Assembly (NCBI GenBank): GCA_021816775.1
Contig: JAKAXA010000013.1
Location: 1-64,000 of the forward strand
Origin: Pseudomonadota bacterium
GTDB lineage: Bacteria; Pseudomonadota; Gammaproteobacteria; Steroidobacterales; Steroidobacteraceae
Direction of reading: 5' to 3'
Length of the DNA stretch: 64,000 nucleotides
Position 1 is the first letter of the stretch; the number at the start of each line of letters is the position of its first letter. Both the position numbers and the translations under genes were made by a program. The notes below the pieces were generated by a model. It was not told the origin of the DNA and ran no database searches. It was given only the letters and a program-made list of their open reading frames with translations. Shown in pieces: positions 1 to 64,000 of this stretch.

Positions 1-420
1 CGAGAATTTTTCCTTCTTACAATCGAACGACAGCCTCTCTTGCTGCATCTCCCCGCGGATCTCGAAACTCTCCTGACGCACGCGGGGGACTGCGCGCTGG
101 TCGTTGGGGAGTCGGGCTCCATTCTGTTCGCCACCGATCCGGCCTGCCGCCTGCTCAAGTATGCGCCGGGTGCGCTCGACGGTCAGATTGTCGAGTCCCT
201 CATGCCCGAACGGTATCGCGTGGCGCACATCAGCCACCGCCTGCGCTTCACGGACGAACGCCGTATGCGGCCGATGGGAACAGGTCTCCCGCTGGTCGCT
301 CTCTGCAAGGACGGTTCCGAGGTGCCGGTGGACATCAGCTTGAATCCGGTTCAGCGTGGGCTGGTCACCCTCACTGTCGTCGGAATCCAGGTGCGAGAAT
401 CCGGTTCCTCCCTCAGATGA
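1..420 (+). CDS. PAS-domain sensor protein, 5' end outside window
   Basis: The frame is open from base 1, so the gene probably begins left of the window; the first possible start inside is a TTG at 40. The visible part is one PAS domain: 'GDCALVVGESGSILFATDPACRLLKYAPGAL' style core, followed by the PAS-typical 'CKDGSEVPVDISLNPV' strand pair and a final beta strand. It ends shortly after the PAS fold with no output domain, so this is either the C-terminal sensory end of a larger signalling protein or a stand-alone PAS protein. The ligand and partner cannot be told from the sequence. The PAS call is firm; the gene start is not. Confidence 0.7.
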   Translation, partial: REFFLLTIERQPLLLHLPADLETLLTHAGDCALVVGESGSILFATDPACRLLKYAPGALDGQIVESLMPERYRVAHISHRLRFTDERRMRPMGTGLPLVALCKDGSEVPVDISLNPVQRGLVTLTVVGIQVRESGSSLR

Positions 421-542
421 ATACGATCCACCGTCGGCTGACGGTGACCTGGTAGCGGCCCGGACGCTTGAGGTCCGAGTGGCCAATCCCCTGGTCAGCG
501 GGAGCCGGGACACGAGCGGGCGCGATGAGGCAGAAGCACGGC

Positions 543-860
543 TTATCGCGACCCGCGATCCTTCTTCTCGCGCGCCGCTTTGATCTCCTCGCTCAATCTG
601 CGCAGGTCATCCAGCGTGCGCTTCCTCGGGCGGGGCTGACCGTCCGCCGCTAATGTGGATCTATTGTATGGATCATGCGGCGGCGCGGGATCCCGCAGGT
701 CGTTGCCGTCGCAGCTCAAATCCGAGCCGAGCGTCCTCAGACGCTGAGTATCGATGTCACGGTCGAATCCGCCGGTTTCGCCTTGCCACTCCCACGTGGC
801 ATTTCCCCGCTCATCGAATGCGACCCGCCCGGAAGGCTTGCGCGGTTTGTGGGTGCTCAT
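543..860 (-). CDS. small conserved hypothetical protein
   Basis: A 105-residue soluble protein. The ORF is open upstream to 944, but the ATG at 860 ('MSTHKPRK') is the better start because the residues before it look like untranslated sequence. It has an N-terminal 'GRVAFDERGNATWEWQ' segment, a 'FDRDIDTQRLRTL' segment, and a basic C-terminal helix 'RTLDDLRRLSEEIKAAREKK'. This layout looks like a recurring proteobacterial hypothetical family, but no function is known to me. It has no signal peptide, membrane segment or metal motif. The next gene on this strand lies 160 bp upstream. Confidence 0.6.
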   Translation of the reverse strand: MSTHKPRKPSGRVAFDERGNATWEWQGETGGFDRDIDTQRLRTLGSDLSCDGNDLRDPAPPHDPYNRSTLAADGQPRPRKRTLDDLRRLSEEIKAAREKKDRGSR

Positions 861-1021
861 ATTCCAACTCTTCTTGACAATAGGATAGTACCGTCGGGTC
901 TTGACTTCTGCAGCGCCACTGCCAAGCGCAGCGCGTTGTAACACCGCTCGGTTCCGTAGGGTGGGTCATTGAGGACGAACAAGACCTTCATGGCAACCTC
1001 ATCGCACGCGCAGGAAGGAAT

Positions 1022-1270
1022 TCAGTCGCCCAGCACGCGTCGACGCTCCTCGAACTCCTCCTTGTTGAATTCCCCGCGCGCATACCGCTCCCTGAGAATG
1101 TCGAACGCAGTGCGCGCAGGAGGCGCGTGCCGTGGCGTCTCGAACGCGTGCCAGGAGCCGCCTAACCAGCGCACGAGCAGCACGATGGCTGAAATGAGCG
1201 CGGCTAGAACGAGGATCATGATCAGCGGACCGAAAATCATGCCGTACCACCCTGCGCCCCAGCCCATCAT
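1022..1270 (-). CDS. SHOCT-domain membrane protein
   Basis: An 82-residue protein with a single hydrophobic segment near the N-terminus ('MIFGPLIMILVLAALISAIVLLV' region, about residues 11-34), a short linker, and a C-terminal SHOCT motif 'AFDILRERYARGEFNKEEFEERRRVL'. Small proteins with one helix plus SHOCT are common in proteobacteria near metal- or stress-response genes. SHOCT is thought to mediate oligomerisation or nucleic-acid contacts, but no activity can be assigned. Two adjacent Met codons make the exact start uncertain by one residue. The + strand ORF over the same bases is a shadow. Confidence 0.75.
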   Translation of the reverse strand: MMGWGAGWYGMIFGPLIMILVLAALISAIVLLVRWLGGSWHAFETPRHAPPARTAFDILRERYARGEFNKEEFEERRRVLGD

Positions 1271-1463
1271 GGACGGGCCACAGGCCTAGCCTCTGGGCTC
1301 AAGGGGTTGCTGCGCCCAGAGCACATGTGGCGCAGCGGCGCCGCTGGATGCGGCCAGGAATGTCCACGTCGATGCCTTATTCATGTTCATCCTCCGTTCT
1401 CGAGCCGATCCGAGGGGTACGGGCCCGCGGGCACCTGTTGCGCGCATCGTGCCCGGCGAAGGG

Positions 1464-2136
1464 CTAAGCGGCTGTGGACGCTTCGACCGGCAACCCGGCG
1501 GCTTTCCATTCCGGATAACCCTCCTCGAGACGATACGCTTCGAGGCCTTTGGATCTCAGCACCGCGACCGCCTCGTAGGAGAGAACGCAATAGGGTCCCC
1601 GGCAATATGCAATCACCGCGTGGTCCTTCGGCAGACTTGCCAAGGCTGCGTCCAGCTCTGCGAGTGGAGCGTTGATCGCACCGGGCAGGTGGCCGTGCAA
1701 AAACTCATCGGCCGGGCGGACATCCAGCAGCGTCACCGATTCACTGCGCAGTCGCTCGATCAGCTCCTCCCGGGAGATCGGCTCAAGCGCATCGCGCGCG
1801 CGGAAATAGCTGTTCATGATCCGCTCGATCTCGGCAACGTTGCGCTCGCCGACCCGGCCGAGCGATCCAAGGAGGGCGACGACGTCGGAGTCCGAGATCA
1901 GGCTGTAGAGCATCCGCTTGCCCTCGCGGCGGGGCTCAGCCAAGCGCGCGCCGCAGGATCTGCAGGTGCCGCGAGGCATTGGCGAGCGAAAACCCGGTGC
2001 GCACAGCGAGTTCTTCGACGCTGCGCTCGCCCTGAGCGATCAGCTCGAGAAGCTCCAGTCGGTGCGGATGCGCGAGGGCCGCCGCGATATCGGCGAGGTG
2101 CCCATAAACGCGATGCTTGGGCGTATTGGTTGACAT
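1464..2136 (-). pseudogene. ArsR-type regulator fused to rhodanese, frameshifted
   Basis: Two overlapping ORFs make one protein. The first (from ATG 2136) is a winged-helix ArsR domain, 'ALAHPHRLELLELIAQGERSVEEL' then 'SLANASRHLQILRRA', which stops at 1936. The sequence continues in another frame as 'LAEPRREGKRMLYSLISDSDVV' and a full rhodanese domain with active-site loop 'AYCRGPYC'. The family normally reads through as '...LRRAGLxExRREGKR', so about two bases are missing near 1943-1950, inside a GC-alternating run. ArsR-rhodanese fusions usually sense persulfide or sulfur species and repress neighbouring sulfur-oxidation genes, which fits the divergent metallo-beta-lactamase gene. A sequencing indel is an alternative to true inactivation. 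Confidence 0.8.
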
Positions 2137-2150
2137 GGCAGTGCCTTAAG

Positions 2151-2174
2151 TCAATCATTCCGCGAACTGATTGA
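2151..2174. promoter_or_regulatory. candidate ArsR operator
   Basis: A perfect 7-bp inverted repeat, TCAATCA and TGATTGA, with a 10-bp spacer. It lies between the divergent starts of the ArsR-rhodanese gene (2136) and the metallo-beta-lactamase gene (2205). Position and symmetry suit an operator for the ArsR protein controlling both directions. Binding is inferred. Confidence 0.5.
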
Positions 2175-2204
2175 ATAAGCAAGCATCCAAGGCGAGGAAA
2201 TGTC

Positions 2205-2944
2205 ATGATCCTGCGTCAGTTCCTGCACAAAGATCCGATTGCCGTGTCTTACCTGCTGGGATGCGCAGGCAAAGGCGCCGCCGCGATCGTTGATCCGGTT
2301 TTTCCGATTGAGCCCTACCCGATGCCGCAAGGGTCGCCGGGACACCGATCCGGCTCGTGGTCGATACCGACATTCATGCCGATCACCGATCAGCCGGCCG
2401 GGAGCTGGCCGTTAGAGCGGGAGCGGATTACGCGCTGCATGCCTCGGCCGAGACCGGTTTCGCATTTCGCGGTCTGACGGACGGCGAGCGGATCGAACTC
2501 GGCAATGTGGCGCTCGATGTCCTTCATACCCCGGGGCACACGCCGGACCACCTCTGCCTGCTGGTCACCGACCGGACTCGGGCCCAGGAACCCTGGTGCG
2601 TGCTGACTGGGCACACGCTCATGGTAGGCGATGTAGGGCGCACCGAGCTCGCCTCCGATGCCGCGAGCGGTGCCCGGGCATTGTTCACGAGCCTCGAGCG
2701 GCTGAAGGCTCTGCCGGACCATATCGAAGTCTTGCCGGGCGCCGTGGCCGGCTCGGTGTGCGGCCGCGGCCTCTCGGGAAAGCCGATTTCCACGATCGGA
2801 TTTGAGCGGCGCCACAACGCCGCTTTCGGTATTGCTGAAGCGGGGCAGTTCGCCGCGTTCATGCTCGAGAACATACCGCCGGCACCCCCTGAAGCGATGG
2901 AGCTACGCGCCGGGAACGCCGGGCTGCCGGGCGCGCCCGCATGA
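2205..2944 (+). pseudogene. metallo-beta-lactamase persulfide dioxygenase/hydrolase-like, frameshifted
   Basis: Starts at ATG 2205 ('MILRQFLHKDPIAVSYLLGC'), typical of the persulfide dioxygenase (ETHE1/SDO-like) branch of the MBL fold. The frame is lost near 2313-2325 after 'VFPIEPY' and resumes one frame over as 'AGTPIRLVVDTDIHADH'; one added base would restore it. The rest is well conserved: 'HTPGHTPDHLCLLVTD', 'VLTGHTLMVGDVGRTEL', 'GSVCGRGLSGKP'. The first metal-binding His of the usual THxHxDH motif is Asp here ('TDIHADH'), so even an unbroken protein might be inactive. It shares a 4-bp ATGA overlap with the MFS gene downstream. Confidence 0.8.
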
Positions 2945-4212
2945 GGGCAGAGGCGAGCGGTGCCGGCGCAATGGCAGCGCATCCGCGTGGCATTGCGGCC
3001 AACCGGAGTCAGTTCAGCCTGCAGATGCTGCAGGTGTTCTTCGTCGGCTTGATCATCGCCATGGATCGCGCCGTTCTGCCGGCGGTCGCGCGGGATTTCG
3101 GAGTGGCGCGCGGCGCGTTTCTCTTCCTCGCGAGCTTCGTGCTCTCCTTCGGCCTGGTCAAGGGCGCCCTCAATCTCCTCGCCGGCGGGCTCGCGGACCG
3201 CTTCGGTCGCAAGCCCGTGTTGCTTGCCGGATGGCTGGCCGCCATTCCGATTCCGTTGCTGATCTACGTCGCGCCGAACTGGTGGTGGATCGTTGCCGCC
3301 AACGTGTTTCTCGGCGTCAGTCAGGGATTCACCTGGACGATGACAGTCACCAGCCAAATCGACCTCGCGAGCAGCCATCAGCGCGGACTCGCGGTCGGGA
3401 TCAACGAGGCGACCGGGTATGTTGCTGTGGGGTTCGCGGGTCTCGGGGCGGCGTTTCTCGCTGAGCACATCGGTGCCCGACCGGCGTTGCTGCTGTTTGG
3501 CCTCGCCACGATCGGTGCGGCGCTTGCGACGCTCGTGCGAGTGCGTGACACCCTTGCGTGGGTCCATGCGGAACACGCCGAGATGCACGGAGCTCGGTTG
3601 GCCGGTGATGCGCCGAGTCTTGGCGCGACCTTCCTCCGACTTTCCTTTCGCGACCGAGCGGGAAGCGCGCTGTGCCAGGGCGGCGTCGTCAACAAGATCG
3701 CCGATACCCTGGTGTGGGTGATGTTCCCGCTGTACTTCAAGGCGCACGGCGCGGGACTGCTGGAGATCGGATGGTTGACGGGGGTGTACGCGGTGATCTG
3801 GGGGCTCTCTCAGCTCTGGACCGGGCACCTAGCCGATCGTATCGGCCGCAAGCGGCCGGTGGTCGCGGGGTTCTTTCTGCTGGCCGGGGGGATCGTCTTG
3901 ACTGCGCTTGGGCAAGGGGAGGGACTTTGGTTGCCCGCCGCCGCAATCATGGGCGTCGGGATGGCTCTCCTATATTCGAACCTGATCGCCGCAATGTCCG
4001 ACCGGGCGCCGCCCCTCATTCGCGGCAAAGCCCTGGGCACGTACCGCTACTGGCGCGATACAGGCTACGCCATTGGCGCGCTGCTTCTGGGGTCGATCGC
4101 GCAGCTCGCCCACGCAGCGTTGCCGGCGTTTTGGATCACCGCGGCACTCGTGGGCGCCTCTGGCCTGTGGATTGCTCTCGCAGTGGAAGACAGCGGCAGG
4201 ATGGTAAGCTAA
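2941..4212 (+). CDS. MFS transporter
   Basis: A 423-residue protein with about 12 hydrophobic segments and the two diagnostic MFS loop motifs: 'GGLADRFGRKPVLLAGW' after TM2 and 'GHLADRIGRKRPVVAGF' at the matching place in the C-terminal half. The ATG overlaps the upstream hydrolase stop by 4 bp (ATGA), so the two are translationally coupled in an operon under the ArsR-type operator. MFS carriers of this kind sit beside persulfide dioxygenase/ArsR-rhodanese genes in several sulfur-active proteobacteria. A sulfur-anion or thiol substrate is therefore plausible but not shown. Unlike its two neighbours, this reading frame is intact. Confidence 0.85.
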   Translation: MRAEASGAGAMAAHPRGIAANRSQFSLQMLQVFFVGLIIAMDRAVLPAVARDFGVARGAFLFLASFVLSFGLVKGALNLLAGGLADRFGRKPVLLAGWLAAIPIPLLIYVAPNWWWIVAANVFLGVSQGFTWTMTVTSQIDLASSHQRGLAVGINEATGYVAVGFAGLGAAFLAEHIGARPALLLFGLATIGAALATLVRVRDTLAWVHAEHAEMHGARLAGDAPSLGATFLRLSFRDRAGSALCQGGVVNKIADTLVWVMFPLYFKAHGAGLLEIGWLTGVYAVIWGLSQLWTGHLADRIGRKRPVVAGFFLLAGGIVLTALGQGEGLWLPAAAIMGVGMALLYSNLIAAMSDRAPPLIRGKALGTYRYWRDTGYAIGALLLGSIAQLAHAALPAFWITAALVGASGLWIALAVEDSGRMVS

Positions 4213-4688
4213 CCAACAGAAACAGAGGCCGCGGCAAGGTGCAGTGCCACGACGACAGTAGTCGGCAAACTCTATTCCTGGCCCACAAGCGAGCCCTTGC
4301 CGTTGCCGAAGAGTTCCAGCGACGGTTCGACGCCACGGTCAAGGCGACGAGGCAGGGAGGGAGGGCCAGTTCGACGTGGAGATCAATGGCGTGCTCGTGG
4401 AATCGCGCGGTCAGAGCTACCGGGAACAAATGAGGCCCGTTCTGCCACCCAAGACCGCGACAACGATTGCCGTGATCGAGCGGCGGCGCGCAGCCTCGCA
4501 ACTCAAGCAAATAGCGACAGCAACGCGCCGAGTGCTGCGCCGGCGAGGACTGATTACCGCGCCCGAGCGGGACGCTGCGTGCGCACCAGCGAATGAGCAA
4601 TCAGCCGAGCGGCCCCAGAGCGCTACCGACGCGAAAGCCATCTGCCAGGGACACGGCACCTCTGTCGGTACTGCACCCGCAGGCGCGG
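4213..4688. other. intergenic stretch, possible gene remnant
   Basis: No convincing intact gene. On the + strand 'ALAVAEEFQRRFDATV' in one frame (about 4295-4345) is followed after a G-rich run by 'GQFDVEINGVLVESRG' in another (about 4370-4415). The order resembles the C-terminal part of a SelT/SelW/SelH (Rdx) family protein broken by a frameshift. The match is short and I hold it weakly. The other ORFs here overlap each other on both strands and look like noise. Confidence 0.25.
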
Positions 4689-4997
4689 CTACGCCGGGAT
4701 GCCGTAGGTGATGCGTCCGAGCAGATCTTCGACGCGTTCAGCGCCGTCGGGGGTCTGCGCTACAAGAATGGGCCTCTCGCCCTGCAGCTCCCAATGCGGG
4801 GTCGTGAGAAACCGCGCGGCATCCTCCGCGAAAAGCTCAATAGCTTGAGCGCAGACTTTGGCGAGATGGGGCGGCAAATCAGACGAAGGCGCATTGAGCA
4901 ATCTCGTCAGGCGAGTCAGCAGCTCGCCATCGCGTTCCCGCGCCACAGTCAGCTCCGCGAGGATCGCAGCGAGACTGGTGCATTCTTCGAGAGACAT
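4689..4997 (-). CDS. MbcA/ParS/Xre (DUF2384) toxin-binding domain protein
   Basis: A 102-residue protein. Its C-terminal half reads 'LFAEDAARFLTTPHWELQGERPI' then 'DGAERVEDLLGRITYGI', the hallmark of the DUF2384 domain found in antitoxins paired with RES-domain NAD-degrading toxins. The N-terminal half is short and helical and lacks a clear Xre helix-turn-helix. No RES toxin ORF is visible on either side: downstream on its strand there is only the non-coding stretch, and upstream a recombinase pseudogene. It may be an orphan antitoxin left after loss of its partner, or a stand-alone family member. Confidence 0.65.
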   Translation of the reverse strand: MSLEECTSLAAILAELTVARERDGELLTRLTRLLNAPSSDLPPHLAKVCAQAIELFAEDAARFLTTPHWELQGERPILVAQTPDGAERVEDLLGRITYGIPA

Positions 4998-5230
4998 CGC
5001 CCCATCCTGACCGGAGTGTACCGAGGATCATAGCGCATCTGAGGCAGCTTTTTTAATGACTCATACACCCCCAACCCATGGTCGGAAACCGCGTGGCACC
5101 GCGCCGCGGATCACTGCGCGAGTTTGCCTTTTGAACCGAGCCGACTTGGGCTTCCGGGCAACGCACGCGATGGGCCCGAGGGGGACAGTGGGCATACATT
5201 GATCGATACGGGTTTTGGCGCTGGACCGGC

Positions 5231-6293
5231 TCATCGGGGCGGCCGTTCGAGCGGATGCGGCTGCAAAAGACCCTCGGCAGGGTGATCCTCGAACGGCTCC
5301 TCACTCCGCACGTAGGCGCAGCACATCGAGCGACTTGTGCCGTGATTGATCGGCCAGCGTGAAGATGCTGGCGCGTGCGAGGACCGCCGATGTCAGGAAG
5401 CCGCTTCTCAGACTCTGGCCGGAGTAGCGCTCGGCATCCAGACCCACTTTCGCCGCGAGGCGCTTCACGATGAGCGCGACGCTCTGGGCAGTGAGGCGCG
5501 ATCGTCCCACCCGGTCGCCGCGGTGGAGGCGCCGGAAGAGCGGGCCGGTTGCGATGCCCGCGAGGACCTGCCAGTCGAGCACGGCCTGAACGGGACAGTA
5601 GGGCGAGTTGGGTACGCGCGGGATGGCGATAACCGCTCCCTCGCCCTCCTGGTCAGTCTTGGAGCTCGCAATCAGCACAGCGAGGCCTTGCGGGCGCACG
5701 CTGAGATCCTCGACATCGAGCGCGACGAGCTCCGAGCGCCGTAGCGCACCGGCAAAGCCCAGGAGCAGCAGCGCGCGATCGCGCAAACCCTTCATCGTCT
5801 GCGGTTCGGCAGCGTCCACCGTCCGTTTCACCTCCTCATCGATCGCAGGGGCCTTCTGCGCCGGTGGGCGCTTCCAAGCGCGGCGGATCCCGCGCAGGAC
5901 CTCTGCGACCTCGATCGCATCGTGGCGCGAGAGGTGGTGTGCCCCGATGTGCATCAGGCGAATCGCTGCCAGGCGCCGTCCGAGCGTCGAGGGGGCGCGA
6001 CCGAGTTTGGCTTCGGCCGACAAGTAAAGCGCCACCGTGTGGGCGGTGGCGGGGAGCGGAACGAGTTTGAGGGGCCGGCACCAGGCTTCAAATGCTCGCC
6101 AGTCAGCTTCATAAGCGCGCCAGGTAGCGGCGGCGCGGCTGCTTCGGACGTAGGCGGCGCCGGCTTCGCGGGCCTCCTCGAGCGAGAGGATAGGGAGCGT
6201 ATGCCGCGCGGCGCGGCGAGATGCATGGGCGCGCGGATCGGTGTGCTGCCTTATCGGCGTGCTGTCGGTCGCTTGATCGAGTCGTGTGGCCAC
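5231..6293 (-). pseudogene. tyrosine recombinase, catalytic Tyr out of frame
   Basis: A 330-residue ORF (GTG start at 6293) with a SAM-like core-binding domain ('SSRAAATWRAYEADWRAFEAWC') and a catalytic domain with the first Arg in 'GALRRSELVALD', Lys in 'SSKTDQEGEG' and 'SLRSGFLTSA'. It stops early at 5301. After 'HKSLDVLR' the expected continuation 'YVRSEEPFEDHPAEGLL' sits in another frame down to a stop at 5231, so an indel near 5315 puts the catalytic Tyr out of frame. The HxxR motif is also altered to QxxR ('SGQSLRSG'). Two independent defects favour real inactivation. It is visibly related to the intact recombinase at 11236-12429. Confidence 0.8.
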
Positions 6294-6806
6294 GAGGTCG
6301 TGCGAGGCACGGGATTCGGTGAAAGGAACGGGCGACTGAGCCCGTCCGTGTTACGTATTCGCGATCGATCAGTGGCCTGAGTGGTCAGCCGTGTCCTCCA
6401 TGTCTCGAATGCAAAATTCTTGCACCATGGCACGAGGAAGGGCAAGCTCATAAGTTGGATTAGAATCCGTGAAGCAGCCGTCCCCCCTTGCAACAGGTAC
6501 ACCGGCGTGGCGCCGGAGGAGGTCAACAACACACGCACCAACCGAATGCTTGAGCTGAACATTCCTGGTTCGGGGAAGAGGTGCAGCGGACCCGTACGGT
6601 GAGGCGTCCGGGCCCGCCGCGGCGACAGAGTCGTTCTTCGGCGCATCTGTGGTCGCCCGTAGTATTTGCGCCTCCCTGATTCCGCGTCAAGAATCGGGCA
6701 GGTCCCCGAGGGTGCAATATTGCCCGCCGGAGCGTCGGATTCCCTCCCGCGTCTCGGGCGGCCGATTGGGGTTGCGCGTCCTGTGCGCTGCCTCGAAGGG
6801 GATCTT
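6294..6806. other. gap upstream of tniA
   Basis: No gene is supported here. This is where a left end of the tni element might be expected, but I found no copy of the TGTCACC repeat seen at the other side and no obvious terminal inverted repeat. The 721-codon ORF beginning at 6666 runs through the last part of it; I treat that part as leader because a better start with a Shine-Dalgarno sequence lies at 6807. Confidence 0.4.
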
Positions 6807-8831
6807 ATGCAATCGAGTAACTCCCGCGCTCGGCGCCCGGCTGCGAACGACGGCGCAGCACGCGTACCAACTCCGGATCCGAACGCAGACACGGACGCAG
6901 CATCCCCGCCGGGCTCGGCGCATCCGGATGACATTCCGTACTCGCCGGGAGCGCGCCTTAGACTCGGGCCCATTCCGGTGCAGCTCGTGCACGCGCTCTC
7001 GCTCGAGCGGCTGCTGGTCAGGGACCTTCAGACAGGCGAGACGCGCATCGTCGCGCGCGCCGCGGTAGGAGCGATCGAATCAAGCTCCGCGGAGCCGGAT
7101 CCGCCCCGTGCCGCGGGCACAAATGTCAACGACGAACAGGTGGCTCGGCTAACCGCGCGTGAAGAAATGCTAAAGCCCTACCTCGGTGGACGCGCGCTGA
7201 CTCGCAAAGAGGCACGACGCTTGGGCAATGCCTTGGGTGTTTCTGCTCGCACGGTGTGCCGGTGGCTGCAGCGCTACCGACACGCTGGCGACATCACGGG
7301 GTTGATGCCGAGACCTCGGGGCGTGCAGTCGGGGCAACGCACGCTCGATCCGGCCGTGGACGCCATCATTCGCTTCGCCGTCGCAGGGAAGCTCAGGAGC
7401 ACCGGGAACTGCTCGGTTCGCTCGGTGTATGAGGCGATTCGCGGCGACTGCGAGGCCATCGGCAAACCGGTGCCCGCACGCGCGACGGTCCTCAGTCGGG
7501 TCAAAGCGCTCAAGGCGGATCCGCAGTGTCTGCCTCCTGAGGTTGCCCAAGAGGTGCGCAGCCGGCGGCGCTTGGTGCGCGGTTCCGCTGAAGCCCCTCA
7601 CGCGCTCTCCCGAGTGGAAATTGATCATACGCTCGTCGACACACATATCGTTGACGCTCGGGATCGCGAGCCTTTGGGGCGCCCCTGGCTCACAATTGCG
7701 ATGGATGTCTGCACGCGCGTCATCATGGGTTTTGTGCTCACCCTCGAGGCGCCGAGCCGACTGAGTGTGGCGCTGTGCCTGCGGCAAGCCATTTACCCGA
7801 AGGAGCAGTGGCTCGAGAGAGTCGGCGCGAAAGGGCCTTGGCCGGTATACGGCCGTCCGCGCTTGATCTACACGGACAATGGGGGCGAGTTCCGCTCGCC
7901 GTCGTTTCGGATGGGCTGCAAGCGCCAGCACATCGAGAACGGCTATCGGCCCGTTCGCACGCCGCGATTCGGCGGCAGCATCGAGCGCCTGATCGGAACG
8001 TTCATGCGACGCATGCGTCTCATTCCGGGCAACACGTTCAACGAAATTCTCGGCAAGCGCAGTCCGTTTCCGGCGCAGGAGGCAGTTCTAACTCTCGAGG
8101 ACCTCGAGCGCTGGTTCGCCCACGAGATCACCGCCTATCACCACGAACGCCATCGCACCCTCGGCATGACGCCTCTTGCCGCCTGGGAAGCCGCGTGGCG
8201 TACGCCGCACGGGATGGTGGTGCCCCCACACCCAGCCGACCCGCACACGCTCTTCACCGACCTCCTGCCGCATGCGCTGCGGGCGATCAAGCCGGTCGGC
8301 ATCGACTGGCACTGCCTGCGCTATCGCAGCGATGCCGTGGCGCCGTATGTCGATCCCGACACCAAGCGCGTGATTCGCTTCGATCCGCGCGACATTTCCT
8401 CCGTATGGCTCGAGTTACCCGGGGGAGGACACCTGCAGGTGCCCTGGGTGAATGCCGCTTGGCCGCGCCTCTCGCTCTGGGAGTGGAACGAGATTCGCAC
8501 GCGCGATCGGCGGCGCGCCAAGGGCGCTGACCCGGAACTCGTCCGGCAGTGTCTCGCGGAGAACGATGCGCTGATTGCCGAGCAAGCTGCCCAAGGACAG
8601 TTGCGGGCGCGCCGCCGCCGCGCCCGCGCAGCGCGCTGGCACTCGGAGGAAGCGAACCAGGAGGCTGCACCGGCACTTGAACCCCCTGCGCACCATCCGC
8701 AGCGCAAGCCGGGCAAACGCGGACGAAAAGCGCTGCGTCAAATGCTTCCATTGCCGCCGCTGCCGCGCACCCAACTCGAAGTGACCCGAACCTCGGTGGA
8801 AAGTGCCGTGCCGTTTGAAGTGTTGGAGTAG
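6807..8831 (+). CDS. tniA: TniA-type DDE transposase (Mu/TnsB family)
   Basis: The catalytic subunit that would cut and join transposon ends. The ATG at 6807 is preferred (AAGGGG about 7 bases upstream), giving 674 residues. An N-terminal winged-helix region ('RKEARRLGNALGVSARTVCRWLQRYR') precedes the RNase H-like core with a clear DD(35)E triad: Asp273 in 'VEIDHT', Asp357 in 'YTDNGGEF' and Glu393 in 'GGSIERLIGTFM'. A beta-barrel and a basic C-terminal tail, which probably contacts TniB, follow. It starts the tniA-tniB-tniQ operon. All three catalytic residues are present and the frame is intact, so the module may be active. Confidence 0.93.
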   Translation: MQSSNSRARRPAANDGAARVPTPDPNADTDAASPPGSAHPDDIPYSPGARLRLGPIPVQLVHALSLERLLVRDLQTGETRIVARAAVGAIESSSAEPDPPRAAGTNVNDEQVARLTAREEMLKPYLGGRALTRKEARRLGNALGVSARTVCRWLQRYRHAGDITGLMPRPRGVQSGQRTLDPAVDAIIRFAVAGKLRSTGNCSVRSVYEAIRGDCEAIGKPVPARATVLSRVKALKADPQCLPPEVAQEVRSRRRLVRGSAEAPHALSRVEIDHTLVDTHIVDARDREPLGRPWLTIAMDVCTRVIMGFVLTLEAPSRLSVALCLRQAIYPKEQWLERVGAKGPWPVYGRPRLIYTDNGGEFRSPSFRMGCKRQHIENGYRPVRTPRFGGSIERLIGTFMRRMRLIPGNTFNEILGKRSPFPAQEAVLTLEDLERWFAHEITAYHHERHRTLGMTPLAAWEAAWRTPHGMVVPPHPADPHTLFTDLLPHALRAIKPVGIDWHCLRYRSDAVAPYVDPDTKRVIRFDPRDISSVWLELPGGGHLQVPWVNAAWPRLSLWEWNEIRTRDRRRAKGADPELVRQCLAENDALIAEQAAQGQLRARRRRARAARWHSEEANQEAAPALEPPAHHPQRKPGKRGRKALRQMLPLPPLPRTQLEVTRTSVESAVPFEVLE

Positions 8832-8835
8832 CGCC

Positions 8836-10026
8836 ATGGCCCAGAACGCAATCCCAGGGCGAAGCGGGAAATTCTCCCAGCAGCGACCACTGGCAGCCAC
8901 GCGCAAGTCGTCAGCGCGTCGAAAGTCTCAGGGAGCCGCCGGACGGTCGATCCCGGCGGGCATTCGCACGGCGAGGATGAGTGAGAAGGCCCGAGCGACC
9001 AACTGGGCGCACCTCGATCCGGCCATCCGCCCGATCGCGGCACAGAAGGATCTTGCTCGCGCACGCCACATCCTGAAAGACCTGTACGTGAGCCATCCGC
9101 CCGCGCAGCACGTTGAGCGGCAGATCGAGCAACTGATCCGACTCCCGCGGCGCATCCGCATGCCGGGACTCTTCCTCTGTGGCGAATCGGGCATGGGCAA
9201 GACGCATGTGTTGCGCCGCATCGAACGGCGTCACCCTGAACGGGACGACGCGACGACGAAGCGGCACATCCGCCCCGTGCTCTATGTGCAGGTGCCGGCG
9301 GGGCCCGATCTACGCACGCTGCGGCGCACCGTGATCGATGAGGCCAACATCCCCTTCCTCGATCATCCGTCAAAGCCGCTGCTGCAATCGGTATTGCGCC
9401 GGGGCCTCGCGGCCGCCGGCACCGAGCTCATCGCGCTCGATGAGATCCACAACATCGTGCACACCGAGGGTAAGCAGCGCAGGTGGTTGCTCGACTGGGT
9501 ACGCTGTCTTTCGAATGAGACACAGCGGCCCATCGTGCTCGCAGGCACCGAGGAATTCGAATCGGCCATTCTCTCCGACCCGCAACTCTCGAGCCGATTC
9601 CCGATCGTGCGCCTGGCACGGTGGACGGAAGGTCCGGATCTGGCGGCATTCCTACAGGGTTACGAGCGCGCCTGTCCGCTGCGCCTGGCCTCGCATCTTT
9701 CGGATGGGCCCCTGATGCGCGCGCTGCTCGATGAGACCGAGGGTCTTACCGACACGATCGTCCGCTCGCTTCAGGCCGCAGCGCTGGTGGCCATCCGCGA
9801 GGGGACCGAGCGCATCGTGCCGGAGTATTTGAGCTGGTGGCGAGACCCGCCGCTGCTCGCGTACTACGAGGCAGGAGATGCGGAACAAGAGAGCCTTGCG
9901 TTGGCCAGAGCCTGGCTCAAGGATGAGCGACGTGGCGCACCGTCGCCCTCGGCGCCGGCGGTGCGGCGTTTTCGCAATCGTGCGAGCCTCAGGGCCGAGG
10001 GCGGGCGATGCACCGGCTCGTTGTAG
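8836..10026 (+). CDS. tniB: TniB AAA+ ATPase
   Basis: The ATPase that activates TniA and selects targets in Tn402/Tn5053- and Tn7-like transposition. Walker A is 'GESGMGKTH' (about residues 116-124) and Walker B 'LIALDEIH' (Asp near 202), followed by a sensor-type 'VLAGTEEFESAI'. The ATG at 8836, 4 bp after the tniA stop with GGAG upstream, is preferred over the upstream start in the ORF track. At about 396 residues it is longer than many TniB proteins (around 300) because of extra N-terminal basic sequence and a C-terminal tail. That tail overlaps tniQ by 19 bp. Confidence 0.92.
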   Translation: MAQNAIPGRSGKFSQQRPLAATRKSSARRKSQGAAGRSIPAGIRTARMSEKARATNWAHLDPAIRPIAAQKDLARARHILKDLYVSHPPAQHVERQIEQLIRLPRRIRMPGLFLCGESGMGKTHVLRRIERRHPERDDATTKRHIRPVLYVQVPAGPDLRTLRRTVIDEANIPFLDHPSKPLLQSVLRRGLAAAGTELIALDEIHNIVHTEGKQRRWLLDWVRCLSNETQRPIVLAGTEEFESAILSDPQLSSRFPIVRLARWTEGPDLAAFLQGYERACPLRLASHLSDGPLMRALLDETEGLTDTIVRSLQAAALVAIREGTERIVPEYLSWWRDPPLLAYYEAGDAEQESLALARAWLKDERRGAPSPSAPAVRRFRNRASLRAEGGRCTGSL

Positions 10027-11351
10027 CACAGGCGCCGCTGCGACCGCGGGCGCGACTCAACTTGGCACCGCGCCTGCATGCCGAGGAAACGTTGTCCTCG
10101 TGGCTCGAGCGTTTCGCAGCCCGCTATGGCATGAGCATCCGGGAGTTGTTCCTCTGGCTCGGCTATCCGGATTTTTTCCAATTCGCTCGCAACCCTTTCG
10201 ATCTGGACGTATTGCAGCCTGCCGACCTGGCCGGAGTGCTCGCCGCCCACACGGGCATCGGCGCGGAAGTGATCGCGGCGCAGGGCATGGATGGGGCGAG
10301 TGCGTTGCCCCCTGAACGTCGGCGTGCGTTTTGTCCCGAGTGCTGGGTGGAGGAGGGTCCTTATCGGCGCTTCGAGTGGGCCCGCGGCTGGTCGCTGGTG
10401 TGTCGTCGCCATCGGCGACTCTTGAGTGAATGGCCGCGGGCCAAGGGATCGTTCGTCCACTGGTCCGAGGAAGCGTGGAGCGTGTTTTATGGCGACACGG
10501 GTGCATGGCGGGACTTACGCCCGTCTTGGCAATGCGAGACTTGGCAGAGAATCTGTGCGCACCTCGGCGTCGAGCCGCGTGCGGAGTTCCTGCGTGCCTG
10601 GCCCTGGCTGCTCGAGCTTTCGCAAGGCCGGCCGAACAGCGGCAGCACGGCGAGACGGTCGGCCCCGAGCAAGTGCGTCCTCAAGGACAGGTATTACCCG
10701 CAGGGCGTGCCGGTCGATGAGCTCACCGTCAAGCAGGACCTGGTTCTCTACGGGATGATCCGGTTCCACGGTTCATCGCTCCTGCAATCACTCGACGGCA
10801 CGACCTCACGGGACGATCTGATGGAAGACACCTTGGGCGGATGGATCTGCAGTGTGCGCACGCCCGCCGCGCCGTATGGGATCCGGCTGTTCGCGGCGAC
10901 GGCAGCACGCCATCTCTGGGTGCGACTCACCCAGGGCCACTGGCGGTGCGCCCGGTACCCAATCCTGGAACAAGTCGTGGAGCACTGCGAGCGCTGGAAC
11001 GATGAGGATTGGTGGCTCGAGCAGCGGCTGCGGACCTGGCCGCCGGCGCTGGCGGCCTCGGGTCGAGAGCTCTTTCGCAGAACGAATCCGTTCGTGATGC
11101 TGCCGCCCTGGGACCGCTGCCGAGAATGTCTGCGGGGCGTTCAGGGAGCGGTCCGGGAGGCACTCACGATCTGCCTGCCCGAGAGCTGGCGATGTATTAT
11201 CTGGGACCCCTCCGTGGTGAGTGAGCTCAATGAACTCATCGCGCGGCTGAGTCGTCCGGCAAGGCGCCGAGCAGATCCGCCGCGGCGCTCGACTGCACGG
11301 CGCCCGATTGATAGTAGCGAAGGAAGGTCGCAAGGCTGCGGTGCCCGGTGA
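10008..11351 (+). CDS. tniQ: TniQ target-selection protein
   Basis: The TniQ family links the target site to the TniB/TniA machinery. The N-terminal domain reads 'LHAEETLSSWLERFAARYGMSIRELF', typical of TniQ, and carries a zinc motif CPEC (residues 109-112) with CRRH (132-135). A second Cys pair follows in 'RCRECL'. At 447 residues it is longer than the short TniQ of Tn5053-type elements and nearer to the larger Tn7-like members. It overlaps tniB by 19 bp. The last roughly 38 codons run antisense into the 3' end of the convergent recombinase and have biased composition, so the original stop may have been lost or the end formed by a rearrangement. Confidence 0.88.
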   Translation: MHRLVVAQAPLRPRARLNLAPRLHAEETLSSWLERFAARYGMSIRELFLWLGYPDFFQFARNPFDLDVLQPADLAGVLAAHTGIGAEVIAAQGMDGASALPPERRRAFCPECWVEEGPYRRFEWARGWSLVCRRHRRLLSEWPRAKGSFVHWSEEAWSVFYGDTGAWRDLRPSWQCETWQRICAHLGVEPRAEFLRAWPWLLELSQGRPNSGSTARRSAPSKCVLKDRYYPQGVPVDELTVKQDLVLYGMIRFHGSSLLQSLDGTTSRDDLMEDTLGGWICSVRTPAAPYGIRLFAATAARHLWVRLTQGHWRCARYPILEQVVEHCERWNDEDWWLEQRLRTWPPALAASGRELFRRTNPFVMLPPWDRCRECLRGVQGAVREALTICLPESWRCIIWDPSVVSELNELIARLSRPARRRADPPRRSTARRPIDSSEGRSQGCGAR

Positions 11352-12429
11352 GGGCCATCGCCTCCTTCAAGGGCACGGCCTGCCGGCCGGCCTCCGTGAC
11401 GAATCCCGAACGCAGCGAATGCGCTCCGAAGTCGCCTTCGAGCTTCGCGAGCGCCGCCCGACGCTTGACGATGAGCCATACGGCCTGACCCGAGAGCCGC
11501 CCGCCCGGGCGGGTCTTGTGGAGCCGCCGGAAGATCGGCCCTGAGGTCACCCCGGAGGCGCTGAGCCAGGCGGTGAGCGCCGCGGCGGCCGCGCCGACGA
11601 TGGGTTTGACGGCATCCGCTTGGCTCCCGGTGCCCGTTTGGTCGGTCTTCGAATGCGCCATGCGATAGAGATACGTTCGGTCGTCGACTTTCTCGAGGTG
11701 TTCCATCAGGGCTCCGGCGACCTCCGAGCGCCGGCGGCCGCCGGAGGCGAAGGCGAAGAGGAGGAGGGCCCGATCGCGAATGCCCTTGACCCCGTCGGTA
11801 CACGTCGCGAGAAGCGCCGCGAGCGGATCGCGGGTCAAGGCGGTCTTGGCTTGCGGCCGCACCCCACGGGTCGCGTGGCCCCGGCGAATACGCCGCACGA
11901 CCTCCTGCACCGCCGGATCGCGCACCGGATTGGGGAGCTCGCGCAGTTGGTGGGCTTTGGAGAGCACCGCGAGGCGGTGCATCACCGTGGCGAGCGCCGG
12001 AGCGCCCCGTTTGGCCTTGAATCCGCCCGCGACGAGCGCCGCATCGATCGCCGCGGGCAAATCGTGCACCAACGTGCCCCCTGCGGGGCTGGCGATCGCC
12101 GAATCGCCGCCCGCAGGGCTGCGCAGCACGTGATCGACGAGGAACTGCAGCACCACGGGCACCGGCACGGGGAGGGCAAGGGCCGCGTGATAGCGCAGCT
12201 GAAACCACGCCGCCCAGTAGCGGAGCGCGCTCGCGTAGCTGCGCACGGTGTTCGTCGATTCGCCTTCCTTCAGCAGCGCCACAACCGAGGCTTGCGTCTC
12301 GGCGTGCAGCACTTGCGGGTCGAGGGCCTCCACGGTCGCGTGCAGCACGAGGCTCGTGGGCCCCGCGGTGCCTCCCGCAGGGGGAGTGCCCCTGGCCGGG
12401 GCGGTTGCACGGCGGCGTCGTTGTGTCAT
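11236..12429 (-). CDS. tyrosine recombinase, intact
   Basis: A site-specific recombinase of about 397 residues from the ATG at 12429 (a GTG at 12438 is also possible). It has an N-terminal SAM-like domain ('STNTVRSYASALRYWAAWF') and all catalytic elements: Arg in 'SGGRRRSEV' (about 229), Lys in 'MAHSKTDQTG', 'AHSLRSGFVTEA' (HxxR, about 336), 'TGHRSLATF' and Tyr in 'LRYYQSG' (about 370). It is related to the broken recombinase at 5231-6293 ('GPIFRRLHK' versus 'GPLFRRLHR'). It faces tniQ tail to tail with a 116-bp overlap and is divergent from the KfrA-like gene. Likely roles are resolution of transposition cointegrates or excision/integration of the element. Confidence 0.88.
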   Translation of the reverse strand: MTQRRRRATAPARGTPPAGGTAGPTSLVLHATVEALDPQVLHAETQASVVALLKEGESTNTVRSYASALRYWAAWFQLRYHAALALPVPVPVVLQFLVDHVLRSPAGGDSAIASPAGGTLVHDLPAAIDAALVAGGFKAKRGAPALATVMHRLAVLSKAHQLRELPNPVRDPAVQEVVRRIRRGHATRGVRPQAKTALTRDPLAALLATCTDGVKGIRDRALLLFAFASGGRRRSEVAGALMEHLEKVDDRTYLYRMAHSKTDQTGTGSQADAVKPIVGAAAAALTAWLSASGVTSGPIFRRLHKTRPGGRLSGQAVWLIVKRRAALAKLEGDFGAHSLRSGFVTEAGRQAVPLKEAMALTGHRSLATFLRYYQSGAVQSSAAADLLGALPDDSAAR

Positions 12430-12471
12430 ACTTCTCACAGAATATGCGAAATATATCGCTTAACTCAAGCG

Positions 12472-12504
12472 TTATTCACGATAACGCTCTCTTATCGTGA
12501 GTAA
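12472..12504. promoter_or_regulatory. 13-7-13 inverted repeat: candidate recombinase core site or operator
   Basis: Two 13-bp arms, TTATTCACGATAA and TTATCGTGAGTAA, are inverted with one mismatch around the 7-bp spacer CGCTCTC. This is the geometry of a tyrosine-recombinase crossover site (arms of 11-13 bp, spacer of 6-8 bp), and it lies between the recombinase and the KfrA-like gene. An overlapping perfect repeat, AGCGTTAT/ATAACGCT (12468-12488), means it could instead, or also, be an autoregulatory operator for the KfrA-like protein. The surrounding DNA is AT-rich compared with its neighbours. Confidence 0.6.
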
Positions 12505-12528
12505 CCTGACGACAGGGCAGGGCACCGA

Positions 12529-13593
12529 GTGACCACCGAATCTCCCCCCGAGGGTAAGCCGGCTACCCGGCACCGCTCCGACGCCCCCTATGAGTCCCCG
12601 CTGCCTCCGGCGCGCCGTTCATCGGTCGCGGAGCCGCCGTCGGAGAACGAGGAGAACTCGCCGGAGCGCCTCGCAGCCGGGGCACCGCGGGCGCGGCGCC
12701 TCTCGGCACCCGATGTCTTCGCCGCCGCCGATGCGCTGCTCGTCGAAGGCCACCGGCCCACCATCGATCGGGTCCGGGTCCATCTGGGGCGTGGCTCGCC
12801 CAACACCATCAACGAGCACCTCGACACCTGGTGGCGACAGCTCGGCGCCCGGATCCGGGACCTCCCCGGACAGGAATTCCCGCAGCTGCCCGAGCGCGTG
12901 GCGCACACGTTGCAGCTGCTCTGGAATGAAGCGCTAAAAAGCGCGCACGAGGCGTTGCATGAGGCCGTAACGACACGCGATGAAACGCTTCGGCAGCGGG
13001 AAACGTCGCTGGGGGATCGCGAGCGACAACTGGAGGAGGAGCGACAGGCCCTGGCGGCCCGTGGCTCAGCGCTCGAGGAGAGTCTTGCATTCGCCCGCAC
13101 GCAGCTTGCTGAATCCAATCAGCGCGCCGGCGCCCTCGAGCAGGCCCTGCGCGAACGGGATGAGTCGATCGCGAGCCTGCAGCGGCGGCTCGAGCCGCTC
13201 GAGGCGCAGACCACGACGCTTGCCGAGCGACTTGAAGCCGAGCAGACGGCCCGCCTGGCGGAGCGTGCCAAATTTGATGAGCGCTATGATGCCGCCGAGC
13301 GGCGCTGGCTCACCGAGGTCGACCAGGCGCGCGAGCGACTCAAGACTCATGAAAAGCAAGCTCGTGCAGACGCCGCGGATCGTGCTCGACTGCAAGATGA
13401 GCTGCAGCGCGCGAGGCGCGAAGCACTCGATGCTGTTCACGAACTGAAAACCGCGCACGCGGTGAACGAGGAGCTGCGTGAGCGTATCAAGGCCTTCGCC
13501 GATCGTTCGCAGATGTCCAGCATCCCGCGCCGGAAGTCTAGCCCGTCCCGCCGTGCCCCCTCGGCACGCAAGCGGAAGAACAAGACCGAGTAG
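12529..13593 (+). CDS. KfrA-like DNA-binding coiled-coil protein
   Basis: A 354-residue protein (GTG start) with a disordered Pro/Glu-rich N-terminus, then a KfrA-type N-terminal DNA-binding domain: 'RLSAPDVFAAADALLVEGHRPTIDRVRVHLGRGSPNTINEHLDTWW' (about residues 50-100). Residues 145-330 form a long alpha-helical coiled coil rich in Glu, Arg, Ala and Gln, and the tail is basic ('RRKSSPSRRAPSARKRKNK'). KfrA proteins are plasmid-borne autorepressors that also help partition or compact DNA. Here it begins the cargo operon and is followed 45 bp later by a protein kinase. It may regulate the divergent promoter region with the inverted repeat and could be a kinase substrate (inference). Confidence 0.8.
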   Translation: MTTESPPEGKPATRHRSDAPYESPLPPARRSSVAEPPSENEENSPERLAAGAPRARRLSAPDVFAAADALLVEGHRPTIDRVRVHLGRGSPNTINEHLDTWWRQLGARIRDLPGQEFPQLPERVAHTLQLLWNEALKSAHEALHEAVTTRDETLRQRETSLGDRERQLEEERQALAARGSALEESLAFARTQLAESNQRAGALEQALRERDESIASLQRRLEPLEAQTTTLAERLEAEQTARLAERAKFDERYDAAERRWLTEVDQARERLKTHEKQARADAADRARLQDELQRARREALDAVHELKTAHAVNEELRERIKAFADRSQMSSIPRRKSSPSRRAPSARKRKNKTE

Positions 13594-13638
13594 TATTCGA
13601 ATTCCCAAGGTTCCGCGACCGGAGACAGGGGAGGACGC

Positions 13639-14718
13639 ATGCCGACCGCGAAAGAGTTACTTGCAGGACGAACGCTCACCAATGGCTGGAAAGTCACGCA
13701 GAGGGTCACGCACGCGGCCGGTGAGACCGGCGGTCACTTCTCCACCGGCTATCTCGTGCAGTCTCCTTCGGGGAAGCAACATTTTCTGAAGGCGATCGAT
13801 TTCGAAGTGGCCATGCGGGCCCCAGACCCGGCCCGGGCCCTTCAGGCTTTGACCGAGGCATTCAACCTCGAGCGCGACATTCTGAACCTGAGCAAGAGCA
13901 AGCGCATGAGCCATGTCGTCACGGTAATCGAAGACGGCACCGAGAACGTATCCATCCCCGGCACACCGCCAGCCGGTCCACCGCAAACCGTTCAGTACCT
14001 CATTTTTGAGCTCGCGCACGAAAGTCTGCGGCACATGGTCACGGTCTCGAAGCGGCTCCCGATGTCGCAGGCGCTTTCGGCCCTCCACAACATTGCCAAC
14101 GGGCTGCGACAGCTGCACGGTGCGCAGGTCGCCCATCAGGACATGAAACCCTCGAACGCGCTGCGCTTTCCCGACGGGTTATTCAAAGTCTGCGATGTTG
14201 GACGGGCGTCGATGAAGGGGCGAGCGGCGCCGCATGATGGCTTGCATGTTGCAGGCGAGCGCACTTACGCTCCACCGGAGCTGCTATACGGCCAGGTGGA
14301 TCCGGATTTCGTCGTACGTCGGTTAGGCTGCGATGCCTATCTACTGGGGAGCCTCGCCGGTTTTCTGATCACCGGCTTGCCGATGACGGCGATGATCATC
14401 GATGAGCTCGATCCGGCGGCCCGGCCGACGACATGGACCGGTTCCTATGCTGGTGCTCTCGGTCAGGTTCGAGCGGCCTACGCGCGAGCGATCGACCGTG
14501 TGGCGAACGAGATTCCGGCTGATGCACCGTATCGAGACGATCTGCTGGTGTGCATCCGACAGCTCTGCGATCCAGACCCCGCTCTGCGGGGCCACCCGCT
14601 CACTCGGGCAATGCTTGCTGGCGTCGGGAACGTCTATGATCTCGAGCGCTACGTTTCAATCTTCGATCGGCTGTCGTACGAGGCCAAGATCTACGAGCGA
14701 CGCAAGGCCAGTCAATGA
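13639..14718 (+). CDS. Hanks-type protein kinase
   Basis: A 359-residue soluble kinase. Visible motifs are a glycine-loop-like 'ETGGHFSTGYLV' (29-40), ATP-binding Lys51 in 'FLKAID', a probable C-helix Glu near 78, the catalytic loop 'HQDMKPSN' (166-173), Asp186 in 'CDVG' (the DFG equivalent), 'APPE' (211-214) and 'CDAYLLGSL' (the DxxSxG equivalent, Asp232). All residues needed for phosphotransfer appear present. It has no transmembrane segment, PASTA or other sensor domain. A strong GGGGAGG Shine-Dalgarno precedes the ATG. It overlaps the TPR gene by 4 bp (ATGA), so the two are translated together and the TPR protein is the natural candidate partner or substrate. It is a cargo gene of the tni region. 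Confidence 0.85.
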   Translation: MPTAKELLAGRTLTNGWKVTQRVTHAAGETGGHFSTGYLVQSPSGKQHFLKAIDFEVAMRAPDPARALQALTEAFNLERDILNLSKSKRMSHVVTVIEDGTENVSIPGTPPAGPPQTVQYLIFELAHESLRHMVTVSKRLPMSQALSALHNIANGLRQLHGAQVAHQDMKPSNALRFPDGLFKVCDVGRASMKGRAAPHDGLHVAGERTYAPPELLYGQVDPDFVVRRLGCDAYLLGSLAGFLITGLPMTAMIIDELDPAARPTTWTGSYAGALGQVRAAYARAIDRVANEIPADAPYRDDLLVCIRQLCDPDPALRGHPLTRAMLAGVGNVYDLERYVSIFDRLSYEAKIYERRKASQ

Positions 14719-16247
14719 GCATCAGTCAGCCAGACGCCAACAGGCGCCTTCTACCGCGATGGCGGCCGTCAGGAGCGACGATATCGGCAGGCGAGCTCGC
14801 GAGTAGCTCTACCGTACAGAAGGACGCCGAGCCAGATGCGCACTTCGAGGAGCGTAAGCTCGAATGGGAACACGAGCATTCCATCGAGGTTGCCGCCGAA
14901 CTGGTTGCCTCAGGCATCGTGCTCGGTCGACTCAATGAAGTCGAGCCTGCGGTGCGGTTGCTAGCGGACAATGCGTCCGATGCCACCCCGAGCATCCGGG
15001 CGGTCGCTCGGCGTGCGCTTGGTGAGCGCCCAACAGGGCCAGCGGAGTCACCGAGACTTCGTCCCGGACGCCTCGATCCGACAGCCATTTACAGCCGAAT
15101 CAGTGCATTGCGTCGACACGTGCATCTGCACCCGCGCGATGCCTACGCATGGGTCGACCTCGCGCGGCTTTACACCATCTTGGGCCAGACGTCGAGCGCC
15201 GATCGGGCGATCCGCATCGCCATCCGCCTCGCACCGGAGGATCGGTTCGTATTGCGATCGGCCGTTCGGTACTTCGTGCACGTCGAGGATCCGCCGGCTG
15301 CACAACGGCTCCTGAACGGCGCGCGCGCAACACGGGTCGATCCCTGGCTCATCGCGGCGGAAATCTCGGTATCGCAGGTCGCCAATCGGCGCAGCCTGAC
15401 GGCATCCATCGGGCAGCGCGGCCTTGACCATTCCCTGTGGGCTCCCCGGAGCAGTTCCGAACTGGCGGGTGCCCTTGGGACTTTGCTTCTTGAGGAGGGT
15501 GCGACGCAGAAGGCGCGGCAATTCTTTCGACGCAGCCTCGAGGATCCGACCGAGAACGCGATTGCCCAAGCTCAGTGGGCGAGTCAACGCACCTCCGGTC
15601 TCGTCGTGCCTGCACTATTGCTCAATCAGCCGACCACGTATGAGGCTCGGGCGCTGCGCGCTCGCCTCGACGGCCGATGGGAGGCTGCGATCTCGAGCAG
15701 CTGGGAGTGGGCGGACTTCGAGCCGACTTCAAGTCGACCCTTAATGATGGGGTCCTATGTCGCAAGCGTGGTGTACGGGGATGGGGCCACCGTACTCGAT
15801 TTCAGCGAACGCGGTCTGAATGCGGAACCACACAATCCGTGTTTACTAAATAACAAAGCGGTTGGACTCGCCTATCTCGGTCGAGTCTCGGAGGCGATAA
15901 CGATTCTCGCCAAAGTCGTGATCGACGCGAGCCCACAGTTCATTCAACCAGCACTTTATGCGACGAGCGGGCTTCTGGCGTTTCGTGCTGGCGACTTCGC
16001 GGCAGGACGGAAACTCTACGAAAGGGCTGCGACTCACCCCTACACCAAACGGGATCGCGATATGCGCGTTCTAGCTCTGTGGCACTTGGCGCTGGAGGAG
16101 GCTCGGGCGCGGACTGACCAGGCCGAGGCTGCCGCTGCGCGCGCGGAGCGCGCTAGCAAGGACACCAAGCTCGCCGAGATAGCGGCACTTCGAAAACGTC
16201 TCGAGGAGGTCAAAAGCGAAGCCCCTGGGTACCAGAGCCGCCATTGA
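14715..16247 (+). CDS. TPR-repeat protein coupled to the kinase
   Basis: A 510-residue, mostly helical protein with no membrane segment. Several TPR-like helix pairs are visible: 'PRDAYAWVDLARLYTILGQTSSADRAI' (about 135-165), 'LAGALGTLLLEEGATQKARQFF' (about 250-275) and 'PCLLNNKAVGLAYLGRVSEAI' (about 370-395). The C-terminus is a charged coiled coil ('QAEAAAARAERASKDTKLAE'). It probably acts as a scaffold or sensor that binds the co-translated kinase. No enzymatic domain is recognisable. A kinase plus TPR pair as transposon cargo suggests a signalling or defence function, but that is inference from context. Confidence 0.75.
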   Translation: MSISQPDANRRLLPRWRPSGATISAGELASSSTVQKDAEPDAHFEERKLEWEHEHSIEVAAELVASGIVLGRLNEVEPAVRLLADNASDATPSIRAVARRALGERPTGPAESPRLRPGRLDPTAIYSRISALRRHVHLHPRDAYAWVDLARLYTILGQTSSADRAIRIAIRLAPEDRFVLRSAVRYFVHVEDPPAAQRLLNGARATRVDPWLIAAEISVSQVANRRSLTASIGQRGLDHSLWAPRSSSELAGALGTLLLEEGATQKARQFFRRSLEDPTENAIAQAQWASQRTSGLVVPALLLNQPTTYEARALRARLDGRWEAAISSSWEWADFEPTSSRPLMMGSYVASVVYGDGATVLDFSERGLNAEPHNPCLLNNKAVGLAYLGRVSEAITILAKVVIDASPQFIQPALYATSGLLAFRAGDFAAGRKLYERAATHPYTKRDRDMRVLALWHLALEEARARTDQAEAAAARAERASKDTKLAEIAALRKRLEEVKSEAPGYQSRH

Positions 16248-16254
16248 TTAAGTG

Positions 16255-16448
16255 CACAAATGCAAATCATTTGTGTCACCCGGGTCAATAGCGCGAATCA
16301 TGGATGTCACCCGTGAGGACGGTCGGTGACATCAATGATTAGTCTGGCGCCAGCTGATCGCGACCCGCGTCGGGAATTGTGTCACCGGACCGCCAACCCA
16401 TTGATTCGCTGAGCACTATCGGTGACACCAATGAATCGACGGGTGACA
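16255..16448. repeat. six TGTCACC repeats in symmetrical array (transposon-end-like)
   Basis: Six copies of a motif close to ATTNRTGTCACCSG occur within 175 bp. Forward TGTCACC cores lie at 16274, 16305 and 16380, and reverse GGTGACA cores at 16325, 16421 and 16442. The order is > > < > < <, so the array is symmetrical; its two ends, ATTTGTGTCACCCG and ATTCGTGTCACCCG (reverse strand), form terminal inverted repeats. Multiple subterminal repeats beginning TGT are what transposases of the Mu/TnsB/IstA type bind. A hairpin, CACAAATG/CATTTGTG (16255-16275), overlaps the first copy. The array may be the right end of the tni element or a separate MITE-like remnant. Confidence 0.6.
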
Positions 16449-16513
16449 CGAATAAACCGTCCTCACAGCCCGCGGCGACAACATGTCGGGAGGCTATTCG
16501 CGGTACGCCAATT

Positions 16514-16541
16514 ATTTACCATAATATACATTATGCGCACC
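16514..16541 (-). other. dif: dif chromosome dimer resolution site
   Basis: Read on the minus strand: XerC arm GGTGCGCATAA, central region TGTATA, XerD arm TTATGGTAAAT. The E. coli dif site differs only at one base in the XerD arm (TTATGTTAAAT), a 27/28 match. XerC and XerD recombine two dif copies to resolve chromosome dimers at division, so this marks the replication terminus. It is the AT-rich island after the transposon-end-like repeats. No second dif-like copy was seen in the window. Confidence 0.92.
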
Positions 16542-16856
16542 TATGGGGCGACGTTGACCTCCGGGTCGGGCCGCGCCGTGGCTCCGGGCATCCCGTCACC
16601 GGCCCTACGGGCACTGTAAATTCCAGAAGGCAGCTGCTCCACATCACATTGGCACACAGGGACCGAGGGGGGCCTGGCGCCTCGGAACATTGCGCGCCAG
16701 GAAGACGCGCCGGTGTGGCTCCAATCTGATCATGCCGGAGGAAGCCAGATCCGCTCGCCGATCAAGGGGACACCTGTGACGGAGTGAGAGACTGGAGAGC
16801 GCATAAACTTCACACAGGTGGTCTCGATCGATCGTCACATCGGATGCCACGCCGAG
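16542..16856. other. non-coding flank of dif
   Basis: About 315 bp between dif and the next gene on the minus strand. I see no supported gene, RNA or repeat here; the short ORFs on both strands lack recognisable sequence or ribosome binding sites. Confidence 0.5.
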
Positions 16857-17081
16857 CTACTTTTGGGCTTTCAGCTCAACGATGGTCAATCGTCCGTAAC
16901 GATCGCCTTCGAACTGATTGACAGTCCGAATCCGGTCCTTGGGACGGATGTCCCAGATCACTGGGTTCCGGGTGTGATCTGAGGTTGCCCACGTCACGAT
17001 TTCGTCCAGACTCGCCGTCATTGGAAAAAGAACTTCCGTCGCCTGTCCGACGTGCGAGACCAGCGCCACCTCCGTCAGCAT
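16857..17081 (-). CDS. small hypothetical protein
   Basis: A 74-residue ORF, 'MLTEVALVSHVGQATEVLFP' at the start and 'RYGRLTIVELKAQK' at the end. It lies 41 bp beyond the TPM gene on the same strand and could be the last gene of the lemA operon. It has no signal peptide or membrane segment, and I do not recognise a family. Composition and position are compatible with a real gene, but the case rests on little. Confidence 0.4.
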   Translation of the reverse strand: MLTEVALVSHVGQATEVLFPMTASLDEIVTWATSDHTRNPVIWDIRPKDRIRTVNQFEGDRYGRLTIVELKAQK

Positions 17082-17122
17082 CGACCCTCTCGTCAGGGCT
17101 TCCCTCCGCCTGAGAAACCGAG

Positions 17123-17743
17123 CTACAGTTCGATCAGGCCGTCGGAGAGCACATCAGATGTGCCGGGATCCGGCGGAAAATGCTCGGCCATGGCCTTGCC
17201 GCACGCGCCAATGGCAGCGACGAAGCCATCGACCACGCGTCCGTGGCTCACCTCGTCCACAAACAGATCGATGATCCCCTTCCAATGAGCCTCGCCGAGC
17301 TTCTCATGGATTCCCTTGTCCGCCACGATCTCGACGTAGCGCTCGGCAAGTGAAACGAAAAACAGCACGCCGGAGTGATGTTGCGTGACGTGCACGCCCT
17401 GCAGATAGAACTGTGCCTTTGCAAGACGGCTTGCGCGCGCGCGCTTTACACGCGCTGGAACCAGCATGACGTGCAACCCGGGCACGAACACCAGCAGAGC
17501 AGCCAACACGATGAACGTGAGCAGCTGTATCTGGTAAATATGGATCCATCGGACCGACACATCAAGGACCAGGCAGACCCCTGGTATCAGCAGCGCAGCC
17601 ATGGCCGACCACAACAGCGGTACGAACACGTAGTGATCGCTGGCGTGGGCCACCACCGCGACGAACTCGCCGCTCGTGCTTCTTTCCGCGCTGTGAATCG
17701 CGGCGGTGATTCGAGCTTTGTCTTGCTCCGAGAAGTGGACCAT
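17123..17743 (-). CDS. TPM-domain membrane protein
   Basis: A 206-residue protein. The N-terminal 'FSEQDKARITAAIHSAERSTSGEFVAVVA' opens a TPM (TLP18.3/Psb32/MOLO-1) domain that is interrupted by two hydrophobic segments ('VPLLWSAMAALLIPGVCLVLDV' and 'IQLLTFIVLAALLVFVPGL', about residues 40-90). The domain resumes with 'HSGVLFFVSLAERYVEIVADKGI'. This two-TM form regularly follows LemA and a YgcG-type protein, as it does here with a 3-bp gap. The operon is thought to act in envelope integrity or protein quality control, but the biochemical role is not settled. Confidence 0.85.
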   Translation of the reverse strand: MVHFSEQDKARITAAIHSAERSTSGEFVAVVAHASDHYVFVPLLWSAMAALLIPGVCLVLDVSVRWIHIYQIQLLTFIVLAALLVFVPGLHVMLVPARVKRARASRLAKAQFYLQGVHVTQHHSGVLFFVSLAERYVEIVADKGIHEKLGEAHWKGIIDLFVDEVSHGRVVDGFVAAIGACGKAMAEHFPPDPGTSDVLSDGLIEL

Positions 17744-17746
17744 GTC

Positions 17747-18559
17747 TCACCAGCTCCCGGCGGCGCCACCGCCCCCAAAAGATCCACCACCGCCGGAGAA
17801 TCCGCCGAACCCACCTCCTCCGAAGCCGCCTCCACCGAAGCCACCTCCGCTCAACATGCCGAGAGCGAGCCAGCCGAGCCAACCACCGCCGCGTCCTGAG
17901 CTACCCGGACCGCCGCGCCCGCCGCGGCCGAATATTGCCCGCAGCAGCGGCGAGAGCGCAAAGAGAAGGATCAGCAGCATCAACGCGCCCGTTCCATTGC
18001 GCTCCTGGACACGCTGCTTCTCGATGGCAGAGTGCCGCTTACCGAGTACCGCCAGGATGGCCTCCGCCCCCGCTTCAACGCCGTTCGCATATTGGCCTTT
18101 CTTGAAGAGCGGCGCGATCACATCATGGATGATGAGGAAGCTCTGCGCGTCGGTAAGGGTTCCCTCGAGGCCATAACCGACGTCGATGCGCACCTGCTTC
18201 TCGCCGACATCCACGAGCAGCAGAACACCATTGTTCTTGCCCTTCTGGCCGATGCCCCAATGCCGCCCGAGCTGATACCCGTAGAGATCGATGGGAAAGC
18301 CGTTCAGAGTTGGGAGTGTCACTACCACGAGCTGAGTTCCGGTCGTGCGCGCATAGGCCGCGAGCTTTTGCGAGAGCCGCTCGAACACACCCTGCGGAAG
18401 CAAGTGAGCATCATCAACTACCGGCCCGGTCAGCGCCGGAAATGGCGGCCTGCCGGCATTGAGAGGGTTTTGCGCCGCGTACGCGGGGGCGGCAATAATG
18501 AGCATCACCGCGAGCAGCCAGCATGCCCGAGCGCTCTGCAGAACAGTCGTTGTGGCCAT
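17747..18559 (-). CDS. YgcG-type TPM-domain protein
   Basis: A 270-residue exported protein. The ATG at 18559 ('MATTTVLQSARACWLLAVML') gives a signal peptide ending near 'APAYAAQ'; the much longer ORF upstream is spurious. The TPM domain (about residues 45-170) has the typical 'VVDDAHLLPQGVFERLSQKLAAYARTTGTQLVVVTL' start and 'GVLLLVDVGEKQVRIDVGYGLEG' core. A transmembrane helix ('LMLLILLFALSPLLRAIF') and a long glycine/phenylalanine-rich tail ('GGGFGGGGFGGGGFGG') follow, as is usual for the family. It lies between lemA and a second TPM gene in one operon. Confidence 0.88.
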   Translation of the reverse strand: MATTTVLQSARACWLLAVMLIIAAPAYAAQNPLNAGRPPFPALTGPVVDDAHLLPQGVFERLSQKLAAYARTTGTQLVVVTLPTLNGFPIDLYGYQLGRHWGIGQKGKNNGVLLLVDVGEKQVRIDVGYGLEGTLTDAQSFLIIHDVIAPLFKKGQYANGVEAGAEAILAVLGKRHSAIEKQRVQERNGTGALMLLILLFALSPLLRAIFGRGGRGGPGSSGRGGGWLGWLALGMLSGGGFGGGGFGGGGFGGFSGGGGSFGGGGAAGSW

Positions 18560-18638
18560 CAGACCTGACGTGCGCCGAGTCCCCGTGGGTTCTCGACCTG
18601 TCGGGCGCCTCGAGGTCAGATCGCAAAAACGCCTCATA

Positions 18639-19244
18639 TCAGAACTTGACCTTGGGAACCTGCTGAGCCTGCTGCGAGATCGTGAAGTTCTGCACCGGCT
18701 TGTAGTTGCTATAGAAGAGGGAGTGGTACCAGCGGCCCGGGATCGTGGTGAGCTCGGTGTCGTACTGCTGCACTGCCAGAATGTAATCGCGGCGCGCGAC
18801 CGCGATGCGGTTCTCGGTGCCTTCCAGCTGCGCCTGCAGCACCAGGAAGTTCTGATCGGCCTTGAGGTTGGGGTAGTTCTCGGTGACGACCATGAGACGC
18901 GAGAGCGCGCCGCCCAAAGTCGCCTGGTTGCGCTCAAAAGCGTGAAATTCCTTCGGGTTGGTCAAAATGTCCGAAGGAATCCGGGTCTGAGTGACCTTGG
19001 CGCGGGCGTCGGTGACCGCCTCGAGCACGGACGCCTCGTGCGCGGCGTAACCCTTGACGGTCGCCACCAGATTCGGGATCAGATCCGTCCGCCGCTGGTA
19101 CTCATTGAGCACCTGGCTCCAGGCCGCGTTGACCTGTTGCTTGTCGGCAGGTATGTTGTTGATTCCGCAGCCGCTTAGCAGCAGCAGCGCCCCTACGACG
19201 GCCAGCCATCTGGCATTTACTAGGTAACGACGGAGCTCTTGCAT
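18639..19244 (-). CDS. lemA: LemA family lipoprotein
   Basis: A 201-residue protein. The N-terminus has a hydrophobic segment with a lipobox-like 'LLLLSGCG' (Cys about residue 26), followed by the LemA helical core: 'NAAWSQVLNEYQRRTDLIPNLVATVKGYA' and 'SRLMVVTENYPNLKADQNFLVLQAQLEGTENRIAVARRDY', ending in 'FTISQQAQQVPKVKF'. It is the first gene of a lemA-ygcG-TPM operon on the minus strand. LemA proteins are envelope-associated helical-bundle proteins of uncertain function. Confidence 0.92.
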   Translation of the reverse strand: MQELRRYLVNARWLAVVGALLLLSGCGINNIPADKQQVNAAWSQVLNEYQRRTDLIPNLVATVKGYAAHEASVLEAVTDARAKVTQTRIPSDILTNPKEFHAFERNQATLGGALSRLMVVTENYPNLKADQNFLVLQAQLEGTENRIAVARRDYILAVQQYDTELTTIPGRWYHSLFYSNYKPVQNFTISQQAQQVPKVKF

Positions 19245-20232
19245 CGGAGGCCTCTCAATGATCCCGACGGGAACTAAGGCTCATAGTACCACGATCGCAA
19301 CACTTTCGGATGCAGGACGATGTCGATCTGTTCATCCGCTTCGCCGTCCTTCGGAAGACAAACATCGAACGGCCCGACATAGGTACGGGCACGTCTCACC
19401 TCCAGAGCCACGCCAACCTGAAGATGCAGCTGCCGGACTATCTCTTGATGGAATCTCAATGGAGCCGACGGCTCACCAATATCAACGACACCCCAGAATG
19501 CACAGCACCTGCATAGGAAGGCAGCACGAATCATCGGCCTATTGGTGCGGGGATCATATCGCCCACGAATTCCGCTTGCCGCCGCAGCCACTACGGTCCG
19601 ACACTGTATCTCGGCCCCGATAAGACGCACCAAGGCTCCTCCGAACGGCGCTCAGAGTGCCCGGCGGCCTTCCGTCATAGCAGCTCTCAGTCCCCGTTCA
19701 TCCAGCCATCCCTCCCGTTCATGCGAGTGGAACACGCCTCGTATTCGGCAGGGGCTGGCCTGACGTATGCAATGCCGACGAGACCGGCAAGATAGGAAAG
19801 GCGGCTGTGCAGCTTCTGCTCGTACATCAAGCCGGCCTCAGTCGAATCGTTGGCAAGCGGCACAGCCAGCTTGTCCCGCCAATGAAGCTGACGAAGACCG
19901 TATTCGGGGTCCGCTTGATTTTGGTGCCAAAATAATGGGGACCCCTATCGTCAGTGCCTTGTTTCCTTCTCCGATTTCAACATTCATGCCCATGCGCCTC
20001 GAAGTTCCGCGTTTCTGTCCAGAATTCCGGATGTAAATCTGATGCCGAGGAAAGACAGTGAACGACAATTCAATGCGTTACGACCACGATCCGGTTCCAT
20101 ATTTACGCCCACGAGCCGAATGTGAATTCTTGGGCCCAGTTGCCCCTCATCTACCTCATCCGGTCTCCCAGATCAGCTCAGCGCTCGCCGCGAGGACGGA
20201 TGGAGCCTCACCGCGGCGCAATCAGCAGCAAA
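19245..20232. other. long non-coding or degraded stretch
   Basis: Nearly 1 kb without a convincing gene. A minus-strand ORF at 19274-19633 (119 codons) could be real or a remnant, but I recognise nothing in it. Short ORFs on both strands overlap freely. The only clear structure is the palindrome at 19906-19945, listed separately. The stretch may be decayed or a former mobile insertion. Confidence 0.4.
19906..19945. repeat. 40-bp concentric palindrome
   Basis: Outer arms GGGGTCC and GGACCCC and inner arms TTTTGG and CCAAAA share the same centre (19925/19926), separated by 6-bp unpaired segments on each side. This resembles the GGGGTC...GACCCC palindromes that accompany IS200-like or REP-associated elements in other proteobacteria. 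No transposase is present beside it. Confidence 0.5.
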
Positions 20233-21270
20233 TCAGCCCGTTGAGCCCGCCGCAGCGCGCAACCGACGACCTTCGATCCATTGCCAGGAAACCAGGGATG
20301 GCACCCCGCACAGAACCTCGCGCAAGCGCTTGACCATGGAGACCGCGAGCGCGAGGTCGACGCCAACTCCGAGCATGTGCCCGAACAGTACGAAGCCGGC
20401 CTCCTGCACGCCAATCCCCGCCGGCACGATAAATGCCACATACCGTGCGGCCTGCGTGAGGCTTTCCAATGCGATAGCCGCCTCCATGCTGATTGGGTGA
20501 CCGAACAGCCGTAGTGCAAACCAGACTTCGAACGACGCGGAAAAAAAAGCCACTAGCTGCAGACCTCCGGCAATCGCCAGGGCCCAGATTCTGCACAGCG
20601 AGGCACGCAGTTCCGCATCGAGCGATTGGGCTCCCTCGGCCAGCAAGCGTTCACCGACGAACGGCCGCACCAGCGCATGCAATCGCTTGAACACCGATCC
20701 GTAGCGAAGCAGCACTGCTGTCAAGACCGGAACCGGCAAGCTCAGCAGGAACGCGATCAGCACTCGATGGTAGTCGTGACCGGTCGCTCGCAGATGCAGC
20801 AACAGCAGCAAACCCACTGCCGTGAAGACATACACCATGATCAGCGTCAGAAGAATCTCAACAATGACGGTGACTACCACCGGCGTTGACGCCAACCCGC
20901 GCCAGCGCATGAGGCGAACCGCAGCGACAGCGCCCCCAACACTTGCAACCGGCAGCAGCCGATCGATTGCATCGCGTACCGTTGTGACCCAATAGACGTA
21001 GCCGAAACTGGCACGAGATTGCGGATCATACGGAAGCAACAGCGCTCGCCATCCAATGGCGTACAGCAGGAAGTACCCGGCTCGGTACGGCACCAGCCAC
21101 AGCAGGGACCACCCTCCCCGGTGCCACGAATGCAGCAGCGTTGCGAAGTCTGCCCGTATGAACAGCCCAACGAATAGCGCCAGTCCCAGCAGGCCGCCGA
21201 TATATCCCGCCTTTTTTTTCAGACCCTCTCCCCGCTCAGTGCCGCAGCACCGTTTCTTGCGCAGACGCAA
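20233..21270 (-). CDS. hpnL: HpnL-like / lysylphosphatidylglycerol synthase TM-family protein
   Basis: A 345-residue polytopic membrane protein with a basic N-terminus and about eight hydrophobic segments. It has the UPF0104/LPG-synthase transmembrane-region pattern ('LLWLVPYRAGYFLLYAIGWRALL', 'LPVASVGGAVAAVRLMRWRG', 'VAFIVPAGIGVQEAGFVLFGHMLGV'). It lies 15 bp downstream of hpnI, the arrangement of hopanoid gene clusters, which supports the HpnL assignment. HpnL is thought to help in hopanoid processing or transport rather than in aminoacyl transfer. The ORF begins with TTG; no better start is clear. Confidence 0.8.
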   Translation of the reverse strand: MRLRKKRCCGTERGEGLKKKAGYIGGLLGLALFVGLFIRADFATLLHSWHRGGWSLLWLVPYRAGYFLLYAIGWRALLLPYDPQSRASFGYVYWVTTVRDAIDRLLPVASVGGAVAAVRLMRWRGLASTPVVVTVIVEILLTLIMVYVFTAVGLLLLLHLRATGHDYHRVLIAFLLSLPVPVLTAVLLRYGSVFKRLHALVRPFVGERLLAEGAQSLDAELRASLCRIWALAIAGGLQLVAFFSASFEVWFALRLFGHPISMEAAIALESLTQAARYVAFIVPAGIGVQEAGFVLFGHMLGVGVDLALAVSMVKRLREVLCGVPSLVSWQWIEGRRLRAAAGSTG

Positions 21271-21285
21271 CCAAGCATGCGCAGC

Positions 21286-22446
21286 TCAGGACAATCGGTG
21301 CATGACGCCCTTGCCGTCCACATCAAACTCGTTCCCCCTCCAGGTAACGCGGGAGGTGAACAGGCTCTTGCACCAGACCCAGCAAAGCAAAAAGTCCCGG
21401 AGCGGCACCAACCATAAATCCGCAAGCGCCCTCCGAGGCTCGCGCATGCGATGAAGGAAGTACAATGCAACACGGGTGCCAATTGCGACAGCAAACAGTA
21501 CCCATGCGATCGAGGTCAGGACATGCGCACCGACGGCAAGCGCAAAACCAAGCAGTGCCAAGGGAAGGCTGAAGCTGAGAAAGAGAAACAGGAAACATCG
21601 CGGCTGCAACACTTGCAGTGTCCGCATCCAGCGCACTTCATGGCGGATCAGCCTTGCAAGGCTCGGTTCATGATACTCAGCGCTCGGAACGTAATGCGAG
21701 AGTACGACGCGCTTGCCGAGCGCATGCACGCGTTCGCCCAACTGATGATCGTCGGCGAGGTGGTTCACGATGCTCTTGAGGCCGCCGATCGCATCGAGAG
21801 TCTCGCGGCAAATACACAGCGTCTGCCCGGAAACGTAGCCTTGGTGGCCGAACAACCACGCAAGCAGCACCGAGGGCATGTACCATTCATTGATGTACAT
21901 GGCCCCGAGCCTTGAGGATATCGATCGCGTCGGCACCGCGCGGTACAGGCACGTCACCAACCCTACTGACTCGTCTTGCAATGGTGCGGTGACGATACCG
22001 AGATATTCCGGGCACACGAATGCATCGCTGTCCGCCATGACCAAGACATCATGACGGACCTTCGAGACCATGTTGATCAGGTTGCTGACCTTGCAGTTGC
22101 TGCCATGCTGGGACGAGCTGACGACAAGATCAATCGGCAGTGAGGGGAATTCCTCCTGCAGCCGCCGCACCACGGCAAGTGCTGGATCGTTAGTGTCCTG
22201 CACACCGAATACGATCTGATATTCCGGGAAGTTCTGCCGGCAGAAGGTGCGCAGATTCTCGTACAGGCTCGGCTCCGGTCCGCACAGTGGCTTGAGCACC
22301 GATACTGCGCACTGTTGCCGTTCGCGGCCTAGTGGCTTGCGGCGCTGCCAGACCAACACGGCGATCACGGCAAGCACGCCGTAGGCCGATGCGCTGACCA
22401 GAAAGACAATCCCGATCGCAGCGATGAGCACGGCGAACTCCGACAT
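21286..22446 (-). CDS. hpnI: hopanoid glycosyltransferase HpnI
   Basis: A 386-residue family-2/21-type glycosyltransferase like ceramide glucosyltransferase. It has an N-terminal membrane helix, then 'CAVSVLKPLCGPEPSLYENLRTFCRQNFPEYQIVFGVQD', the nucleotide-sugar motif 'VLVMADSDAFV', and the acceptor-side 'LADDHQLGERV' and 'HEVRWMRT' (a (Q/R)xxRW-like motif). C-terminal membrane segments follow. In hopanoid producers HpnI adds N-acetylglucosamine to bacteriohopanetetrol at the inner membrane. It is followed by the hpnL-like gene; the other side-chain genes (hpnH, hpnG, hpnJ, hpnK) are not in this window. Confidence 0.88.
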   Translation of the reverse strand: MSEFAVLIAAIGIVFLVSASAYGVLAVIAVLVWQRRKPLGRERQQCAVSVLKPLCGPEPSLYENLRTFCRQNFPEYQIVFGVQDTNDPALAVVRRLQEEFPSLPIDLVVSSSQHGSNCKVSNLINMVSKVRHDVLVMADSDAFVCPEYLGIVTAPLQDESVGLVTCLYRAVPTRSISSRLGAMYINEWYMPSVLLAWLFGHQGYVSGQTLCICRETLDAIGGLKSIVNHLADDHQLGERVHALGKRVVLSHYVPSAEYHEPSLARLIRHEVRWMRTLQVLQPRCFLFLFLSFSLPLALLGFALAVGAHVLTSIAWVLFAVAIGTRVALYFLHRMREPRRALADLWLVPLRDFLLCWVWCKSLFTSRVTWRGNEFDVDGKGVMHRLS

Positions 22447-23465
22447 AGGCGTCTCTGGCGACAGCTTCTCGCTAGGAAATGCCTAGCTGCAGTTTGACAG
22501 CTTCGTCCTTATACGGCAACCGCGAAAGTGACCCGCCGATCGGTCCGTTGTTCAGATGCCACCCTGCGATGCACGGCCGAGCTACCGCGGTGAGCATGCT
22601 GGGGCACTGTCTTTCTCGCCGAGTTGACCTCAGTTTTTTGCGCAAATGCGACGCCCGGGTTGCCGGACGATGGCGGTTTTGGGAGACCTCGTGCTGGTGA
22701 GCCAGTTCGGGGGGATTGAACAGCGAACGTCTAATCGCGTTTCGGTGCGAAGCAACTCGATGCGGCCTCGAGGTGGGCTCGGGGCGGCGAGCGAACGGAA
22801 ATACCGAACTCGGTTGACCGCTGATCGGCAAGCACCGCGGGCTTCGTCCTACGTAAGGAATGCCCCGGAGAGCTCAACAGGGCGGCTCGTTGCCGATTGC
22901 GGCGCGGCATCGAGTGCTTGTGCCGAGCCGGACACCCCAACGGCCGCTCGATGCGGCGCTCGAATGAGTCCGAGCCCGCATCTCCGGAGGGATTCGGGTA
23001 CGTGCACTGCGCTGAAATGAGTTGCCGGCCGCCGAACGCGGCGGTGTTGCGGTGTGATTGCTCACGTTACTGACGACGTGCCCTGTCTGGGTAACTGTGT
23101 TCTGGGCCACACAATCGGTGGACGTTCACTCCGGTGTGGACTCCCCGGCTACGCATCGGGCGAAGCGAATATAGTTAATTAGATATTTCAATGACTTATA
23201 ATGCTTTTCTCGATCGCGTTTCCGCAATCACGGTGATGCGGGCCAGGGGCAATCCGGCACCCGGCCACCCGACCGGTGCGGCCCGCCCGCCGGCGGGCCG
23301 CACCCGTGATAGCGCCCTGATCATGCTCAAGGCCCCGCACCGGTACTACTCGAAGTCCTACCTGTGTCCCGAATCGCATGAACCGCAGGCCTGCCGTCCC
23401 GTAATCCGTGACGGCGTTCCGGCTAGACGCAGGATGCCTGCTTGACAATATCTGGCGTGAACCTC
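22447..23465. other. intergenic region between hpnI and pelA
   Basis: About 1 kb without a supported gene between two divergent transcription units. It holds a perfect -10 hexamer TATAAT at 23197-23202 in an AT-rich patch, with only a weak -35 (TTAATT, 23175-23180), and the structured element at 23227-23310. From 22447 to about 23150 I see only short overlapping ORFs and nothing recognisable. Confidence 0.5.
23227..23310 (+). ncRNA. possible structured leader of the pel operon
   Basis: A closing helix ATCACGG (23227-23233) with CCGTGAT (23304-23310) surrounds a GC-rich internal segment and a perfect 12-bp stem, GTGCGGCCCGCC/GGCGGGCCGCAC (23276-23303), with a CGCC loop. It lies 25 bp after the TATAAT box and about 150 bp before pelA. 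It does not match the conserved core of the c-di-GMP riboswitches I know. It could be a regulatory RNA, a REP-like repeat or a DNA element. Confidence 0.4.
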
Positions 23466-26400
23466 ATGTCCAGTCTCAAGTTGCGTCCATACCGGCCGAT
23501 GACCGCTCGTGGTGCGGCACGCGTTGCCGGGCAACCCGCCCATCCTGGGAACTGGACCTGCGCCGATCACAACGGCGAGCGACCGCAACCGATTGACCGG
23601 TGTGCCGTTGGCGAGCTGCGGCGCGTAGCACGGCGCCTTTTTCCTACGCGTATCCGACGCGCCATGATGCTCGTGGCAACGGTGGCACTGTCGGGGCTCG
23701 TACCGCTCTCGGCGGCCCGCGCCTCCGGGCTGCCGTCTGTGGCGATTTTCTACGGCGGTCATCCGCCGCTTAGCGTGTTGCAGGACTTCGACTGGGTGGT
23801 GGTGCAGCCGCATGCCTTGTCGAGGCCTGAGGCGCTCGCGCGAAGCCACACGACAGTCTTCGCGTATGTCTCACTCGGCGAGATCGCGTGGGATTCCGCC
23901 GCCGCCCGTGTCCTCCCCGCGCAATGCCGTCTCGGCAAGAACCGTGTGTGGAAGAGTTGGATTGTCGATCAGGGCAAGCCTGCATGCCGCGCGTTCTATC
24001 TCAATCACGTATTCCGGCCGCTTCAGGCGCACGGTTACCGCAACTTTTTCTTCGATACGCTTGACAGCTACCGTCTTACGCTCCATTCGCTCGACGAGCG
24101 CGCCGCGTACCGTGCCGGATTGATTGCACTGATTCAGGCCGTGCACCGGCGCGACCCCCAGGGACAGTTCATATTCAATCGCGGCTTCAAGCTCCTTGAT
24201 GCCCTCAAGGGCACGGGTGTGGTCGGGGTGGCCGCCGAGTCGCTCTACCGTGGATGGAGTCAACGATCCCGACAATACGTTGTTGTTGCTCCCACCGTTA
24301 CCCGCCAGTTGCTGGATCAACTCGAACGCGTGCGAAAGCTGGGACTCACGGCCATCGCAATCGACTACGTGCCGGCGGCCGAACGCTTACAAGCTGAGAG
24401 CTTGGCGCGACGCATCGAAGCCCACGGCATCGTGCCGTACGTCGGAAGTTCGGCGCTCGACATCGTCGGGGTGAGCACGATTACACCGCTGCCGCGTCGC
24501 GTACTCATGCTCTATGACGGCTCCGACAGTGTCATGAGCAACGATCTCAGCTGGTATGCGGCCATGCCGCTCAATCATCTCGGCTATGCCACGCGAGTCA
24601 TCGACGTCAGCCGCGAACAGCTCCCCTCTGGCCCGCTCACCGGTCAGGTTGCCGGAATCGTCACTTGGTTCAACTCTGATCACTTCCGCCACTCGGCAAC
24701 GACATGGCGATGGCTGCATACTCAGATGCGGGCGGGCGTGCCCGTGATGATCCTCGGCAACTTCGGGATGCCGATCCGGGCAAGCGGCCTTGCCCCGCTC
24801 GGCCTGCACCTCGGTAGGCAACCGCCTTCCGGTCTCTACAGGGCCCGCATCGCGCACGTCGATCGCCGGTATTTCGGGTTCGAGAGCCCGCCATTGCCGA
24901 GCGCACCGGACTTCAGTCCGATAAAGGCCGATCGACCGGCCGTGCCGCTCCTCGAAGTCAAGCTGGCGCAAAGCACGGAAGTCGCCGCTGCAATCACGCC
25001 CTGGGGCGGGTATGCGCTCGCTCCATTCGTCGTGCGCAGCCTGCCGCAGGGCGACCTTACGAGTGGACAGCTGCAGGCCGCATGGATTCTAAATCCCTTT
25101 CGCTTCTTTCGCGCGGCCCTGCATCTGCCCGACGCACCGGCCTACGACTACACCACGGCCAGCGGCCGACGGTTGCTCTTCGGACTCATCGATGGCGACG
25201 GGTTTTCCTCGCTGTCCTGGATCGGCGCCTATCGCGATCAACCGGGGGCCAAGGTGATTCTCGATCAGGTCCTCAAGCGCTTCCGCCTGCCTGTCACCGC
25301 ATCCGTAATCGCCTCGGAATTCGCCGCGCACGGCCTGTATCCGCCGGCCGAAGTCGCGAAGTTGCGCCCCATTGCGCGCGCCATATTCAGCCTGCCGTGG
25401 GTACAGATCGGCTCGCACACCTACTCGCATCCGTTCGACTGGCAGGCGCTCGAACGCGATCCCGCGCTGTCGGCGGGACTGCACATCAAGGCGCCGAGCA
25501 AGGGACTCATTGCGTACGTTCCGCGCGAGAACCTCAAATTCAATTACGGGGTCAATCTGCCGGTGCCCGGTTACCGCTTCAGCCCCGAGATGGAAATCAC
25601 CGGCTCCGCAGACATCATCAACCGCGAGCTTGCCCCACCCGCAAAGCGGGTGAGTGTCATCCAGTGGACGGGCGACACTGACCCTGATGCGCAAGTAGTT
25701 GGCATTGCCTATCACGACGGCCTCCAGAACATCAACGGCTATAACAGTACCATCACTCGGACGCGCCCCTCGTTGACCAACGTCGTGCCGCTGGGTGTGT
25801 GGAAGGGACCCTATTTCCAGGTCTACTCGCCCATTGCCGATGAGGATGAGTACACCCGCGGCTGGCAAGCGCCCTATTGCGGTTACAAGCGGGCCATCCA
25901 GACCATGGAGATGACGAATCGGCCGCGCCGCCTGACGGTCATGGAGATCTACTATCACTACTACTCGGGCACACGGGCCTGCGCGCTGAGACAGCTTGTG
26001 CAGGTCTACCGCTGGGCGCAGAAGCAGCCCGCCACCCCGGTGTTCGCCTCCACCTACAGCCGCATCGCAGTGGCTTTCGAATCCGCAGGTCTTGCAATCG
26101 ACGGCCGGTGCTTTCTAGCGCGTGGTTACGGTCGGGATCAGGAGCTGCGCATTCCGGTCTCGCTGGGTTATCCCGATCTCGCGGACTCCCGGAATGTCGC
26201 CGGTTTCGACGAGTTCAATGGGAGCCGCTACGTTCACCTCGGTCCGGGTGGAGAGGCGTCGTTGATTCTGCAGGCCGCGCCGCCGCGCGAGCCCTATCTT
26301 GAAAGCGCCAATGGCCTCATCGAGGTGCTGGAGCGAAAAGCCGGCACGCTCGAGATGAACTTGCGTGCGCGCGTCCCCCTGGCATTCACGCTCGCGAATG

Positions 26401-26522
26401 CGACGGGGTGCCGGACCCAGATCAACGGACGCATTCGCGACGGCGAGCTGACTGCCCGCGGCGCGCTGCGCTTTCAGCTGCGCGCCGAGCACGCGCGCAT
26501 CACCGTCAAGTGCCAAGGATGA
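23466..26522 (+). CDS. pelA: PelA, Pel polysaccharide hydrolase/deacetylase
   Basis: A periplasmic enzyme that trims and partly deacetylates the Pel polymer before export. A GH114-like hydrolase domain comes first ('VAIFYGGHPPLSVLQDFDWVVVQP', 'FAYVSLGE', 'NFFFDTLDSYRLT'), followed by a domain with 'VLMLYDGSDSVMSNDLSWYA' and a polysaccharide deacetylase domain with metal motifs 'GLIDGDGFSS' and 'GSHTYSHPFDW'. The export signal is 'RRLFPTRIRRAMMLVATVALSGLVPLSAARA'. The start is unresolved: an ATG at 23664 would give a family-typical 952 residues but cut the basic n-region, while TTG 23442 and ATGs 23466 and 23499 lie upstream. It is the first gene of the pel operon. Confidence 0.92.
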   Translation: MSSLKLRPYRPMTARGAARVAGQPAHPGNWTCADHNGERPQPIDRCAVGELRRVARRLFPTRIRRAMMLVATVALSGLVPLSAARASGLPSVAIFYGGHPPLSVLQDFDWVVVQPHALSRPEALARSHTTVFAYVSLGEIAWDSAAARVLPAQCRLGKNRVWKSWIVDQGKPACRAFYLNHVFRPLQAHGYRNFFFDTLDSYRLTLHSLDERAAYRAGLIALIQAVHRRDPQGQFIFNRGFKLLDALKGTGVVGVAAESLYRGWSQRSRQYVVVAPTVTRQLLDQLERVRKLGLTAIAIDYVPAAERLQAESLARRIEAHGIVPYVGSSALDIVGVSTITPLPRRVLMLYDGSDSVMSNDLSWYAAMPLNHLGYATRVIDVSREQLPSGPLTGQVAGIVTWFNSDHFRHSATTWRWLHTQMRAGVPVMILGNFGMPIRASGLAPLGLHLGRQPPSGLYRARIAHVDRRYFGFESPPLPSAPDFSPIKADRPAVPLLEVKLAQSTEVAAAITPWGGYALAPFVVRSLPQGDLTSGQLQAAWILNPFRFFRAALHLPDAPAYDYTTASGRRLLFGLIDGDGFSSLSWIGAYRDQPGAKVILDQVLKRFRLPVTASVIASEFAAHGLYPPAEVAKLRPIARAIFSLPWVQIGSHTYSHPFDWQALERDPALSAGLHIKAPSKGLIAYVPRENLKFNYGVNLPVPGYRFSPEMEITGSADIINRELAPPAKRVSVIQWTGDTDPDAQVVGIAYHDGLQNINGYNSTITRTRPSLTNVVPLGVWKGPYFQVYSPIADEDEYTRGWQAPYCGYKRAIQTMEMTNRPRRLTVMEIYYHYYSGTRACALRQLVQVYRWAQKQPATPVFASTYSRIAVAFESAGLAIDGRCFLARGYGRDQELRIPVSLGYPDLADSRNVAGFDEFNGSRYVHLGPGGEASLILQAAPPREPYLESANGLIEVLERKAGTLEMNLRARVPLAFTLANATGCRTQINGRIRDGELTARGALRFQLRAEHARITVKCQG

Positions 26523-26525
26523 GCG

Positions 26526-27344
26526 ATGGAACCGCTCGCGCTTCCAGAGCTGACGAGTCACACGCCCGGACACACAGATTCCGAGCGACGCCTGCGCTCG
26601 CGCGAACGGCCGTCGCCCGAGCGTTTTGCGCCATTGTGGCTGCGCGCGAGCCTGGTTCTCGCCACACTCGGCATACTGTGGCTCCTTTATCCCAGGTACT
26701 ACATTGAGAATAGCCTGCGCCGGCAGTCCGCACCGAATTCCGCGACGCTCGTCTATTTGCGGCTGATCGTGCTGGCGCAGCCGGCGGTCACGGAAACGCG
26801 TGTCCTTCTGGCAAAACAGGCCCTTGCCGCCGGCAATGTCGCACTGGCGCGCTATGCCCTCGCGCCGTGGGCAAAGCGTGGTCTTGAGGCGGTCCCACTG
26901 AAGATCGCCTTGCTGCGGCTGCGCCTGTTGCGCGTCGAACTCTACGCGCAGCGGCCGGCTTCCATGCGTCGTGCCGAGCTGACAGAGGTCTACACCCGCG
27001 CGCTCCTGCTGCTCGCGCCACGGATGGGAGCTTCTGAGCTCCTGAGACATGCCGGTGCCGTTGCCGCTCTAGGACAGTACCGAGTGGCGGCGCGTCTCTA
27101 CCGGCAAGTCATGGCGACGACCGGCGATCCAGCAGTGCGCCTCAAGGCCTTCTACGGTGGTATTGCGGCGCTGCGCGCCGCGGCACAGCCCTTCGACGCC
27201 CTCGCCTTTGCGCGCAGTGAGTTGGCCGCTGTGCCACCCAGCACCGGGCTTTGGAGGGAAATGACGCGGCTTGCGCTGATGGCGGATGCCCCCATGCTCG
27301 CTGCGAGCTATGCACGTCGGCTCATTGGGCTTGAGCCGCCATGA
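26526..27344 (+). CDS. pelB: PelB N-terminal part: membrane-anchored TPR protein
   Basis: A 272-residue protein with one transmembrane helix ('LWLRASLVLATLGILWLLYPRYYI', about residues 37-60) and helical repeats after it ('TETRVLLAKQALAAGNVALARYAL', 'ELLRHAGAVAALGQYRVAARLYRQV'). In canonical Pel systems PelB is one protein of about 1190 residues: an inner-membrane helix, TPRs, and a C-terminal outer-membrane barrel. Here this ORF supplies the membrane-anchored first TPR segment and overlaps the next ORF by 4 bp (ATGA). Combined length is about 1221 residues, so I read it as a split PelB. It starts 3 bp after pelA. Confidence 0.7.
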   Translation: MEPLALPELTSHTPGHTDSERRLRSRERPSPERFAPLWLRASLVLATLGILWLLYPRYYIENSLRRQSAPNSATLVYLRLIVLAQPAVTETRVLLAKQALAAGNVALARYALAPWAKRGLEAVPLKIALLRLRLLRVELYAQRPASMRRAELTEVYTRALLLLAPRMGASELLRHAGAVAALGQYRVAARLYRQVMATTGDPAVRLKAFYGGIAALRAAAQPFDALAFARSELAAVPPSTGLWREMTRLALMADAPMLAASYARRLIGLEPP

Positions 27345-30190
27345 GCGCACCGCGCACACAACCGTCCCGGAGGCTGCGCCTGTATGCGACACTGGCGCTC
27401 CTGGCGATCGGTCATTTCTCCGATCCTGCCTCTGCCGCCCCCCCGCCTGAGCGGCCCACCCGCTCCTTCCGGACTCGGGACTGGGATCTCGCCTGGCAGG
27501 CGTTCGTCGGCGCCGGCGAGGTCAACGATGCTTACGCGTTGTCGCAACGTGCCGTGCAGGCACGGCCGCACTCGCGTCTGTGGCTCGCTCGTCTGGCCCA
27601 GGCCGCCCGCTGGAGCAACCATCCGCAGGCTGCGCTCGCGGCGCTGTGTAGCCTGGCACTCGACCTGCATCAGACACACTACCTGCAACCGGCCCTCGAT
27701 CTTGCCATTGGTTTGGGCAAGGAGCACCGTGCCATCATCCTGTTGCGGGAACTCATCGACTTGCACCGCGCGACGGCAGCGCAGCGGCAGATGCTGAGCA
27801 GCCTCTATCTGGATGTCGGCGAGCCGGAACGGGCAATCCGCGAGCTGCAGCGGGAATTCGCCCGCCATCGCGTTCCTGCGCTGCTGTGGGAGCAGGCGGT
27901 GATCTACCACACGCTGGGCGATCCTGAGCGCGAGCTCGCAACCTTGCAGCGATACCGCAAGATCTTCGGATCAGGTCCGAAGGTCATGCTCGCCATCGCC
28001 ACGCGTGAGTACCTGCAGAACCGGTTGCCGAGCGCGTTGCATGCTCTGCTGGCCGCCGAACACCACGCCCGGCCGTCCGATAGGACCTATTGGCAGACGT
28101 TGAGCGCGCTCGCGTGGGAGCTCGGGCACTACCGAGTTGCGGCTCGCGCCGCGAACGTGCTGATTGGCACGGGTCACGCCGATTCGACCGCCTTTCTACG
28201 TGCCGTCTACGCGACGCAGTACCGCCATCCCAGACGAGCGTTCGCTATCGCCGAACGTGGTTGGAAGCAGACGCACGAGCGCGCCCTGTTTCTGTCCCTG
28301 CTCGGCATCGCCTCTTCACTGCATCCACCGACACCTTGGCTCGCTCGTGCTTTCGCGCTGCTCGGACCGGGACAGGCGGCGGCCCTTGCCGATGCGCCTT
28401 TTTATTGGACCAGCCTTGCCCAGTTGCGCTCCGGCGAGGGACGCGATCGCGCGGCACTTGCGGCGTACCGTCACGCTCTGCGCGAGAGCCCGGGAGACAA
28501 CAGCCTGCTGGCCGACTATCTGTGGCTGCTGATCGACCAACGCGACCTGAGGTCGCTTGCGCCGATGCTGCATCGCCTCGCCCGCCGAGCCGGCAAAGCG
28601 CCTGTCTTGTGGCCTCCCCTAGCCGCCGCCTACACCGCCGTCCACCGCCCCGAGCGTGCGCTGCCCTGGCTACAGGTCCAATGGGCCGCCCGCAAGAACG
28701 ATCCGCTGTGGCTGATCGGCTATGCCGATACGCTGCAGCAGGCGGATCGCTCCGAGGCCGCCTGGCGGCTACGCCGGCGGGCCTACGATCTGCTCATGCG
28801 CCGTATCACCCCGCCGCCCGATGCGGCGCAGCTCGAGCGGCGCGACATTGCACTGACGCGGCTCGCCGTCACGCTCTTTCCCGGCGATCCGGCGCGCCGT
28901 CTCATCGAGGGGCTCGCGCGCCATCCTGGTCAGCGGCAAGCCCGTCTCGCCGTGCTGTCCGGGATGCAGGTCGAGCAGGACTATGCCCTGGCACGCTGGT
29001 GGCGTCAGCGAGCCTTTCTGCACCGTGCCCCGCCGCCTTGGGCGCAGCTCGCCCAAGCCATGGCGCAAAACGACGGCGCGGCGATTGCCTCGCTGCTCGA
29101 GCGCCAGCGATCGCGTCTGCCGAGTCGGGACCAGGTCGCCGCGGCAACGGCTCTGGGATGGAATGCGCTGGGCGTCAGTCTCACGTATCGCGGGCTCGAG
29201 CGGGATCCGGGTGACGCCAGTCTGCATCGGGAATTTGAGGAGCTGGCCCTACCCCGGGCCGATAGTCTCGGCGCCGCGGCGGTCGCGACCGAAACAAGCG
29301 GCCTGCTCGACGAGGGTGTCAAGCTGCAGGCAAGCCATTGGCTCTCGAGGCGCAACGGACTTGACATTCGCATCGGCACCATTCAACAGCGCACCGTCGA
29401 CACCGCGCAGTTGCGCAGTCCCCCGTCCCTCAGCAGCTCCGCTGTGCTCACGTGGCGCCACGTCACAGCATTCGGTCGGCTCACATTCAACCTCGGCGCA
29501 GGCAGAGACCTCGCGACATGGCTGCGTGAGGGCGTACTGTGGCACAAGCGCTTGAGCGACGGTCTGCGCACTTCCCTCGGAGCTGTCGCCGGTGCTCAGC
29601 CGCTCGACACCGCGGCGCTCAGCGTCGCGGGGCTGGAAGATCGCCTTCAAGCCGCAGTGAGCAAGCAGATGACACCCCGCGTAGGCTTGCAGCTGCAGCT
29701 GCAGGCGGGCCGGCTTCGGGCGCAGGGCGGCGGTGCACTGGGTTCGGTGCAACGCTTCTCACTTGCCGCCAACTACCAGCTGTGGTTCTCGCCTCCGGAC
29801 TTCGCCCTGGATGCCTCGGTGAGCGGCGCGCACTATTCGCGCGCTGTGCACCTGCCCGCACAGTTGCAGTCCCTCGTGCCGAGGCAGGAGACGCCGAGTG
29901 TCGATTTCTTCGTTCCCGCAAGCTTCGTGCAAGCCTGCGGCGGCGGTCACTTCAATATGCGGTACGCCACCATCTTCACCTCGCAGGTTCGCCCGTTCGC
30001 GAGCGCGGACCTGTGTGCCAACACCGTCAGTGGTCAGGGCTATGACCTGACCGCCGGCATCGCCATGCCCGTGTTCGGCGCGGACCATCTGTCCCTGAGC
30101 CTGAATCTAGAAAACAACGTGGGCACGCACAGCGGACGCACGGCGGGTGTCATGCTGCGCTACCGCCACTACTTCACTCCACTGCAATGA
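27341..30190 (+). CDS. pelB: PelB C-terminal part: TPR and outer-membrane porin
   Basis: A 949-residue protein with its own signal peptide ('RLRLYATLALLAIGHFSDPASA'). It has a long TPR superhelix (about residues 45-620; for example 'LDVGEPERAIRELQREFARHRVPALLWEQAVIYHTLGDPERELATL') and a C-terminal region of amphipathic beta strands (about 650-949) ending 'VMLRYRHYFTPLQ', as expected of an outer-membrane barrel. It would guide Pel through the periplasm, bind PelA through the TPRs and export the polymer. The presence of its own signal peptide argues that the split from the preceding ORF is functional rather than a frameshift. Confidence 0.85.
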   Translation: MSAPRTQPSRRLRLYATLALLAIGHFSDPASAAPPPERPTRSFRTRDWDLAWQAFVGAGEVNDAYALSQRAVQARPHSRLWLARLAQAARWSNHPQAALAALCSLALDLHQTHYLQPALDLAIGLGKEHRAIILLRELIDLHRATAAQRQMLSSLYLDVGEPERAIRELQREFARHRVPALLWEQAVIYHTLGDPERELATLQRYRKIFGSGPKVMLAIATREYLQNRLPSALHALLAAEHHARPSDRTYWQTLSALAWELGHYRVAARAANVLIGTGHADSTAFLRAVYATQYRHPRRAFAIAERGWKQTHERALFLSLLGIASSLHPPTPWLARAFALLGPGQAAALADAPFYWTSLAQLRSGEGRDRAALAAYRHALRESPGDNSLLADYLWLLIDQRDLRSLAPMLHRLARRAGKAPVLWPPLAAAYTAVHRPERALPWLQVQWAARKNDPLWLIGYADTLQQADRSEAAWRLRRRAYDLLMRRITPPPDAAQLERRDIALTRLAVTLFPGDPARRLIEGLARHPGQRQARLAVLSGMQVEQDYALARWWRQRAFLHRAPPPWAQLAQAMAQNDGAAIASLLERQRSRLPSRDQVAAATALGWNALGVSLTYRGLERDPGDASLHREFEELALPRADSLGAAAVATETSGLLDEGVKLQASHWLSRRNGLDIRIGTIQQRTVDTAQLRSPPSLSSSAVLTWRHVTAFGRLTFNLGAGRDLATWLREGVLWHKRLSDGLRTSLGAVAGAQPLDTAALSVAGLEDRLQAAVSKQMTPRVGLQLQLQAGRLRAQGGGALGSVQRFSLAANYQLWFSPPDFALDASVSGAHYSRAVHLPAQLQSLVPRQETPSVDFFVPASFVQACGGGHFNMRYATIFTSQVRPFASADLCANTVSGQGYDLTAGIAMPVFGADHLSLSLNLENNVGTHSGRTAGVMLRYRHYFTPLQ

Positions 30191-30202
30191 ACGAGCCGCG
30201 CC

Positions 30203-30742
30203 ATGAGAATCTCAGCCAAATCGACAACCTGGATCTTCTTGATGTTTGCCGCAGCTGGCATCTCCGGCTGTGCAACCGTTCAGATCAACACCTCGGCCTC
30301 GCCGCACCCGGATAGGCAGGCCGCGTGGTGCGTGCTGACGCCGATCAACAACACATCGACGCCTTATGCCGGCGGACGTGTCCAGCAACAGCTGGCGGCG
30401 TTGCTTGGTGCGCGTGGCCTGAGCCACGTCCTGGTCGCGCCAGCCCCGGGCGGCGGCGGTCCGCTGCCCGTCGGCGAGGGTGCAAAGGATCAGAAACAGC
30501 AGCTCGCTTGGGCGCGTCACCACGGCGCGCGCTACGTGCTGCTCGGCAGCGTCGATGAGTGGCACTACAAGATTGGCCTGGACGGTCAACCGGCGGTCGG
30601 GTTCACACTGCGGCTGATGGACCTGCGCTCCGGCCAGACTCTCTGGAGCGGTGCGGCCTCGGCGAGCGGCGGCAGCCGCGAGGGGCTCGCGGTGCTCTCG
30701 GAACGGACGCTCGCCGGACTCCTGAAGCGTTTGCTGCGCTGA
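30203..30742 (+). CDS. pelC: PelC outer-membrane lipoprotein
   Basis: A 179-residue lipoprotein: signal sequence 'TTWIFLMFAAAGISGCATV' with lipobox ISGC, then a compact alpha/beta domain ('AAWCVLTPINNTSTPYAGGRVQQQLAALLGARGL', 'GARYVLLGSVDEWHYKIGLDGQPAVGFTLRLMDL'). PelC subunits form a ring at the inner face of the outer membrane around the PelB porin and help funnel the cationic polymer. It lies 12 bp after pelB and its length matches the family (about 172). Confidence 0.88.
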   Translation: MRISAKSTTWIFLMFAAAGISGCATVQINTSASPHPDRQAAWCVLTPINNTSTPYAGGRVQQQLAALLGARGLSHVLVAPAPGGGGPLPVGEGAKDQKQQLAWARHHGARYVLLGSVDEWHYKIGLDGQPAVGFTLRLMDLRSGQTLWSGAASASGGSREGLAVLSERTLAGLLKRLLR

Positions 30743-30761
30743 TCCGCAGGTGACGCCGAGC

Positions 30762-32084
30762 ATGGATAAGAGCACCGAACGTCGTTACGGCAACCTGGTC
30801 TGGGCGGAAGTCGCGCTGCTGCCGCTCGCAGGCCTGGCGCTAGCCGTGTGGCTTTTTTCCACCACCCCGTTCACCGTCTCGGCATTTCCGTGGCTCTGGC
30901 TGATCCCGCTCTTTCTTGGGCTGCGCTACGGCCTCTCCCCGGCCGCATTGTCCACCTTGATCCTGGCGGTGGCCGGCATCGCCGCACATCGACTCGGCAT
31001 CAGCGGCCAGGCGCCGCCGCTCATCCAGATGGCCGGGGGAGCGCTCGCGGCGCTCGGCGCGGGCCAATACCGCTCGCGCTGGCACGAGCAGCTGCGGGCA
31101 GGACAGGCGCGCACAGATTACACGGAGCAGCGGCTGGAATCCTTGACCCGCGCATTCTTCATCACCCGTCTGTCCCACGACCGGCTCGAAGAGGCTCTCA
31201 TCGCCCAACCCGTGACGTTGCGCGGTGCGCTGGAAGCGCTGCGCGAGCTCGGCACGCAGTTGCACGCCGGCATCTCCGCTGCGGGCGCCGAGGCGCTGCT
31301 GCAGCTGCTGGCGCAATATTGCCGGTTCGAGACTGCTGCGCTGCACCTGTACCGAAACGGCAGGCTCGCCGAAGCCCCGCTCGCGGCGCTTGGCCCACCC
31401 GCCACACTGGCGCGCACCGATCCTCTGCTCAAGTACGCCCTCGAGCACGAGCAGACCGCCTATCACAGTGTCGACCAACTCGTTGAGCTCGAGCAGGGCG
31501 GCAGTTACCGCGCAGTCTTCCCGTTGATCGACTCCGCCGGTGAGAAGCTCGGCGTGCTTGTGGTGCGCGATCTTCCGCTGCTTGCTCTCGTGGAGGAGAA
31601 TCTCACCGCGGCCTCGGCCATGCTGCAGTACTTCGCCGACGAAAGCTGGGCGGCCGCGCAGACAGCCGACCTGCGCGCACGCATTCCGTACTGTCCGCCT
31701 GCGTTCGCGCACGAATTGATCAAGCTGCAGCGCCTGCACGATCGCAGCGGCGTGCATTCCACGCTCGTGGTGGTGCGCGCCAGCACCGATGATGCACTGC
31801 CATCGGCGCTCCATGCGCTCTACGACGCGCGCCGCGGCCTGGACCTCTATTGGCGCGAACCTTTCGGCCCGATGGTGGCCGGCCTGCTCATCCTGCTGCC
31901 GCTCGCCGGACCCGCGACTACGCGCGGCTTTCTCGAGCGCATCGACGGTATCCTGCGGGCCCACCGAATGGAAGGAGGACTCGAGGCCGCTGGATTCAGC
32001 GTCGCGCAAGTGCCTGTCGATCATCGTGTGCCGCTCGCGCTCTTGCGTGAATGCGGTATCGAGGTCGACCAGCCTTCATCATAG
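30762..32084 (+). CDS. pelD: PelD c-di-GMP receptor
   Basis: A 440-residue inner-membrane protein: four N-terminal hydrophobic segments (about residues 10-95), a short coiled linker, a GAF domain (about 145-300) and a degenerate GGDEF domain. The inhibitory-site motif 'RGLD' (Arg358-Asp361 in 'DARRGLDLYW') corresponds to the RxxD that binds c-di-GMP in Pseudomonas PelD. There is no GGDEF active-site sequence, so it should sense rather than make c-di-GMP and switch on polymer synthesis by PelF. The ATG at 30762 is preferred to the GTG at 30750. Confidence 0.9.
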   Translation: MDKSTERRYGNLVWAEVALLPLAGLALAVWLFSTTPFTVSAFPWLWLIPLFLGLRYGLSPAALSTLILAVAGIAAHRLGISGQAPPLIQMAGGALAALGAGQYRSRWHEQLRAGQARTDYTEQRLESLTRAFFITRLSHDRLEEALIAQPVTLRGALEALRELGTQLHAGISAAGAEALLQLLAQYCRFETAALHLYRNGRLAEAPLAALGPPATLARTDPLLKYALEHEQTAYHSVDQLVELEQGGSYRAVFPLIDSAGEKLGVLVVRDLPLLALVEENLTAASAMLQYFADESWAAAQTADLRARIPYCPPAFAHELIKLQRLHDRSGVHSTLVVVRASTDDALPSALHALYDARRGLDLYWREPFGPMVAGLLILLPLAGPATTRGFLERIDGILRAHRMEGGLEAAGFSVAQVPVDHRVPLALLRECGIEVDQPSS

Positions 32085-32094
32085 GGATCGTGCG

Positions 32095-33093
32095 ATGAGC
32101 CCAGTGTTCATGATGCACCTCAGCCGCTGGTTAGAGCCGGCCTCGATGTCCGCGGCGGGTTATCTTGTATTTGCGTTGCTGGTCGCCAACGTTGTGCTCA
32201 GCACGCTCTGTGCAGTGCTGATGCACGGCGTGCTGCCACGCCGCCTGCGCAAGCGCAGGCTGCCCAGCGTGCTCACGCTCATTGCCCTAGGCAGCGTCCT
32301 GCCGCTGCTCGGCCCGCTTCTGGTTCTGCTCATCGGCCTCGTATACCCGCATTTGGAACAAGGCTCGCACCACCCGCCCCCGAAGCTCGTGCGCCAGCCG
32401 ACGTACACGACCGAAGTACGCGGCCACGTCAGCCACTTCGGCGCTGGTGGAGCACTCGCCCGCCTGCGCACCGCAACGCCCTACAGTCAGTTTGGCTCGC
32501 GCGCTCTGCTTGCCATAGCAACCCGCCGCAGCCGCGATACCACCGCCCTGCTCCGCGGAGCGTTGAGCCATCCCGATGAGACGCTCCGCCTGCTCGCGCA
32601 CAATCTGCTGGCACGCCGGGAGGAAACCATCGTCGCGCAGATGAGCCGTCTCGAAACGCACCGTCGCGCACACGGTCTCGGCAGCGCGCAAAGCACCTTG
32701 GATCTCGCCGAGCTCCATCTTGAGTTCGTCTATCTTGGCATCGCCAGCGGCGGCCTGCGGCAGATGCACCTCGACGCCGCGCAACAGCTCATCGCTGCAA
32801 TCGGCGAACCGGCCGTGGACGCCGCCTGGCGTAATCGCCTACTGCTTACGCGCGCGCGGCTCAATCAGCAGCGCGAATCCGAAGCGCACGAGTCAGATGT
32901 GGCGCGCGACTACGAACTGGCACGCGAGGCGGGCGCCGCCCCAGCGCGTGCACTGCCGTGGTTGCTCGAGCGCGCATGGCGAGCACGCAATTACTCGCGC
33001 CTGCGAGACCTGCTCGAGCGCAACCCGTTGTATCGGCACATTCCGCTCATCGGGCCGGTGGCACGGCTGTGGGGGCTTGCGATCGATGCCTGA
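32095..33093 (+). CDS. pelE: PelE inner-membrane protein
   Basis: A 332-residue protein with two N-terminal membrane segments ('GYLVFALLVANVVLSTLCAVLM' and 'LTLIALGSVLPLLGPLLVLLIGLVYP') and a cytoplasmic helical-repeat region ('DTTALLRGALSHPDETLRLLAHNLLARREE', 'ARALPWLLERAWRARNYSRLRDLLERNP'). PelE joins PelD, PelF and PelG in the Pel synthase complex. The ATG at 32095, 10 bp after pelD, is chosen; the longer ORF in the track overlaps pelD antifunctionally. Length equals the family norm (about 329). The end overlaps pelF by 8 bp. Confidence 0.88.
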   Translation: MSPVFMMHLSRWLEPASMSAAGYLVFALLVANVVLSTLCAVLMHGVLPRRLRKRRLPSVLTLIALGSVLPLLGPLLVLLIGLVYPHLEQGSHHPPPKLVRQPTYTTEVRGHVSHFGAGGALARLRTATPYSQFGSRALLAIATRRSRDTTALLRGALSHPDETLRLLAHNLLARREETIVAQMSRLETHRRAHGLGSAQSTLDLAELHLEFVYLGIASGGLRQMHLDAAQQLIAAIGEPAVDAAWRNRLLLTRARLNQQRESEAHESDVARDYELAREAGAAPARALPWLLERAWRARNYSRLRDLLERNPLYRHIPLIGPVARLWGLAIDA

Positions 33094-34594
33094 CACTCAC
33101 ACGACCGAATGCGACATCGCATTGCTGCTCGAAGGGACCTATCCGTACGTCAAGGGCGGCGTATCGAGCTGGGTCCATCAGCTGGTCACGCAGCTGCCAA
33201 ACTGGCGCTTCGCGGCCGTCTTCCTCGGCTCGCAGGCCAAGGACTACGGCGGCGTGCAATACCGATTGCCGGACAATGTCACGGCACTGCAGAGGCTCTA
33301 CCTGTTCGAGGAACGCGAACACCGGCGGGTCAAACCACCCCGTCTGCCGGCGGATACGACGGCCCTCTATGCCCGCCTGCACGATTCGTTGCGCGCGGGC
33401 AAAGCCGAGGTTCTCGACTTCAGCGCTCATCTCGCAGCCGGCGATCCGCTCAACGAGGACGCGTTCCTCTATGGGGAGCCGGCGTGGCACTACATCACCG
33501 CCGCCTATGAGGCCAACGCCACGGAGCCGTCATTCCTCGACTACTTCTGGACCGTGCGCAATTTGCATCGCCCCATCTGGGCGCTGGCCCGCGCGGCGCG
33601 CGAACTGCCGCGGGCACGGCTGTTTCTCAGCCCCTCGACCGGTTACGCCGGGCTGCTGGGCGTGCTCGGCGCGCAGGCCCAGCGACGCCCCTTCGTGCTG
33701 ATGGAACACGGCATCTACACCAAGGAGCGGCGCGTCGATCTGATGAACGCCGATTGGATCAACGACGCACGCAGCCCGCTGCAGTATGACCCGACGGAAG
33801 TCAGTCATCTGCGCGAGATGTGGATCCGCTTTTTCGAAACCCTTGGCGGCATGGCCTACCGCCGCGCCGATCCCATCATCAGCCTGTTCGAAACCGCTCG
33901 CCAGCAGCAGATCCACGACGGCGCGGACCCCGCGCGCACTCGAATCATCCCCAACGGCGTGGACGTCGAGCGCCTCGCCCGCCTGCGCCGCCCGAGCGGC
34001 ACCGCGCCGCCGCCGGTCATTTGTCTGCTCGGCCGAGTCGTGCGGATCAAGGACATCAAGACCTTCATCCGCGCCGCTCATGCCTTGCGACAACGGCTGC
34101 CCGACGCACAGGCCTGGATCGTCGGCCCTGAAGACGAGGATCTAGAGTACAGCCGCGAATGCCACGAGCTCGCGCAGGCCTTGGGACTGGGGGAGTCACT
34201 GCGTTTCTTCGGCTTCAGGCGCATCGAGGAGATCCTGCCCGAGGTCGGCGTGCTCGTCCTGAGCTCGATCAGCGAAGGGCTGCCCCTAGCGATCCTAGAA
34301 GGATTTGCCGCCGGCCTGCCCTGCGTGACCACCGACGTCGGCGCATGCTCGGAACTGGTGTATGGCCGTGGCGATGATGACCGCAGCCTGGGTGCTGCCG
34401 GCTCCGTGGTCGGCCTTGCCAACCACGAGGCGCTGGCCGACGCCTGCGCCGCGCTGCTGTCGGACCGCATCGCCTACGGTCGGGCCGCGCAGACCGCGAT
34501 CCGGCGGGTGGAAGCCTATTACGACCAGCGGCAGATGATCGATGCCTTCGATCGACTGTTCGCCGAGCGGGTTGGCGACGAGGGCTCACTCTGA
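33086..34594 (+). CDS. pelF: PelF glycosyltransferase
   Basis: A 502-residue cytosolic GT4-type glycosyltransferase that builds the Pel chain from nucleotide sugar. It starts 'DIALLLEGTYPYVKGGVSSWVHQLV', the family signature. The acceptor domain contains 'LMEHGIYTKERRVDL'; the nucleotide-binding half has 'IPNGVDVERLARL', 'LLGRVVRIKDIKTFI', the E(x7)E-like 'SSISEGLPLAILEGFAAG', and 'VTTDVGACSELVYG'. The ATG at 33086 overlaps the end of pelE, and its stop overlaps pelG by one base (TGATG), indicating tight coupling. No membrane segment is present, consistent with recruitment by PelD. Confidence 0.93.
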   Translation: MPDTHTTECDIALLLEGTYPYVKGGVSSWVHQLVTQLPNWRFAAVFLGSQAKDYGGVQYRLPDNVTALQRLYLFEEREHRRVKPPRLPADTTALYARLHDSLRAGKAEVLDFSAHLAAGDPLNEDAFLYGEPAWHYITAAYEANATEPSFLDYFWTVRNLHRPIWALARAARELPRARLFLSPSTGYAGLLGVLGAQAQRRPFVLMEHGIYTKERRVDLMNADWINDARSPLQYDPTEVSHLREMWIRFFETLGGMAYRRADPIISLFETARQQQIHDGADPARTRIIPNGVDVERLARLRRPSGTAPPPVICLLGRVVRIKDIKTFIRAAHALRQRLPDAQAWIVGPEDEDLEYSRECHELAQALGLGESLRFFGFRRIEEILPEVGVLVLSSISEGLPLAILEGFAAGLPCVTTDVGACSELVYGRGDDDRSLGAAGSVVGLANHEALADACAALLSDRIAYGRAAQTAIRRVEAYYDQRQMIDAFDRLFAERVGDEGSL

Positions 34595-35970
34595 TGGCCG
34601 GCATCGGCTTCGAACTGCGCCGCTTGAGCCGCAGCAAGAGCTATCTGGGTCTGCTGCGCGCCTACCTTTACGCTGGCGTCATCGGATCGGGACCGTGGGT
34701 GCTGTCGATCCTGGCGATCCTGATACTCGGGGTGATGAGTCTCGGCGTCGTGCTGCCGGCCAGCAAGATCACCGACTTCGAGACCAGCGTGACCTGGCTG
34801 ATCGCCCTCAGCCTCATCTACTCCGGGGGCACGCAACTGCTCTACACGCGTTACGTCGCCGACCGGCTGTTCGAAGGCCAGTCCGCACGGGTGTTACCGA
34901 ACCTGCTCGGCATCCTGGTGATCACCGGACTGCCGTTGCTGCTCGTCTCGGTGCCACTCGCGCTGTGGCTGCTTCCGGATTCGAGCCCGGCGTACCGCAT
35001 GCTGATGATCGTTAGCCTTAACCTACTCAACACGGTGTGGGTGCTCACGGTCCTCCTTTCCGGTCTGAAGCAGTACCGATCGCTGCTGGTGCTTTACTTC
35101 CTCGGCTACGGCGGCTCGGTCGCATTGGGGTTCGCGCTCGGCAAAGCAGGGCTCGGCATGGAGGGCCTATTGCTCGGTTTCGCCTGCGGCCAGGCGGTCA
35201 TCATCACCGGCTCGCTCGCCCTGGTGTGGCGAGAGTACCCGCCCTCAGGGCTGATCGAATTCGATTTCCTGCGCGCCGGCCGAGTGCATCTGTGGCTGCT
35301 GCCGATCGGCCTGCTCTTCAACGCCGGCATCTGGGCCGACAAGTTCCTATTCTGGCTCTCCTCGGGCACCGGTCAGCGCGTCATCGGTGATCTGCACGCA
35401 TCGGCGGTCTACGACACGCCGATCTTTCTCGCCTATTTCACGCTGATTCCCGGCATGGCCGTATTCCTGCTGCGCATGGAAGTCGATTTCGTGCGCGCCT
35501 ACGACCGCTACTACAGCGCAGTGCGCGAGGGGGGAGCGCTGAGCGCCATTCGTGCCTACCGCGAGGAGATGGTCCTCACCGCCCGCGAGGGCATCTACGA
35601 CATCATCAAGATTCAAGGCTTCACACTGCTCGTGCTCAGCGCGCTCGGTCCGTCGCTGCTTGCGTTCTTCCGCATTCCGACCCTGTATTTCCCTCTGCTC
35701 GCCATTGATTCGGTGGGTGTCGGACTGCAATTGCTGGTCATGGCCGGGCTGAACATCCTGTTCTATCTCGACCGCCTGCGGATCGCCGCTGCCGTCAGCG
35801 CCACGATGCTGCTCGCCAATCTCGCCTTCAGTTACCTGAGCCTGATGTTAGGTCCGTTCTTCTATGGATACGGCTTCGTCCTGGCCATGCTATTGACCAG
35901 TCTGTTCGTTCTCACCGTCACCGACGGCGCGCTGCACAAGTTGAACTACACCACGTTCATGCTCGGCTGA
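34594..35970 (+). CDS. pelG: PelG polysaccharide transporter
   Basis: A 458-residue protein with about 12 transmembrane helices, related to Wzx-type flippases. It starts 'MAGIGFELRRLSRSKSYLGLLRAYLYAGVIGSGPW', the conserved PelG N-terminus, and contains 'FNAGIWADKFLFWLSSGTGQ' and 'RMEVDFVRAYDRYYSAVREG'. It would move the growing polymer across the inner membrane together with PelD, PelE and PelF. It is the last gene of the operon; no clear rho-independent terminator follows. Confidence 0.92.
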   Translation: MAGIGFELRRLSRSKSYLGLLRAYLYAGVIGSGPWVLSILAILILGVMSLGVVLPASKITDFETSVTWLIALSLIYSGGTQLLYTRYVADRLFEGQSARVLPNLLGILVITGLPLLLVSVPLALWLLPDSSPAYRMLMIVSLNLLNTVWVLTVLLSGLKQYRSLLVLYFLGYGGSVALGFALGKAGLGMEGLLLGFACGQAVIITGSLALVWREYPPSGLIEFDFLRAGRVHLWLLPIGLLFNAGIWADKFLFWLSSGTGQRVIGDLHASAVYDTPIFLAYFTLIPGMAVFLLRMEVDFVRAYDRYYSAVREGGALSAIRAYREEMVLTAREGIYDIIKIQGFTLLVLSALGPSLLAFFRIPTLYFPLLAIDSVGVGLQLLVMAGLNILFYLDRLRIAAAVSATMLLANLAFSYLSLMLGPFFYGYGFVLAMLLTSLFVLTVTDGALHKLNYTTFMLG

Positions 35971-36307
35971 TCGCGCCACCCCCGAGGCTCGCCGGCTTTA
36001 GCCTACAGGCCTCATGCCACGCCCACCGCGGGCATGTACACGAGCCATGCGGTCTTCAGGTCAGCGGCCGATCGTACGCCCCGGCGCGTGCCTCTTGAGC
36101 GGTGTGCCACGGGTTCTCATGCGGAAATCCGCAGCCGCACGCCACGTTGATGCACCCAGACGGATGCGCAGTCTTCCGATCGGCGTTGTGGAGTTGATTC
36201 TGATACCCAGCCGCGCAGACGCTTGACTTTCGGCGGTCCGGGCGGAGCGATCTCGGGTGCGCGATCATGCCGCCGGACCAGGGCATTCCCCGAAAGAATG
36301 CCACGGT
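35971..36307. other. intergenic, nothing recognised
   Basis: About 340 bp between convergent pelG and the SRAP gene. Short ORFs on both strands show no recognisable sequence, and I see no terminator-like hairpin with a T tract. Confidence 0.4.
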
Positions 36308-36979
36308 TCACCCGACTGCCCGCACCAGCCCCTCGTCATCACAGGCCAGGGAATTGACCCGCGGGCTCACCGCGTGGCTCGTGAGCAATGCATCGGGCGG
36401 TGTTCGCAGCAGCGCCCGCGCCGCGGCGGGCGTGCCGTGAAGCCAGGTCTCGCAGTCTTCGGCACTTAGGACCGCCGGGATCTCACGCGTGGCCGTCTGT
36501 ATCGACTCGAGCGGCGCGTTCGCCGGCACCGTGAGGATCGCGCAGCCTTCGATCACGTCGCCGTCGTCGGTCTCCGTGCGATCCCAGACTGCGGCTACGG
36601 CGAATACAGGCCGGCCGTTGGCATGCACGAAATAGGGCTGGCGGTATCCCGCGGGCGTCAACCGCCACGTGTAGAAGCCTGCGAACGGCAGCATGCAGCG
36701 CTGGCCATTCAGCCAGGGACCGCGGAACAGCGGACTGCTCTCCAGGGCGCTGCACGAGAGCCGCAGCCAGTGTCCGGCGGACATGTCCCCATGCGCCCAT
36801 GCCGGGATAAGCCCCCAGCGCATCATGACAGCCTCGGACCGGCCTTCGTGCAGACGAACAGCCGGCACGTAGCGTGACGGCGCAACGTTGAAGCTCGCCG
36901 AAAAATGCCACCAGCGCAACTCCGGCGCCAGCGCGCGCTCGACGAGGTCCTGGTCCGGCACGACATATCGCTCGCACAT
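36308..36979 (-). CDS. SRAP/YedK (HMCES) family protein with altered active site
   Basis: A 223-residue protein starting at the ATG 36979 ('MCERYVVPDQ'), which leaves Cys2 as the N-terminal residue after Met removal, as in YedK/HMCES proteins that crosslink to abasic sites. Fold signatures are present: 'SFNVAPSRYVPAVR', 'MRWGLIPAWA', 'CMLPFAGFYTW', 'PVFAVAAVWDR'. However, the usual 'NARxE' Asn is replaced ('LRLSCSALES'), the Glu of 'GFYEW' is Thr, and the His of 'IHxRxP' is lost ('QTATREIPAVL'). Cys2 is kept while its partners are not, so crosslink formation or release may be altered. Confidence 0.8.
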   Translation of the reverse strand: MCERYVVPDQDLVERALAPELRWWHFSASFNVAPSRYVPAVRLHEGRSEAVMMRWGLIPAWAHGDMSAGHWLRLSCSALESSPLFRGPWLNGQRCMLPFAGFYTWRLTPAGYRQPYFVHANGRPVFAVAAVWDRTETDDGDVIEGCAILTVPANAPLESIQTATREIPAVLSAEDCETWLHGTPAAARALLRTPPDALLTSHAVSPRVNSLACDDEGLVRAVG

Positions 36980-38120
36980 GGGAAAAGCGTAGTGCAGACC
37001 CGGGCCACCTGCCTGTGACACAGTGCACTAAACATGCGACTCCCTTGGGACGGCTTTGTCGCTCGAGAGCGACGGGACTGCCGGCAATCCAGACAGCCGG
37101 GCCGCGTCATCACTCCGCCCGCTGCGACCCCACGGACGAGATCACGGATGCGTTCGCTCGAGGCCTGCCGCTGCCCAAGCCGCTGGACCACCGGTTGCCG
37201 TGCGATCCCAGCCAAGGAGCAGCATAACGGTCGGCATGAGAGCCACGAAAGAGCCTTGGGCGAGCGCCGGGGGGAATGCTGGCACGGGGTGGGCTGATCA
37301 GTCATCCGTCAGCATACCTTGCGGTGATTGTGCAGCGGTCGATTGCCGAACAGACCCACAGCTGTCGCCTCCGCGGTGAACATGATCATCAGCAGAATCG
37401 CATGGTGCTCGTACAGCTTGCGTGCACGCCGAAACAGCCGTCCGCGAACGTAAGCAGGACCACGCTGCGCCATGAGCGGCGTACAAGATGGAGCCGACGA
37501 GGACGCTTGATACAAAGAGGAATCCGGCGGCCACGGAGGCATCGCCGAAGCGCTCGCTCGCATGCCGATTCCGTGCGGTGTGCAGATGCACTCCCGCCAT
37601 CAGCAGCAGCAAAGTGCCTCACAGGGCGTCCAGATCATTGCGACGCGTCATCGATTTCCTGTATCACGCCCCGCGAGGCATGGCGTGCGCGAGCGTCACG
37701 TCCATATCGCACGCAGCCCGTATGGCGCGCTTGTGCGGCTCCCTGCTGATAACGACACGTGAAGAGGTGTGCCGGCCGGACGCCGCTAAAATCTTTTTGA
37801 TCCGTCAGCCCGGCTCGGGTTTCCCGTCTGAACTCTCGCGCCCGCCTCAGCTCCCGGCAGATTCCGCGCGGCAAGTCCACTGGCCGCGGCTGCGCCTCGC
37901 GCGTGACTGATGGAGCACTGTCTTGATCGAGCGAGAGTCGCGATCTGGTGCGAACGACGCATTTGCGTGCATTTGCCGATTCGTGCGACCGGCGCCCACC
38001 CCCCGCATACAACCTGTAGGCCGCCAGCTGCTTGCAGAGAGCGAGGCATTGAAGGGATGGTGGAGACTGTTGCCCGGGTGGATGTGTTCTGTACAATCTC
38101 TGCCACTACAAGGGGGGATC
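36980..38120. other. mostly non-coding gap with one broken gene
   Basis: About 1.1 kb. Apart from the broken membrane-protein gene listed separately, I see no supported gene. The long + strand ORF beginning at 37923 runs through the end of this stretch, but its first 66 codons precede a good Shine-Dalgarno and ATG at 38121 and are treated as non-coding. Confidence 0.4.
37298..37612 (-). pseudogene. small membrane protein, probably frameshifted
   Basis: The ORF begins 'MLLLMAGVHLHTARNRHASERFGDASVAAGFLFVSSVLVGSILYAAHG' with one hydrophobic helix, then turns into low-quality sequence. In the adjacent frame the same region reads 'LFRRARKLYEHHAILLMIMFTAEATAVGLFGNR', which contains a second helix. 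Joining the two near 37460-37475 would give a two-helix membrane protein of about 100 residues. The family is unknown to me, and the frameshift reading is inference from hydrophobicity and composition. Confidence 0.4.
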
Positions 38121-39749
38121 ATGCACGTCAAGTCTCATCGATCATCCGCGGTGAAGCGCCGCGCTGCTCTGGCCGTCGGCCTTGTCGCAGCATTCGCGTC
38201 CGTCGCGGCATGCGCGCAGAAGCCGCGGGAGCCGGCCCATCATCTGTTCTTCCGCGTCCTTGCGGGACCTGCGATTCATGCGCCAGTCTCCGGGCGGCTC
38301 CTGCTCTTCATTGCCAAGGGAGCCGGTGCCCAGCACGTTTCCATCAACGAATTCCGCCCTGACGCCACCTGGGTTGCAGCCCGTGAGGTCCACGATCTTG
38401 CGCCGGGCGCCACCATCGACATCGACACCGATGGGACCGCTTACCCGAAGCCATTTTCCGACCTGGCGCCCGGCGATTACCAAGTCCAGGCCGTCCTCGA
38501 TGTTGCTCACACGTACAATTACAGTGGCCTCACGGCCGGCGACCTCATCAGCCCGGTACTGACGCTGAGGAACTGGACGCCCGGCCACGGCGCCGAACCG
38601 GAGCTCGCGCTGGATGCCGTTGTGGCCCCGCACGCGCCGTTCAAGCTCAGACCCCAGGATCAGCAGGCGGCCACGCATCTGCGCCTCGCGCAGGATCTCA
38701 GTGCCCTGCTCACGAAGTTCTGGGGCCGCCCCATGTTCGTGCGAGCCTGGGTGGTGCTGCCCCCCGGGTACCATAAGCATCCGTCGCGCCGGTACCCCAC
38801 CGTTTACTGGACGCATGGCTTCGGTGGCACGCTCGCATTCTGCAAGTTCATGGGCATTCACATCTACGAGCGAATGACGGCGGGCAAGATGCCGCCCATG
38901 ATCTGGGTCATGCTCGATGAGCACCTGCCCACCGGGACGCATGAATTCGCCAATTCCGTCAATGACGGGCCCTGGGGGTCCGCCCTCACCCAGGAATACA
39001 TTCCGTGGATCGAAGCGCATTACCGGATGCTCGATCAGGCGAGGGACCGCTATCTGCAGGGCCATTCCTCGGGCGGTTGGGCGACCCTGCAGCTGCAGAT
39101 CAACTACCCGCGCATCTTCGGCGGAACGTGGTCCACGTCGCCGGACCCAAGCGACTTCCATGATTTTACGGGCATCAATCTCTACGCGCCCGACGCCAAC
39201 GTGTACCACCGACCGGACGGATCGCCCTACCCGCTCGTGCGCATGCACGGCAAAGTCATAGAGACCTTCGAGCAGTTCGCGCGGCTCGAACAGGTTCTTG
39301 GACCCTACGGCGGCCAGATGGCCTCGTTTGACTGGGTCTTCTCACCACGCGGCCCCGATGGCCGTCCCGAGCCGATGTTCGACCGCAAGACCGGCGATGT
39401 GAATCCCGCTGTCGTCGCCTATTGGCGCGCGCATTACGACCTGGCGCACATCCTCAAGACAACCTGGACCCGGCGCGGCCCGTATCTCAAGGGCAAGATC
39501 CACGTCTACGTTGGAACTGCCGACACGTTCTATCTAAACGGCGCCGCCGAAAAGCTTGACGTCGTGCTGAAGCAGCTCGGCGCTGACGCCCACTTCACGT
39601 TCCGCAAGGGCCGCACGCACTTCAACCTGTATGCAAAAGGCGGCGACCGAATGGCGCTCATCGACACGATTGCGGCACAGATGTATCAGGTGGCCTATCC
39701 GAACGCCGCTGCCAAATGGAAGGCCCTCGGGGCGGTGAAATTCGAATGA
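38121..39749 (+). CDS. secreted esterase-like alpha/beta hydrolase
   Basis: A 542-residue exported protein. The ATG at 38121 has AGGGGGG just upstream and gives a signal peptide ('KRRAALAVGLVAAFASVAACA'). An N-terminal beta domain (about 30-170) is followed by a putative esterase (esterase D/feruloyl esterase-like) fold: 'FVRAWVVLPPGYHKHPSRRYPTVYWTHGFGG', the nucleophile elbow 'LQGHSSGGWATLQ', and a late acid/His region ('HVYVGTADTFYLN', 'KGRTHFNLY'). The substrate is unknown. No operon partner is close. Confidence 0.82.
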   Translation: MHVKSHRSSAVKRRAALAVGLVAAFASVAACAQKPREPAHHLFFRVLAGPAIHAPVSGRLLLFIAKGAGAQHVSINEFRPDATWVAAREVHDLAPGATIDIDTDGTAYPKPFSDLAPGDYQVQAVLDVAHTYNYSGLTAGDLISPVLTLRNWTPGHGAEPELALDAVVAPHAPFKLRPQDQQAATHLRLAQDLSALLTKFWGRPMFVRAWVVLPPGYHKHPSRRYPTVYWTHGFGGTLAFCKFMGIHIYERMTAGKMPPMIWVMLDEHLPTGTHEFANSVNDGPWGSALTQEYIPWIEAHYRMLDQARDRYLQGHSSGGWATLQLQINYPRIFGGTWSTSPDPSDFHDFTGINLYAPDANVYHRPDGSPYPLVRMHGKVIETFEQFARLEQVLGPYGGQMASFDWVFSPRGPDGRPEPMFDRKTGDVNPAVVAYWRAHYDLAHILKTTWTRRGPYLKGKIHVYVGTADTFYLNGAAEKLDVVLKQLGADAHFTFRKGRTHFNLYAKGGDRMALIDTIAAQMYQVAYPNAAAKWKALGAVKFE

Positions 39750-39970
39750 GAGACACCGCTGGGAACTGCTCCTGATCGCGGCACGGATCGGCCGCAACAG
39801 GGGTCTGCACGGGCAGGTGCGTTGTGCACTCATTGCCGTGGCGCGCAGCGGGCCGGCACACCGGCCTGCCCGAGAACCGGTCGCGCGCGGGACGGGCCTG
39901 CGCTCAGGGGTCGGGTCAAGAGCATCGGGAAGGTCGGAGGACACCGCAGAATCGAGGGCTGCAGACATCC

Positions 39971-40498
39971 GTGCCGGTCATCGAGACCCGACGCCTGCGT
40001 CTGCGCGGCCCCAGGCGCGATGATCTGCCGCAATGCGTCGCGATGTGGTCCGACCCCATCGTGAAGGGGTTTATCGCAGGCATGCCCTCGGGCGAGCAAC
40101 GGACCTCGGCACGAGTGTTGGCCCACGCCGGGCACTGGGTCCTCAGCGGTTTCGGCTACTGGGCCATCGAAGAGCGCGAGACCTCGACGTTCGTCGGTGC
40201 AATCGGTTTTGCGGACTGCAAGCGCGACGGGGCACCGCTGCGGCGCACGGGACCGGAGCTGGGTTTCGCACGGGCGCCGAGCTTTCACGGCAAGGGCTAC
40301 ACCACGGAAGCCGTGCGAGCCGCCCTCGCGTGGGGCAATGAGTGGCGGCCACGCGGCCGATGCATGTGTCTGGTCGATGAGGAAAATGCTGCATCGCTGC
40401 ATGCCTTGGGGAACGTCGGCTCGGAGGTGCTGCAGCGAAGCGCACTCAATGGGCTCCCGGTGATCTATCGCTCCACACCCACCGGCACCCAGCGGTGA
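39971..40498 (+). CDS. GNAT family N-acetyltransferase
   Basis: A 175-residue protein from the GTG at 39971 ('VPVIETRRLRLRGPRRDDLPQ'), the usual beginning of RimJ/RimL-type GNAT proteins; the upstream 49 codons in the ORF track are not protein-like. It has 'FVGAIGFADC', 'PELGFARAPSFHGKGYTTEAVRAALAW' (acetyl-CoA-binding Q/RxxGxG/A equivalent) and 'CLVDEENAASLHALGNVG' (the typical NxxSxxxxxxxG motif with Asn as 'EENAAS'). It transfers acetyl from acetyl-CoA to an unknown amine acceptor. Confidence 0.8.
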   Translation: MPVIETRRLRLRGPRRDDLPQCVAMWSDPIVKGFIAGMPSGEQRTSARVLAHAGHWVLSGFGYWAIEERETSTFVGAIGFADCKRDGAPLRRTGPELGFARAPSFHGKGYTTEAVRAALAWGNEWRPRGRCMCLVDEENAASLHALGNVGSEVLQRSALNGLPVIYRSTPTGTQR

Positions 40499-40892
40499 GC
40501 GCCTGCCCGCCTGGGATCTGATCTGAGAATTGATTGGAGTATAGCAATATAAGAACTTGATAATACGGGAATAATTATTATCGCACTCTCTGGATCGAGG
40601 CGATCGTCTCTGCCTGCGCAGGCGGTGGGGCGGCCGGACACTGGCGGTGCGCCCACGGTGCGGCACGCGGTCCTTCTTCGACCGCGGATTGAGGTTTCGC
40701 GTTGACAGCTTGCGCATTTCGTCGCGCAATACGCCGCGAGCGAAGCGTTACGGGACTATTGCGGTCAGCTGCGGGGGCCCGATGGCTGGCCGCAGGCAAA
40801 CACTGGAACGGCGGCCCTCGCCGCACGGGCGTCCTTTGGACGGCCCCAGAAGCAAACCCGAGGCGGCAGACCGTTGCGGAGGGCGATCATCC
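40499..40892. other. AT-rich intergenic region
   Basis: About 390 bp. Between roughly 40525 and 40585 the DNA is clearly AT-rich compared with the surroundings (TTGATT, TATAAG and TTGATAATAC-like words), suggesting promoter activity toward 40893. I see no gene; the ORF extending upstream of 40893 is not protein-like. Confidence 0.4.
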
Positions 40893-41720
40893 ATGGCCAT
40901 CACAGTCCGCCCGAGCCGCCTGCTCTTCGCCGCAGCGCTGACCGGCCTCGGCATCATCGGTGTGGTCAACGGCGATTTCGCGCTGGTCTGGCAGCACATC
41001 CCCGTTCACCATCTTCCGGGACGCACTGCCATTGCCGATGCATGCGCGGCAGTTGAGCTGGCATGTGGTGTCGGTCTGCTGCTCAGGCGTACGCGCCGGT
41101 TGGCGTGCCGTATTCTTTTCTCCTTCCTACTGCTGTGGGTGATCCTGCTGGAGATTCCGTCGCTGCCCGGTCATTGGCTCAATGTCGATGCGTGGGCGGG
41201 TGTCGCCGAGATCACCACCATTCTCGCCGGCGGCTGGGTTCTGTTTGCCGTCTATTCCGGGCCCTGGGAGCGCCATTACCTGAAATTCGCCGTCGTGCGG
41301 CACGGCGTCGAGATCGCCCGGTGGCTGCTGATCGCCTCGCTCCCTGCGCTCGGGCTGCAGCTGATCCTGCGGGGCGCGAGCTACCACCTCCCGCCCTGGC
41401 TCGCGTGGCTGCCCTCAGGCCGCGACTGGGTCTATCTCAGCGGAATAGGCAGTCTTGCCGCCTCACTCGCTCTGCTCTTCGGCGTGTGGCCGCGGCTGGC
41501 TGCGACGCTGGAGGCGGCCATGATGGGGGTGATCACGATCTGTGTCTGGGGGCCTTGGTTGCAGACGGGCCGGACCGCAATGACCGCGTTCCTGATTTCC
41601 AGTCTGATCGTCGCGAGCATCTGGATTGTCGCCGATACGTACCGCGGTGTGCCGTGGCTTGCCGTTGGCCACCCCGCGTGGGACGGCGAGCCGGGTCTGC
41701 ACGCGCAAGAAGGCGCCTAG
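40893..41720 (+). CDS. multi-pass membrane protein
   Basis: A 275-residue protein with about seven hydrophobic helices ('LLFAAALTGLGIIGVVNGDFALVW', 'ILFSFLLLWVILLEIPSLP', 'EITTILAGGWVLFAVY', 'AATLEAAMMGVITICVWGPWL', 'MTAFLISSLIVASIWIVADTY'). The overall pattern, with short loops and an HVPxPGR-like 'HIPVHHLPGRTAIADACAAVELACGVGLLL', recalls DoxX-like or DUF-type quinone-region proteins, but I cannot place it with confidence. The ATG at 40893 has GGAGGG upstream. Confidence 0.7.
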   Translation: MAITVRPSRLLFAAALTGLGIIGVVNGDFALVWQHIPVHHLPGRTAIADACAAVELACGVGLLLRRTRRLACRILFSFLLLWVILLEIPSLPGHWLNVDAWAGVAEITTILAGGWVLFAVYSGPWERHYLKFAVVRHGVEIARWLLIASLPALGLQLILRGASYHLPPWLAWLPSGRDWVYLSGIGSLAASLALLFGVWPRLAATLEAAMMGVITICVWGPWLQTGRTAMTAFLISSLIVASIWIVADTYRGVPWLAVGHPAWDGEPGLHAQEGA

Positions 41721-41758
41721 CGGCAGCGCGGCAGAAAGTCTTGCCGCACGTCCGGGGC

Positions 41759-42898
41759 TCAGTCGGAGGCGACCTCGAAGTCCGCATCGACTTCGGCAGC
41801 CCAGGCAAGCAGCCCGCCTTCCAGGTGCCCCGGTGCGGCAATCCCGGCACGCCACGCGATCGCACACGCGAGGAGGCTTCGGTGTCCGGAGCGACAGAGA
41901 AAAACGGGATCGCCAGCGCCCGCGAACTCTGCAAGACGGCTCTCGAGTTCCCGCAGCGGAATGTTGCGCGCTCCCTCGAGATGCCGGGCGGCGAATTCCC
42001 GCGGCTCGCGCACGTCAATCAGGACTAACGGCGGCCCGGCCGATTCGGCCGACGCCAGCAGATCACGCAAGTCGATCGCCGAAAGACGGCGCGCGGCGAG
42101 CGTCTCGGTGTCACACGCCGGGCCGATGTCCCTCGGCGCCGTGATCTGAGGATGCTCGCCGCACACCCGGCAGTCATGGCGCCGGCTGACGGGCAGCTCC
42201 GTGAAGCTGAGCTCGAGCGCATCGTAGCTCAGGAGCCGGCCGATCAGCGGCGCGCCGATGCCTGCGGCGATCTTGATGGCCTCATTGGCTTGTATCGTGC
42301 CCAACACGCCGGGCAGCACCCCGAGTACGCCGGCTTCGGCGCAGCTGGCCACTGCGCCCTCCTCGACCTGCGGAAACAGACAGCGGTAACACGGGCCCAG
42401 ACCCGGAATGTACGTCATGGCCTGGCCCTCGAAGCGGTGAATCGCCGCCGTGACGAGCGGCCGGCCGAGCAGCACGCAGGCGTCATTGACCAGATAGCGA
42501 GTGCTCAGCCTGTCGCTGCCGTCGAGTACGATGTCGTAACCTTCGATAACTTCACAGACGTTGTCCGCGCGCAGCGTCAACGCGTGGGTCAGCACTGCTA
42601 TTTCCGGATTCAGGGCGAGCAGGCGCCGGCGTGCTGCCTCCACCTTCAGCTGCCCGAGATCCTCGGTGCCGAACAGCACCTGGCGCTGGAGGTTGGAGAG
42701 CTCCACCCGGTCGAAATCGACGAGCCCCAGCGTGCCGATACCGGCAGCGGCCAGATACAGGGCAGCCGGACAGCCAAGTCCCCCCGTTCCCACCACGAGC
42801 ACGCGGGTGTCCTTCAGCCGTTGCTGGCCGCTCGGTCCGATCTCAGGCAGGCTCAGATGCCGTCGATATCGCGCTCGCTCGTTCGCGCAGAGCGTCAC
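41759..42898 (-). CDS. moeB: MoeB/ThiF-type adenylyltransferase with rhodanese domain
   Basis: A 379-residue E1-like enzyme. It activates the C-terminal Gly-Gly of a MoaD/ThiS sulfur carrier by adenylation, and its rhodanese domain can supply the sulfur. The nucleotide fold is 'VVGTGGLGCPAALYLAAAGIGTLGLVDFDRVELSNLQRQVLFG' (about residues 34-75), with the adenylation Asp in 'DGSDRLSTRYLVNDAC'. The structural zinc pairs are CYRC (about 170) and CRVC (about 242). The C-terminal rhodanese (about 265-379) has 'VFLCRSGHRS' with catalytic Cys. It lies 3 bp downstream of a MoaD-like gene in a three-gene operon. Confidence 0.9.
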   Translation of the reverse strand: MTLCANERARYRRHLSLPEIGPSGQQRLKDTRVLVVGTGGLGCPAALYLAAAGIGTLGLVDFDRVELSNLQRQVLFGTEDLGQLKVEAARRRLLALNPEIAVLTHALTLRADNVCEVIEGYDIVLDGSDRLSTRYLVNDACVLLGRPLVTAAIHRFEGQAMTYIPGLGPCYRCLFPQVEEGAVASCAEAGVLGVLPGVLGTIQANEAIKIAAGIGAPLIGRLLSYDALELSFTELPVSRRHDCRVCGEHPQITAPRDIGPACDTETLAARRLSAIDLRDLLASAESAGPPLVLIDVREPREFAARHLEGARNIPLRELESRLAEFAGAGDPVFLCRSGHRSLLACAIAWRAGIAAPGHLEGGLLAWAAEVDADFEVASD

Positions 42899-42901
42899 GA
42901 C

Positions 42902-43168
42902 TCACCCTCCGGTCAGCGCACAGATCACGTGCACCGTGTCGCTGGTGCCGACCGGTGCGGAAAGCTCTTGCGCTTCGCGGGCGTTGACGTAGAAGCGGAT
43001 GTGCGGGCGGATGCGGCTCTGCTCATCGACGAGGCGGAATCGGATGCCCGTGAAGCGGCCTTCCAGGCTTGCGAGCACTTCCTCCAGAGTGGTTCCGTCC
43101 GCTGGGACCTTGAGCGCGCCGGCCGTGTAGGAGCGCAGCGGGCTGGGAATGTGGACCGTGCAGCTCAT
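42902..43168 (-). CDS. MoaD/ThiS-like sulfur carrier protein
   Basis: An 88-residue beta-grasp protein from the ATG at 43168 ('MSCTVHIPSPLRSYT'), ending in the double glycine 'ICALTGG' that is adenylated and thiocarboxylated by the adjacent MoeB. 'GTTLEEVLASLEGRFTGIRFRLVDEQSRIRPHIRFYVNARE' is the standard MoaD-like middle. It is translated just before moeB (3-bp gap). The sulfur may go to molybdopterin, thiamine, an amino acid or a siderophore; no other molybdopterin gene is in the window, so the symbol is left open. Confidence 0.88.
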   Translation of the reverse strand: MSCTVHIPSPLRSYTAGALKVPADGTTLEEVLASLEGRFTGIRFRLVDEQSRIRPHIRFYVNAREAQELSAPVGTSDTVHVICALTGG

Positions 43169-43190
43169 CGGGAACAGATCGTCGCCGCGT

Positions 43191-44303
43191 CTAAATTGCG
43201 TGCGTGACCGAGTAGATCTCCGGTAGATGGCGCGCAATGCATCGCCAGATCTCCCCGCTGTTGACACTCGCCCACACCTCGCCGCCGGTGGTGCCGAAGT
43301 ACAGGCCCAACTGCGGCAGACGATCGTCCGTGCACATTGCCTGGCGCAGAACGGTGAGCCAGGCCTGCGATTTCGGCAGTCCGTCGTCGAACCGCCGCCA
43401 CCGCCTGCCACCGTCGTTCGTGCGGTACACCGCCGGCTTGCCGCCGATCGAGGTTCGCGGCCACACCGTCTGTCCGTCCATCGGGATCACCCAGGCCGTG
43501 TCGGGATCGGTCGGATGGAGCACGATCGGAAAGCCGACGTCGCCGATGTTCTTCGGCATCGCCTGTCCAATCCGCACCCAGCGCCGCGCGGGCCGATCGA
43601 GGCGATAGATGCCGCAGTGGTTCTGCTGGTAGAGCCGATCGGGCGCGCGCGGATGCATCGCCAAACAGTGCGGATCATGTCCGAATTGCGCGTTGGGATC
43701 CGGCAGAAAATCGGCCGCGCAGCCTTCGTTGAGCGGCGTCCAATCGGCACCCCCGTCGGTCGACTCGAACACCCCTCCAGCGGAGATCGCCAGATACAGG
43801 TGCTTCGGGTCCCGCGAGTCGATGCGCACGGAGTGCAGCAACTCCCCGTCCGGCGTGCCGAACCCGACCCATTTCGAGCGCATCGGATGATCGTTGAAGC
43901 CGGCCACCGGCTCCCACCGCTCACCGCAGTCCTCGGAGCGGAACAGGCCCGCCGGCGAGCTGCCGGCATACCAACTGCCGCGCTCGCTGGCGTGACCCGG
44001 TGTTAGCCAGAAGACCTTCTGCACCGCCCGTGCGGGTTCGCCGTCGGCCGCCTTGCGGAATGCCGGAGGCTGGCCCGCCTCCTGCCAGGTCCGCCCCCGG
44101 TCACTCGAGCGGTACACGGTCGGCCCCAGATGCCCGGTCTTGGCCGCCATCATCAGTACGCGCGGCTCCCGCGGGTCCTGCACGATGTGATGGATGATAT
44201 GTCCCAGAAACTGGGGACCCGACAGCTTCCAGCTGCGCCTGCGTGCATCAGGACGAACAGTGAAGGCACCTTTGCGAGTCCCGATCCACAGCGTCGCGGC
44301 CAT
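43191..44303 (-). CDS. sialidase-like (BNR repeat) beta-propeller protein
   Basis: A 370-residue protein from the ATG at 44303 ('MAATLWIGTRKGAFTVRPD'). It has repeated Asp-box/BNR-like turns ('VYRSSDRGRTWQEAG', 'LFRSEDCGERWEPV', 'VFESTDGGADWTPL', 'VYRTNDGGRRWRRF') spaced as in a six- or seven-bladed propeller of the WD40/YCF48/sialidase superfamily. There is no signal peptide, so it is probably cytosolic. It begins an operon with the MoaD-like and MoeB genes (22-bp gap), a pairing seen in several bacteria whose purpose is unknown. Sialidase activity should not be assumed. Confidence 0.8.
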   Translation of the reverse strand: MAATLWIGTRKGAFTVRPDARRRSWKLSGPQFLGHIIHHIVQDPREPRVLMMAAKTGHLGPTVYRSSDRGRTWQEAGQPPAFRKAADGEPARAVQKVFWLTPGHASERGSWYAGSSPAGLFRSEDCGERWEPVAGFNDHPMRSKWVGFGTPDGELLHSVRIDSRDPKHLYLAISAGGVFESTDGGADWTPLNEGCAADFLPDPNAQFGHDPHCLAMHPRAPDRLYQQNHCGIYRLDRPARRWVRIGQAMPKNIGDVGFPIVLHPTDPDTAWVIPMDGQTVWPRTSIGGKPAVYRTNDGGRRWRRFDDGLPKSQAWLTVLRQAMCTDDRLPQLGLYFGTTGGEVWASVNSGEIWRCIARHLPEIYSVTHAI

Positions 44304-44854
44304 GGCGCACAGCATTCCAGCGCCGGGGCATGCGGTCAACTCCTCCGCGCGAGGGGCCCGGGCTGCCGCGGTTGAGCCTCCTGCCGGGCCACGGTCCGCA
44401 ACCCAACGGAGACCTGCGATCCTGTCGGCTCGATGCCAACGCCAATGACCGGCGCTGGATGCGGCAGCAGTAGAAGAGTCGTCGTTAAGTCAATGATTAA
44501 TATCTGAATATTCTTAGACCCGTCTTCACGGCGCGCCGCCGGTGACCGCCGCCGCCGATTCAAGCGGGCGATGCCGATCCTGTCAGCAGATCTCGGGCGC
44601 TCGCCGCACTGCGGCTGCGCGTCGTCGCGTGGAACCACTCCTGGATCGCTTCAGGCATCGCCGAATGAACGAGGCGGGTTTTGATGTCGTCATTTGCGCA
44701 GCCGTGGCCCCGGCGCGGCGATGCCTCGCCGCTCTCGATGCGTCGATCATCCGCGATGCGCTGCGTCGGCGGGCATCCGCCGCCGCTCTTGATGCACATC
44801 AAGGAGCGCGTCCGTGGATTGGCCGTAGTGTTTGCTCACGGTTGGAAAAGAGCA
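44304..44854. other. divergent intergenic region with Fnr-type box
   Basis: About 550 bp between the propeller gene and the Rieske gene. It holds an AT-rich patch near 44480-44515 and the TTGAT-N4-ATCAA box at 44789-44802. The longer ORF that crosses it in the Rieske frame is not protein-like before 44855. Confidence 0.5.
44789..44802. promoter_or_regulatory. Crp/Fnr (DNR-type) binding site
   Basis: TTGATGCACATCAA is a perfect TTGAT-N4-ATCAA palindrome, 52 bp before the Rieske ATG. This distance suits class II activation with the site near -41.5. The DNR/NnrR-like regulator at 47864-48550 is the obvious candidate to bind it. Confidence 0.75.
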
Positions 44855-45177
44855 ATGAACATGACGCAGTGGATTGAAGTCGCCCGAGCCGGCGACATCC
44901 CGGATCGCACCGGCAAGGTGATTCCCCTCGGCGGATCCAATCTCGCCGTCGTCAACCTGGACGGTGAGTATTTTGCTCTGCGGGACGTATGCACCCATCG
45001 GGGCAGCGACCTCGCCAACGGCTGGGTAGAGGGCGACCGGGCACTGTGTCCATGCACCTTGCCGAGTTCTCCGTCCGAACGGGCACCGCAGTCAAAGCGC
45101 CTGCGTACGAAGCCGTGCACACCTTCCCGGTCCGCGTGCGCGACGGGGTCATCGAGGTCCGCGATGACCGCCCATGA
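44855..45177 (+). pseudogene. Rieske [2Fe-2S] protein, frameshifted
   Basis: It begins 'MNMTQWIEVARAGDIPDRTGKVIPLGG' (ATG 44855) and has the first Rieske cluster motif 'CTHRGSDL'. The second motif starts 'LCPC' but the frame then breaks. In the next frame 'LAEFSVRTGTAVKAPAYEAVHTFPVRVRDGVIEVRD' completes the fold to a stop at 45177. Adding one C near 45053-45056 would restore 'CPCHLAEF', supplying the missing His ligand. Such small Rieske ferredoxins (NirD-like) donate electrons to oxygenases or nitrogen-oxide enzymes. It is the first gene after the DNR box; a sequencing error is possible. Confidence 0.8.
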
Positions 45178-45394
45178 CCGCGACGAAGCGCTTTCGGCGC
45201 TCGCCGGGCTGCTCATACGTGCACTCGTGAGCCTGTCTGAGGCCGCAGATGCCCAGCACCACATCGCCTGCACCCTCGCCGCTCGCGCTTGGTGCGTTCT
45301 GCACGATTCCCGGCCGCGCGAGGCGGAACGCTTCAACGGCGCATTGCACAGACTGAGCCGTGTTCAATACAACCCACCTGAGAAGGAGTCCCCC
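45164..45394 (+). CDS. small helical protein, in frame with DUF2249 gene
   Basis: From the ATG at 45164 the frame reads 'MTAHDRDEALSALAGLLIRALVSLSEAADAQHHIACTLAARAWCVLHD' and 'AERFNGALHRLSR', a helical and protein-like sequence of about 70 residues. It has no stop of its own and runs straight into the DUF2249 ORF. Either it is an N-terminal domain fused to DUF2249, or it is a separate small gene whose stop was lost by an indel. It overlaps the Rieske end by 14 bp. Confidence 0.45.
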
Positions 45395-45640
45395 ATGTCA
45401 CAAGCCCGAATTCTCGACGTTCGACCGCTCATTCCCATGGAACGGCACCGCCAGATCTTCGAGACCTATCGCGCGCTCAAGCCCGGTGAGAGCTTCGTGC
45501 TGGTCAACGACCACGACCCTCGGCCGCTTTACTATCAGTTCGACGCTGAGCACACGGGCGAGTTCTCCTGGAACTATCTGCAGCGGGGGCCGGACACCTG
45601 GCAGTTCGAGATCGGCCGCCCCGCAGCCGTTCACTCCTGA
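45395..45640 (+). CDS. DUF2249 domain protein
   Basis: An 81-residue protein with a strong AGAAGGAG Shine-Dalgarno before the ATG at 45395. It reads 'ILDVRPLIPMERHRQIFETYRALKPGESFVLVNDHDPRPLYYQF' and 'FSWNYLQRGPDTWQFEIGR', a complete DUF2249 fold (TusA-like beta-alpha unit). These proteins cluster with nitric-oxide and nitrite metabolism genes; the exact role is unknown, though redox or sulfur/heme handling has been suggested. Its stop overlaps the convergent MIP18-type gene by 10 bp. Confidence 0.85.
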   Translation: MSQARILDVRPLIPMERHRQIFETYRALKPGESFVLVNDHDPRPLYYQFDAEHTGEFSWNYLQRGPDTWQFEIGRPAAVHS

Positions 45641-45948
45641 ATGCCGAAGTGCGCCTTGGCGATGGGCGTCATCCGTTGCGGTGACCAGGCGGGCTCCCAG
45701 ACGAGGTTGATGTCCACAGCACTGATGCCTGGAAGGCTTCTGGCGCGCTCGTAGACACCCGCGAGGATGTAATCCTGAGCCGGACAGCCCGGGGTCGTCA
45801 TGGTCATGCTGATCTTGACGACGCCGGCGTCCACCGCCAGCTCATAGACCATGCCGAGATCGACGATGTTGTAGCCGAGCTCCGGATCGATCACCTCGTG
45901 CAGGGCGGCCAGCACGTACTGGCGATCCGGCGTGATTGCCGCATCCAT
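45631..45948 (-). CDS. MIP18/PaaD-type Fe-S assembly factor (DUF59)
   Basis: A 105-residue protein from the ATG at 45948 ('MDAAITPDRQYVLAALHEVIDPELGYNIVDLGMVYELAV'). It has the conserved 'ISMTMTTPGCPAQDYI' with the reactive Cys and the ending 'LVWEPAWSPQRMTPIAKAHFGI'. Family members (SufT/PaaD) help mature iron-sulfur proteins. In this cluster likely clients are the Rieske protein or the ferredoxin. It is the last gene of a minus-strand operon with the double-DUF2249 and membrane genes, which begins behind a DNR-type box. Confidence 0.9.
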   Translation of the reverse strand: MDAAITPDRQYVLAALHEVIDPELGYNIVDLGMVYELAVDAGVVKISMTMTTPGCPAQDYILAGVYERARSLPGISAVDINLVWEPAWSPQRMTPIAKAHFGIQE

Positions 45949-45953
45949 GGCGA

Positions 45954-46472
45954 TCAGCCCGCGCACCGGATCAGCAGCCGGACACCCTCGCCCACCGTCT
46001 CGGTGTGGATCACCGCGCCGCGAGCCTGCAGCTCCGGGTAGAGAAAGACCGGCTCGCGCTCGTTGAGCGCCTCGAGCACCTGGCCCGGCGCGAGGTGCTC
46101 GAGCGCCTCGAGGATCCGCATCATCGGCTCAGGCGGCGAGAGCCCGCGGTTGTCGAGGACCGCACTCGGCATGGGCCATTCATCGCTCGACGTATGCGGG
46201 ACGGCCGCAACCGCCGCAGCGCCGGAGCCCGCCTCTGCTCCCCGAGGCGCGAACAGCACCTCCCAGTCCCCTTCGCCGTGTCGAACGGCACTGTGCTCGA
46301 AACCCTTGCGTCCCAGCACGGCGTAGAGCGGTAGCGGCTCGAATGTGACCAGCAGACGCAGCGGCTGGCCCGGCGCGAGGCGGCCCACGGCCTGCATGAT
46401 CTTCGGCAGAGGCTCCCCCCCACTGCGCAGGATTTCACGGACATCAAGTGTGAGTGGCTCGGTCATGGTCAT
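45954..46472 (-). CDS. tandem DUF2249 domain protein
   Basis: A 172-residue protein from the ATG at 46472 ('MTMTEPLTLDVREILRSGGEPLPKIMQAVGRLAPGQPLRLLVTFEPLPLYAVL'). A second copy of the domain follows ('VLDNRGLSPPEPMMRILEALEHLAPGQVLEALNEREPVFLYPEL'), joined by an Ala/Gly-rich linker. It overlaps the membrane gene upstream by 4 bp (ATGA) and lies 5 bp before the MIP18-type gene. The function is unknown; DUF2249 tandem proteins recur in NO-reductase neighbourhoods. Confidence 0.85.
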   Translation of the reverse strand: MTMTEPLTLDVREILRSGGEPLPKIMQAVGRLAPGQPLRLLVTFEPLPLYAVLGRKGFEHSAVRHGEGDWEVLFAPRGAEAGSGAAAVAAVPHTSSDEWPMPSAVLDNRGLSPPEPMMRILEALEHLAPGQVLEALNEREPVFLYPELQARGAVIHTETVGEGVRLLIRCAG

Positions 46473-47812
46473 TCTCTCGGGCTCGCTAGGAATGGAGGAA
46501 TCGCGGCTTCGGCGTGGCGCGCTTGCACGTAGTGGCCCCGCCAGGCACGCCAGTACTCGGTGACGAGGCCGGCAGTCGCGAGCGCCACGAGCGCGATGCA
46601 CGAACGAAACCCGGGCGCGCTGCCGGACAGGGCGAAGGCGCTGCCGAGGAGTATGGCGGCGAAATACAACACGAACCATTGACCGCCGCGTCGTTCACGG
46701 ACCAGGTCCTGCACGCGGGGCACGGAGGCGCGGCCGAGCGCGCTGCCGTAACGGCCGAGCCAGGTCAGAAATGGAATGATCTTATAGAGTTGAGTCAGCC
46801 CGAGGCCGCCGAGCCATCCGAACACGACCAGGAAGACGCTCACCGGCGCGCCGGCCGCGGGACGGCCCGTGCCGAGGCTGCTGATCGCCAGCGCCGCGGC
46901 GAGTCCGAGGAAGCCGAAGGCGCCCACCGCGGCCCGGTTGTGCACCTCGATCGCCGTGCGCCGGCGCGTGCGGTAGATCCGGCGGATATCCCACAGGTAG
47001 ATCGCCACGGCGATGGTGATCGCCACATATCCGCTCGACTGCGCTATGCGCAGGAAACCGGCCGAGACCCACACCTGCGCCACACCGGCCGCGACGGCCA
47101 GAGCGAACCCCAGAGTGCCGAGAATGTGGACGCAATCGCCCGGGATGCCCCGGTCCTCCGGGGCGAGCATGAACATCGGCAGCAGCTTGTAGCTGACGCC
47201 CATGGCCGTCAGCGTGAACCATCCGCCGAGGCCGGCCAGCGCATGATCGCCGAATGCATTGAGCAGCCCAGCCAGGTACGGCGCAAGCGCCGGCACCGTG
47301 AACGCCAATGCGAACGACAGCCCGAGCATCACCGTGATGACCAGGAACACAAGTCCCGTGAGCACCATCCGCCCGGGCAGCGCCAGGGGGCGTGCGCGCA
47401 CCAGAGGGACGCCCACGTTCCACGATGCGGCCAGCACTCCCAGCAGCACTGCGGTTGCGCCAGCCGGCAGCGCCATGGCCAGAACCGGCGAGGCGGTGAT
47501 GCCGAAGAAGCCGCAGATCATGCCGCCGAGCCCGACCTCGATGCCGATCAGAGCCCAAAGCGCCATGCGCTGGCTTGTCAGCGGGCGCGCGGTGATGACC
47601 GGCACGAACTGAAACAGCGCCCCCAGCATCATCAGCAGCAGCCACCCGATGACCAGCAAATGGACCGCGGCCAGCGTGCCGGGTGCGGACAGCGCCCGCG
47701 CCGGCCAGGTCATGCCGGCGAGGATCAGCCCCTGGGCCGCCAGAAAATTCACGAGCGCACAGGCAAACAGGAGCAAGGTCCAGCGCGAGAGCCGGTTGCT
47801 GAGCGTGGCCAT
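46469..47812 (-). CDS. polytopic membrane protein of NO cluster
   Basis: About 447 residues from the ATG at 47812 ('MATLSNRLSRWTLLLFACALVNFLAAQG') with around 12 transmembrane helices. Conserved-looking His residues lie in helices: 'AVHLLVIGWLLLMMLGALFQFVPVI' and 'GDHALAGLGGWFTLTAMGVSYKLLPMFML'. This is reminiscent of heme-copper oxidase subunit I (CcoN/NorB-like) or NnrS architecture, without the full set of copper/iron ligands I would need to call an oxidase. It starts the operon with the DUF2249 tandem and MIP18 genes behind a DNR-type box. A heme-binding role in NO handling is plausible. Confidence 0.75.
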   Translation of the reverse strand: MATLSNRLSRWTLLLFACALVNFLAAQGLILAGMTWPARALSAPGTLAAVHLLVIGWLLLMMLGALFQFVPVITARPLTSQRMALWALIGIEVGLGGMICGFFGITASPVLAMALPAGATAVLLGVLAASWNVGVPLVRARPLALPGRMVLTGLVFLVITVMLGLSFALAFTVPALAPYLAGLLNAFGDHALAGLGGWFTLTAMGVSYKLLPMFMLAPEDRGIPGDCVHILGTLGFALAVAAGVAQVWVSAGFLRIAQSSGYVAITIAVAIYLWDIRRIYRTRRRTAIEVHNRAAVGAFGFLGLAAALAISSLGTGRPAAGAPVSVFLVVFGWLGGLGLTQLYKIIPFLTWLGRYGSALGRASVPRVQDLVRERRGGQWFVLYFAAILLGSAFALSGSAPGFRSCIALVALATAGLVTEYWRAWRGHYVQARHAEAAIPPFLASPRE

Positions 47813-47846
47813 TGACGAAGCGTCCGCGCACCCGCGCGTCTTCGCC

Positions 47847-47860
47847 TTGACGCCGGTCAA
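47847..47860. promoter_or_regulatory. Crp/Fnr (DNR-type) binding site
   Basis: TTGACGCCGGTCAA (TTGAC-N4-GTCAA), flanked by CC and GG, is a perfect palindrome. It lies 35 bp before the start of the membrane-protein operon and just after the stop of the Fnr-type regulator gene. The short distance implies a very short leader or a slightly later start codon. Confidence 0.65.
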
Positions 47861-47863
47861 GGG

Positions 47864-48550
47864 TCAATGCATGTGGCGGCGGAGCCGGTCCACATCGGTC
47901 ACCGTCACTTCGTCCCCGGCGACCTCGATCAGACCCTCATCGGTGAGACTGCGCAGTGTCCGCGAGAGCGTCTCCGGCGTGACGGCCACGTGCGCCGCAA
48001 TCACCACCTTGCGTGTCGGGAGAGTCACGGTGAATCGGCCACCAGCATCGGACGGGACAAGCCCCAGCAGATAGTGCACGACCCGGTAGCGGCTGTTCTG
48101 CAGCGCCAGCGTCTCGATCTCGTCCCAGTGGGCCTGGATGCGCCGAGTCATCTGCGCCATCACTGCCCGGCAGGTGGCGAACGATTCCTGCAGGATTCCG
48201 AGGAAGGTTTCGCGGTCGAACGCGACCAGTTCGGCCGCCTCCACCGCTTCCCCCGAGACCGGATATCGCGGCGCATCCATGAACAGGATGCTCTCGGCGA
48301 ACGTCTGTGCGGGGCGGATCAGCCGCATGACCTTCTCATCACCCTCCGGTGAGAGGCGATAGAGCTTCACGCAGCCGCTGCGCAGCAGGAAGAACTGCCC
48401 CGCCGCATCCCCGTGACTGAAGAGCGGCTCGCCTGCGGCCAGCCGCCTCGCAGCGGCCGTCGCCAGCAGCCGCGCCTGCTGCGCCTCGGTCAGCGCACAG
48501 AAGAGGTAGTGGTGGCGCAGCTCACGCGCCAGCGCGCTGTCGGCCTGCAT
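47864..48550 (-). CDS. Crp/Fnr family regulator (DNR/NnrR-like)
   Basis: A 228-residue protein: a cyclic-nucleotide-binding-like sensor domain (about 20-130, 'PLFSHGDAAGQFFLLRSGCVKLYRLSPEGDEKVMRLIRPAQTFAE'), a dimer helix, and a winged helix-turn-helix with recognition helix 'TPETLSRTLRSL'. The E-x-x-S-R pattern is that of proteins reading TTGAT-N4-ATCAA. It lacks the N-terminal Cys cluster of oxygen-sensing FNR (only one Cys near residue 18), which points to the DNR/NnrR type that responds to NO through heme. Its position among four matching boxes and NO genes makes it the likely local activator. Confidence 0.88.
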   Translation of the reverse strand: MQADSALARELRHHYLFCALTEAQQARLLATAAARRLAAGEPLFSHGDAAGQFFLLRSGCVKLYRLSPEGDEKVMRLIRPAQTFAESILFMDAPRYPVSGEAVEAAELVAFDRETFLGILQESFATCRAVMAQMTRRIQAHWDEIETLALQNSRYRVVHYLLGLVPSDAGGRFTVTLPTRKVVIAAHVAVTPETLSRTLRSLTDEGLIEVAGDEVTVTDVDRLRRHMH

Positions 48551-48673
48551 GATGATTCCGGTGTATCCGCCATGAAGTGGTGATTGGCGTCATCAGGGTG
48601 AATGGGCGCCAAAGCTATACCAGCGCGAGGCCGAGCGGCAAGCTGCGCTCCGCGGCCCGTGGGCGGCGCCCTT

Positions 48674-48687
48674 GACGGCCATCAAGG
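48674..48687. promoter_or_regulatory. Crp/Fnr (DNR-type) binding site
   Basis: TTGACGGCCATCAA (TTGAC-N4-ATCAA), flanked by CC and GG, lies about 66 bp before the GTG start of the ferredoxin gene. It probably drives the ferredoxin-qNOR-nnrS unit, since no other box lies before qNOR. Confidence 0.75.
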
Positions 48688-48752
48688 CGCACAGATTGCC
48701 CTGACCGCTATGGTTTGCGCCTCGAGCCGCGCAGCGCGGCACGGAGGCCGCT

Positions 48753-49076
48753 GTGGCCCACGTCGTCACTGAAAACTGCATCAAATGCAAGTACACCGAT
48801 TGTGTCGAAGTATGCCCCGTGGACTGCTTCCATGCCGGCCCCAACATGCTGGTGATCGACCCGGACGAATGCATCGACTGCACCCTGTGCGTCCAGGAGT
48901 GCCCCGCCGAGGCGATCTTCCCCGAGGATGAGGTGCCGCCGAGCCAGAACCACCTCTTCGAGCTCAACAGGCAGCTTGCCCGCAAGTGGCCCGTGCTCGC
49001 GCAGAAGATTCCCGCGCCCGACGATGCCGAGCAATGGGACGGCGTGCCCGAGAAGCTGCCGCTGCTGCAGCGATGA
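48753..49076 (+). CDS. fdxA: 7Fe ferredoxin FdxA
   Basis: A 107-residue ferredoxin with a GTG start. The N-terminal cluster motifs are '[18 protein letters not shown]' (3Fe-4S plus part of 4Fe-4S) and '[18 protein letters not shown]'. The C-terminal extension ('[17 protein letters not shown]') is standard for the proteobacterial FdxA type. It transfers electrons at low potential; here it follows a DNR box and precedes qNOR by about 190 bp, so it may serve NO-related redox enzymes. Confidence 0.93.
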
Positions 49077-49266
49077 GCGCGCGGCACGCAAAGCCGCACC
49101 GCCGCTCGGCGGTAGTGCCGATCGCCGCGCCTTCGACCCCGCTGGCACTTCTACCTATTCACCCTCGGATGCCCCTCCGGGAATTATTCTCGTACCACGA
49201 CATACAGGCGCCCACACCGGCAGCGATTCTCACCCGCAGCACGGCGTCCTTGCGAGGAGTGCGTAG

Positions 49267-51603
49267 ATGACAGACCCAGTCACAATGTCCGCAGCGAGCC
49301 ACGAAGACGGCGTCGGCAACGTCCTCAAGTGGGTGCTGCTTGCGGTCGCTGTCGTGACGTTCGCGCTGTTTGGCTGGGCGACCAGCCGCACCTACCAGCT
49401 CGCCCCGCCCACCCCGGCGCGCTTCCTCGCGCCCAACGGCGCGACCGTGCTCACGGCGGCAGACATCGAGGCGGGCAAAGCCGGCTTCCAGCGCGCCGAC
49501 CTCATGGACTACGGGAGCCTCTACGGCATGGGCTCCTATTTCGGTGAAGACTACACGGCCGCGAACCTCGTCAAGCTCGCCGCGCTCACCGAGCAGAGCC
49601 TCGCCATGGAGCGATTTGGCAAGCCCTACCGGGCGCTCTCGCCGGGCGATCGCTATGAGGTCAGGACGGCGATGCGCCAAGCGTTGCAGGGCATCGATCT
49701 GACGCAGTCCGTCGTATCGCTGCCGGACGCGGTGGCGCGATCGATCGCGGCGCTGCGTGCTCAGATCGCGAGCGCCCTGCTCAAGCCGGACTATGCCAGG
49801 GGCTGGACGCAGGCTCACAGCCTCGATGCCGCCAGCGCCGCGCAGACCGCCGATTTCCTGATCTACTCGTCGATCACGACGGTCGCCCGCCGCCCCGGCG
49901 GTGTGGCCTCCCGGACGCAGAACTGGCCGTACGAGCCTCTGGTCGGCAACACTCCCACGACCAGCACATTCATCTGGACGTGGGTCAGCTTCTGCTTCAC
50001 TTTCTTCGCCTTCGGCGCAGTGATCTTTCTGTATGAGCGCTATATCCACGGCCCCGACCCGGGGATCATGGAGCCGGTTCTGGCGTTGCGGCCGCTGACG
50101 GCGAGCCAGCGGCGCATCGGCAAGTACTTCCTGGCGGTCGCGGCAGTGCTGCTGCTGCAAATCCTCGCCGGCACCGTGATGGCGCACTACTACACCGACC
50201 GCAGCAGCTTCTACGGCATTCCCGTCGATCGGTTCCTGCCGTTCAACTTCGCCCGCGACGTGCACATCCAGACCCCGATCGTCTGGATCGGCCTGTCGTG
50301 GATCGGCGCCGGGCTGTTTCTCGCGCCGATCATCGGGCGCGCCGAGTCCAGGGGGCAGGCCTGGCTGCTCGATGCGCTCTTCTGGGTGACGGTCGCGATC
50401 GTCGTTGGCGCGCTCGCCGGCAATTACCTCGACATCATGGGCTATCTGCACAAGGGCTGGTTCTGGTTCGGGCAGCAGGGCCTGTCCTACATCCAGCTCG
50501 GCCGGGCCTGGCAGATCGGCTTCTTCGCGGGCCTGGCGATCTGGAGCGCACTGATGTTCCGGGCGTTGTGGCCGAGCCGCGCAGCGATGCGCACCGCGAC
50601 GCGGGCCTTCTGGTGCGGAGCGATCCGCCTGGAGCACCTGCTGTGGGCCTCCACGGCCAATATCGCGCTGCTTTACGCATTCGGCATGATCCCGCTCACC
50701 GGGATCGAGAAGTCCTTCACCATCACCGATTTCTGGCGCTGGTGGGTGGTGCACCTGTGGGTCGAGCAGTCCTTCGAGTTCTTCGCCGCCGCCGTGAGCG
50801 CCTACCTGCTGATGGCCACCGGGCTGGTCTCGCGTCAGCTGTCCGAACGGGCGGTGTATCTGGAGCTGATTCTGATCTTCCTCGGCGGCGTGCTCGGCAC
50901 GGGACACCACATGTACTGGGTCGGCGAGCCCGGCCTGTGGGTTGCGGTCGGTTCGATGTTCTCCTTCATCGAGGTGCTGCCGCTTCTGCTGCTGGTCATC
51001 GAGGCGTTGCAGCAGCACCGTCTCATCAAGGCCGCGGGCAGCTTCCCGTACGGGCTCGCCTACCTCTACGTGATGGGGGCCGCGTTCTGGAACTTCGTCG
51101 GCGCCGGAGTCTTCGGCGGCGGCACGCTGAACGCACCGCTCGTCAACTATTACGAGCACGGCACCTTCCTCACCCTCAATCACGCCCACACCGCGCTGTT
51201 CGGCGCTTTCGGCCTGCTCGGCATCGGGCTCATCTACTTCTGCCTGCGCTACGCCGCTGGCGAGCAGCACGCCTTCAGCGAGAAGGCCGGCCGCTGGGCC
51301 TTCTGGCTGTACAATGGCGGGCTGGCGCTGTGGATCGTGTTCAATTTCTTCCCCATCGGCTGGCCGCAGCTCGCCGCGGTCTACGAACATGGCTATGCCT
51401 ACGCGCGCAGTCAGTCGTTCTATGCGACCACGACCTTGTGGCAATGGATGCGCATGCCCGGCGACATCGTGTTTGCCGCGGGCGCGCTGCTGATGGCGTG
51501 GGATTTCCTGGTCAAGCTGCGCCCGCTCCAGCGCCGCTCGGTCGCTCCCGTCACTCGCGGAGCAGCCCCGCTGGCGCGGCAGGCTCATAAGGAGGCGCGT
51601 TGA
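49267..51603 (+). CDS. norZ: quinol-dependent nitric oxide reductase (qNOR)
   Basis: A 778-residue single-subunit enzyme that reduces 2 NO to N2O with electrons from quinol. It has an N-terminal helix and a periplasmic domain fused ahead of the NorB-like core, as in qNOR. Heme/FeB ligands are visible: 'WWVVHLWVEQSFEFFAAAV' (His and Glu, about 495), 'GTGHHMYWVG' (His-His, about 546) and 'TLNHAHTALFGAFG' (about 637). There is no separate cytochrome c subunit gene, consistent with the quinol type. nnrS follows directly (2-bp gap). It detoxifies or respires NO. Confidence 0.95.
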   Translation: MTDPVTMSAASHEDGVGNVLKWVLLAVAVVTFALFGWATSRTYQLAPPTPARFLAPNGATVLTAADIEAGKAGFQRADLMDYGSLYGMGSYFGEDYTAANLVKLAALTEQSLAMERFGKPYRALSPGDRYEVRTAMRQALQGIDLTQSVVSLPDAVARSIAALRAQIASALLKPDYARGWTQAHSLDAASAAQTADFLIYSSITTVARRPGGVASRTQNWPYEPLVGNTPTTSTFIWTWVSFCFTFFAFGAVIFLYERYIHGPDPGIMEPVLALRPLTASQRRIGKYFLAVAAVLLLQILAGTVMAHYYTDRSSFYGIPVDRFLPFNFARDVHIQTPIVWIGLSWIGAGLFLAPIIGRAESRGQAWLLDALFWVTVAIVVGALAGNYLDIMGYLHKGWFWFGQQGLSYIQLGRAWQIGFFAGLAIWSALMFRALWPSRAAMRTATRAFWCGAIRLEHLLWASTANIALLYAFGMIPLTGIEKSFTITDFWRWWVVHLWVEQSFEFFAAAVSAYLLMATGLVSRQLSERAVYLELILIFLGGVLGTGHHMYWVGEPGLWVAVGSMFSFIEVLPLLLLVIEALQQHRLIKAAGSFPYGLAYLYVMGAAFWNFVGAGVFGGGTLNAPLVNYYEHGTFLTLNHAHTALFGAFGLLGIGLIYFCLRYAAGEQHAFSEKAGRWAFWLYNGGLALWIVFNFFPIGWPQLAAVYEHGYAYARSQSFYATTTLWQWMRMPGDIVFAAGALLMAWDFLVKLRPLQRRSVAPVTRGAAPLARQAHKEAR

Positions 51604-51605
51604 AC

Positions 51606-52844
51606 ATGCACGCTGAGTCTGACACCGGCGCCCGGCGGACGCTGCTGTCCTACGGATTCCGGCCGTTCTTTCTGGCAGCGGCGCTGTGGGCGGCGATCGC
51701 GCTCGCGCTGTGGATCACGATGCTCCTGACGGGGCTTGAGCTCCCGAGCCGCCTCGCTCCGCTCGACTGGCATATCCATGAGATGCTCTTCGGTTTCGTG
51801 CCGGCCGCGGTGGCGGGCTTTCTGCTGACTGCCATTTCCAACTGGACGGGCCGCCGTCCCGTGAGCGGCGCGCTGCTGGGGCTGCTCCTGAGTCTGTGGC
51901 TCCTGGGACGCCTTGATGAGCTGCTCAGCGCGTTCTTCCCCGCATGGCTTGCGATCGCCGCGGACCTCGCCTTCCCCTTCGCGCTCACCGCGGTCGTGGC
52001 CCATGAGATCATCGCATCGCGCAACCGGCGCAACTACCAGATGATCGCCCCGATTGCGGTGATCGCTCTGGCGCAGTTGCTCATGGATCTCGGCGCGCAG
52101 GGCGGTGTCACGGCGCTCACCGGCTACGGCTGGCGGCTCGGCCTGGTTGCGATTCTCATTCTGATCTCGGTGGTGGGCGGGCGCATCGTGCCGAGCTTCA
52201 CGCGCAACTGGCTGGCCGCGCGCGGGACGAACCGGCTGCCGCCGGCGGCCGGGCGGCTGGATCAGGTCTCCCTGGCGGCGCTGCATGCGGCACTCATGGC
52301 CTGGGTGCTCTTTCCGTCGGCGCGACTCACCGGAGTGGCGCTGCTAGCCGGCGCAGCGCTCAATCTGTGGCGCGTGCTTCGCTGGCGGGGCTCCGCGACA
52401 CGCTCGGAAGCGCTGCTCCTGGTCCTGCACGTCGGATATCTGTGGCTGGTCGCGGGTGTCGCCGCGCTGGGCGTCGCGATTCTCGATCCCGGCTTCCCGC
52501 TCGATGCCGCGATCCACTCGCTCACCGCTGGCGCAATCGGCACCATGATTCTCGCGGTCATGACCCGCGTCAGCCGCGGACACACGGGTCGAGCGCTCTC
52601 TGCGGATGGCGCCACCATTCTCATCTACGTGATGGTCATCCTGGCGGCTGCGGCGCGGATCACCGCGGCGCTCGTGCCCGTCGTTTGGGAAGAATTCCTG
52701 CTCGGGGCCGCCGCGCTGTGGATCGGCGCGTTTGGGCTGTTCGCGGTGCGCTACGGTCCGTTCCTGCTTCGGCGCCGAAGCGCGTCGGGTGCCGCGCAAG
52801 CCGTGGCCGTCCAGGTCCCGAGGACGGCTTCCAGCCCGCATTGA
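51606..52844 (+). CDS. nnrS: NnrS heme-copper membrane protein
   Basis: A 412-residue protein with 12 hydrophobic helices. It starts 'LLSYGFRPFFLAAALWAAIALALW', the NnrS signature, and contains 'LDWHIHEMLFGFVPAAVAGFLLTAISNWTGRRP', 'VVAHEIIASRNRRNYQMI', 'GGRIVPSFTRNWLAAR' and 'DAAIHSLTAGAIGTMILAVMTRVSRGHTGR'. NnrS binds heme and copper and protects metabolism against nitrosative stress. The ATG at 51606 sits just after the qNOR stop, so the pair is co-transcribed. Confidence 0.95.
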   Translation: MHAESDTGARRTLLSYGFRPFFLAAALWAAIALALWITMLLTGLELPSRLAPLDWHIHEMLFGFVPAAVAGFLLTAISNWTGRRPVSGALLGLLLSLWLLGRLDELLSAFFPAWLAIAADLAFPFALTAVVAHEIIASRNRRNYQMIAPIAVIALAQLLMDLGAQGGVTALTGYGWRLGLVAILILISVVGGRIVPSFTRNWLAARGTNRLPPAAGRLDQVSLAALHAALMAWVLFPSARLTGVALLAGAALNLWRVLRWRGSATRSEALLLVLHVGYLWLVAGVAALGVAILDPGFPLDAAIHSLTAGAIGTMILAVMTRVSRGHTGRALSADGATILIYVMVILAAAARITAALVPVVWEEFLLGAAALWIGAFGLFAVRYGPFLLRRRSASGAAQAVAVQVPRTASSPH

Positions 52845-52979
52845 CCAGTCGCTGCGCAGGAGCCTTCATCGACGCCACCACGGCACACTCGCCCGCTTCG
52901 CGATGCCGGGCTCGTCCCCGCAACCCTCGCGACGATGCCGATCGCCGCTGCACCCAGCCGCAGCGGCTTCGCGGCTCAC

Positions 52980-53402
52980 TCAGGCGGCGCCGCGCAACTC
53001 GGCAAACAGGCCCTTCTCCTCCCGCTCGTGGTGGTGCTCCACCACGTGCTTTAAGGTCTTCTCCTCATCAAGCAGCGCGATCATCGCTGCAGCCGTCACC
53101 CCGAACCGGCGTGCGCGGGCCAATCGTTCCATGGCTTTGCGCACGAACTGCTCAATGCGGCGGTGTTCTGCCAGGTAGACCTCTGGTCCCCACCGGGATC
53201 GGCCGGCGCGGCAGTGCGCCAGCAGGTGCCGTTCCTCGAATTGCATGTGGGCTCGCAAGCGTTGCTCATACTCCACGAGCAGCTGCGCCGCCTGCGCCCA
53301 GCGGCGCTCCACCAAGGCCTCCTGATGTCGCGCGAACACTTCACCGAGGGCAAGATGTTGCGCAAGAAGGTCATCGATATGTCGGGCTGGCATCCTCATC
53401 AC
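52980..53402 (-). CDS. hemerythrin-like diiron protein
   Basis: A 140-residue helical protein with the hemerythrin HHE ligands: 'LLAQHLALGEVF', 'HMQFEERHLLAHC', 'YLAEHRRIEQF' and 'LKHVVEHHHEREEKGLF'. Several Met codons at the start (53402, 53399, 53393) make the exact beginning uncertain. Such proteins bind a non-heme diiron centre and take part in NO or oxygen sensing, or in repair of nitrosated Fe-S clusters (YtfE-like), which fits the surrounding genes. It shares a strand with the small gene upstream and the AhpD-like gene. Confidence 0.88.
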   Translation of the reverse strand: MMRMPARHIDDLLAQHLALGEVFARHQEALVERRWAQAAQLLVEYEQRLRAHMQFEERHLLAHCRAGRSRWGPEVYLAEHRRIEQFVRKAMERLARARRFGVTAAAMIALLDEEKTLKHVVEHHHEREEKGLFAELRGAA

Positions 53403-53423
53403 CCCGGGAAAGCAGGCTCTCTC

Positions 53424-53684
53424 TCAAATGACGCCGTCTCCGGCGAGCCACTCCTGAAATTCGCGCATCGAGTTCTCGAACTGCGGCTTGTAGGAGGGAT
53501 CACAGGCGTGGCTCCTCGGGTCGCGTACAGTGTCGCGATAAATAGCAAGCGTACGCACGACCCAGGCACGTGCCGCCTCCGAACCATCGCGTCGCACCAG
53601 AAACGCGATCCGGTCGAATTCGGATCGCGGCTCGAGATGGGAACATCGCAGGGGCGATCCCATCCGGCCGATCCCTGCGCTCAC
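53424..53684 (-). CDS. small hypothetical protein
   Basis: An 86-residue soluble ORF with 'FDRIAFLVRRDGSEAARAWVVRTLAIYRDTV' and 'YKPQFENSMREFQEWLAG'. The helical, charged composition and its place between the AhpD-like and hemerythrin genes on the same strand argue for a real gene in that operon. I do not recognise a family. A Met at 53663 is an alternative start. Confidence 0.6.
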   Translation of the reverse strand: MSAGIGRMGSPLRCSHLEPRSEFDRIAFLVRRDGSEAARAWVVRTLAIYRDTVRDPRSHACDPSYKPQFENSMREFQEWLAGDGVI

Positions 53685-53812
53685 GGATCAGCTGCCGCGA
53701 GTCCCCGATCCCTGGGGAACGCTGCGCGCAACGAACCGTGCTGCGCTCGTGTCGGGCAGCGCATTGAGCTTCATGTTCAAGCCCGCCGGACCACCTGACC
53801 CGTGGCAGTGAG

Positions 53813-54196
53813 TCATCCTGGCCCCGCCGAGGCGCCATGCAGCTGCGTTGTGCCCGCCTGACAGACCCCGGCCTCCTCCATGGCCGACAGCGCGACAATG
53901 GAGTGCGCGTAGGCGCCTCCGGCGCGCATTTCCGCCGCAACCCAGATCGCTTCCATGATCTCCTCTGGCCGCGCGCCATGCCTGAGCGCCGCTTGGGTAT
54001 GCCCGCGGATGCAATAGGGGCATTGCGTCACATGCGCCACGGCGACGGCGATCAACTGCTTCGTTTTGGTCGGTAGCGCGCCGTCTGCGAATACCTCGCG
54101 GCTGAATGCCTCAAACGCCTGCTCGGCTTTCGGGGCGAGCGTGCGCCGCTGCGCGCTCCATTTCGGTGCGGAGCTCGGATAGACAGACTCGCTCAT
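53813..54196 (-). CDS. carboxymuconolactone decarboxylase/AhpD-like protein
   Basis: A 127-residue protein from the ATG at 54196 ('MSESVYPSSAPKWSAQRR'). The AhpD/CMD core is 'LPTKTKQLIAVAVAHVTQCPYCIRGHTQAALRHGARPEEIMEAIWVAAEMRAGGAYAH', with the redox CPYC and the following His of the AhpD-type active site. It most likely acts as a thiol peroxidase-like or reductase component. A DNR-type box lies about 95 bp upstream, which links it to the NO regulon. Confidence 0.88.
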   Translation of the reverse strand: MSESVYPSSAPKWSAQRRTLAPKAEQAFEAFSREVFADGALPTKTKQLIAVAVAHVTQCPYCIRGHTQAALRHGARPEEIMEAIWVAAEMRAGGAYAHSIVALSAMEEAGVCQAGTTQLHGASAGPG

Positions 54197-54288
54197 ACGC
54201 GTTCTCCTCCATGGGGGGATCTGCCGGGGAGGCTGTGACTTCAATCCCGCGCAGGCAGAGAGCTTGCGCAACCGGCGCGGATACTGCC

Positions 54289-54302
54289 TTGACCGGTATC
54301 AA
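54289..54302. promoter_or_regulatory. Crp/Fnr (DNR-type) binding site
   Basis: TTGACCGGTATCAA (TTGAC-N4-ATCAA) lies between the divergent AhpD-like gene (start 54196) and NDH-2 (start 54600), so it could serve either. A 50-codon ORF at 54360-54512 downstream is too weak to call. Confidence 0.65.
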
Positions 54303-54599
54303 GGGCAGCGGCGCTGCTCAGCGGGTCGATGCACCGAACATGGCGCTGCGGGTACCACCATGACCGGTCGAATCCTGGAATTGTTCCAGAAGCGGGACAC
54401 CTCGGCGCCTCGCGCGCACCGATGGCGCAATGAACTCGCAAACGAGGCCGGGGACGGGTTGATATCCGCACAGTTACCGATGGCGCTCGACCCGGGTCCG
54501 GTGGCTGAATGACGAGTGCGTACGCGAACCTTGAGGGGACCGGCCGACAGCGCTGCGCGTGAGGCGATGATTTCACACACTCGAGACGAGCCGACGCTC

Positions 54600-56069
54600 A
54601 TGACGGCCGCGGATGACCCCGCGCGATCCGAGCATGAGGCGCCGAGTCCGCGCAAAGCGGACGGCCCAGCCGGTCAGGATCCGGCGGCACGCCCGAGCGC
54701 GAGCGACCCACAGCATGCGCCCGCCACGGCGGTATCCCCAGGTCCACCCGCACGCCGCACGCAGCCGCACAAGATCGTCATTGTCGGTGGTGGCGCGGGT
54801 GGCTTGGAGCTCGCCACGATGTTGGGCGACAAGTTCGGCAAGCGAGGACGTGCGCGCATTGAGCTCATTGACCGGGAGCGCACGCACCTGTGGAAGCCGC
54901 TGCTGCACGAGGTCGCGGCCGGCAGCATGGACCTGAGCGTCCACGAGCTGAGCTATCTCGCCCAGTCCCACTGGCATCACTTCCGATTCCGGCTGGGACA
55001 GATGATCGGCCTCGACCGAGCGCGGCGCGAGGTGCATGTCGCTTCCGTGCTCGATGAGGCCGGCGCGCAGATCACCGCCGAGCGCCTCTACACCTATGAC
55101 ACCCTGGTCATCGCGGTGGGCAGTCTGACCAATGACTTCGGCACCCCGGGCGTCAAGGAGCACGCCATTGCGCTCGAGACCACCGCCTCGGCGGCGCGCT
55201 TCCACCGCCGTCTGGTCGATTCCCTGATCCGTGCCCACGACCAGCGCGAGCCGCTGCGGCCGCCGCAGCTGCAGGTCGCGATCATCGGCGCGGGCGCCAC
55301 GGGCGTCGAGCTGGCAGCGGAGCTGCACAACACCACCCGCGATCTGGTGTCCTTCGGGCTGGACCGGATCGACCCGGACGAGGACATCCAGCTCATTCTG
55401 ATCGAAGCCTCACCACGAATCCTGCCGGCGTTGCCCGAGAGACTCTCCGATGCCGCCGCGTCACTGCTCGGCAAGCTTGGCGTACGGCTGCGCACCGGCG
55501 CGCGCGTCGCCGAAGTCATGAAGGACGGCGTCAGACTCGCGGACGGTCAATTCATTCCCGCGGAGCTGGTGGTCTGGGCGGCCGGCGTCAAGGCGCCGGA
55601 TCTTCTTCGGGATCTCGATGGGCTCGAGACCAATGGAGTGAACCAGCTGATCGTGGGCGCGACTCTGCAGACCAGCCGCGATGAGAATGTCTTCGCCATC
55701 GGCGACTGCGCCGCCTGTCCGTGGCTCGGCAGAGAGGGCAATGTTCCGCCGCGCGCCCAGGCGGCGCACCAGCAGGCCGCTCACATGGTCAAGCAGATGC
55801 AACGGCGTTTCGGCGGGAAGCCCCTGCTGCCCTACCGCTACCGCGACTTCGGCTCCCTCGTGTCCTTGGGCCGGCACAGCACGGTCGGCAATCTGATGGG
55901 CGCGCTGGTCGGCGGAAACCTGATGCTCGAGGGTTACTTCGCCCGGCTGATGTACCACTGGCTGCGCAAGATGCACGAGCTCGCGCTGCATGGCCCCACG
56001 AAGGTGACCCTGGATACGCTGGCCAGGCTGATCACCCGACGAACGGAGCCGCACGTCAAGCTGCATTGA
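54600..56069 (+). CDS. type II NADH dehydrogenase (NDH-2)-like FAD oxidoreductase
   Basis: About 489 residues from the ATG at 54600. After a Pro/Ala-rich, probably disordered N-terminus (about 55 residues) comes the first dinucleotide fold 'HKIVIVGGGAGGLELATMLGDKFG', then the NAD site 'QLQVAIIGAGATGVELAAEL' and the FAD-closing motif 'DENVFAIGDCAACPW'. 'HLWKPLLHEVAAGSMD' is typical of NDH-2. The amphipathic C-terminus ('LMYHWLRKMHELALHG') anchors such enzymes to the membrane. It would oxidise NADH and feed quinol to, among others, the qNOR encoded nearby. Confidence 0.88.
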   Translation: MTAADDPARSEHEAPSPRKADGPAGQDPAARPSASDPQHAPATAVSPGPPARRTQPHKIVIVGGGAGGLELATMLGDKFGKRGRARIELIDRERTHLWKPLLHEVAAGSMDLSVHELSYLAQSHWHHFRFRLGQMIGLDRARREVHVASVLDEAGAQITAERLYTYDTLVIAVGSLTNDFGTPGVKEHAIALETTASAARFHRRLVDSLIRAHDQREPLRPPQLQVAIIGAGATGVELAAELHNTTRDLVSFGLDRIDPDEDIQLILIEASPRILPALPERLSDAAASLLGKLGVRLRTGARVAEVMKDGVRLADGQFIPAELVVWAAGVKAPDLLRDLDGLETNGVNQLIVGATLQTSRDENVFAIGDCAACPWLGREGNVPPRAQAAHQQAAHMVKQMQRRFGGKPLLPYRYRDFGSLVSLGRHSTVGNLMGALVGGNLMLEGYFARLMYHWLRKMHELALHGPTKVTLDTLARLITRRTEPHVKLH

Positions 56070-56141
56070 CGCCCCGCTCCACCGCGGCGCGCACAGCGGC
56101 GCCGAGCGGCGCGCCGGGTCACCCCCGCGGCCGGCCCGCGC

Positions 56142-56645
56142 CTACGGGCTGATCTGCACCTCGATCGGTGTAGTGCCCCGCAGCGTCGCGAGGATCACGC
56201 AGTAGCGCTCCGCAGTCCGCACCAGCCGTTCGCGGGCAGCCTGATCCGCCGAGCTGTCGAGCTCGAAGCGCAGCGTGATGCGTTGGATTCCGACCGGGAC
56301 CGTCTTGTCGACGGCGAGCGTGCCGCGCGCATCCCAGACCCCTTCGGCAACGATCCGCCCGCCCGTGACCGCAACCCCCGTGGCGGTGGCGACGGCAAGC
56401 AGCGTGACCCCGGCGCACGCCGCAAGAGCCTCGAGCAGCATGTCCGCGGAACAGGCCGCCGCTCCGGTGCCGCCGGTTGCAGGGTGCAGGCCGGCGACGC
56501 TCGGGCGGTCCGGCACGAGCCGCACGGCGAGGGAGGCGGGCTCGAGACTCACCTCGATTCGCGAAGTGACGAGCGCCGAGTCCGGCGTGGATCGATACGC
56601 CTGCTTGATGGGCGTCTGCAGCGCCCGTAGTTCGTCAGCATTCAT
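56142..56645 (-). CDS. OsmC/Ohr family protein
   Basis: A 167-residue protein with OsmC fold elements: 'HPATGGTGAAACSADMLLEALAACAGVTLLAVATATG' containing the first redox-active Cys region, and 'RLVRTAERYCVILATLRGTTPIEV' containing the second Cys. These two Cys reduce organic or lipid hydroperoxides in the family. The start 'MNADELRALQTPIKQAYRSTPDSALVT' matches the OsmC subgroup found with NO and redox genes. It is convergent with NDH-2. Confidence 0.87.
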   Translation of the reverse strand: MNADELRALQTPIKQAYRSTPDSALVTSRIEVSLEPASLAVRLVPDRPSVAGLHPATGGTGAAACSADMLLEALAACAGVTLLAVATATGVAVTGGRIVAEGVWDARGTLAVDKTVPVGIQRITLRFELDSSADQAARERLVRTAERYCVILATLRGTTPIEVQISP

Positions 56646-56705
56646 CGCGGCCGCTCCACTTCAGTAACACCTCGGCGCACAGCACGCGGGCGGGTTTGCG
56701 CCGGT

Positions 56706-58868
56706 TCACGCCGCCGGTTTCGGGCTGAGGTACTTGGCAAACCAGCGCAAAGCACGCTCCAGCACGTTTCTCTCATCGGCGGGCTTGTGAAAGCCGTGAC
56801 CCTCGCCGGCGTAGACCACCAGCTCGGTGGCAACCCCCATGGCGCGCAACGCATGCCAGAACTCGAAGGACTGCGGCGCCGGGCACTCGCCATCGTACTG
56901 CCCTACCACGATCAACGAAGGCGTCTTGTCGTTCTGGATGAAGTTGATCGCCGAGCTCTTCGCGTAGACCTGCGGATCCTGGTACACCGAGGCGCCGAAG
57001 AACGGAATCATCCACTCGTCGATCGAGTTCTCGCCGTAATAGCTCTTCCAGTCCGACAGACCGGCGCCCACGACCGCGGCCTTGAAGCGCTTGGTCTGGG
57101 TCGGGGCAAACATGGACATGAACCCGCCGTAACTCCAGCCGGTCAGGCCAAGGCGGTTGTTGTCGATCGGGTATTTCGCTTCCACCCGGTCGATGCCGGC
57201 CAGGATGTCGCGCAGGTCGCCGTAGCCCATGTCGCGCCGAACGGCCTTGGCGAAGCGCTCGCCCTCGCCGAAGCTGCCGCGGGGATTCGGCATCAGCACG
57301 AAGTAGCCCATTGCCGCCAGTGGCACCGGCCCGTAGCCGTCCCAGGGCCAGCTCGGGCGCGTCGCCCAGCTCGGCCCGCCGTGCACGAACACGATCATCG
57401 GATAACGTCTGTGCGGATTGTAATGCGCCGGGAACAGGAGCCAGCCCTGGACGTGGAAGCCCTGGTTCAGCCAGTGAACCGACACGGCCTTGCCCCACAT
57501 AGTCCTGACGTTGGCGTTGACGTGCGTGATGGCATGCGGTGCGTCCATGACGCCCACAGGCTCGCGTGCGAGGTTCGTCCGCAGGGTGGCAGCGTCGATC
57601 TCAGGCGGTGTGTCGAACGTACTGTAGATGAACGCGACCAGATTGTGCGCCCCCGAGACGGATACCGCGGAAGCGAACGTTCCATCGCTGACGTTGGACG
57701 CCACTCGGAACAGCCGCTGCTGAGTGGCGGCGGCGTGTCCGTGCAGCCGGAAGAGGGACAAGCGCGTGGATCCGCCGGCGAAGGACGACACCAGCAGCGC
57801 GTGATCGCCGGTCCAGGTCAGCCAGGACGGGGTGATGCCGATCCCAGGGGTGACATCGGCCGGCTGCCCCCCGTTCGCGCCGATGACGTAGAGATCCCCG
57901 CCGGTCGCCCCTTGATCGCTCATCAGTCCGCCGATGAAGGCGATCTGCGCGCCGTCGGGCGACCAGCGCGGCAGTGCTATCTGCAGACCGTGCAGCGGAC
58001 CTGCGACCGACCCGGGATCCAGAGCGACCCGCGGCGCCCGGCCCACCGTCTGGGTGTAGAGCTTCGCCACCCACCAGTTGTCGCGCCCGGGCGGCGGGGC
58101 GCCGACATAGGCGACCCGATCCCCGCGCGGGGCCCAATCATACTCGTACACGAAAATCGACCGGGGCGTGATCTGACGGACCGCTCCGCCGTCCACCGGC
58201 AGCATCGCGAGGCGCTGGTGCTCGACACCGGTGCGGCCGATCACCCCGATCTGCGGCTTGGTCGCGGACACGGCGGCGATGGGATGCAGATCGCCCTTCA
58301 CGTAAAGAAAGCTCAGCCCGCGGCCGTCCGGCGTCCAGGCGAGCTCGTGCACGAAGCCGTCCAGATGGGTGATGCGCCGGGCCTGGCTGCCCGCGGCGCC
58401 GACCTCGTAGACGTCCCGCTGGTTCGCCGTCTGCTTCGCGTGATTGCAATTGGAGAGGAACGCCAGCGTGCGGCTGTCCGGCGACCACGCCAGGCTGCCG
58501 TAATGGCACGATCTCACGGCATGGGGAATCACCACCGTGCGCACGTGTGATCCGTCCGCGGCGGCAATCTGCAGAATCTGAGCGGACTTGGCCCGCTTCG
58601 ACGGGGTGCCCTTGCCCGGCCCGGCGTGATGCGGCGCACTCGCCTGCGCAGGCAGAGTGAGCGTCCAGGCAATCGCCGCTCCGTTCGGCGCAACCGAAAC
58701 GGCATTGAACCGCCGCACATCGCGCAGCCGCCGCATGATCTGCGCAATCCGTGCCGCATCGCGTTCCCCAGGCTTCGCCACGGCCGCCTTGCAGGGCTGA
58801 TGCATCGCGGCGGCGCCGAGGCAAGTCAACAGGGAGGCCGTCACCACGGTACCACGGCGCAATTTCAT
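56706..58868 (-). CDS. S9 family (prolyl oligopeptidase-type) peptidase
   Basis: A 720-residue exported protein with a signal peptide ('TVVTASLLTCLGAAAMHQPCKA'). An N-terminal beta-propeller (about 45-430) contains TolB-like blades ('LAWSPDSRTLAFLSNC', 'PRWSPDGAQIAFIGG'). The C-terminal alpha/beta hydrolase follows with the nucleophile Ser in 'GWSYGGFMSM' (about 577), the Asp in 'GQYDGECP' and the His in 'GEGHGFHKP'. It cleaves peptides of limited size, as in dipeptidyl peptidase/acylaminoacyl peptidases. The 587-codon ORF on the opposite strand is a shadow. Confidence 0.92.
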   Translation of the reverse strand: MKLRRGTVVTASLLTCLGAAAMHQPCKAAVAKPGERDAARIAQIMRRLRDVRRFNAVSVAPNGAAIAWTLTLPAQASAPHHAGPGKGTPSKRAKSAQILQIAAADGSHVRTVVIPHAVRSCHYGSLAWSPDSRTLAFLSNCNHAKQTANQRDVYEVGAAGSQARRITHLDGFVHELAWTPDGRGLSFLYVKGDLHPIAAVSATKPQIGVIGRTGVEHQRLAMLPVDGGAVRQITPRSIFVYEYDWAPRGDRVAYVGAPPPGRDNWWVAKLYTQTVGRAPRVALDPGSVAGPLHGLQIALPRWSPDGAQIAFIGGLMSDQGATGGDLYVIGANGGQPADVTPGIGITPSWLTWTGDHALLVSSFAGGSTRLSLFRLHGHAAATQQRLFRVASNVSDGTFASAVSVSGAHNLVAFIYSTFDTPPEIDAATLRTNLAREPVGVMDAPHAITHVNANVRTMWGKAVSVHWLNQGFHVQGWLLFPAHYNPHRRYPMIVFVHGGPSWATRPSWPWDGYGPVPLAAMGYFVLMPNPRGSFGEGERFAKAVRRDMGYGDLRDILAGIDRVEAKYPIDNNRLGLTGWSYGGFMSMFAPTQTKRFKAAVVGAGLSDWKSYYGENSIDEWMIPFFGASVYQDPQVYAKSSAINFIQNDKTPSLIVVGQYDGECPAPQSFEFWHALRAMGVATELVVYAGEGHGFHKPADERNVLERALRWFAKYLSPKPAA

Positions 58869-59031
58869 GTCACGATCTCCACGTCGTCGTTCTGGAAAAA
58901 AGCGCGATCGAAACGAAAAATACTAGCACGCGCGCCGTCGAACGTCGAATCATGGCGCCCCTGGACAGCGTCTTCAGTTTCATTTTCCACGGCGGATTCC
59001 GGCTCGCGCGCATCGCGACCATGCCGCACGA

Positions 59032-59591
59032 ATGTCGAGCGAGGGCGATGCCAAGGTCGTTTGCGGGAGGACGCCGGAGTCGGCGACCATGCTGGCCAAC
59101 CTCAAGCGGGCGATGGCCATTACCACCTCCCTCAACCGCCTGACGTTCAGCGATGCAGAGGAGATTCGGACATTGTTCAGCCAACTCATTGGCAAGACGG
59201 TGGACGAGAGCGCTCTGCTCATCCCGCCTTTCTCTACCGCCGGCGGGGATGAAATCCGTGTCGGGGAAAATGTCTTCATCAACCAGAACTGCACTTTACT
59301 ATGACCTCGGCGGCCTCGACATCGCGGACGATGTGATGATCGGGCCGAACGTGAGCCGCATCACCGCGGGGCATCCCGTCGAGGCGTCGCGGCGCCGTGA
59401 CGATCGGCAAGCCCATCGCAATTGAGCGAAGAGTCCGGATCGCAGCCGGCGCAACAATCATCGGCGGGGTGACGGTAGGCGAAAACTCCGTTGTGGCCGC
59501 AGCTGCGGTCGTCACCCGGGACGTGCCCCCCAATACCCTCGGCGGGGAAAATCCGGCGCGAGTCATCCGGTCGATCGGCGAGGACCGAATG
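59032..59591 (+). pseudogene. sugar O-acetyltransferase (Maa/LacA/NodL type), two frameshifts
   Basis: Three successive frames make one hexapeptide-repeat protein: 'LTFSDAEEIRTLFSQLIGKTVDESALLIPPF' and 'GENVFINQNCTL' (first frame, to about 59297), 'YDLGGLDIADDVMIGPNVSRITAGHPVEASRRR' (second, to about 59392), then 'TIGKPIAIERRVRIAAGATIIGGVTVGENSVVAAAAVVTRDVPPNTLGGENPARVIRSI' (third). The catalytic His in 'TAGHPV' is kept. Indels near 59296-59299 and 59392-59400 break it. With two frameshifts it is probably a true pseudogene unless the assembly is poor here. Confidence 0.8.
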
Positions 59592-59818
59592 AGCGTGCAC
59601 ATTCCCGTGGCACGGCAATTCACAACGGCGATGGTGCGTTGTGATCTGATGGGCCTCCCTGAGCGAACGCGCCAGAAGAAGCCTTGCGCTGTTGCCTGCG
59701 CCGTGTCAGGCAAACCGGCGTCGCGGACGCAGGTCTGCTCGGTCCGCTCATACCGTCACGGCGGGAGCGGCCGGCCGGCCGGGACGCGGCAGTGCCGCGT
59801 GCAGCGCGCGCTCACCGC

Positions 59819-60493
59819 TCAGAATGCGCAGACCGTCTCGTGCAGCAAGGGAGCGGACTTGATCCAAGCTCGCACGCCGCTCTCGCCTGCCCGGGCGTGC
59901 AAAGCCTCCCCGGGCGGCAATCGCAGCCACGACCAGCGGCTGAGCTCCTCGCCGCCCTCAGTGATGCCGCCGCTCAGCACCAGCAGCTCGAGGCCCCGTG
60001 CATTCGGGATGTTGATCGAGGCGCGCGCCGCCCACTCGTCGATCCGGACCTGCTCGTAGGCGTCCTCGAAGAGGATGATCGAGCTGACCTGACCACAGTC
60101 CGGCTCCTGGTGCCGTCCTTCGCCCGGGCGCCGCGCAACCGGCTGCAGGTCATCCCTGCGGAACTGCCAGAGCTTGACGAATATGATGCAGCCATCCGTA
60201 CTGCCCGGCGCATGGGCGGTTCCAGGCGGGTTCCTGACGTAAGCGCCTGCGGGATACTCGCCGCTCTCGTCCTCGAAGGTCCCCTCGAGAACCAGGAACT
60301 CCTCGCCGCCGGGATGGGTGTGCCGCGGGAAGCGGCTTCCCTTGGCATAGCGGACGATGGAGCTCGCCCGCGCCTTCTCATCGCCTATCCGGAACAGCAT
60401 GCGGCGCTCGACGCCGGCGGTGGGGCTCGCGACCCAGTCCAGTCGGGCCGCATGCACGCGCGCGCGCTTGGAAAGATCGTTGTTCAGAAGCAT
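59819..60493 (-). CDS. ChrR-type cupin protein
   Basis: A 224-residue protein from the ATG at 60493 ('MLLNNDLSKRARVHAARLDWVASPTAGVERRMLFRIGDE'). The first cupin has the metal motif 'PRHTHPGGEEFLVLEGTFEDESGEYPAGAYVRNPPGTAHAPGSTDGCIIFVKLWQF', and a second cupin-like half follows ('LELLVLSGGITEGGEELSRWSWLRLPPGEALHA'). This is the cupin part of ChrR anti-sigma factors but without the zinc-binding anti-sigma domain. No sigma factor is adjacent. It may be an enzyme or sensor for reactive species. Confidence 0.82.
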   Translation of the reverse strand: MLLNNDLSKRARVHAARLDWVASPTAGVERRMLFRIGDEKARASSIVRYAKGSRFPRHTHPGGEEFLVLEGTFEDESGEYPAGAYVRNPPGTAHAPGSTDGCIIFVKLWQFRRDDLQPVARRPGEGRHQEPDCGQVSSIILFEDAYEQVRIDEWAARASINIPNARGLELLVLSGGITEGGEELSRWSWLRLPPGEALHARAGESGVRAWIKSAPLLHETVCAF

Positions 60494-60758
60494 GGTGGGC
60501 CTCCGCGCCGTGTCCCCGTTGGTGACCGTCGCCGCAACACCGGGTAGCGCTCGAGCACTGCCTGGCGTGACCGAGCCGGGCCGCGGCAATCTGTTCGCGC
60601 TTGCGCCCCCGCAGCGAGCGTGAGCTGCGGCCGAGGCAGGCAGACATCCTGCATTATACCGTCAAGTCACCATCGCGCCCATCGCGAAGCCCGCCGCGTT
60701 CATTCGCGTGGAACTCGGACGGGCACTTTTCGCCCGCGGCGAGACAATGCGACGACGG

Positions 60759-62813
60759 CTAGCGGAGGGACTCTGCCGCGCCCAGGACGACGGCCTCACC
60801 GCTTACGGCATCGTGATCCGTCTCGCACCCGAGGAGAGCCTCGATCTCCTGGCGGACCCGGCCGGCGGTGAACCCGAACTGGGACAGCAGTTCCGGACCC
60901 TTTCCGGAGGCGCCAAAACGGTCGATGCCGAGGATCCGGCCTTCGATTCCGACATACGGCCACCACGAGAGCGTCGCGCCGGCTTCGACCGCGAGCCTGC
61001 GACGGACCGCCCTGGGCAGCACGCTTTCGCGATACGAGGCATCCTGCGCATCGAATACCTGGGTCGAGGGCATGGAGACCAGCCGTACGCGCCGTCCCGC
61101 CGCATTCAGCGCCCTGACTGCCTCCGCGGCGATTGCAACCTCGGAGCCGGTTGCAATCACGAGGCATTCCGGGATTGCGGCGCTGTCGATCAGCACATAA
61201 CCTCCCCGCCCGGTCATGTCCTGCTGCCGGCTCTCGCGCGGCTGCTGCGCGAGAGCCTGGCGTGTCAGCACAATGGCCGTGGGTCCCGGCCGCTCGATGG
61301 CGGCCGTCCAGGCCACCGCGGTCTCGAACGCATCGCACGGGCGCCACACGTGTACGTTGGGCAGTGCCCGCAGACTCGTCAGGTGTTCGACCGGCTGATG
61401 CGTCGGTCCGTCCTCGCCGAGCCCGATGGAGTCGTGCGTATACACGAGCACGACCGGAACGTTCATGAGCGCCGCCATGCGCACGGCATTGCGCGCATAG
61501 TCCGAGAACACGAGGAAGGTGCCTCCATAGGGCAAGAACCCGCCGTGCAGCGCCATGCCGTTCATCATGGCGGTCATGCCGAACTCGCGCACGCCGTAAT
61601 GCAGGTAATTGCCGCCGTCGGCCGAAATCTCGCGCGCAGTCTTGAACCGCGTGTTGTTCGACGGTGTGAGGTCAGCCGAACCGCCGAACATCTCCGGCAG
61701 CGCCGGACCGATCAGGTCGAGAACCGCCTGGGACGACTGCCGGGTCGCCTGCGGCGCAACCTGCGCCCGAGCGCTCGCGAGCGCCTGTGCCGCAAGGGCT
61801 GGCCAGGCTGGCGGGCGCGCCCCGCTGATGCGCCGCTCGAGCTCGCGCGCCAGAGCCGGGAATGCCGCGCGATAGCGCTCGAGCAGTTCCCGCCAGAGGC
61901 GTTCCTCCTCAGCGCCGCGCGCACGATGATCCCATGCGGCGCGCAGCGGCTCGGGGACGACGAACGGCTCGTGGGGCCAGCCGATGGCCGCGCGCGTGGC
62001 CGCGACCTCGTCGACGCCGAGCGCCTCACCGTGCGCGTGCGCGGTGCCCTGCTTGTGCGGGGCACCCCAGCCGATCACGGTCTTGCAGCAGATCAAGGAC
62101 GGTCGCGCGCTCTGCGCGCGCGCCGCCTCGATGGCCTTGGCGACCTGCTCGCCATCGTGCCCGTCGACATCGGCGATGACATGCCAGCCGTAGGCGGCAA
62201 AGCGCTGCGGCGTCTCGTCCGTGAACCATCCCTCGACGCGCCCGTCGATCGAGATTCCGTTGTCATCGTAGAGCACGATCAGCTTGCCGAGGCCCAGCGT
62301 GCCGGCGAGCGAGCAGGCCTCATGCGACACGCCCTCCATCAGACAGCCGTCGCCGCAGAACGCGTACGTGAAGTGATCGACAACCGGGTATCCCGGCCGG
62401 TTGAATTCGGCCGCGAGCAGCCGCTCCGCGAGCGCCATCCCGACGGCGTTGGCGAGTCCCTGGCCGAGCGGCCCGGTGGTGGTCTCGATGCCGAGATCGG
62501 GCTCGTACTCCGGATGCCCCGGCGTGCGGCTGCCGAGCTGGCGGAAGCCCTTCAGATCCTCGATGCCGAGCGGATATCCGGTCAGATACAGCAGCGCATA
62601 GAGCAGCATCGAGCCATGGCCGTTGGAAAGCACGAAGCGGTCGCGATTGAACCAGCGCGGATTTTCAGGATTGTGGCGCAGAAATCCGCCCCAGAGCGCC
62701 TCGGCGACGTCCGCCATGCCGAGCGGCATGCCCGGATGCCCCGAGTTGGCGCGCTGCACCGCGTCCATCGACAGGGCGCGGATGGCGTTGGCAAGTTCCC
62801 GACGAGTGCTCAT
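60759..62813 (-). CDS. tktA: transketolase
   Basis: About 684 residues from the ATG at 62813 ('[42 protein letters not shown]'). The ThDP-binding motif runs from '[38 protein letters not shown]' (GDG...N). The pyrimidine-domain Glu is in '[20 protein letters not shown]', and '[19 protein letters not shown]' and '[14 protein letters not shown]' are conserved. It transfers two-carbon units in the pentose phosphate or Calvin cycle. Together with the upstream fructose-bisphosphate aldolase it forms a carbon-metabolism operon on the minus strand (78-bp gap). Confidence 0.95.
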
Positions 62814-62881
62814 AGTGAACCCCAAGGGGCCTCGCGGCCCGGTGTTGGCCGGCTTGCGCCGGCGGCGCCTCGTGAATGCCG

Positions 62882-62902
62882 CGCGCCGGCTCAGCCGGCG
62901 CG
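62882..62902. repeat. palindrome at the aldolase 3' end
   Basis: CGCGCCGGCT and AGCCGGCGCG flank a single C and overlap the fba stop codon. It could slow transcription or stabilise the 3' end of the fba message before tktA. There is no T tract, so it is not a standard terminator. Confidence 0.35.
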
Positions 62903-63952
62903 ACGCAGCCGTTCGTGCCGGTAGCGCTCGGCCATCTGCTCGAGCGGCACGGGACGGATCAGTCCGCCCTGCCCGGCACAGCCGAAGGCTTCAAAGCGCT
63001 CCTTGCACAGGCTCCGCGCCGCAGCCGTCGCCGCTTTCAGAAACCCACGCGGATCGAAATCCGCCGGCTTCTGCGCGAGCGAGCGCCGCACCGCCGCCGT
63101 CATGACGATGCGGATATCGGTGTCGATGTTGACCTTGCGCACCCCATGGCGGATGCCTTCCTGGATCTGCTCCACGGGCACTCCGTAGGTCTCCGGAATG
63201 TCCCCGCCGTACTCGCGCAGGATCGCGAGCCAATCCTGCGGCACCGAGGAGGAGCCGTGCATGACCAGGTGCGTGGTGGGAACGGCGCGGTGGATCTCCT
63301 CGATCCGCGTGATCGCCAGCACCTCCCCGCTCGGCTGGCGCGAGAATTTGTAGGCGCCGTGGGAGGTGCCGATCGCGATGGCGAGCGCATCAACACCGGT
63401 GCGCTCGACGAAATCCACGCATTGCCCCGGATCGGTGAGCAGCTGTTCGCGCGAGAGCTTGCCCTCGGCCCCAACGCCGTCCTCCTCGCCCGCGAGGCCC
63501 GACTCGAGCGATCCCAGGCAGCCGAGCTCGCCCTCGACCGACACGCCGATCGGATGGGCCATCTCGACCACCCGTCGCGTGACCTGCACATTGTATTCGT
63601 ACGAGGCCGGCGTCTTCATGTCCTCGAGCAGCGATCCGTCCATCATGACACTGGTGAAGCCGGAGCGGATCGAGCGCTGGCAGACCCCGGGGCTCGCGCC
63701 GTGGTCCTGGTGCAGCACGAGCGGCACATGCGGCCAGGTCTCGACCGCCGCCTGCACGATGCGCCTGAGGAAGGACTCCCCGGCGTAGCTGCGCGCGCCC
63801 GCGGAGGCCTGCAGAATTGCCGGGCTGTCCGTCTCGGCGGCGGCCTGCATGATGGCCTGCACCTGCTCCATGTTGTTGATGTTGAATGCCGGCACGCCAT
63901 AGCCGAACTCGGCCGCGTGATCGAGCAGTTGTCGCAGTGAAATCAGCGCCAT
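62891..63952 (-). CDS. fba: class II fructose-1,6-bisphosphate aldolase
   Basis: A 353-residue zinc enzyme interconverting fructose-1,6-bisphosphate with dihydroxyacetone phosphate and glyceraldehyde-3-phosphate. It starts '[38 protein letters not shown]'. Metal and catalytic residues appear in 'PLVLHQDHG' (Asp/His), '[10 protein letters not shown]', '[13 protein letters not shown]' (His) and '[10 protein letters not shown]' (His), with '[10 protein letters not shown]' completing the phosphate site. This longer subtype (CbbA-like) is common in autotrophs and proteobacteria. It is the first gene of the fba-tkt pair; its promoter lies near the right edge. Confidence 0.95.
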
Positions 63953-64000
63953 GGAAGCCTCCCCGTGGTGTTCAGATGCAACGCCGCAATGCGATAGCGC

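Follow-up and report, generated by a model that had tools for sequence, protein, structure and literature searches.

A pelB split into two overlapping genes within a complete pel operon, and the recurrence of the split at one position

The pel locus

The window analyzed here is a stretch of 64,000 nt from a Steroidobacteraceae draft genome (GenBank assembly GCA_021816775.1, contig JAKAXA010000013.1, positions 1 to 64,000). It includes a complete pelABCDEFG operon in which two ORFs, both beginning with ATG, stand between pelA and pelC in the place of pelB (Table 1). Their products, of 272 and 949 aa, are referred to as BN and BC. A reading made from the sequence alone had proposed that PelB is encoded here as two proteins overlapping by ATGA, and both ORFs and the overlap are present as it described. 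The true start of pelA is probably downstream of the first possible one listed, near a signal peptide (MMLVATVALSG). BC is the sole match to the PelB barrel family PF24604 in the 3.94 Mb draft genome. Upstream of the operon, on the opposite strand, are the hopanoid genes hpnL and hpnI (20233–22446, minus strand). A search of a plasmid collection found no place covering the whole of BC at 80% or more, by the program's count.

Table 1. Genes and features of the pel operon, in window coordinates.
Feature	Position	Strand	Basis
pelA (glycoside hydrolase/deacetylase)	23442..26522	+	PF03537 GH114 2.1e-10; matches pelA of other loci
pelB-N (BN), inner-membrane anchor and ~5 TPRs, 272 aa	26526..27344	+	PelB HMM 8–290, 6e-23; AF2 mean pLDDT 90.3, 13 helices
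BN transmembrane helix (residues 37–54), followed by conserved LLYPR motif	26634..26687	+	sequence and AF2 model
ATGA overlap (BC start and BN stop)	27341..27344	+	
pelB-C (BC), signal peptide, 13 TPRs, alpha-rich region and beta-barrel, 949 aa	27341..30190	+	PF13429 2.1e-54; PF24604 8.5e-47; PDB 9h80 PelB by sequence and fold
BC Sec signal peptide (~residues 1–33, ...DPASA/A, AxA-type)	27341..27439	+	read from sequence; low pLDDT 24–41
BC stretch aligned to P. aeruginosa PelB 332–436 (PelA-binding TPRs)	27608..27922	+	alignment; PelA binding per PMC12022489, PMC12141448
BC 16-strand outer-membrane barrel	29255..30172	+	PF24604 match; 16 strands in AF2 model
pelC lipoprotein	30203..30742	+	position; phmmer matches to pelC in other loci; LpoB-like Pfam match
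pelD	30750..32084	+	PF16963 1.8e-19
pelE (start picked by eye)	32095..33093	+	position; matches in other loci
pelF glycosyltransferase (start picked by eye)	33086..34594	+	NF038011 5.6e-189
pelG	34594..35970	+	PF16933 2e-134

Identity and structure of the two proteins

Against an HMM built from 16 one-piece PelBs, BN corresponds to positions 8–290 and BC to positions 290–1210 (E = 5.5e-139), the first ending exactly where the second begins. BN also matches the N-termini of one-piece PelBs in phmmer (best 1.5e-12), and shares with them a transmembrane helix and the LxYPR motif after it. Other searches say less about it: Pfam gives almost no signal, just a weak TPR match; PDB sequences include no noteworthy match; and a fold search returned generic TPR proteins, none at E < 0.001. 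Taken by themselves, the Pfam and PDB results would suit a PelB that has lost its N-terminal part, with the gene of an unrelated TPR protein placed in front of it, but the HMM and phmmer matches, which take in the helix and the motif, rule this reading out as highly improbable.

The AF2 model of BN consists of a hydrophobic helix (residues 37–54) and a TPR solenoid whose helices reach a pLDDT of about 97. No AxA cleavage motif was seen at the hydrophobic helix, which is placed like the N-terminal helix that stays uncleaved in one-piece PelB (PMC12141448). Judging non-cleavage by eye, BN thus has the N-terminal inner-membrane helix of a PelB.

BC has the TPR_15 and PelB C-terminal barrel matches listed in Table 1, and aligns to residues 297–1065 of P. 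aeruginosa PelB. Its AF2 model (mean pLDDT 88.4) has 16 strands, forming the C-terminal barrel of a PelB, and the best PDB match to this model is the cryo-EM structure of PelB itself (9h80; E 1.6e-17, TM 0.80 over the target). The signal peptide, like all of those discussed here, was judged by eye; after its removal the protein would begin with some 10 residues that are disordered in the model, ahead of the first TPR. The regions that align to the PelA- and PelC-binding parts of P. aeruginosa PelB all fall on BC.

The long periplasmic series of TPRs typical of PelB is present as well, with about five in BN and 13 in BC. What is missing is a single chain linking the two membranes, since there are two ORFs and the second has a signal peptide of its own; the pair is therefore classed as a split variant rather than as a canonical PelB. 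The sequence-only reading had taken the first product for a membrane-anchored TPR protein and the second for a TPR-porin with its own signal peptide, with the split separating inner- from outer-membrane parts; the homologies support this description.

Conservation of the split

Four more members of the genus (genomes G023, G349, G024, and G020) have the same BN/BC pair with the same junction. Values of dN/dS are about 0.32–0.36 for BN and 0.23–0.29 for BC, so that both evolve under purifying selection. Correcting the reading frame would not merge the two ORFs into one, as the genus keeps BN, the signal peptide, and BC around one junction. Broken pelB genes do occur among the loci surveyed below: in L104, L166, and L070 the frames overlap with no signal peptide at the break, probably because of assembly frameshifts, with the breaks of L104 and L166 at other positions than the one described here and that of L070 inside BC. 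An origin of the present split in a similar sequencing or assembly frameshift, or in decay of a one-piece pelB to a pseudogene, is nevertheless ruled out for practical purposes by a junction that five genomes of this genus share with one another and with distant lineages, named strains included, by the signal peptide exactly at the junction, and by the selection on both ORFs.

A programmed frameshift at the ATGA, yielding a fused PelB from both ORFs, would be compatible with the coordinates, as a -1 shift at the overlap leads into the BC frame. It is very unlikely all the same. No slippery heptamer is seen just upstream of the overlap (GAGCCGCCATGA), and the fused product would carry in mid-chain a signal peptide that is kept in all split relatives.

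Recurrence across pel loci

PF24604 searches of about 1,160 genomes, together with one PelF scan of GTDB species genomes, gave about 110 pel loci; the scan contributed the best 80 loci, those nearest to the PelF of the window, and proportions in the survey are therefore not frequencies. Among the 93 loci that could be scored, PelB is in one piece in 65, in two pieces in 25, and in three pieces in three. Two further two-piece loci on short contigs bring the number of split genomes to 30. In a class-wide sample, 8 of 15 scorable operons are split (counting that of the window); in a phylum-wide sample nearly all others are one-piece. Two-piece PelBs are found in the genus of the window, in Rhodanobacteraceae and Moraxellaceae MAGs, in Curvibacter, Rhodoferax, and other Comamonadaceae, in Alcanivorax sp. 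DG881 and Alloalcanivorax marinus, and in Geobacteraceae including Trichlorobacter thiogenes ATCC BAA-34, among others.

The arrangement is nearly constant. Every one of the 30 split genomes has the end of the first piece at HMM positions 283–297 and a signal peptide on the second protein. The two genes are always adjacent and mostly overlapping, with an exact 4-nt overlap of the form [AGT]TGA in 28 of the 30; in the exceptions, the second start is 16 nt downstream (L115) or 1 nt (L155). In Rhodoferax-type operons a SPOR (peptidoglycan-binding) domain directly follows the BC signal peptide. It scores 27.9 bits in L100 (L100:3684-4220), against a cut-off of 21, and near 19 in L102, L109, and L119; this one above-threshold match hints that the joint lies near the cell wall. 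The survey also included a minimal pel-like cluster (L091, G1118:C38) with a short PelB of 658 aa that has a signal-like N-terminus; its PelA match is a 338-aa ORF only, and PelC and PelE were not found in it.

In the three-piece loci (L029 and L030, from genomes G193 and G213, and L073) PelB is cut twice. BN is followed by a TPR protein of about 550 aa and this by a barrel protein of 501–504 aa, with signal peptides on both of these. The junction between them reads GTGA, GTGA, and ATGA, respectively, and the second break is at HMM positions 734–821. HMM position 735 corresponds to about residue 726 of P. aeruginosa PelB, which is approximately where its TPRs end (PMC12022489), which places the second cut where the TPR series stops. 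The genomes with L029 and L030 belong to the genus of the window, yet their pel operon is distant from that of the window (PelF about 44% identical); the genus therefore has two kinds of Pel exporter. PelE, expected between pelD and pelF, was undetected by phmmer in L029, L030, and L080, and in L073 gave a weak match (3.6e-6) in one phmmer comparison and none in another; in these four loci it is either absent or highly diverged.

Position of the cut

The BN model ends on a complete helix pair (240–252/256–266) and the BC model begins with one (45–57/61–74), so the cut falls between two TPR units. HMM positions 286–290 correspond to residues 276–280 of the L082 PelB, with an offset of +4 in P. 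aeruginosa PelB, placing the cut at about 280–284, near residue 282, in the numbering of the latter. The solved fragment 5wft, described as TPRs 8–11 (PMC12022489), begins some 35 residues after it. By the published numbering the cut would thus be at about TPR 6/7, and since PelA requires TPRs 9–14 (PMC12022489), the PelA-binding part, like the PelC-binding one, would remain with the barrel. The kink "after the eighth TPR" in an AF3 model (PMC12022489) was considered as a counterpart of the cut; it is nearby, yet at a different place.

This joint is also the main site of insertions in one-piece PelBs. At HMM positions of about 281–296, 46 of the 65 (71%) have at least 15 extra residues, with a mean of 50; the other main site, at about 781–796, where more than 40% of the 65 have at least 15, is the second joint, the one cut in the three-piece PelBs. 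The linkers at the joint are long and variable (e.g., in L088, L135, L157, and L172), and a short motif of the Y/M-x-DG type is common to those of Cupriavidus, Paraburkholderia, and Acidovorax relatives. By eye, the linkers of L113, L120, L133, and L138 are suggestive of fossil signal peptides. These are not claimed here, because a crude rule flagged 18 of the 65, including Ala/Pro-rich linkers elsewhere, and missed L120 and L138.

Evolutionary history

On trees of PelA, PelC, PelD, PelF, and PelG (FastTree and IQ-TREE), the one-piece and split states have switched at least four times, and the split state is stable within clades. A single split clade on the operon tree was rejected by an AU test (p = 3e-46). 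Because the trees are unrooted, the pattern could result either from repeated fission or from an ancestral split followed by repeated fusion, and both histories agree with the long, variable linkers seen in one-piece PelBs of Betaproteobacteria. An ancestral split would account for the constancy of the joint without any special property of the joint itself. A calculation of the chance clustering of breakpoints presumes independent breaks; it was given no weight, because the breaks would not be independent if an ancestral split had been followed by fusions.

Possible arrangement of the split exporter

In the model for P. aeruginosa, an uncleaved N-terminal helix and a TPR scaffold more than 20 nm long bridge both membranes (PMC12141448). 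When residues 762–1193 of this PelB are given a cleavable signal peptide from another protein, the construct is delivered to the outer membrane and it binds PelC (PMC12141448), so the outer-membrane part can be exported alone. For the split form, we consider it likely that PelB is genuinely two proteins, with BN and BC as inner- and outer-membrane parts. BN would be anchored in the inner membrane by its uncleaved helix, and its TPRs, about the first five of the series, would lie on the periplasmic side, close to the PelDEFG synthase. BC would use a cleavable signal peptide of its own for export and sit in the outer membrane; the PelA-binding TPRs, the segment that contacts the PelC ring, and the barrel would all be on this protein. 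With start and stop codons overlapping by 4 nt, translation of the two is most likely coupled, which would give near-equal amounts. The last TPR of BN may then dock on the first of BC, rebuilding the polymer track from two non-covalently joined pieces.

Alternatively, both proteins could be needed without ever forming one track, with the polymer crossing the gap between them unaided. BN would then be an inner-membrane receiver of nascent polymer, working with PelDEFG, and BC would act with PelA and PelC at the outer membrane. This has a reasonable, if lesser than even, chance of being correct. The joint lies neatly between TPRs and tolerates insertions better than any other point of one-piece PelB; the PelA-binding, PelC-binding, and barrel regions would all stay on BC; the SPOR domain of the Rhodoferax-type proteins could anchor BC to the cell wall instead of to BN; and the disordered residues at the mature N-terminus of BC, like the long one-piece linkers, would also fit loosely tethered or independent halves. 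Against it, the two genes always lie next to each other and mostly overlap, and the TPR pattern seen in one-piece PelB continues in the helices flanking the joint.

More broadly, and as a tentative proposal, Pel conduits in general may be modular, with two fixed joints (at about TPR 6/7 and at the border of the TPRs and the alpha-rich region, in P. aeruginosa numbering), the genes having been repeatedly cut or fused exactly there to give up to three separately exported proteins; the first joint, going by the SPOR domain, would be at the cell-wall layer. If this were so, Pel could be exported without a covalent bridge from inner to outer membrane. In recent models of the export process, PelB is one chain that connects the two membranes. 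A conserved and recurrent natural split marks where that chain can break; it also raises the prospect that the bridge is non-covalent, or that none is needed. The natural two- and three-protein systems would allow the polymer-receiving, PelA-binding, and pore-forming parts to be tested separately. Many pel operons may also be annotated as lacking PelB or as having a truncated one.

Comparison with known systems

Fission of pelB as such is already known. The sequence-only reading, which had suggested surveying pel operons for the same split, implied that it was rare; this was mistaken: split PelBs are common, and the legend of Figure 5 of Bundalovic-Torma (2020; PMC7112194) already mentions "pelB fission" for aquatic thermophilic species. 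As here, that phrase denotes a pelB split into more than one gene; the legend, unlike the present survey, gives no position, signal peptide, or spread. No other descriptions of split PelB or PelB homologs were found in the searchable literature, which mostly excluded subscription journals, and within it there appears to be no account of the fixed joint, of the signal peptide combined with a 4-nt overlap, of how widely the split is spread, or of the three-piece form.

P. aeruginosa PelB (9h80, 5wft; PMC12141448, PMC12022489) has the same operon neighbors and the same order of domains, from transmembrane helix through TPRs and alpha-rich region to 16-strand barrel. It is a single chain of 1193 aa, whereas here the chain is cut at the equivalent of about residue 282–284 and the second piece has a cleavable signal peptide in addition. 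The three-piece PelBs may be likened, as a working analogy, to AlgK and AlgE of the alginate system, where the TPR scaffold and the outer-membrane barrel are likewise on separate exported proteins (PMC12022489 and general knowledge), although these belong to different families and have no inner-membrane TPR anchor of the BN kind. BcsC (cellulose), the next exopolysaccharide-exporter fold match to BC, and PgaA (PNAG) resemble PelB in having a TPR solenoid followed by an outer-membrane barrel; in contrast to the split PelB, each is one chain and needs no PelC-type ring (PMC12141448).
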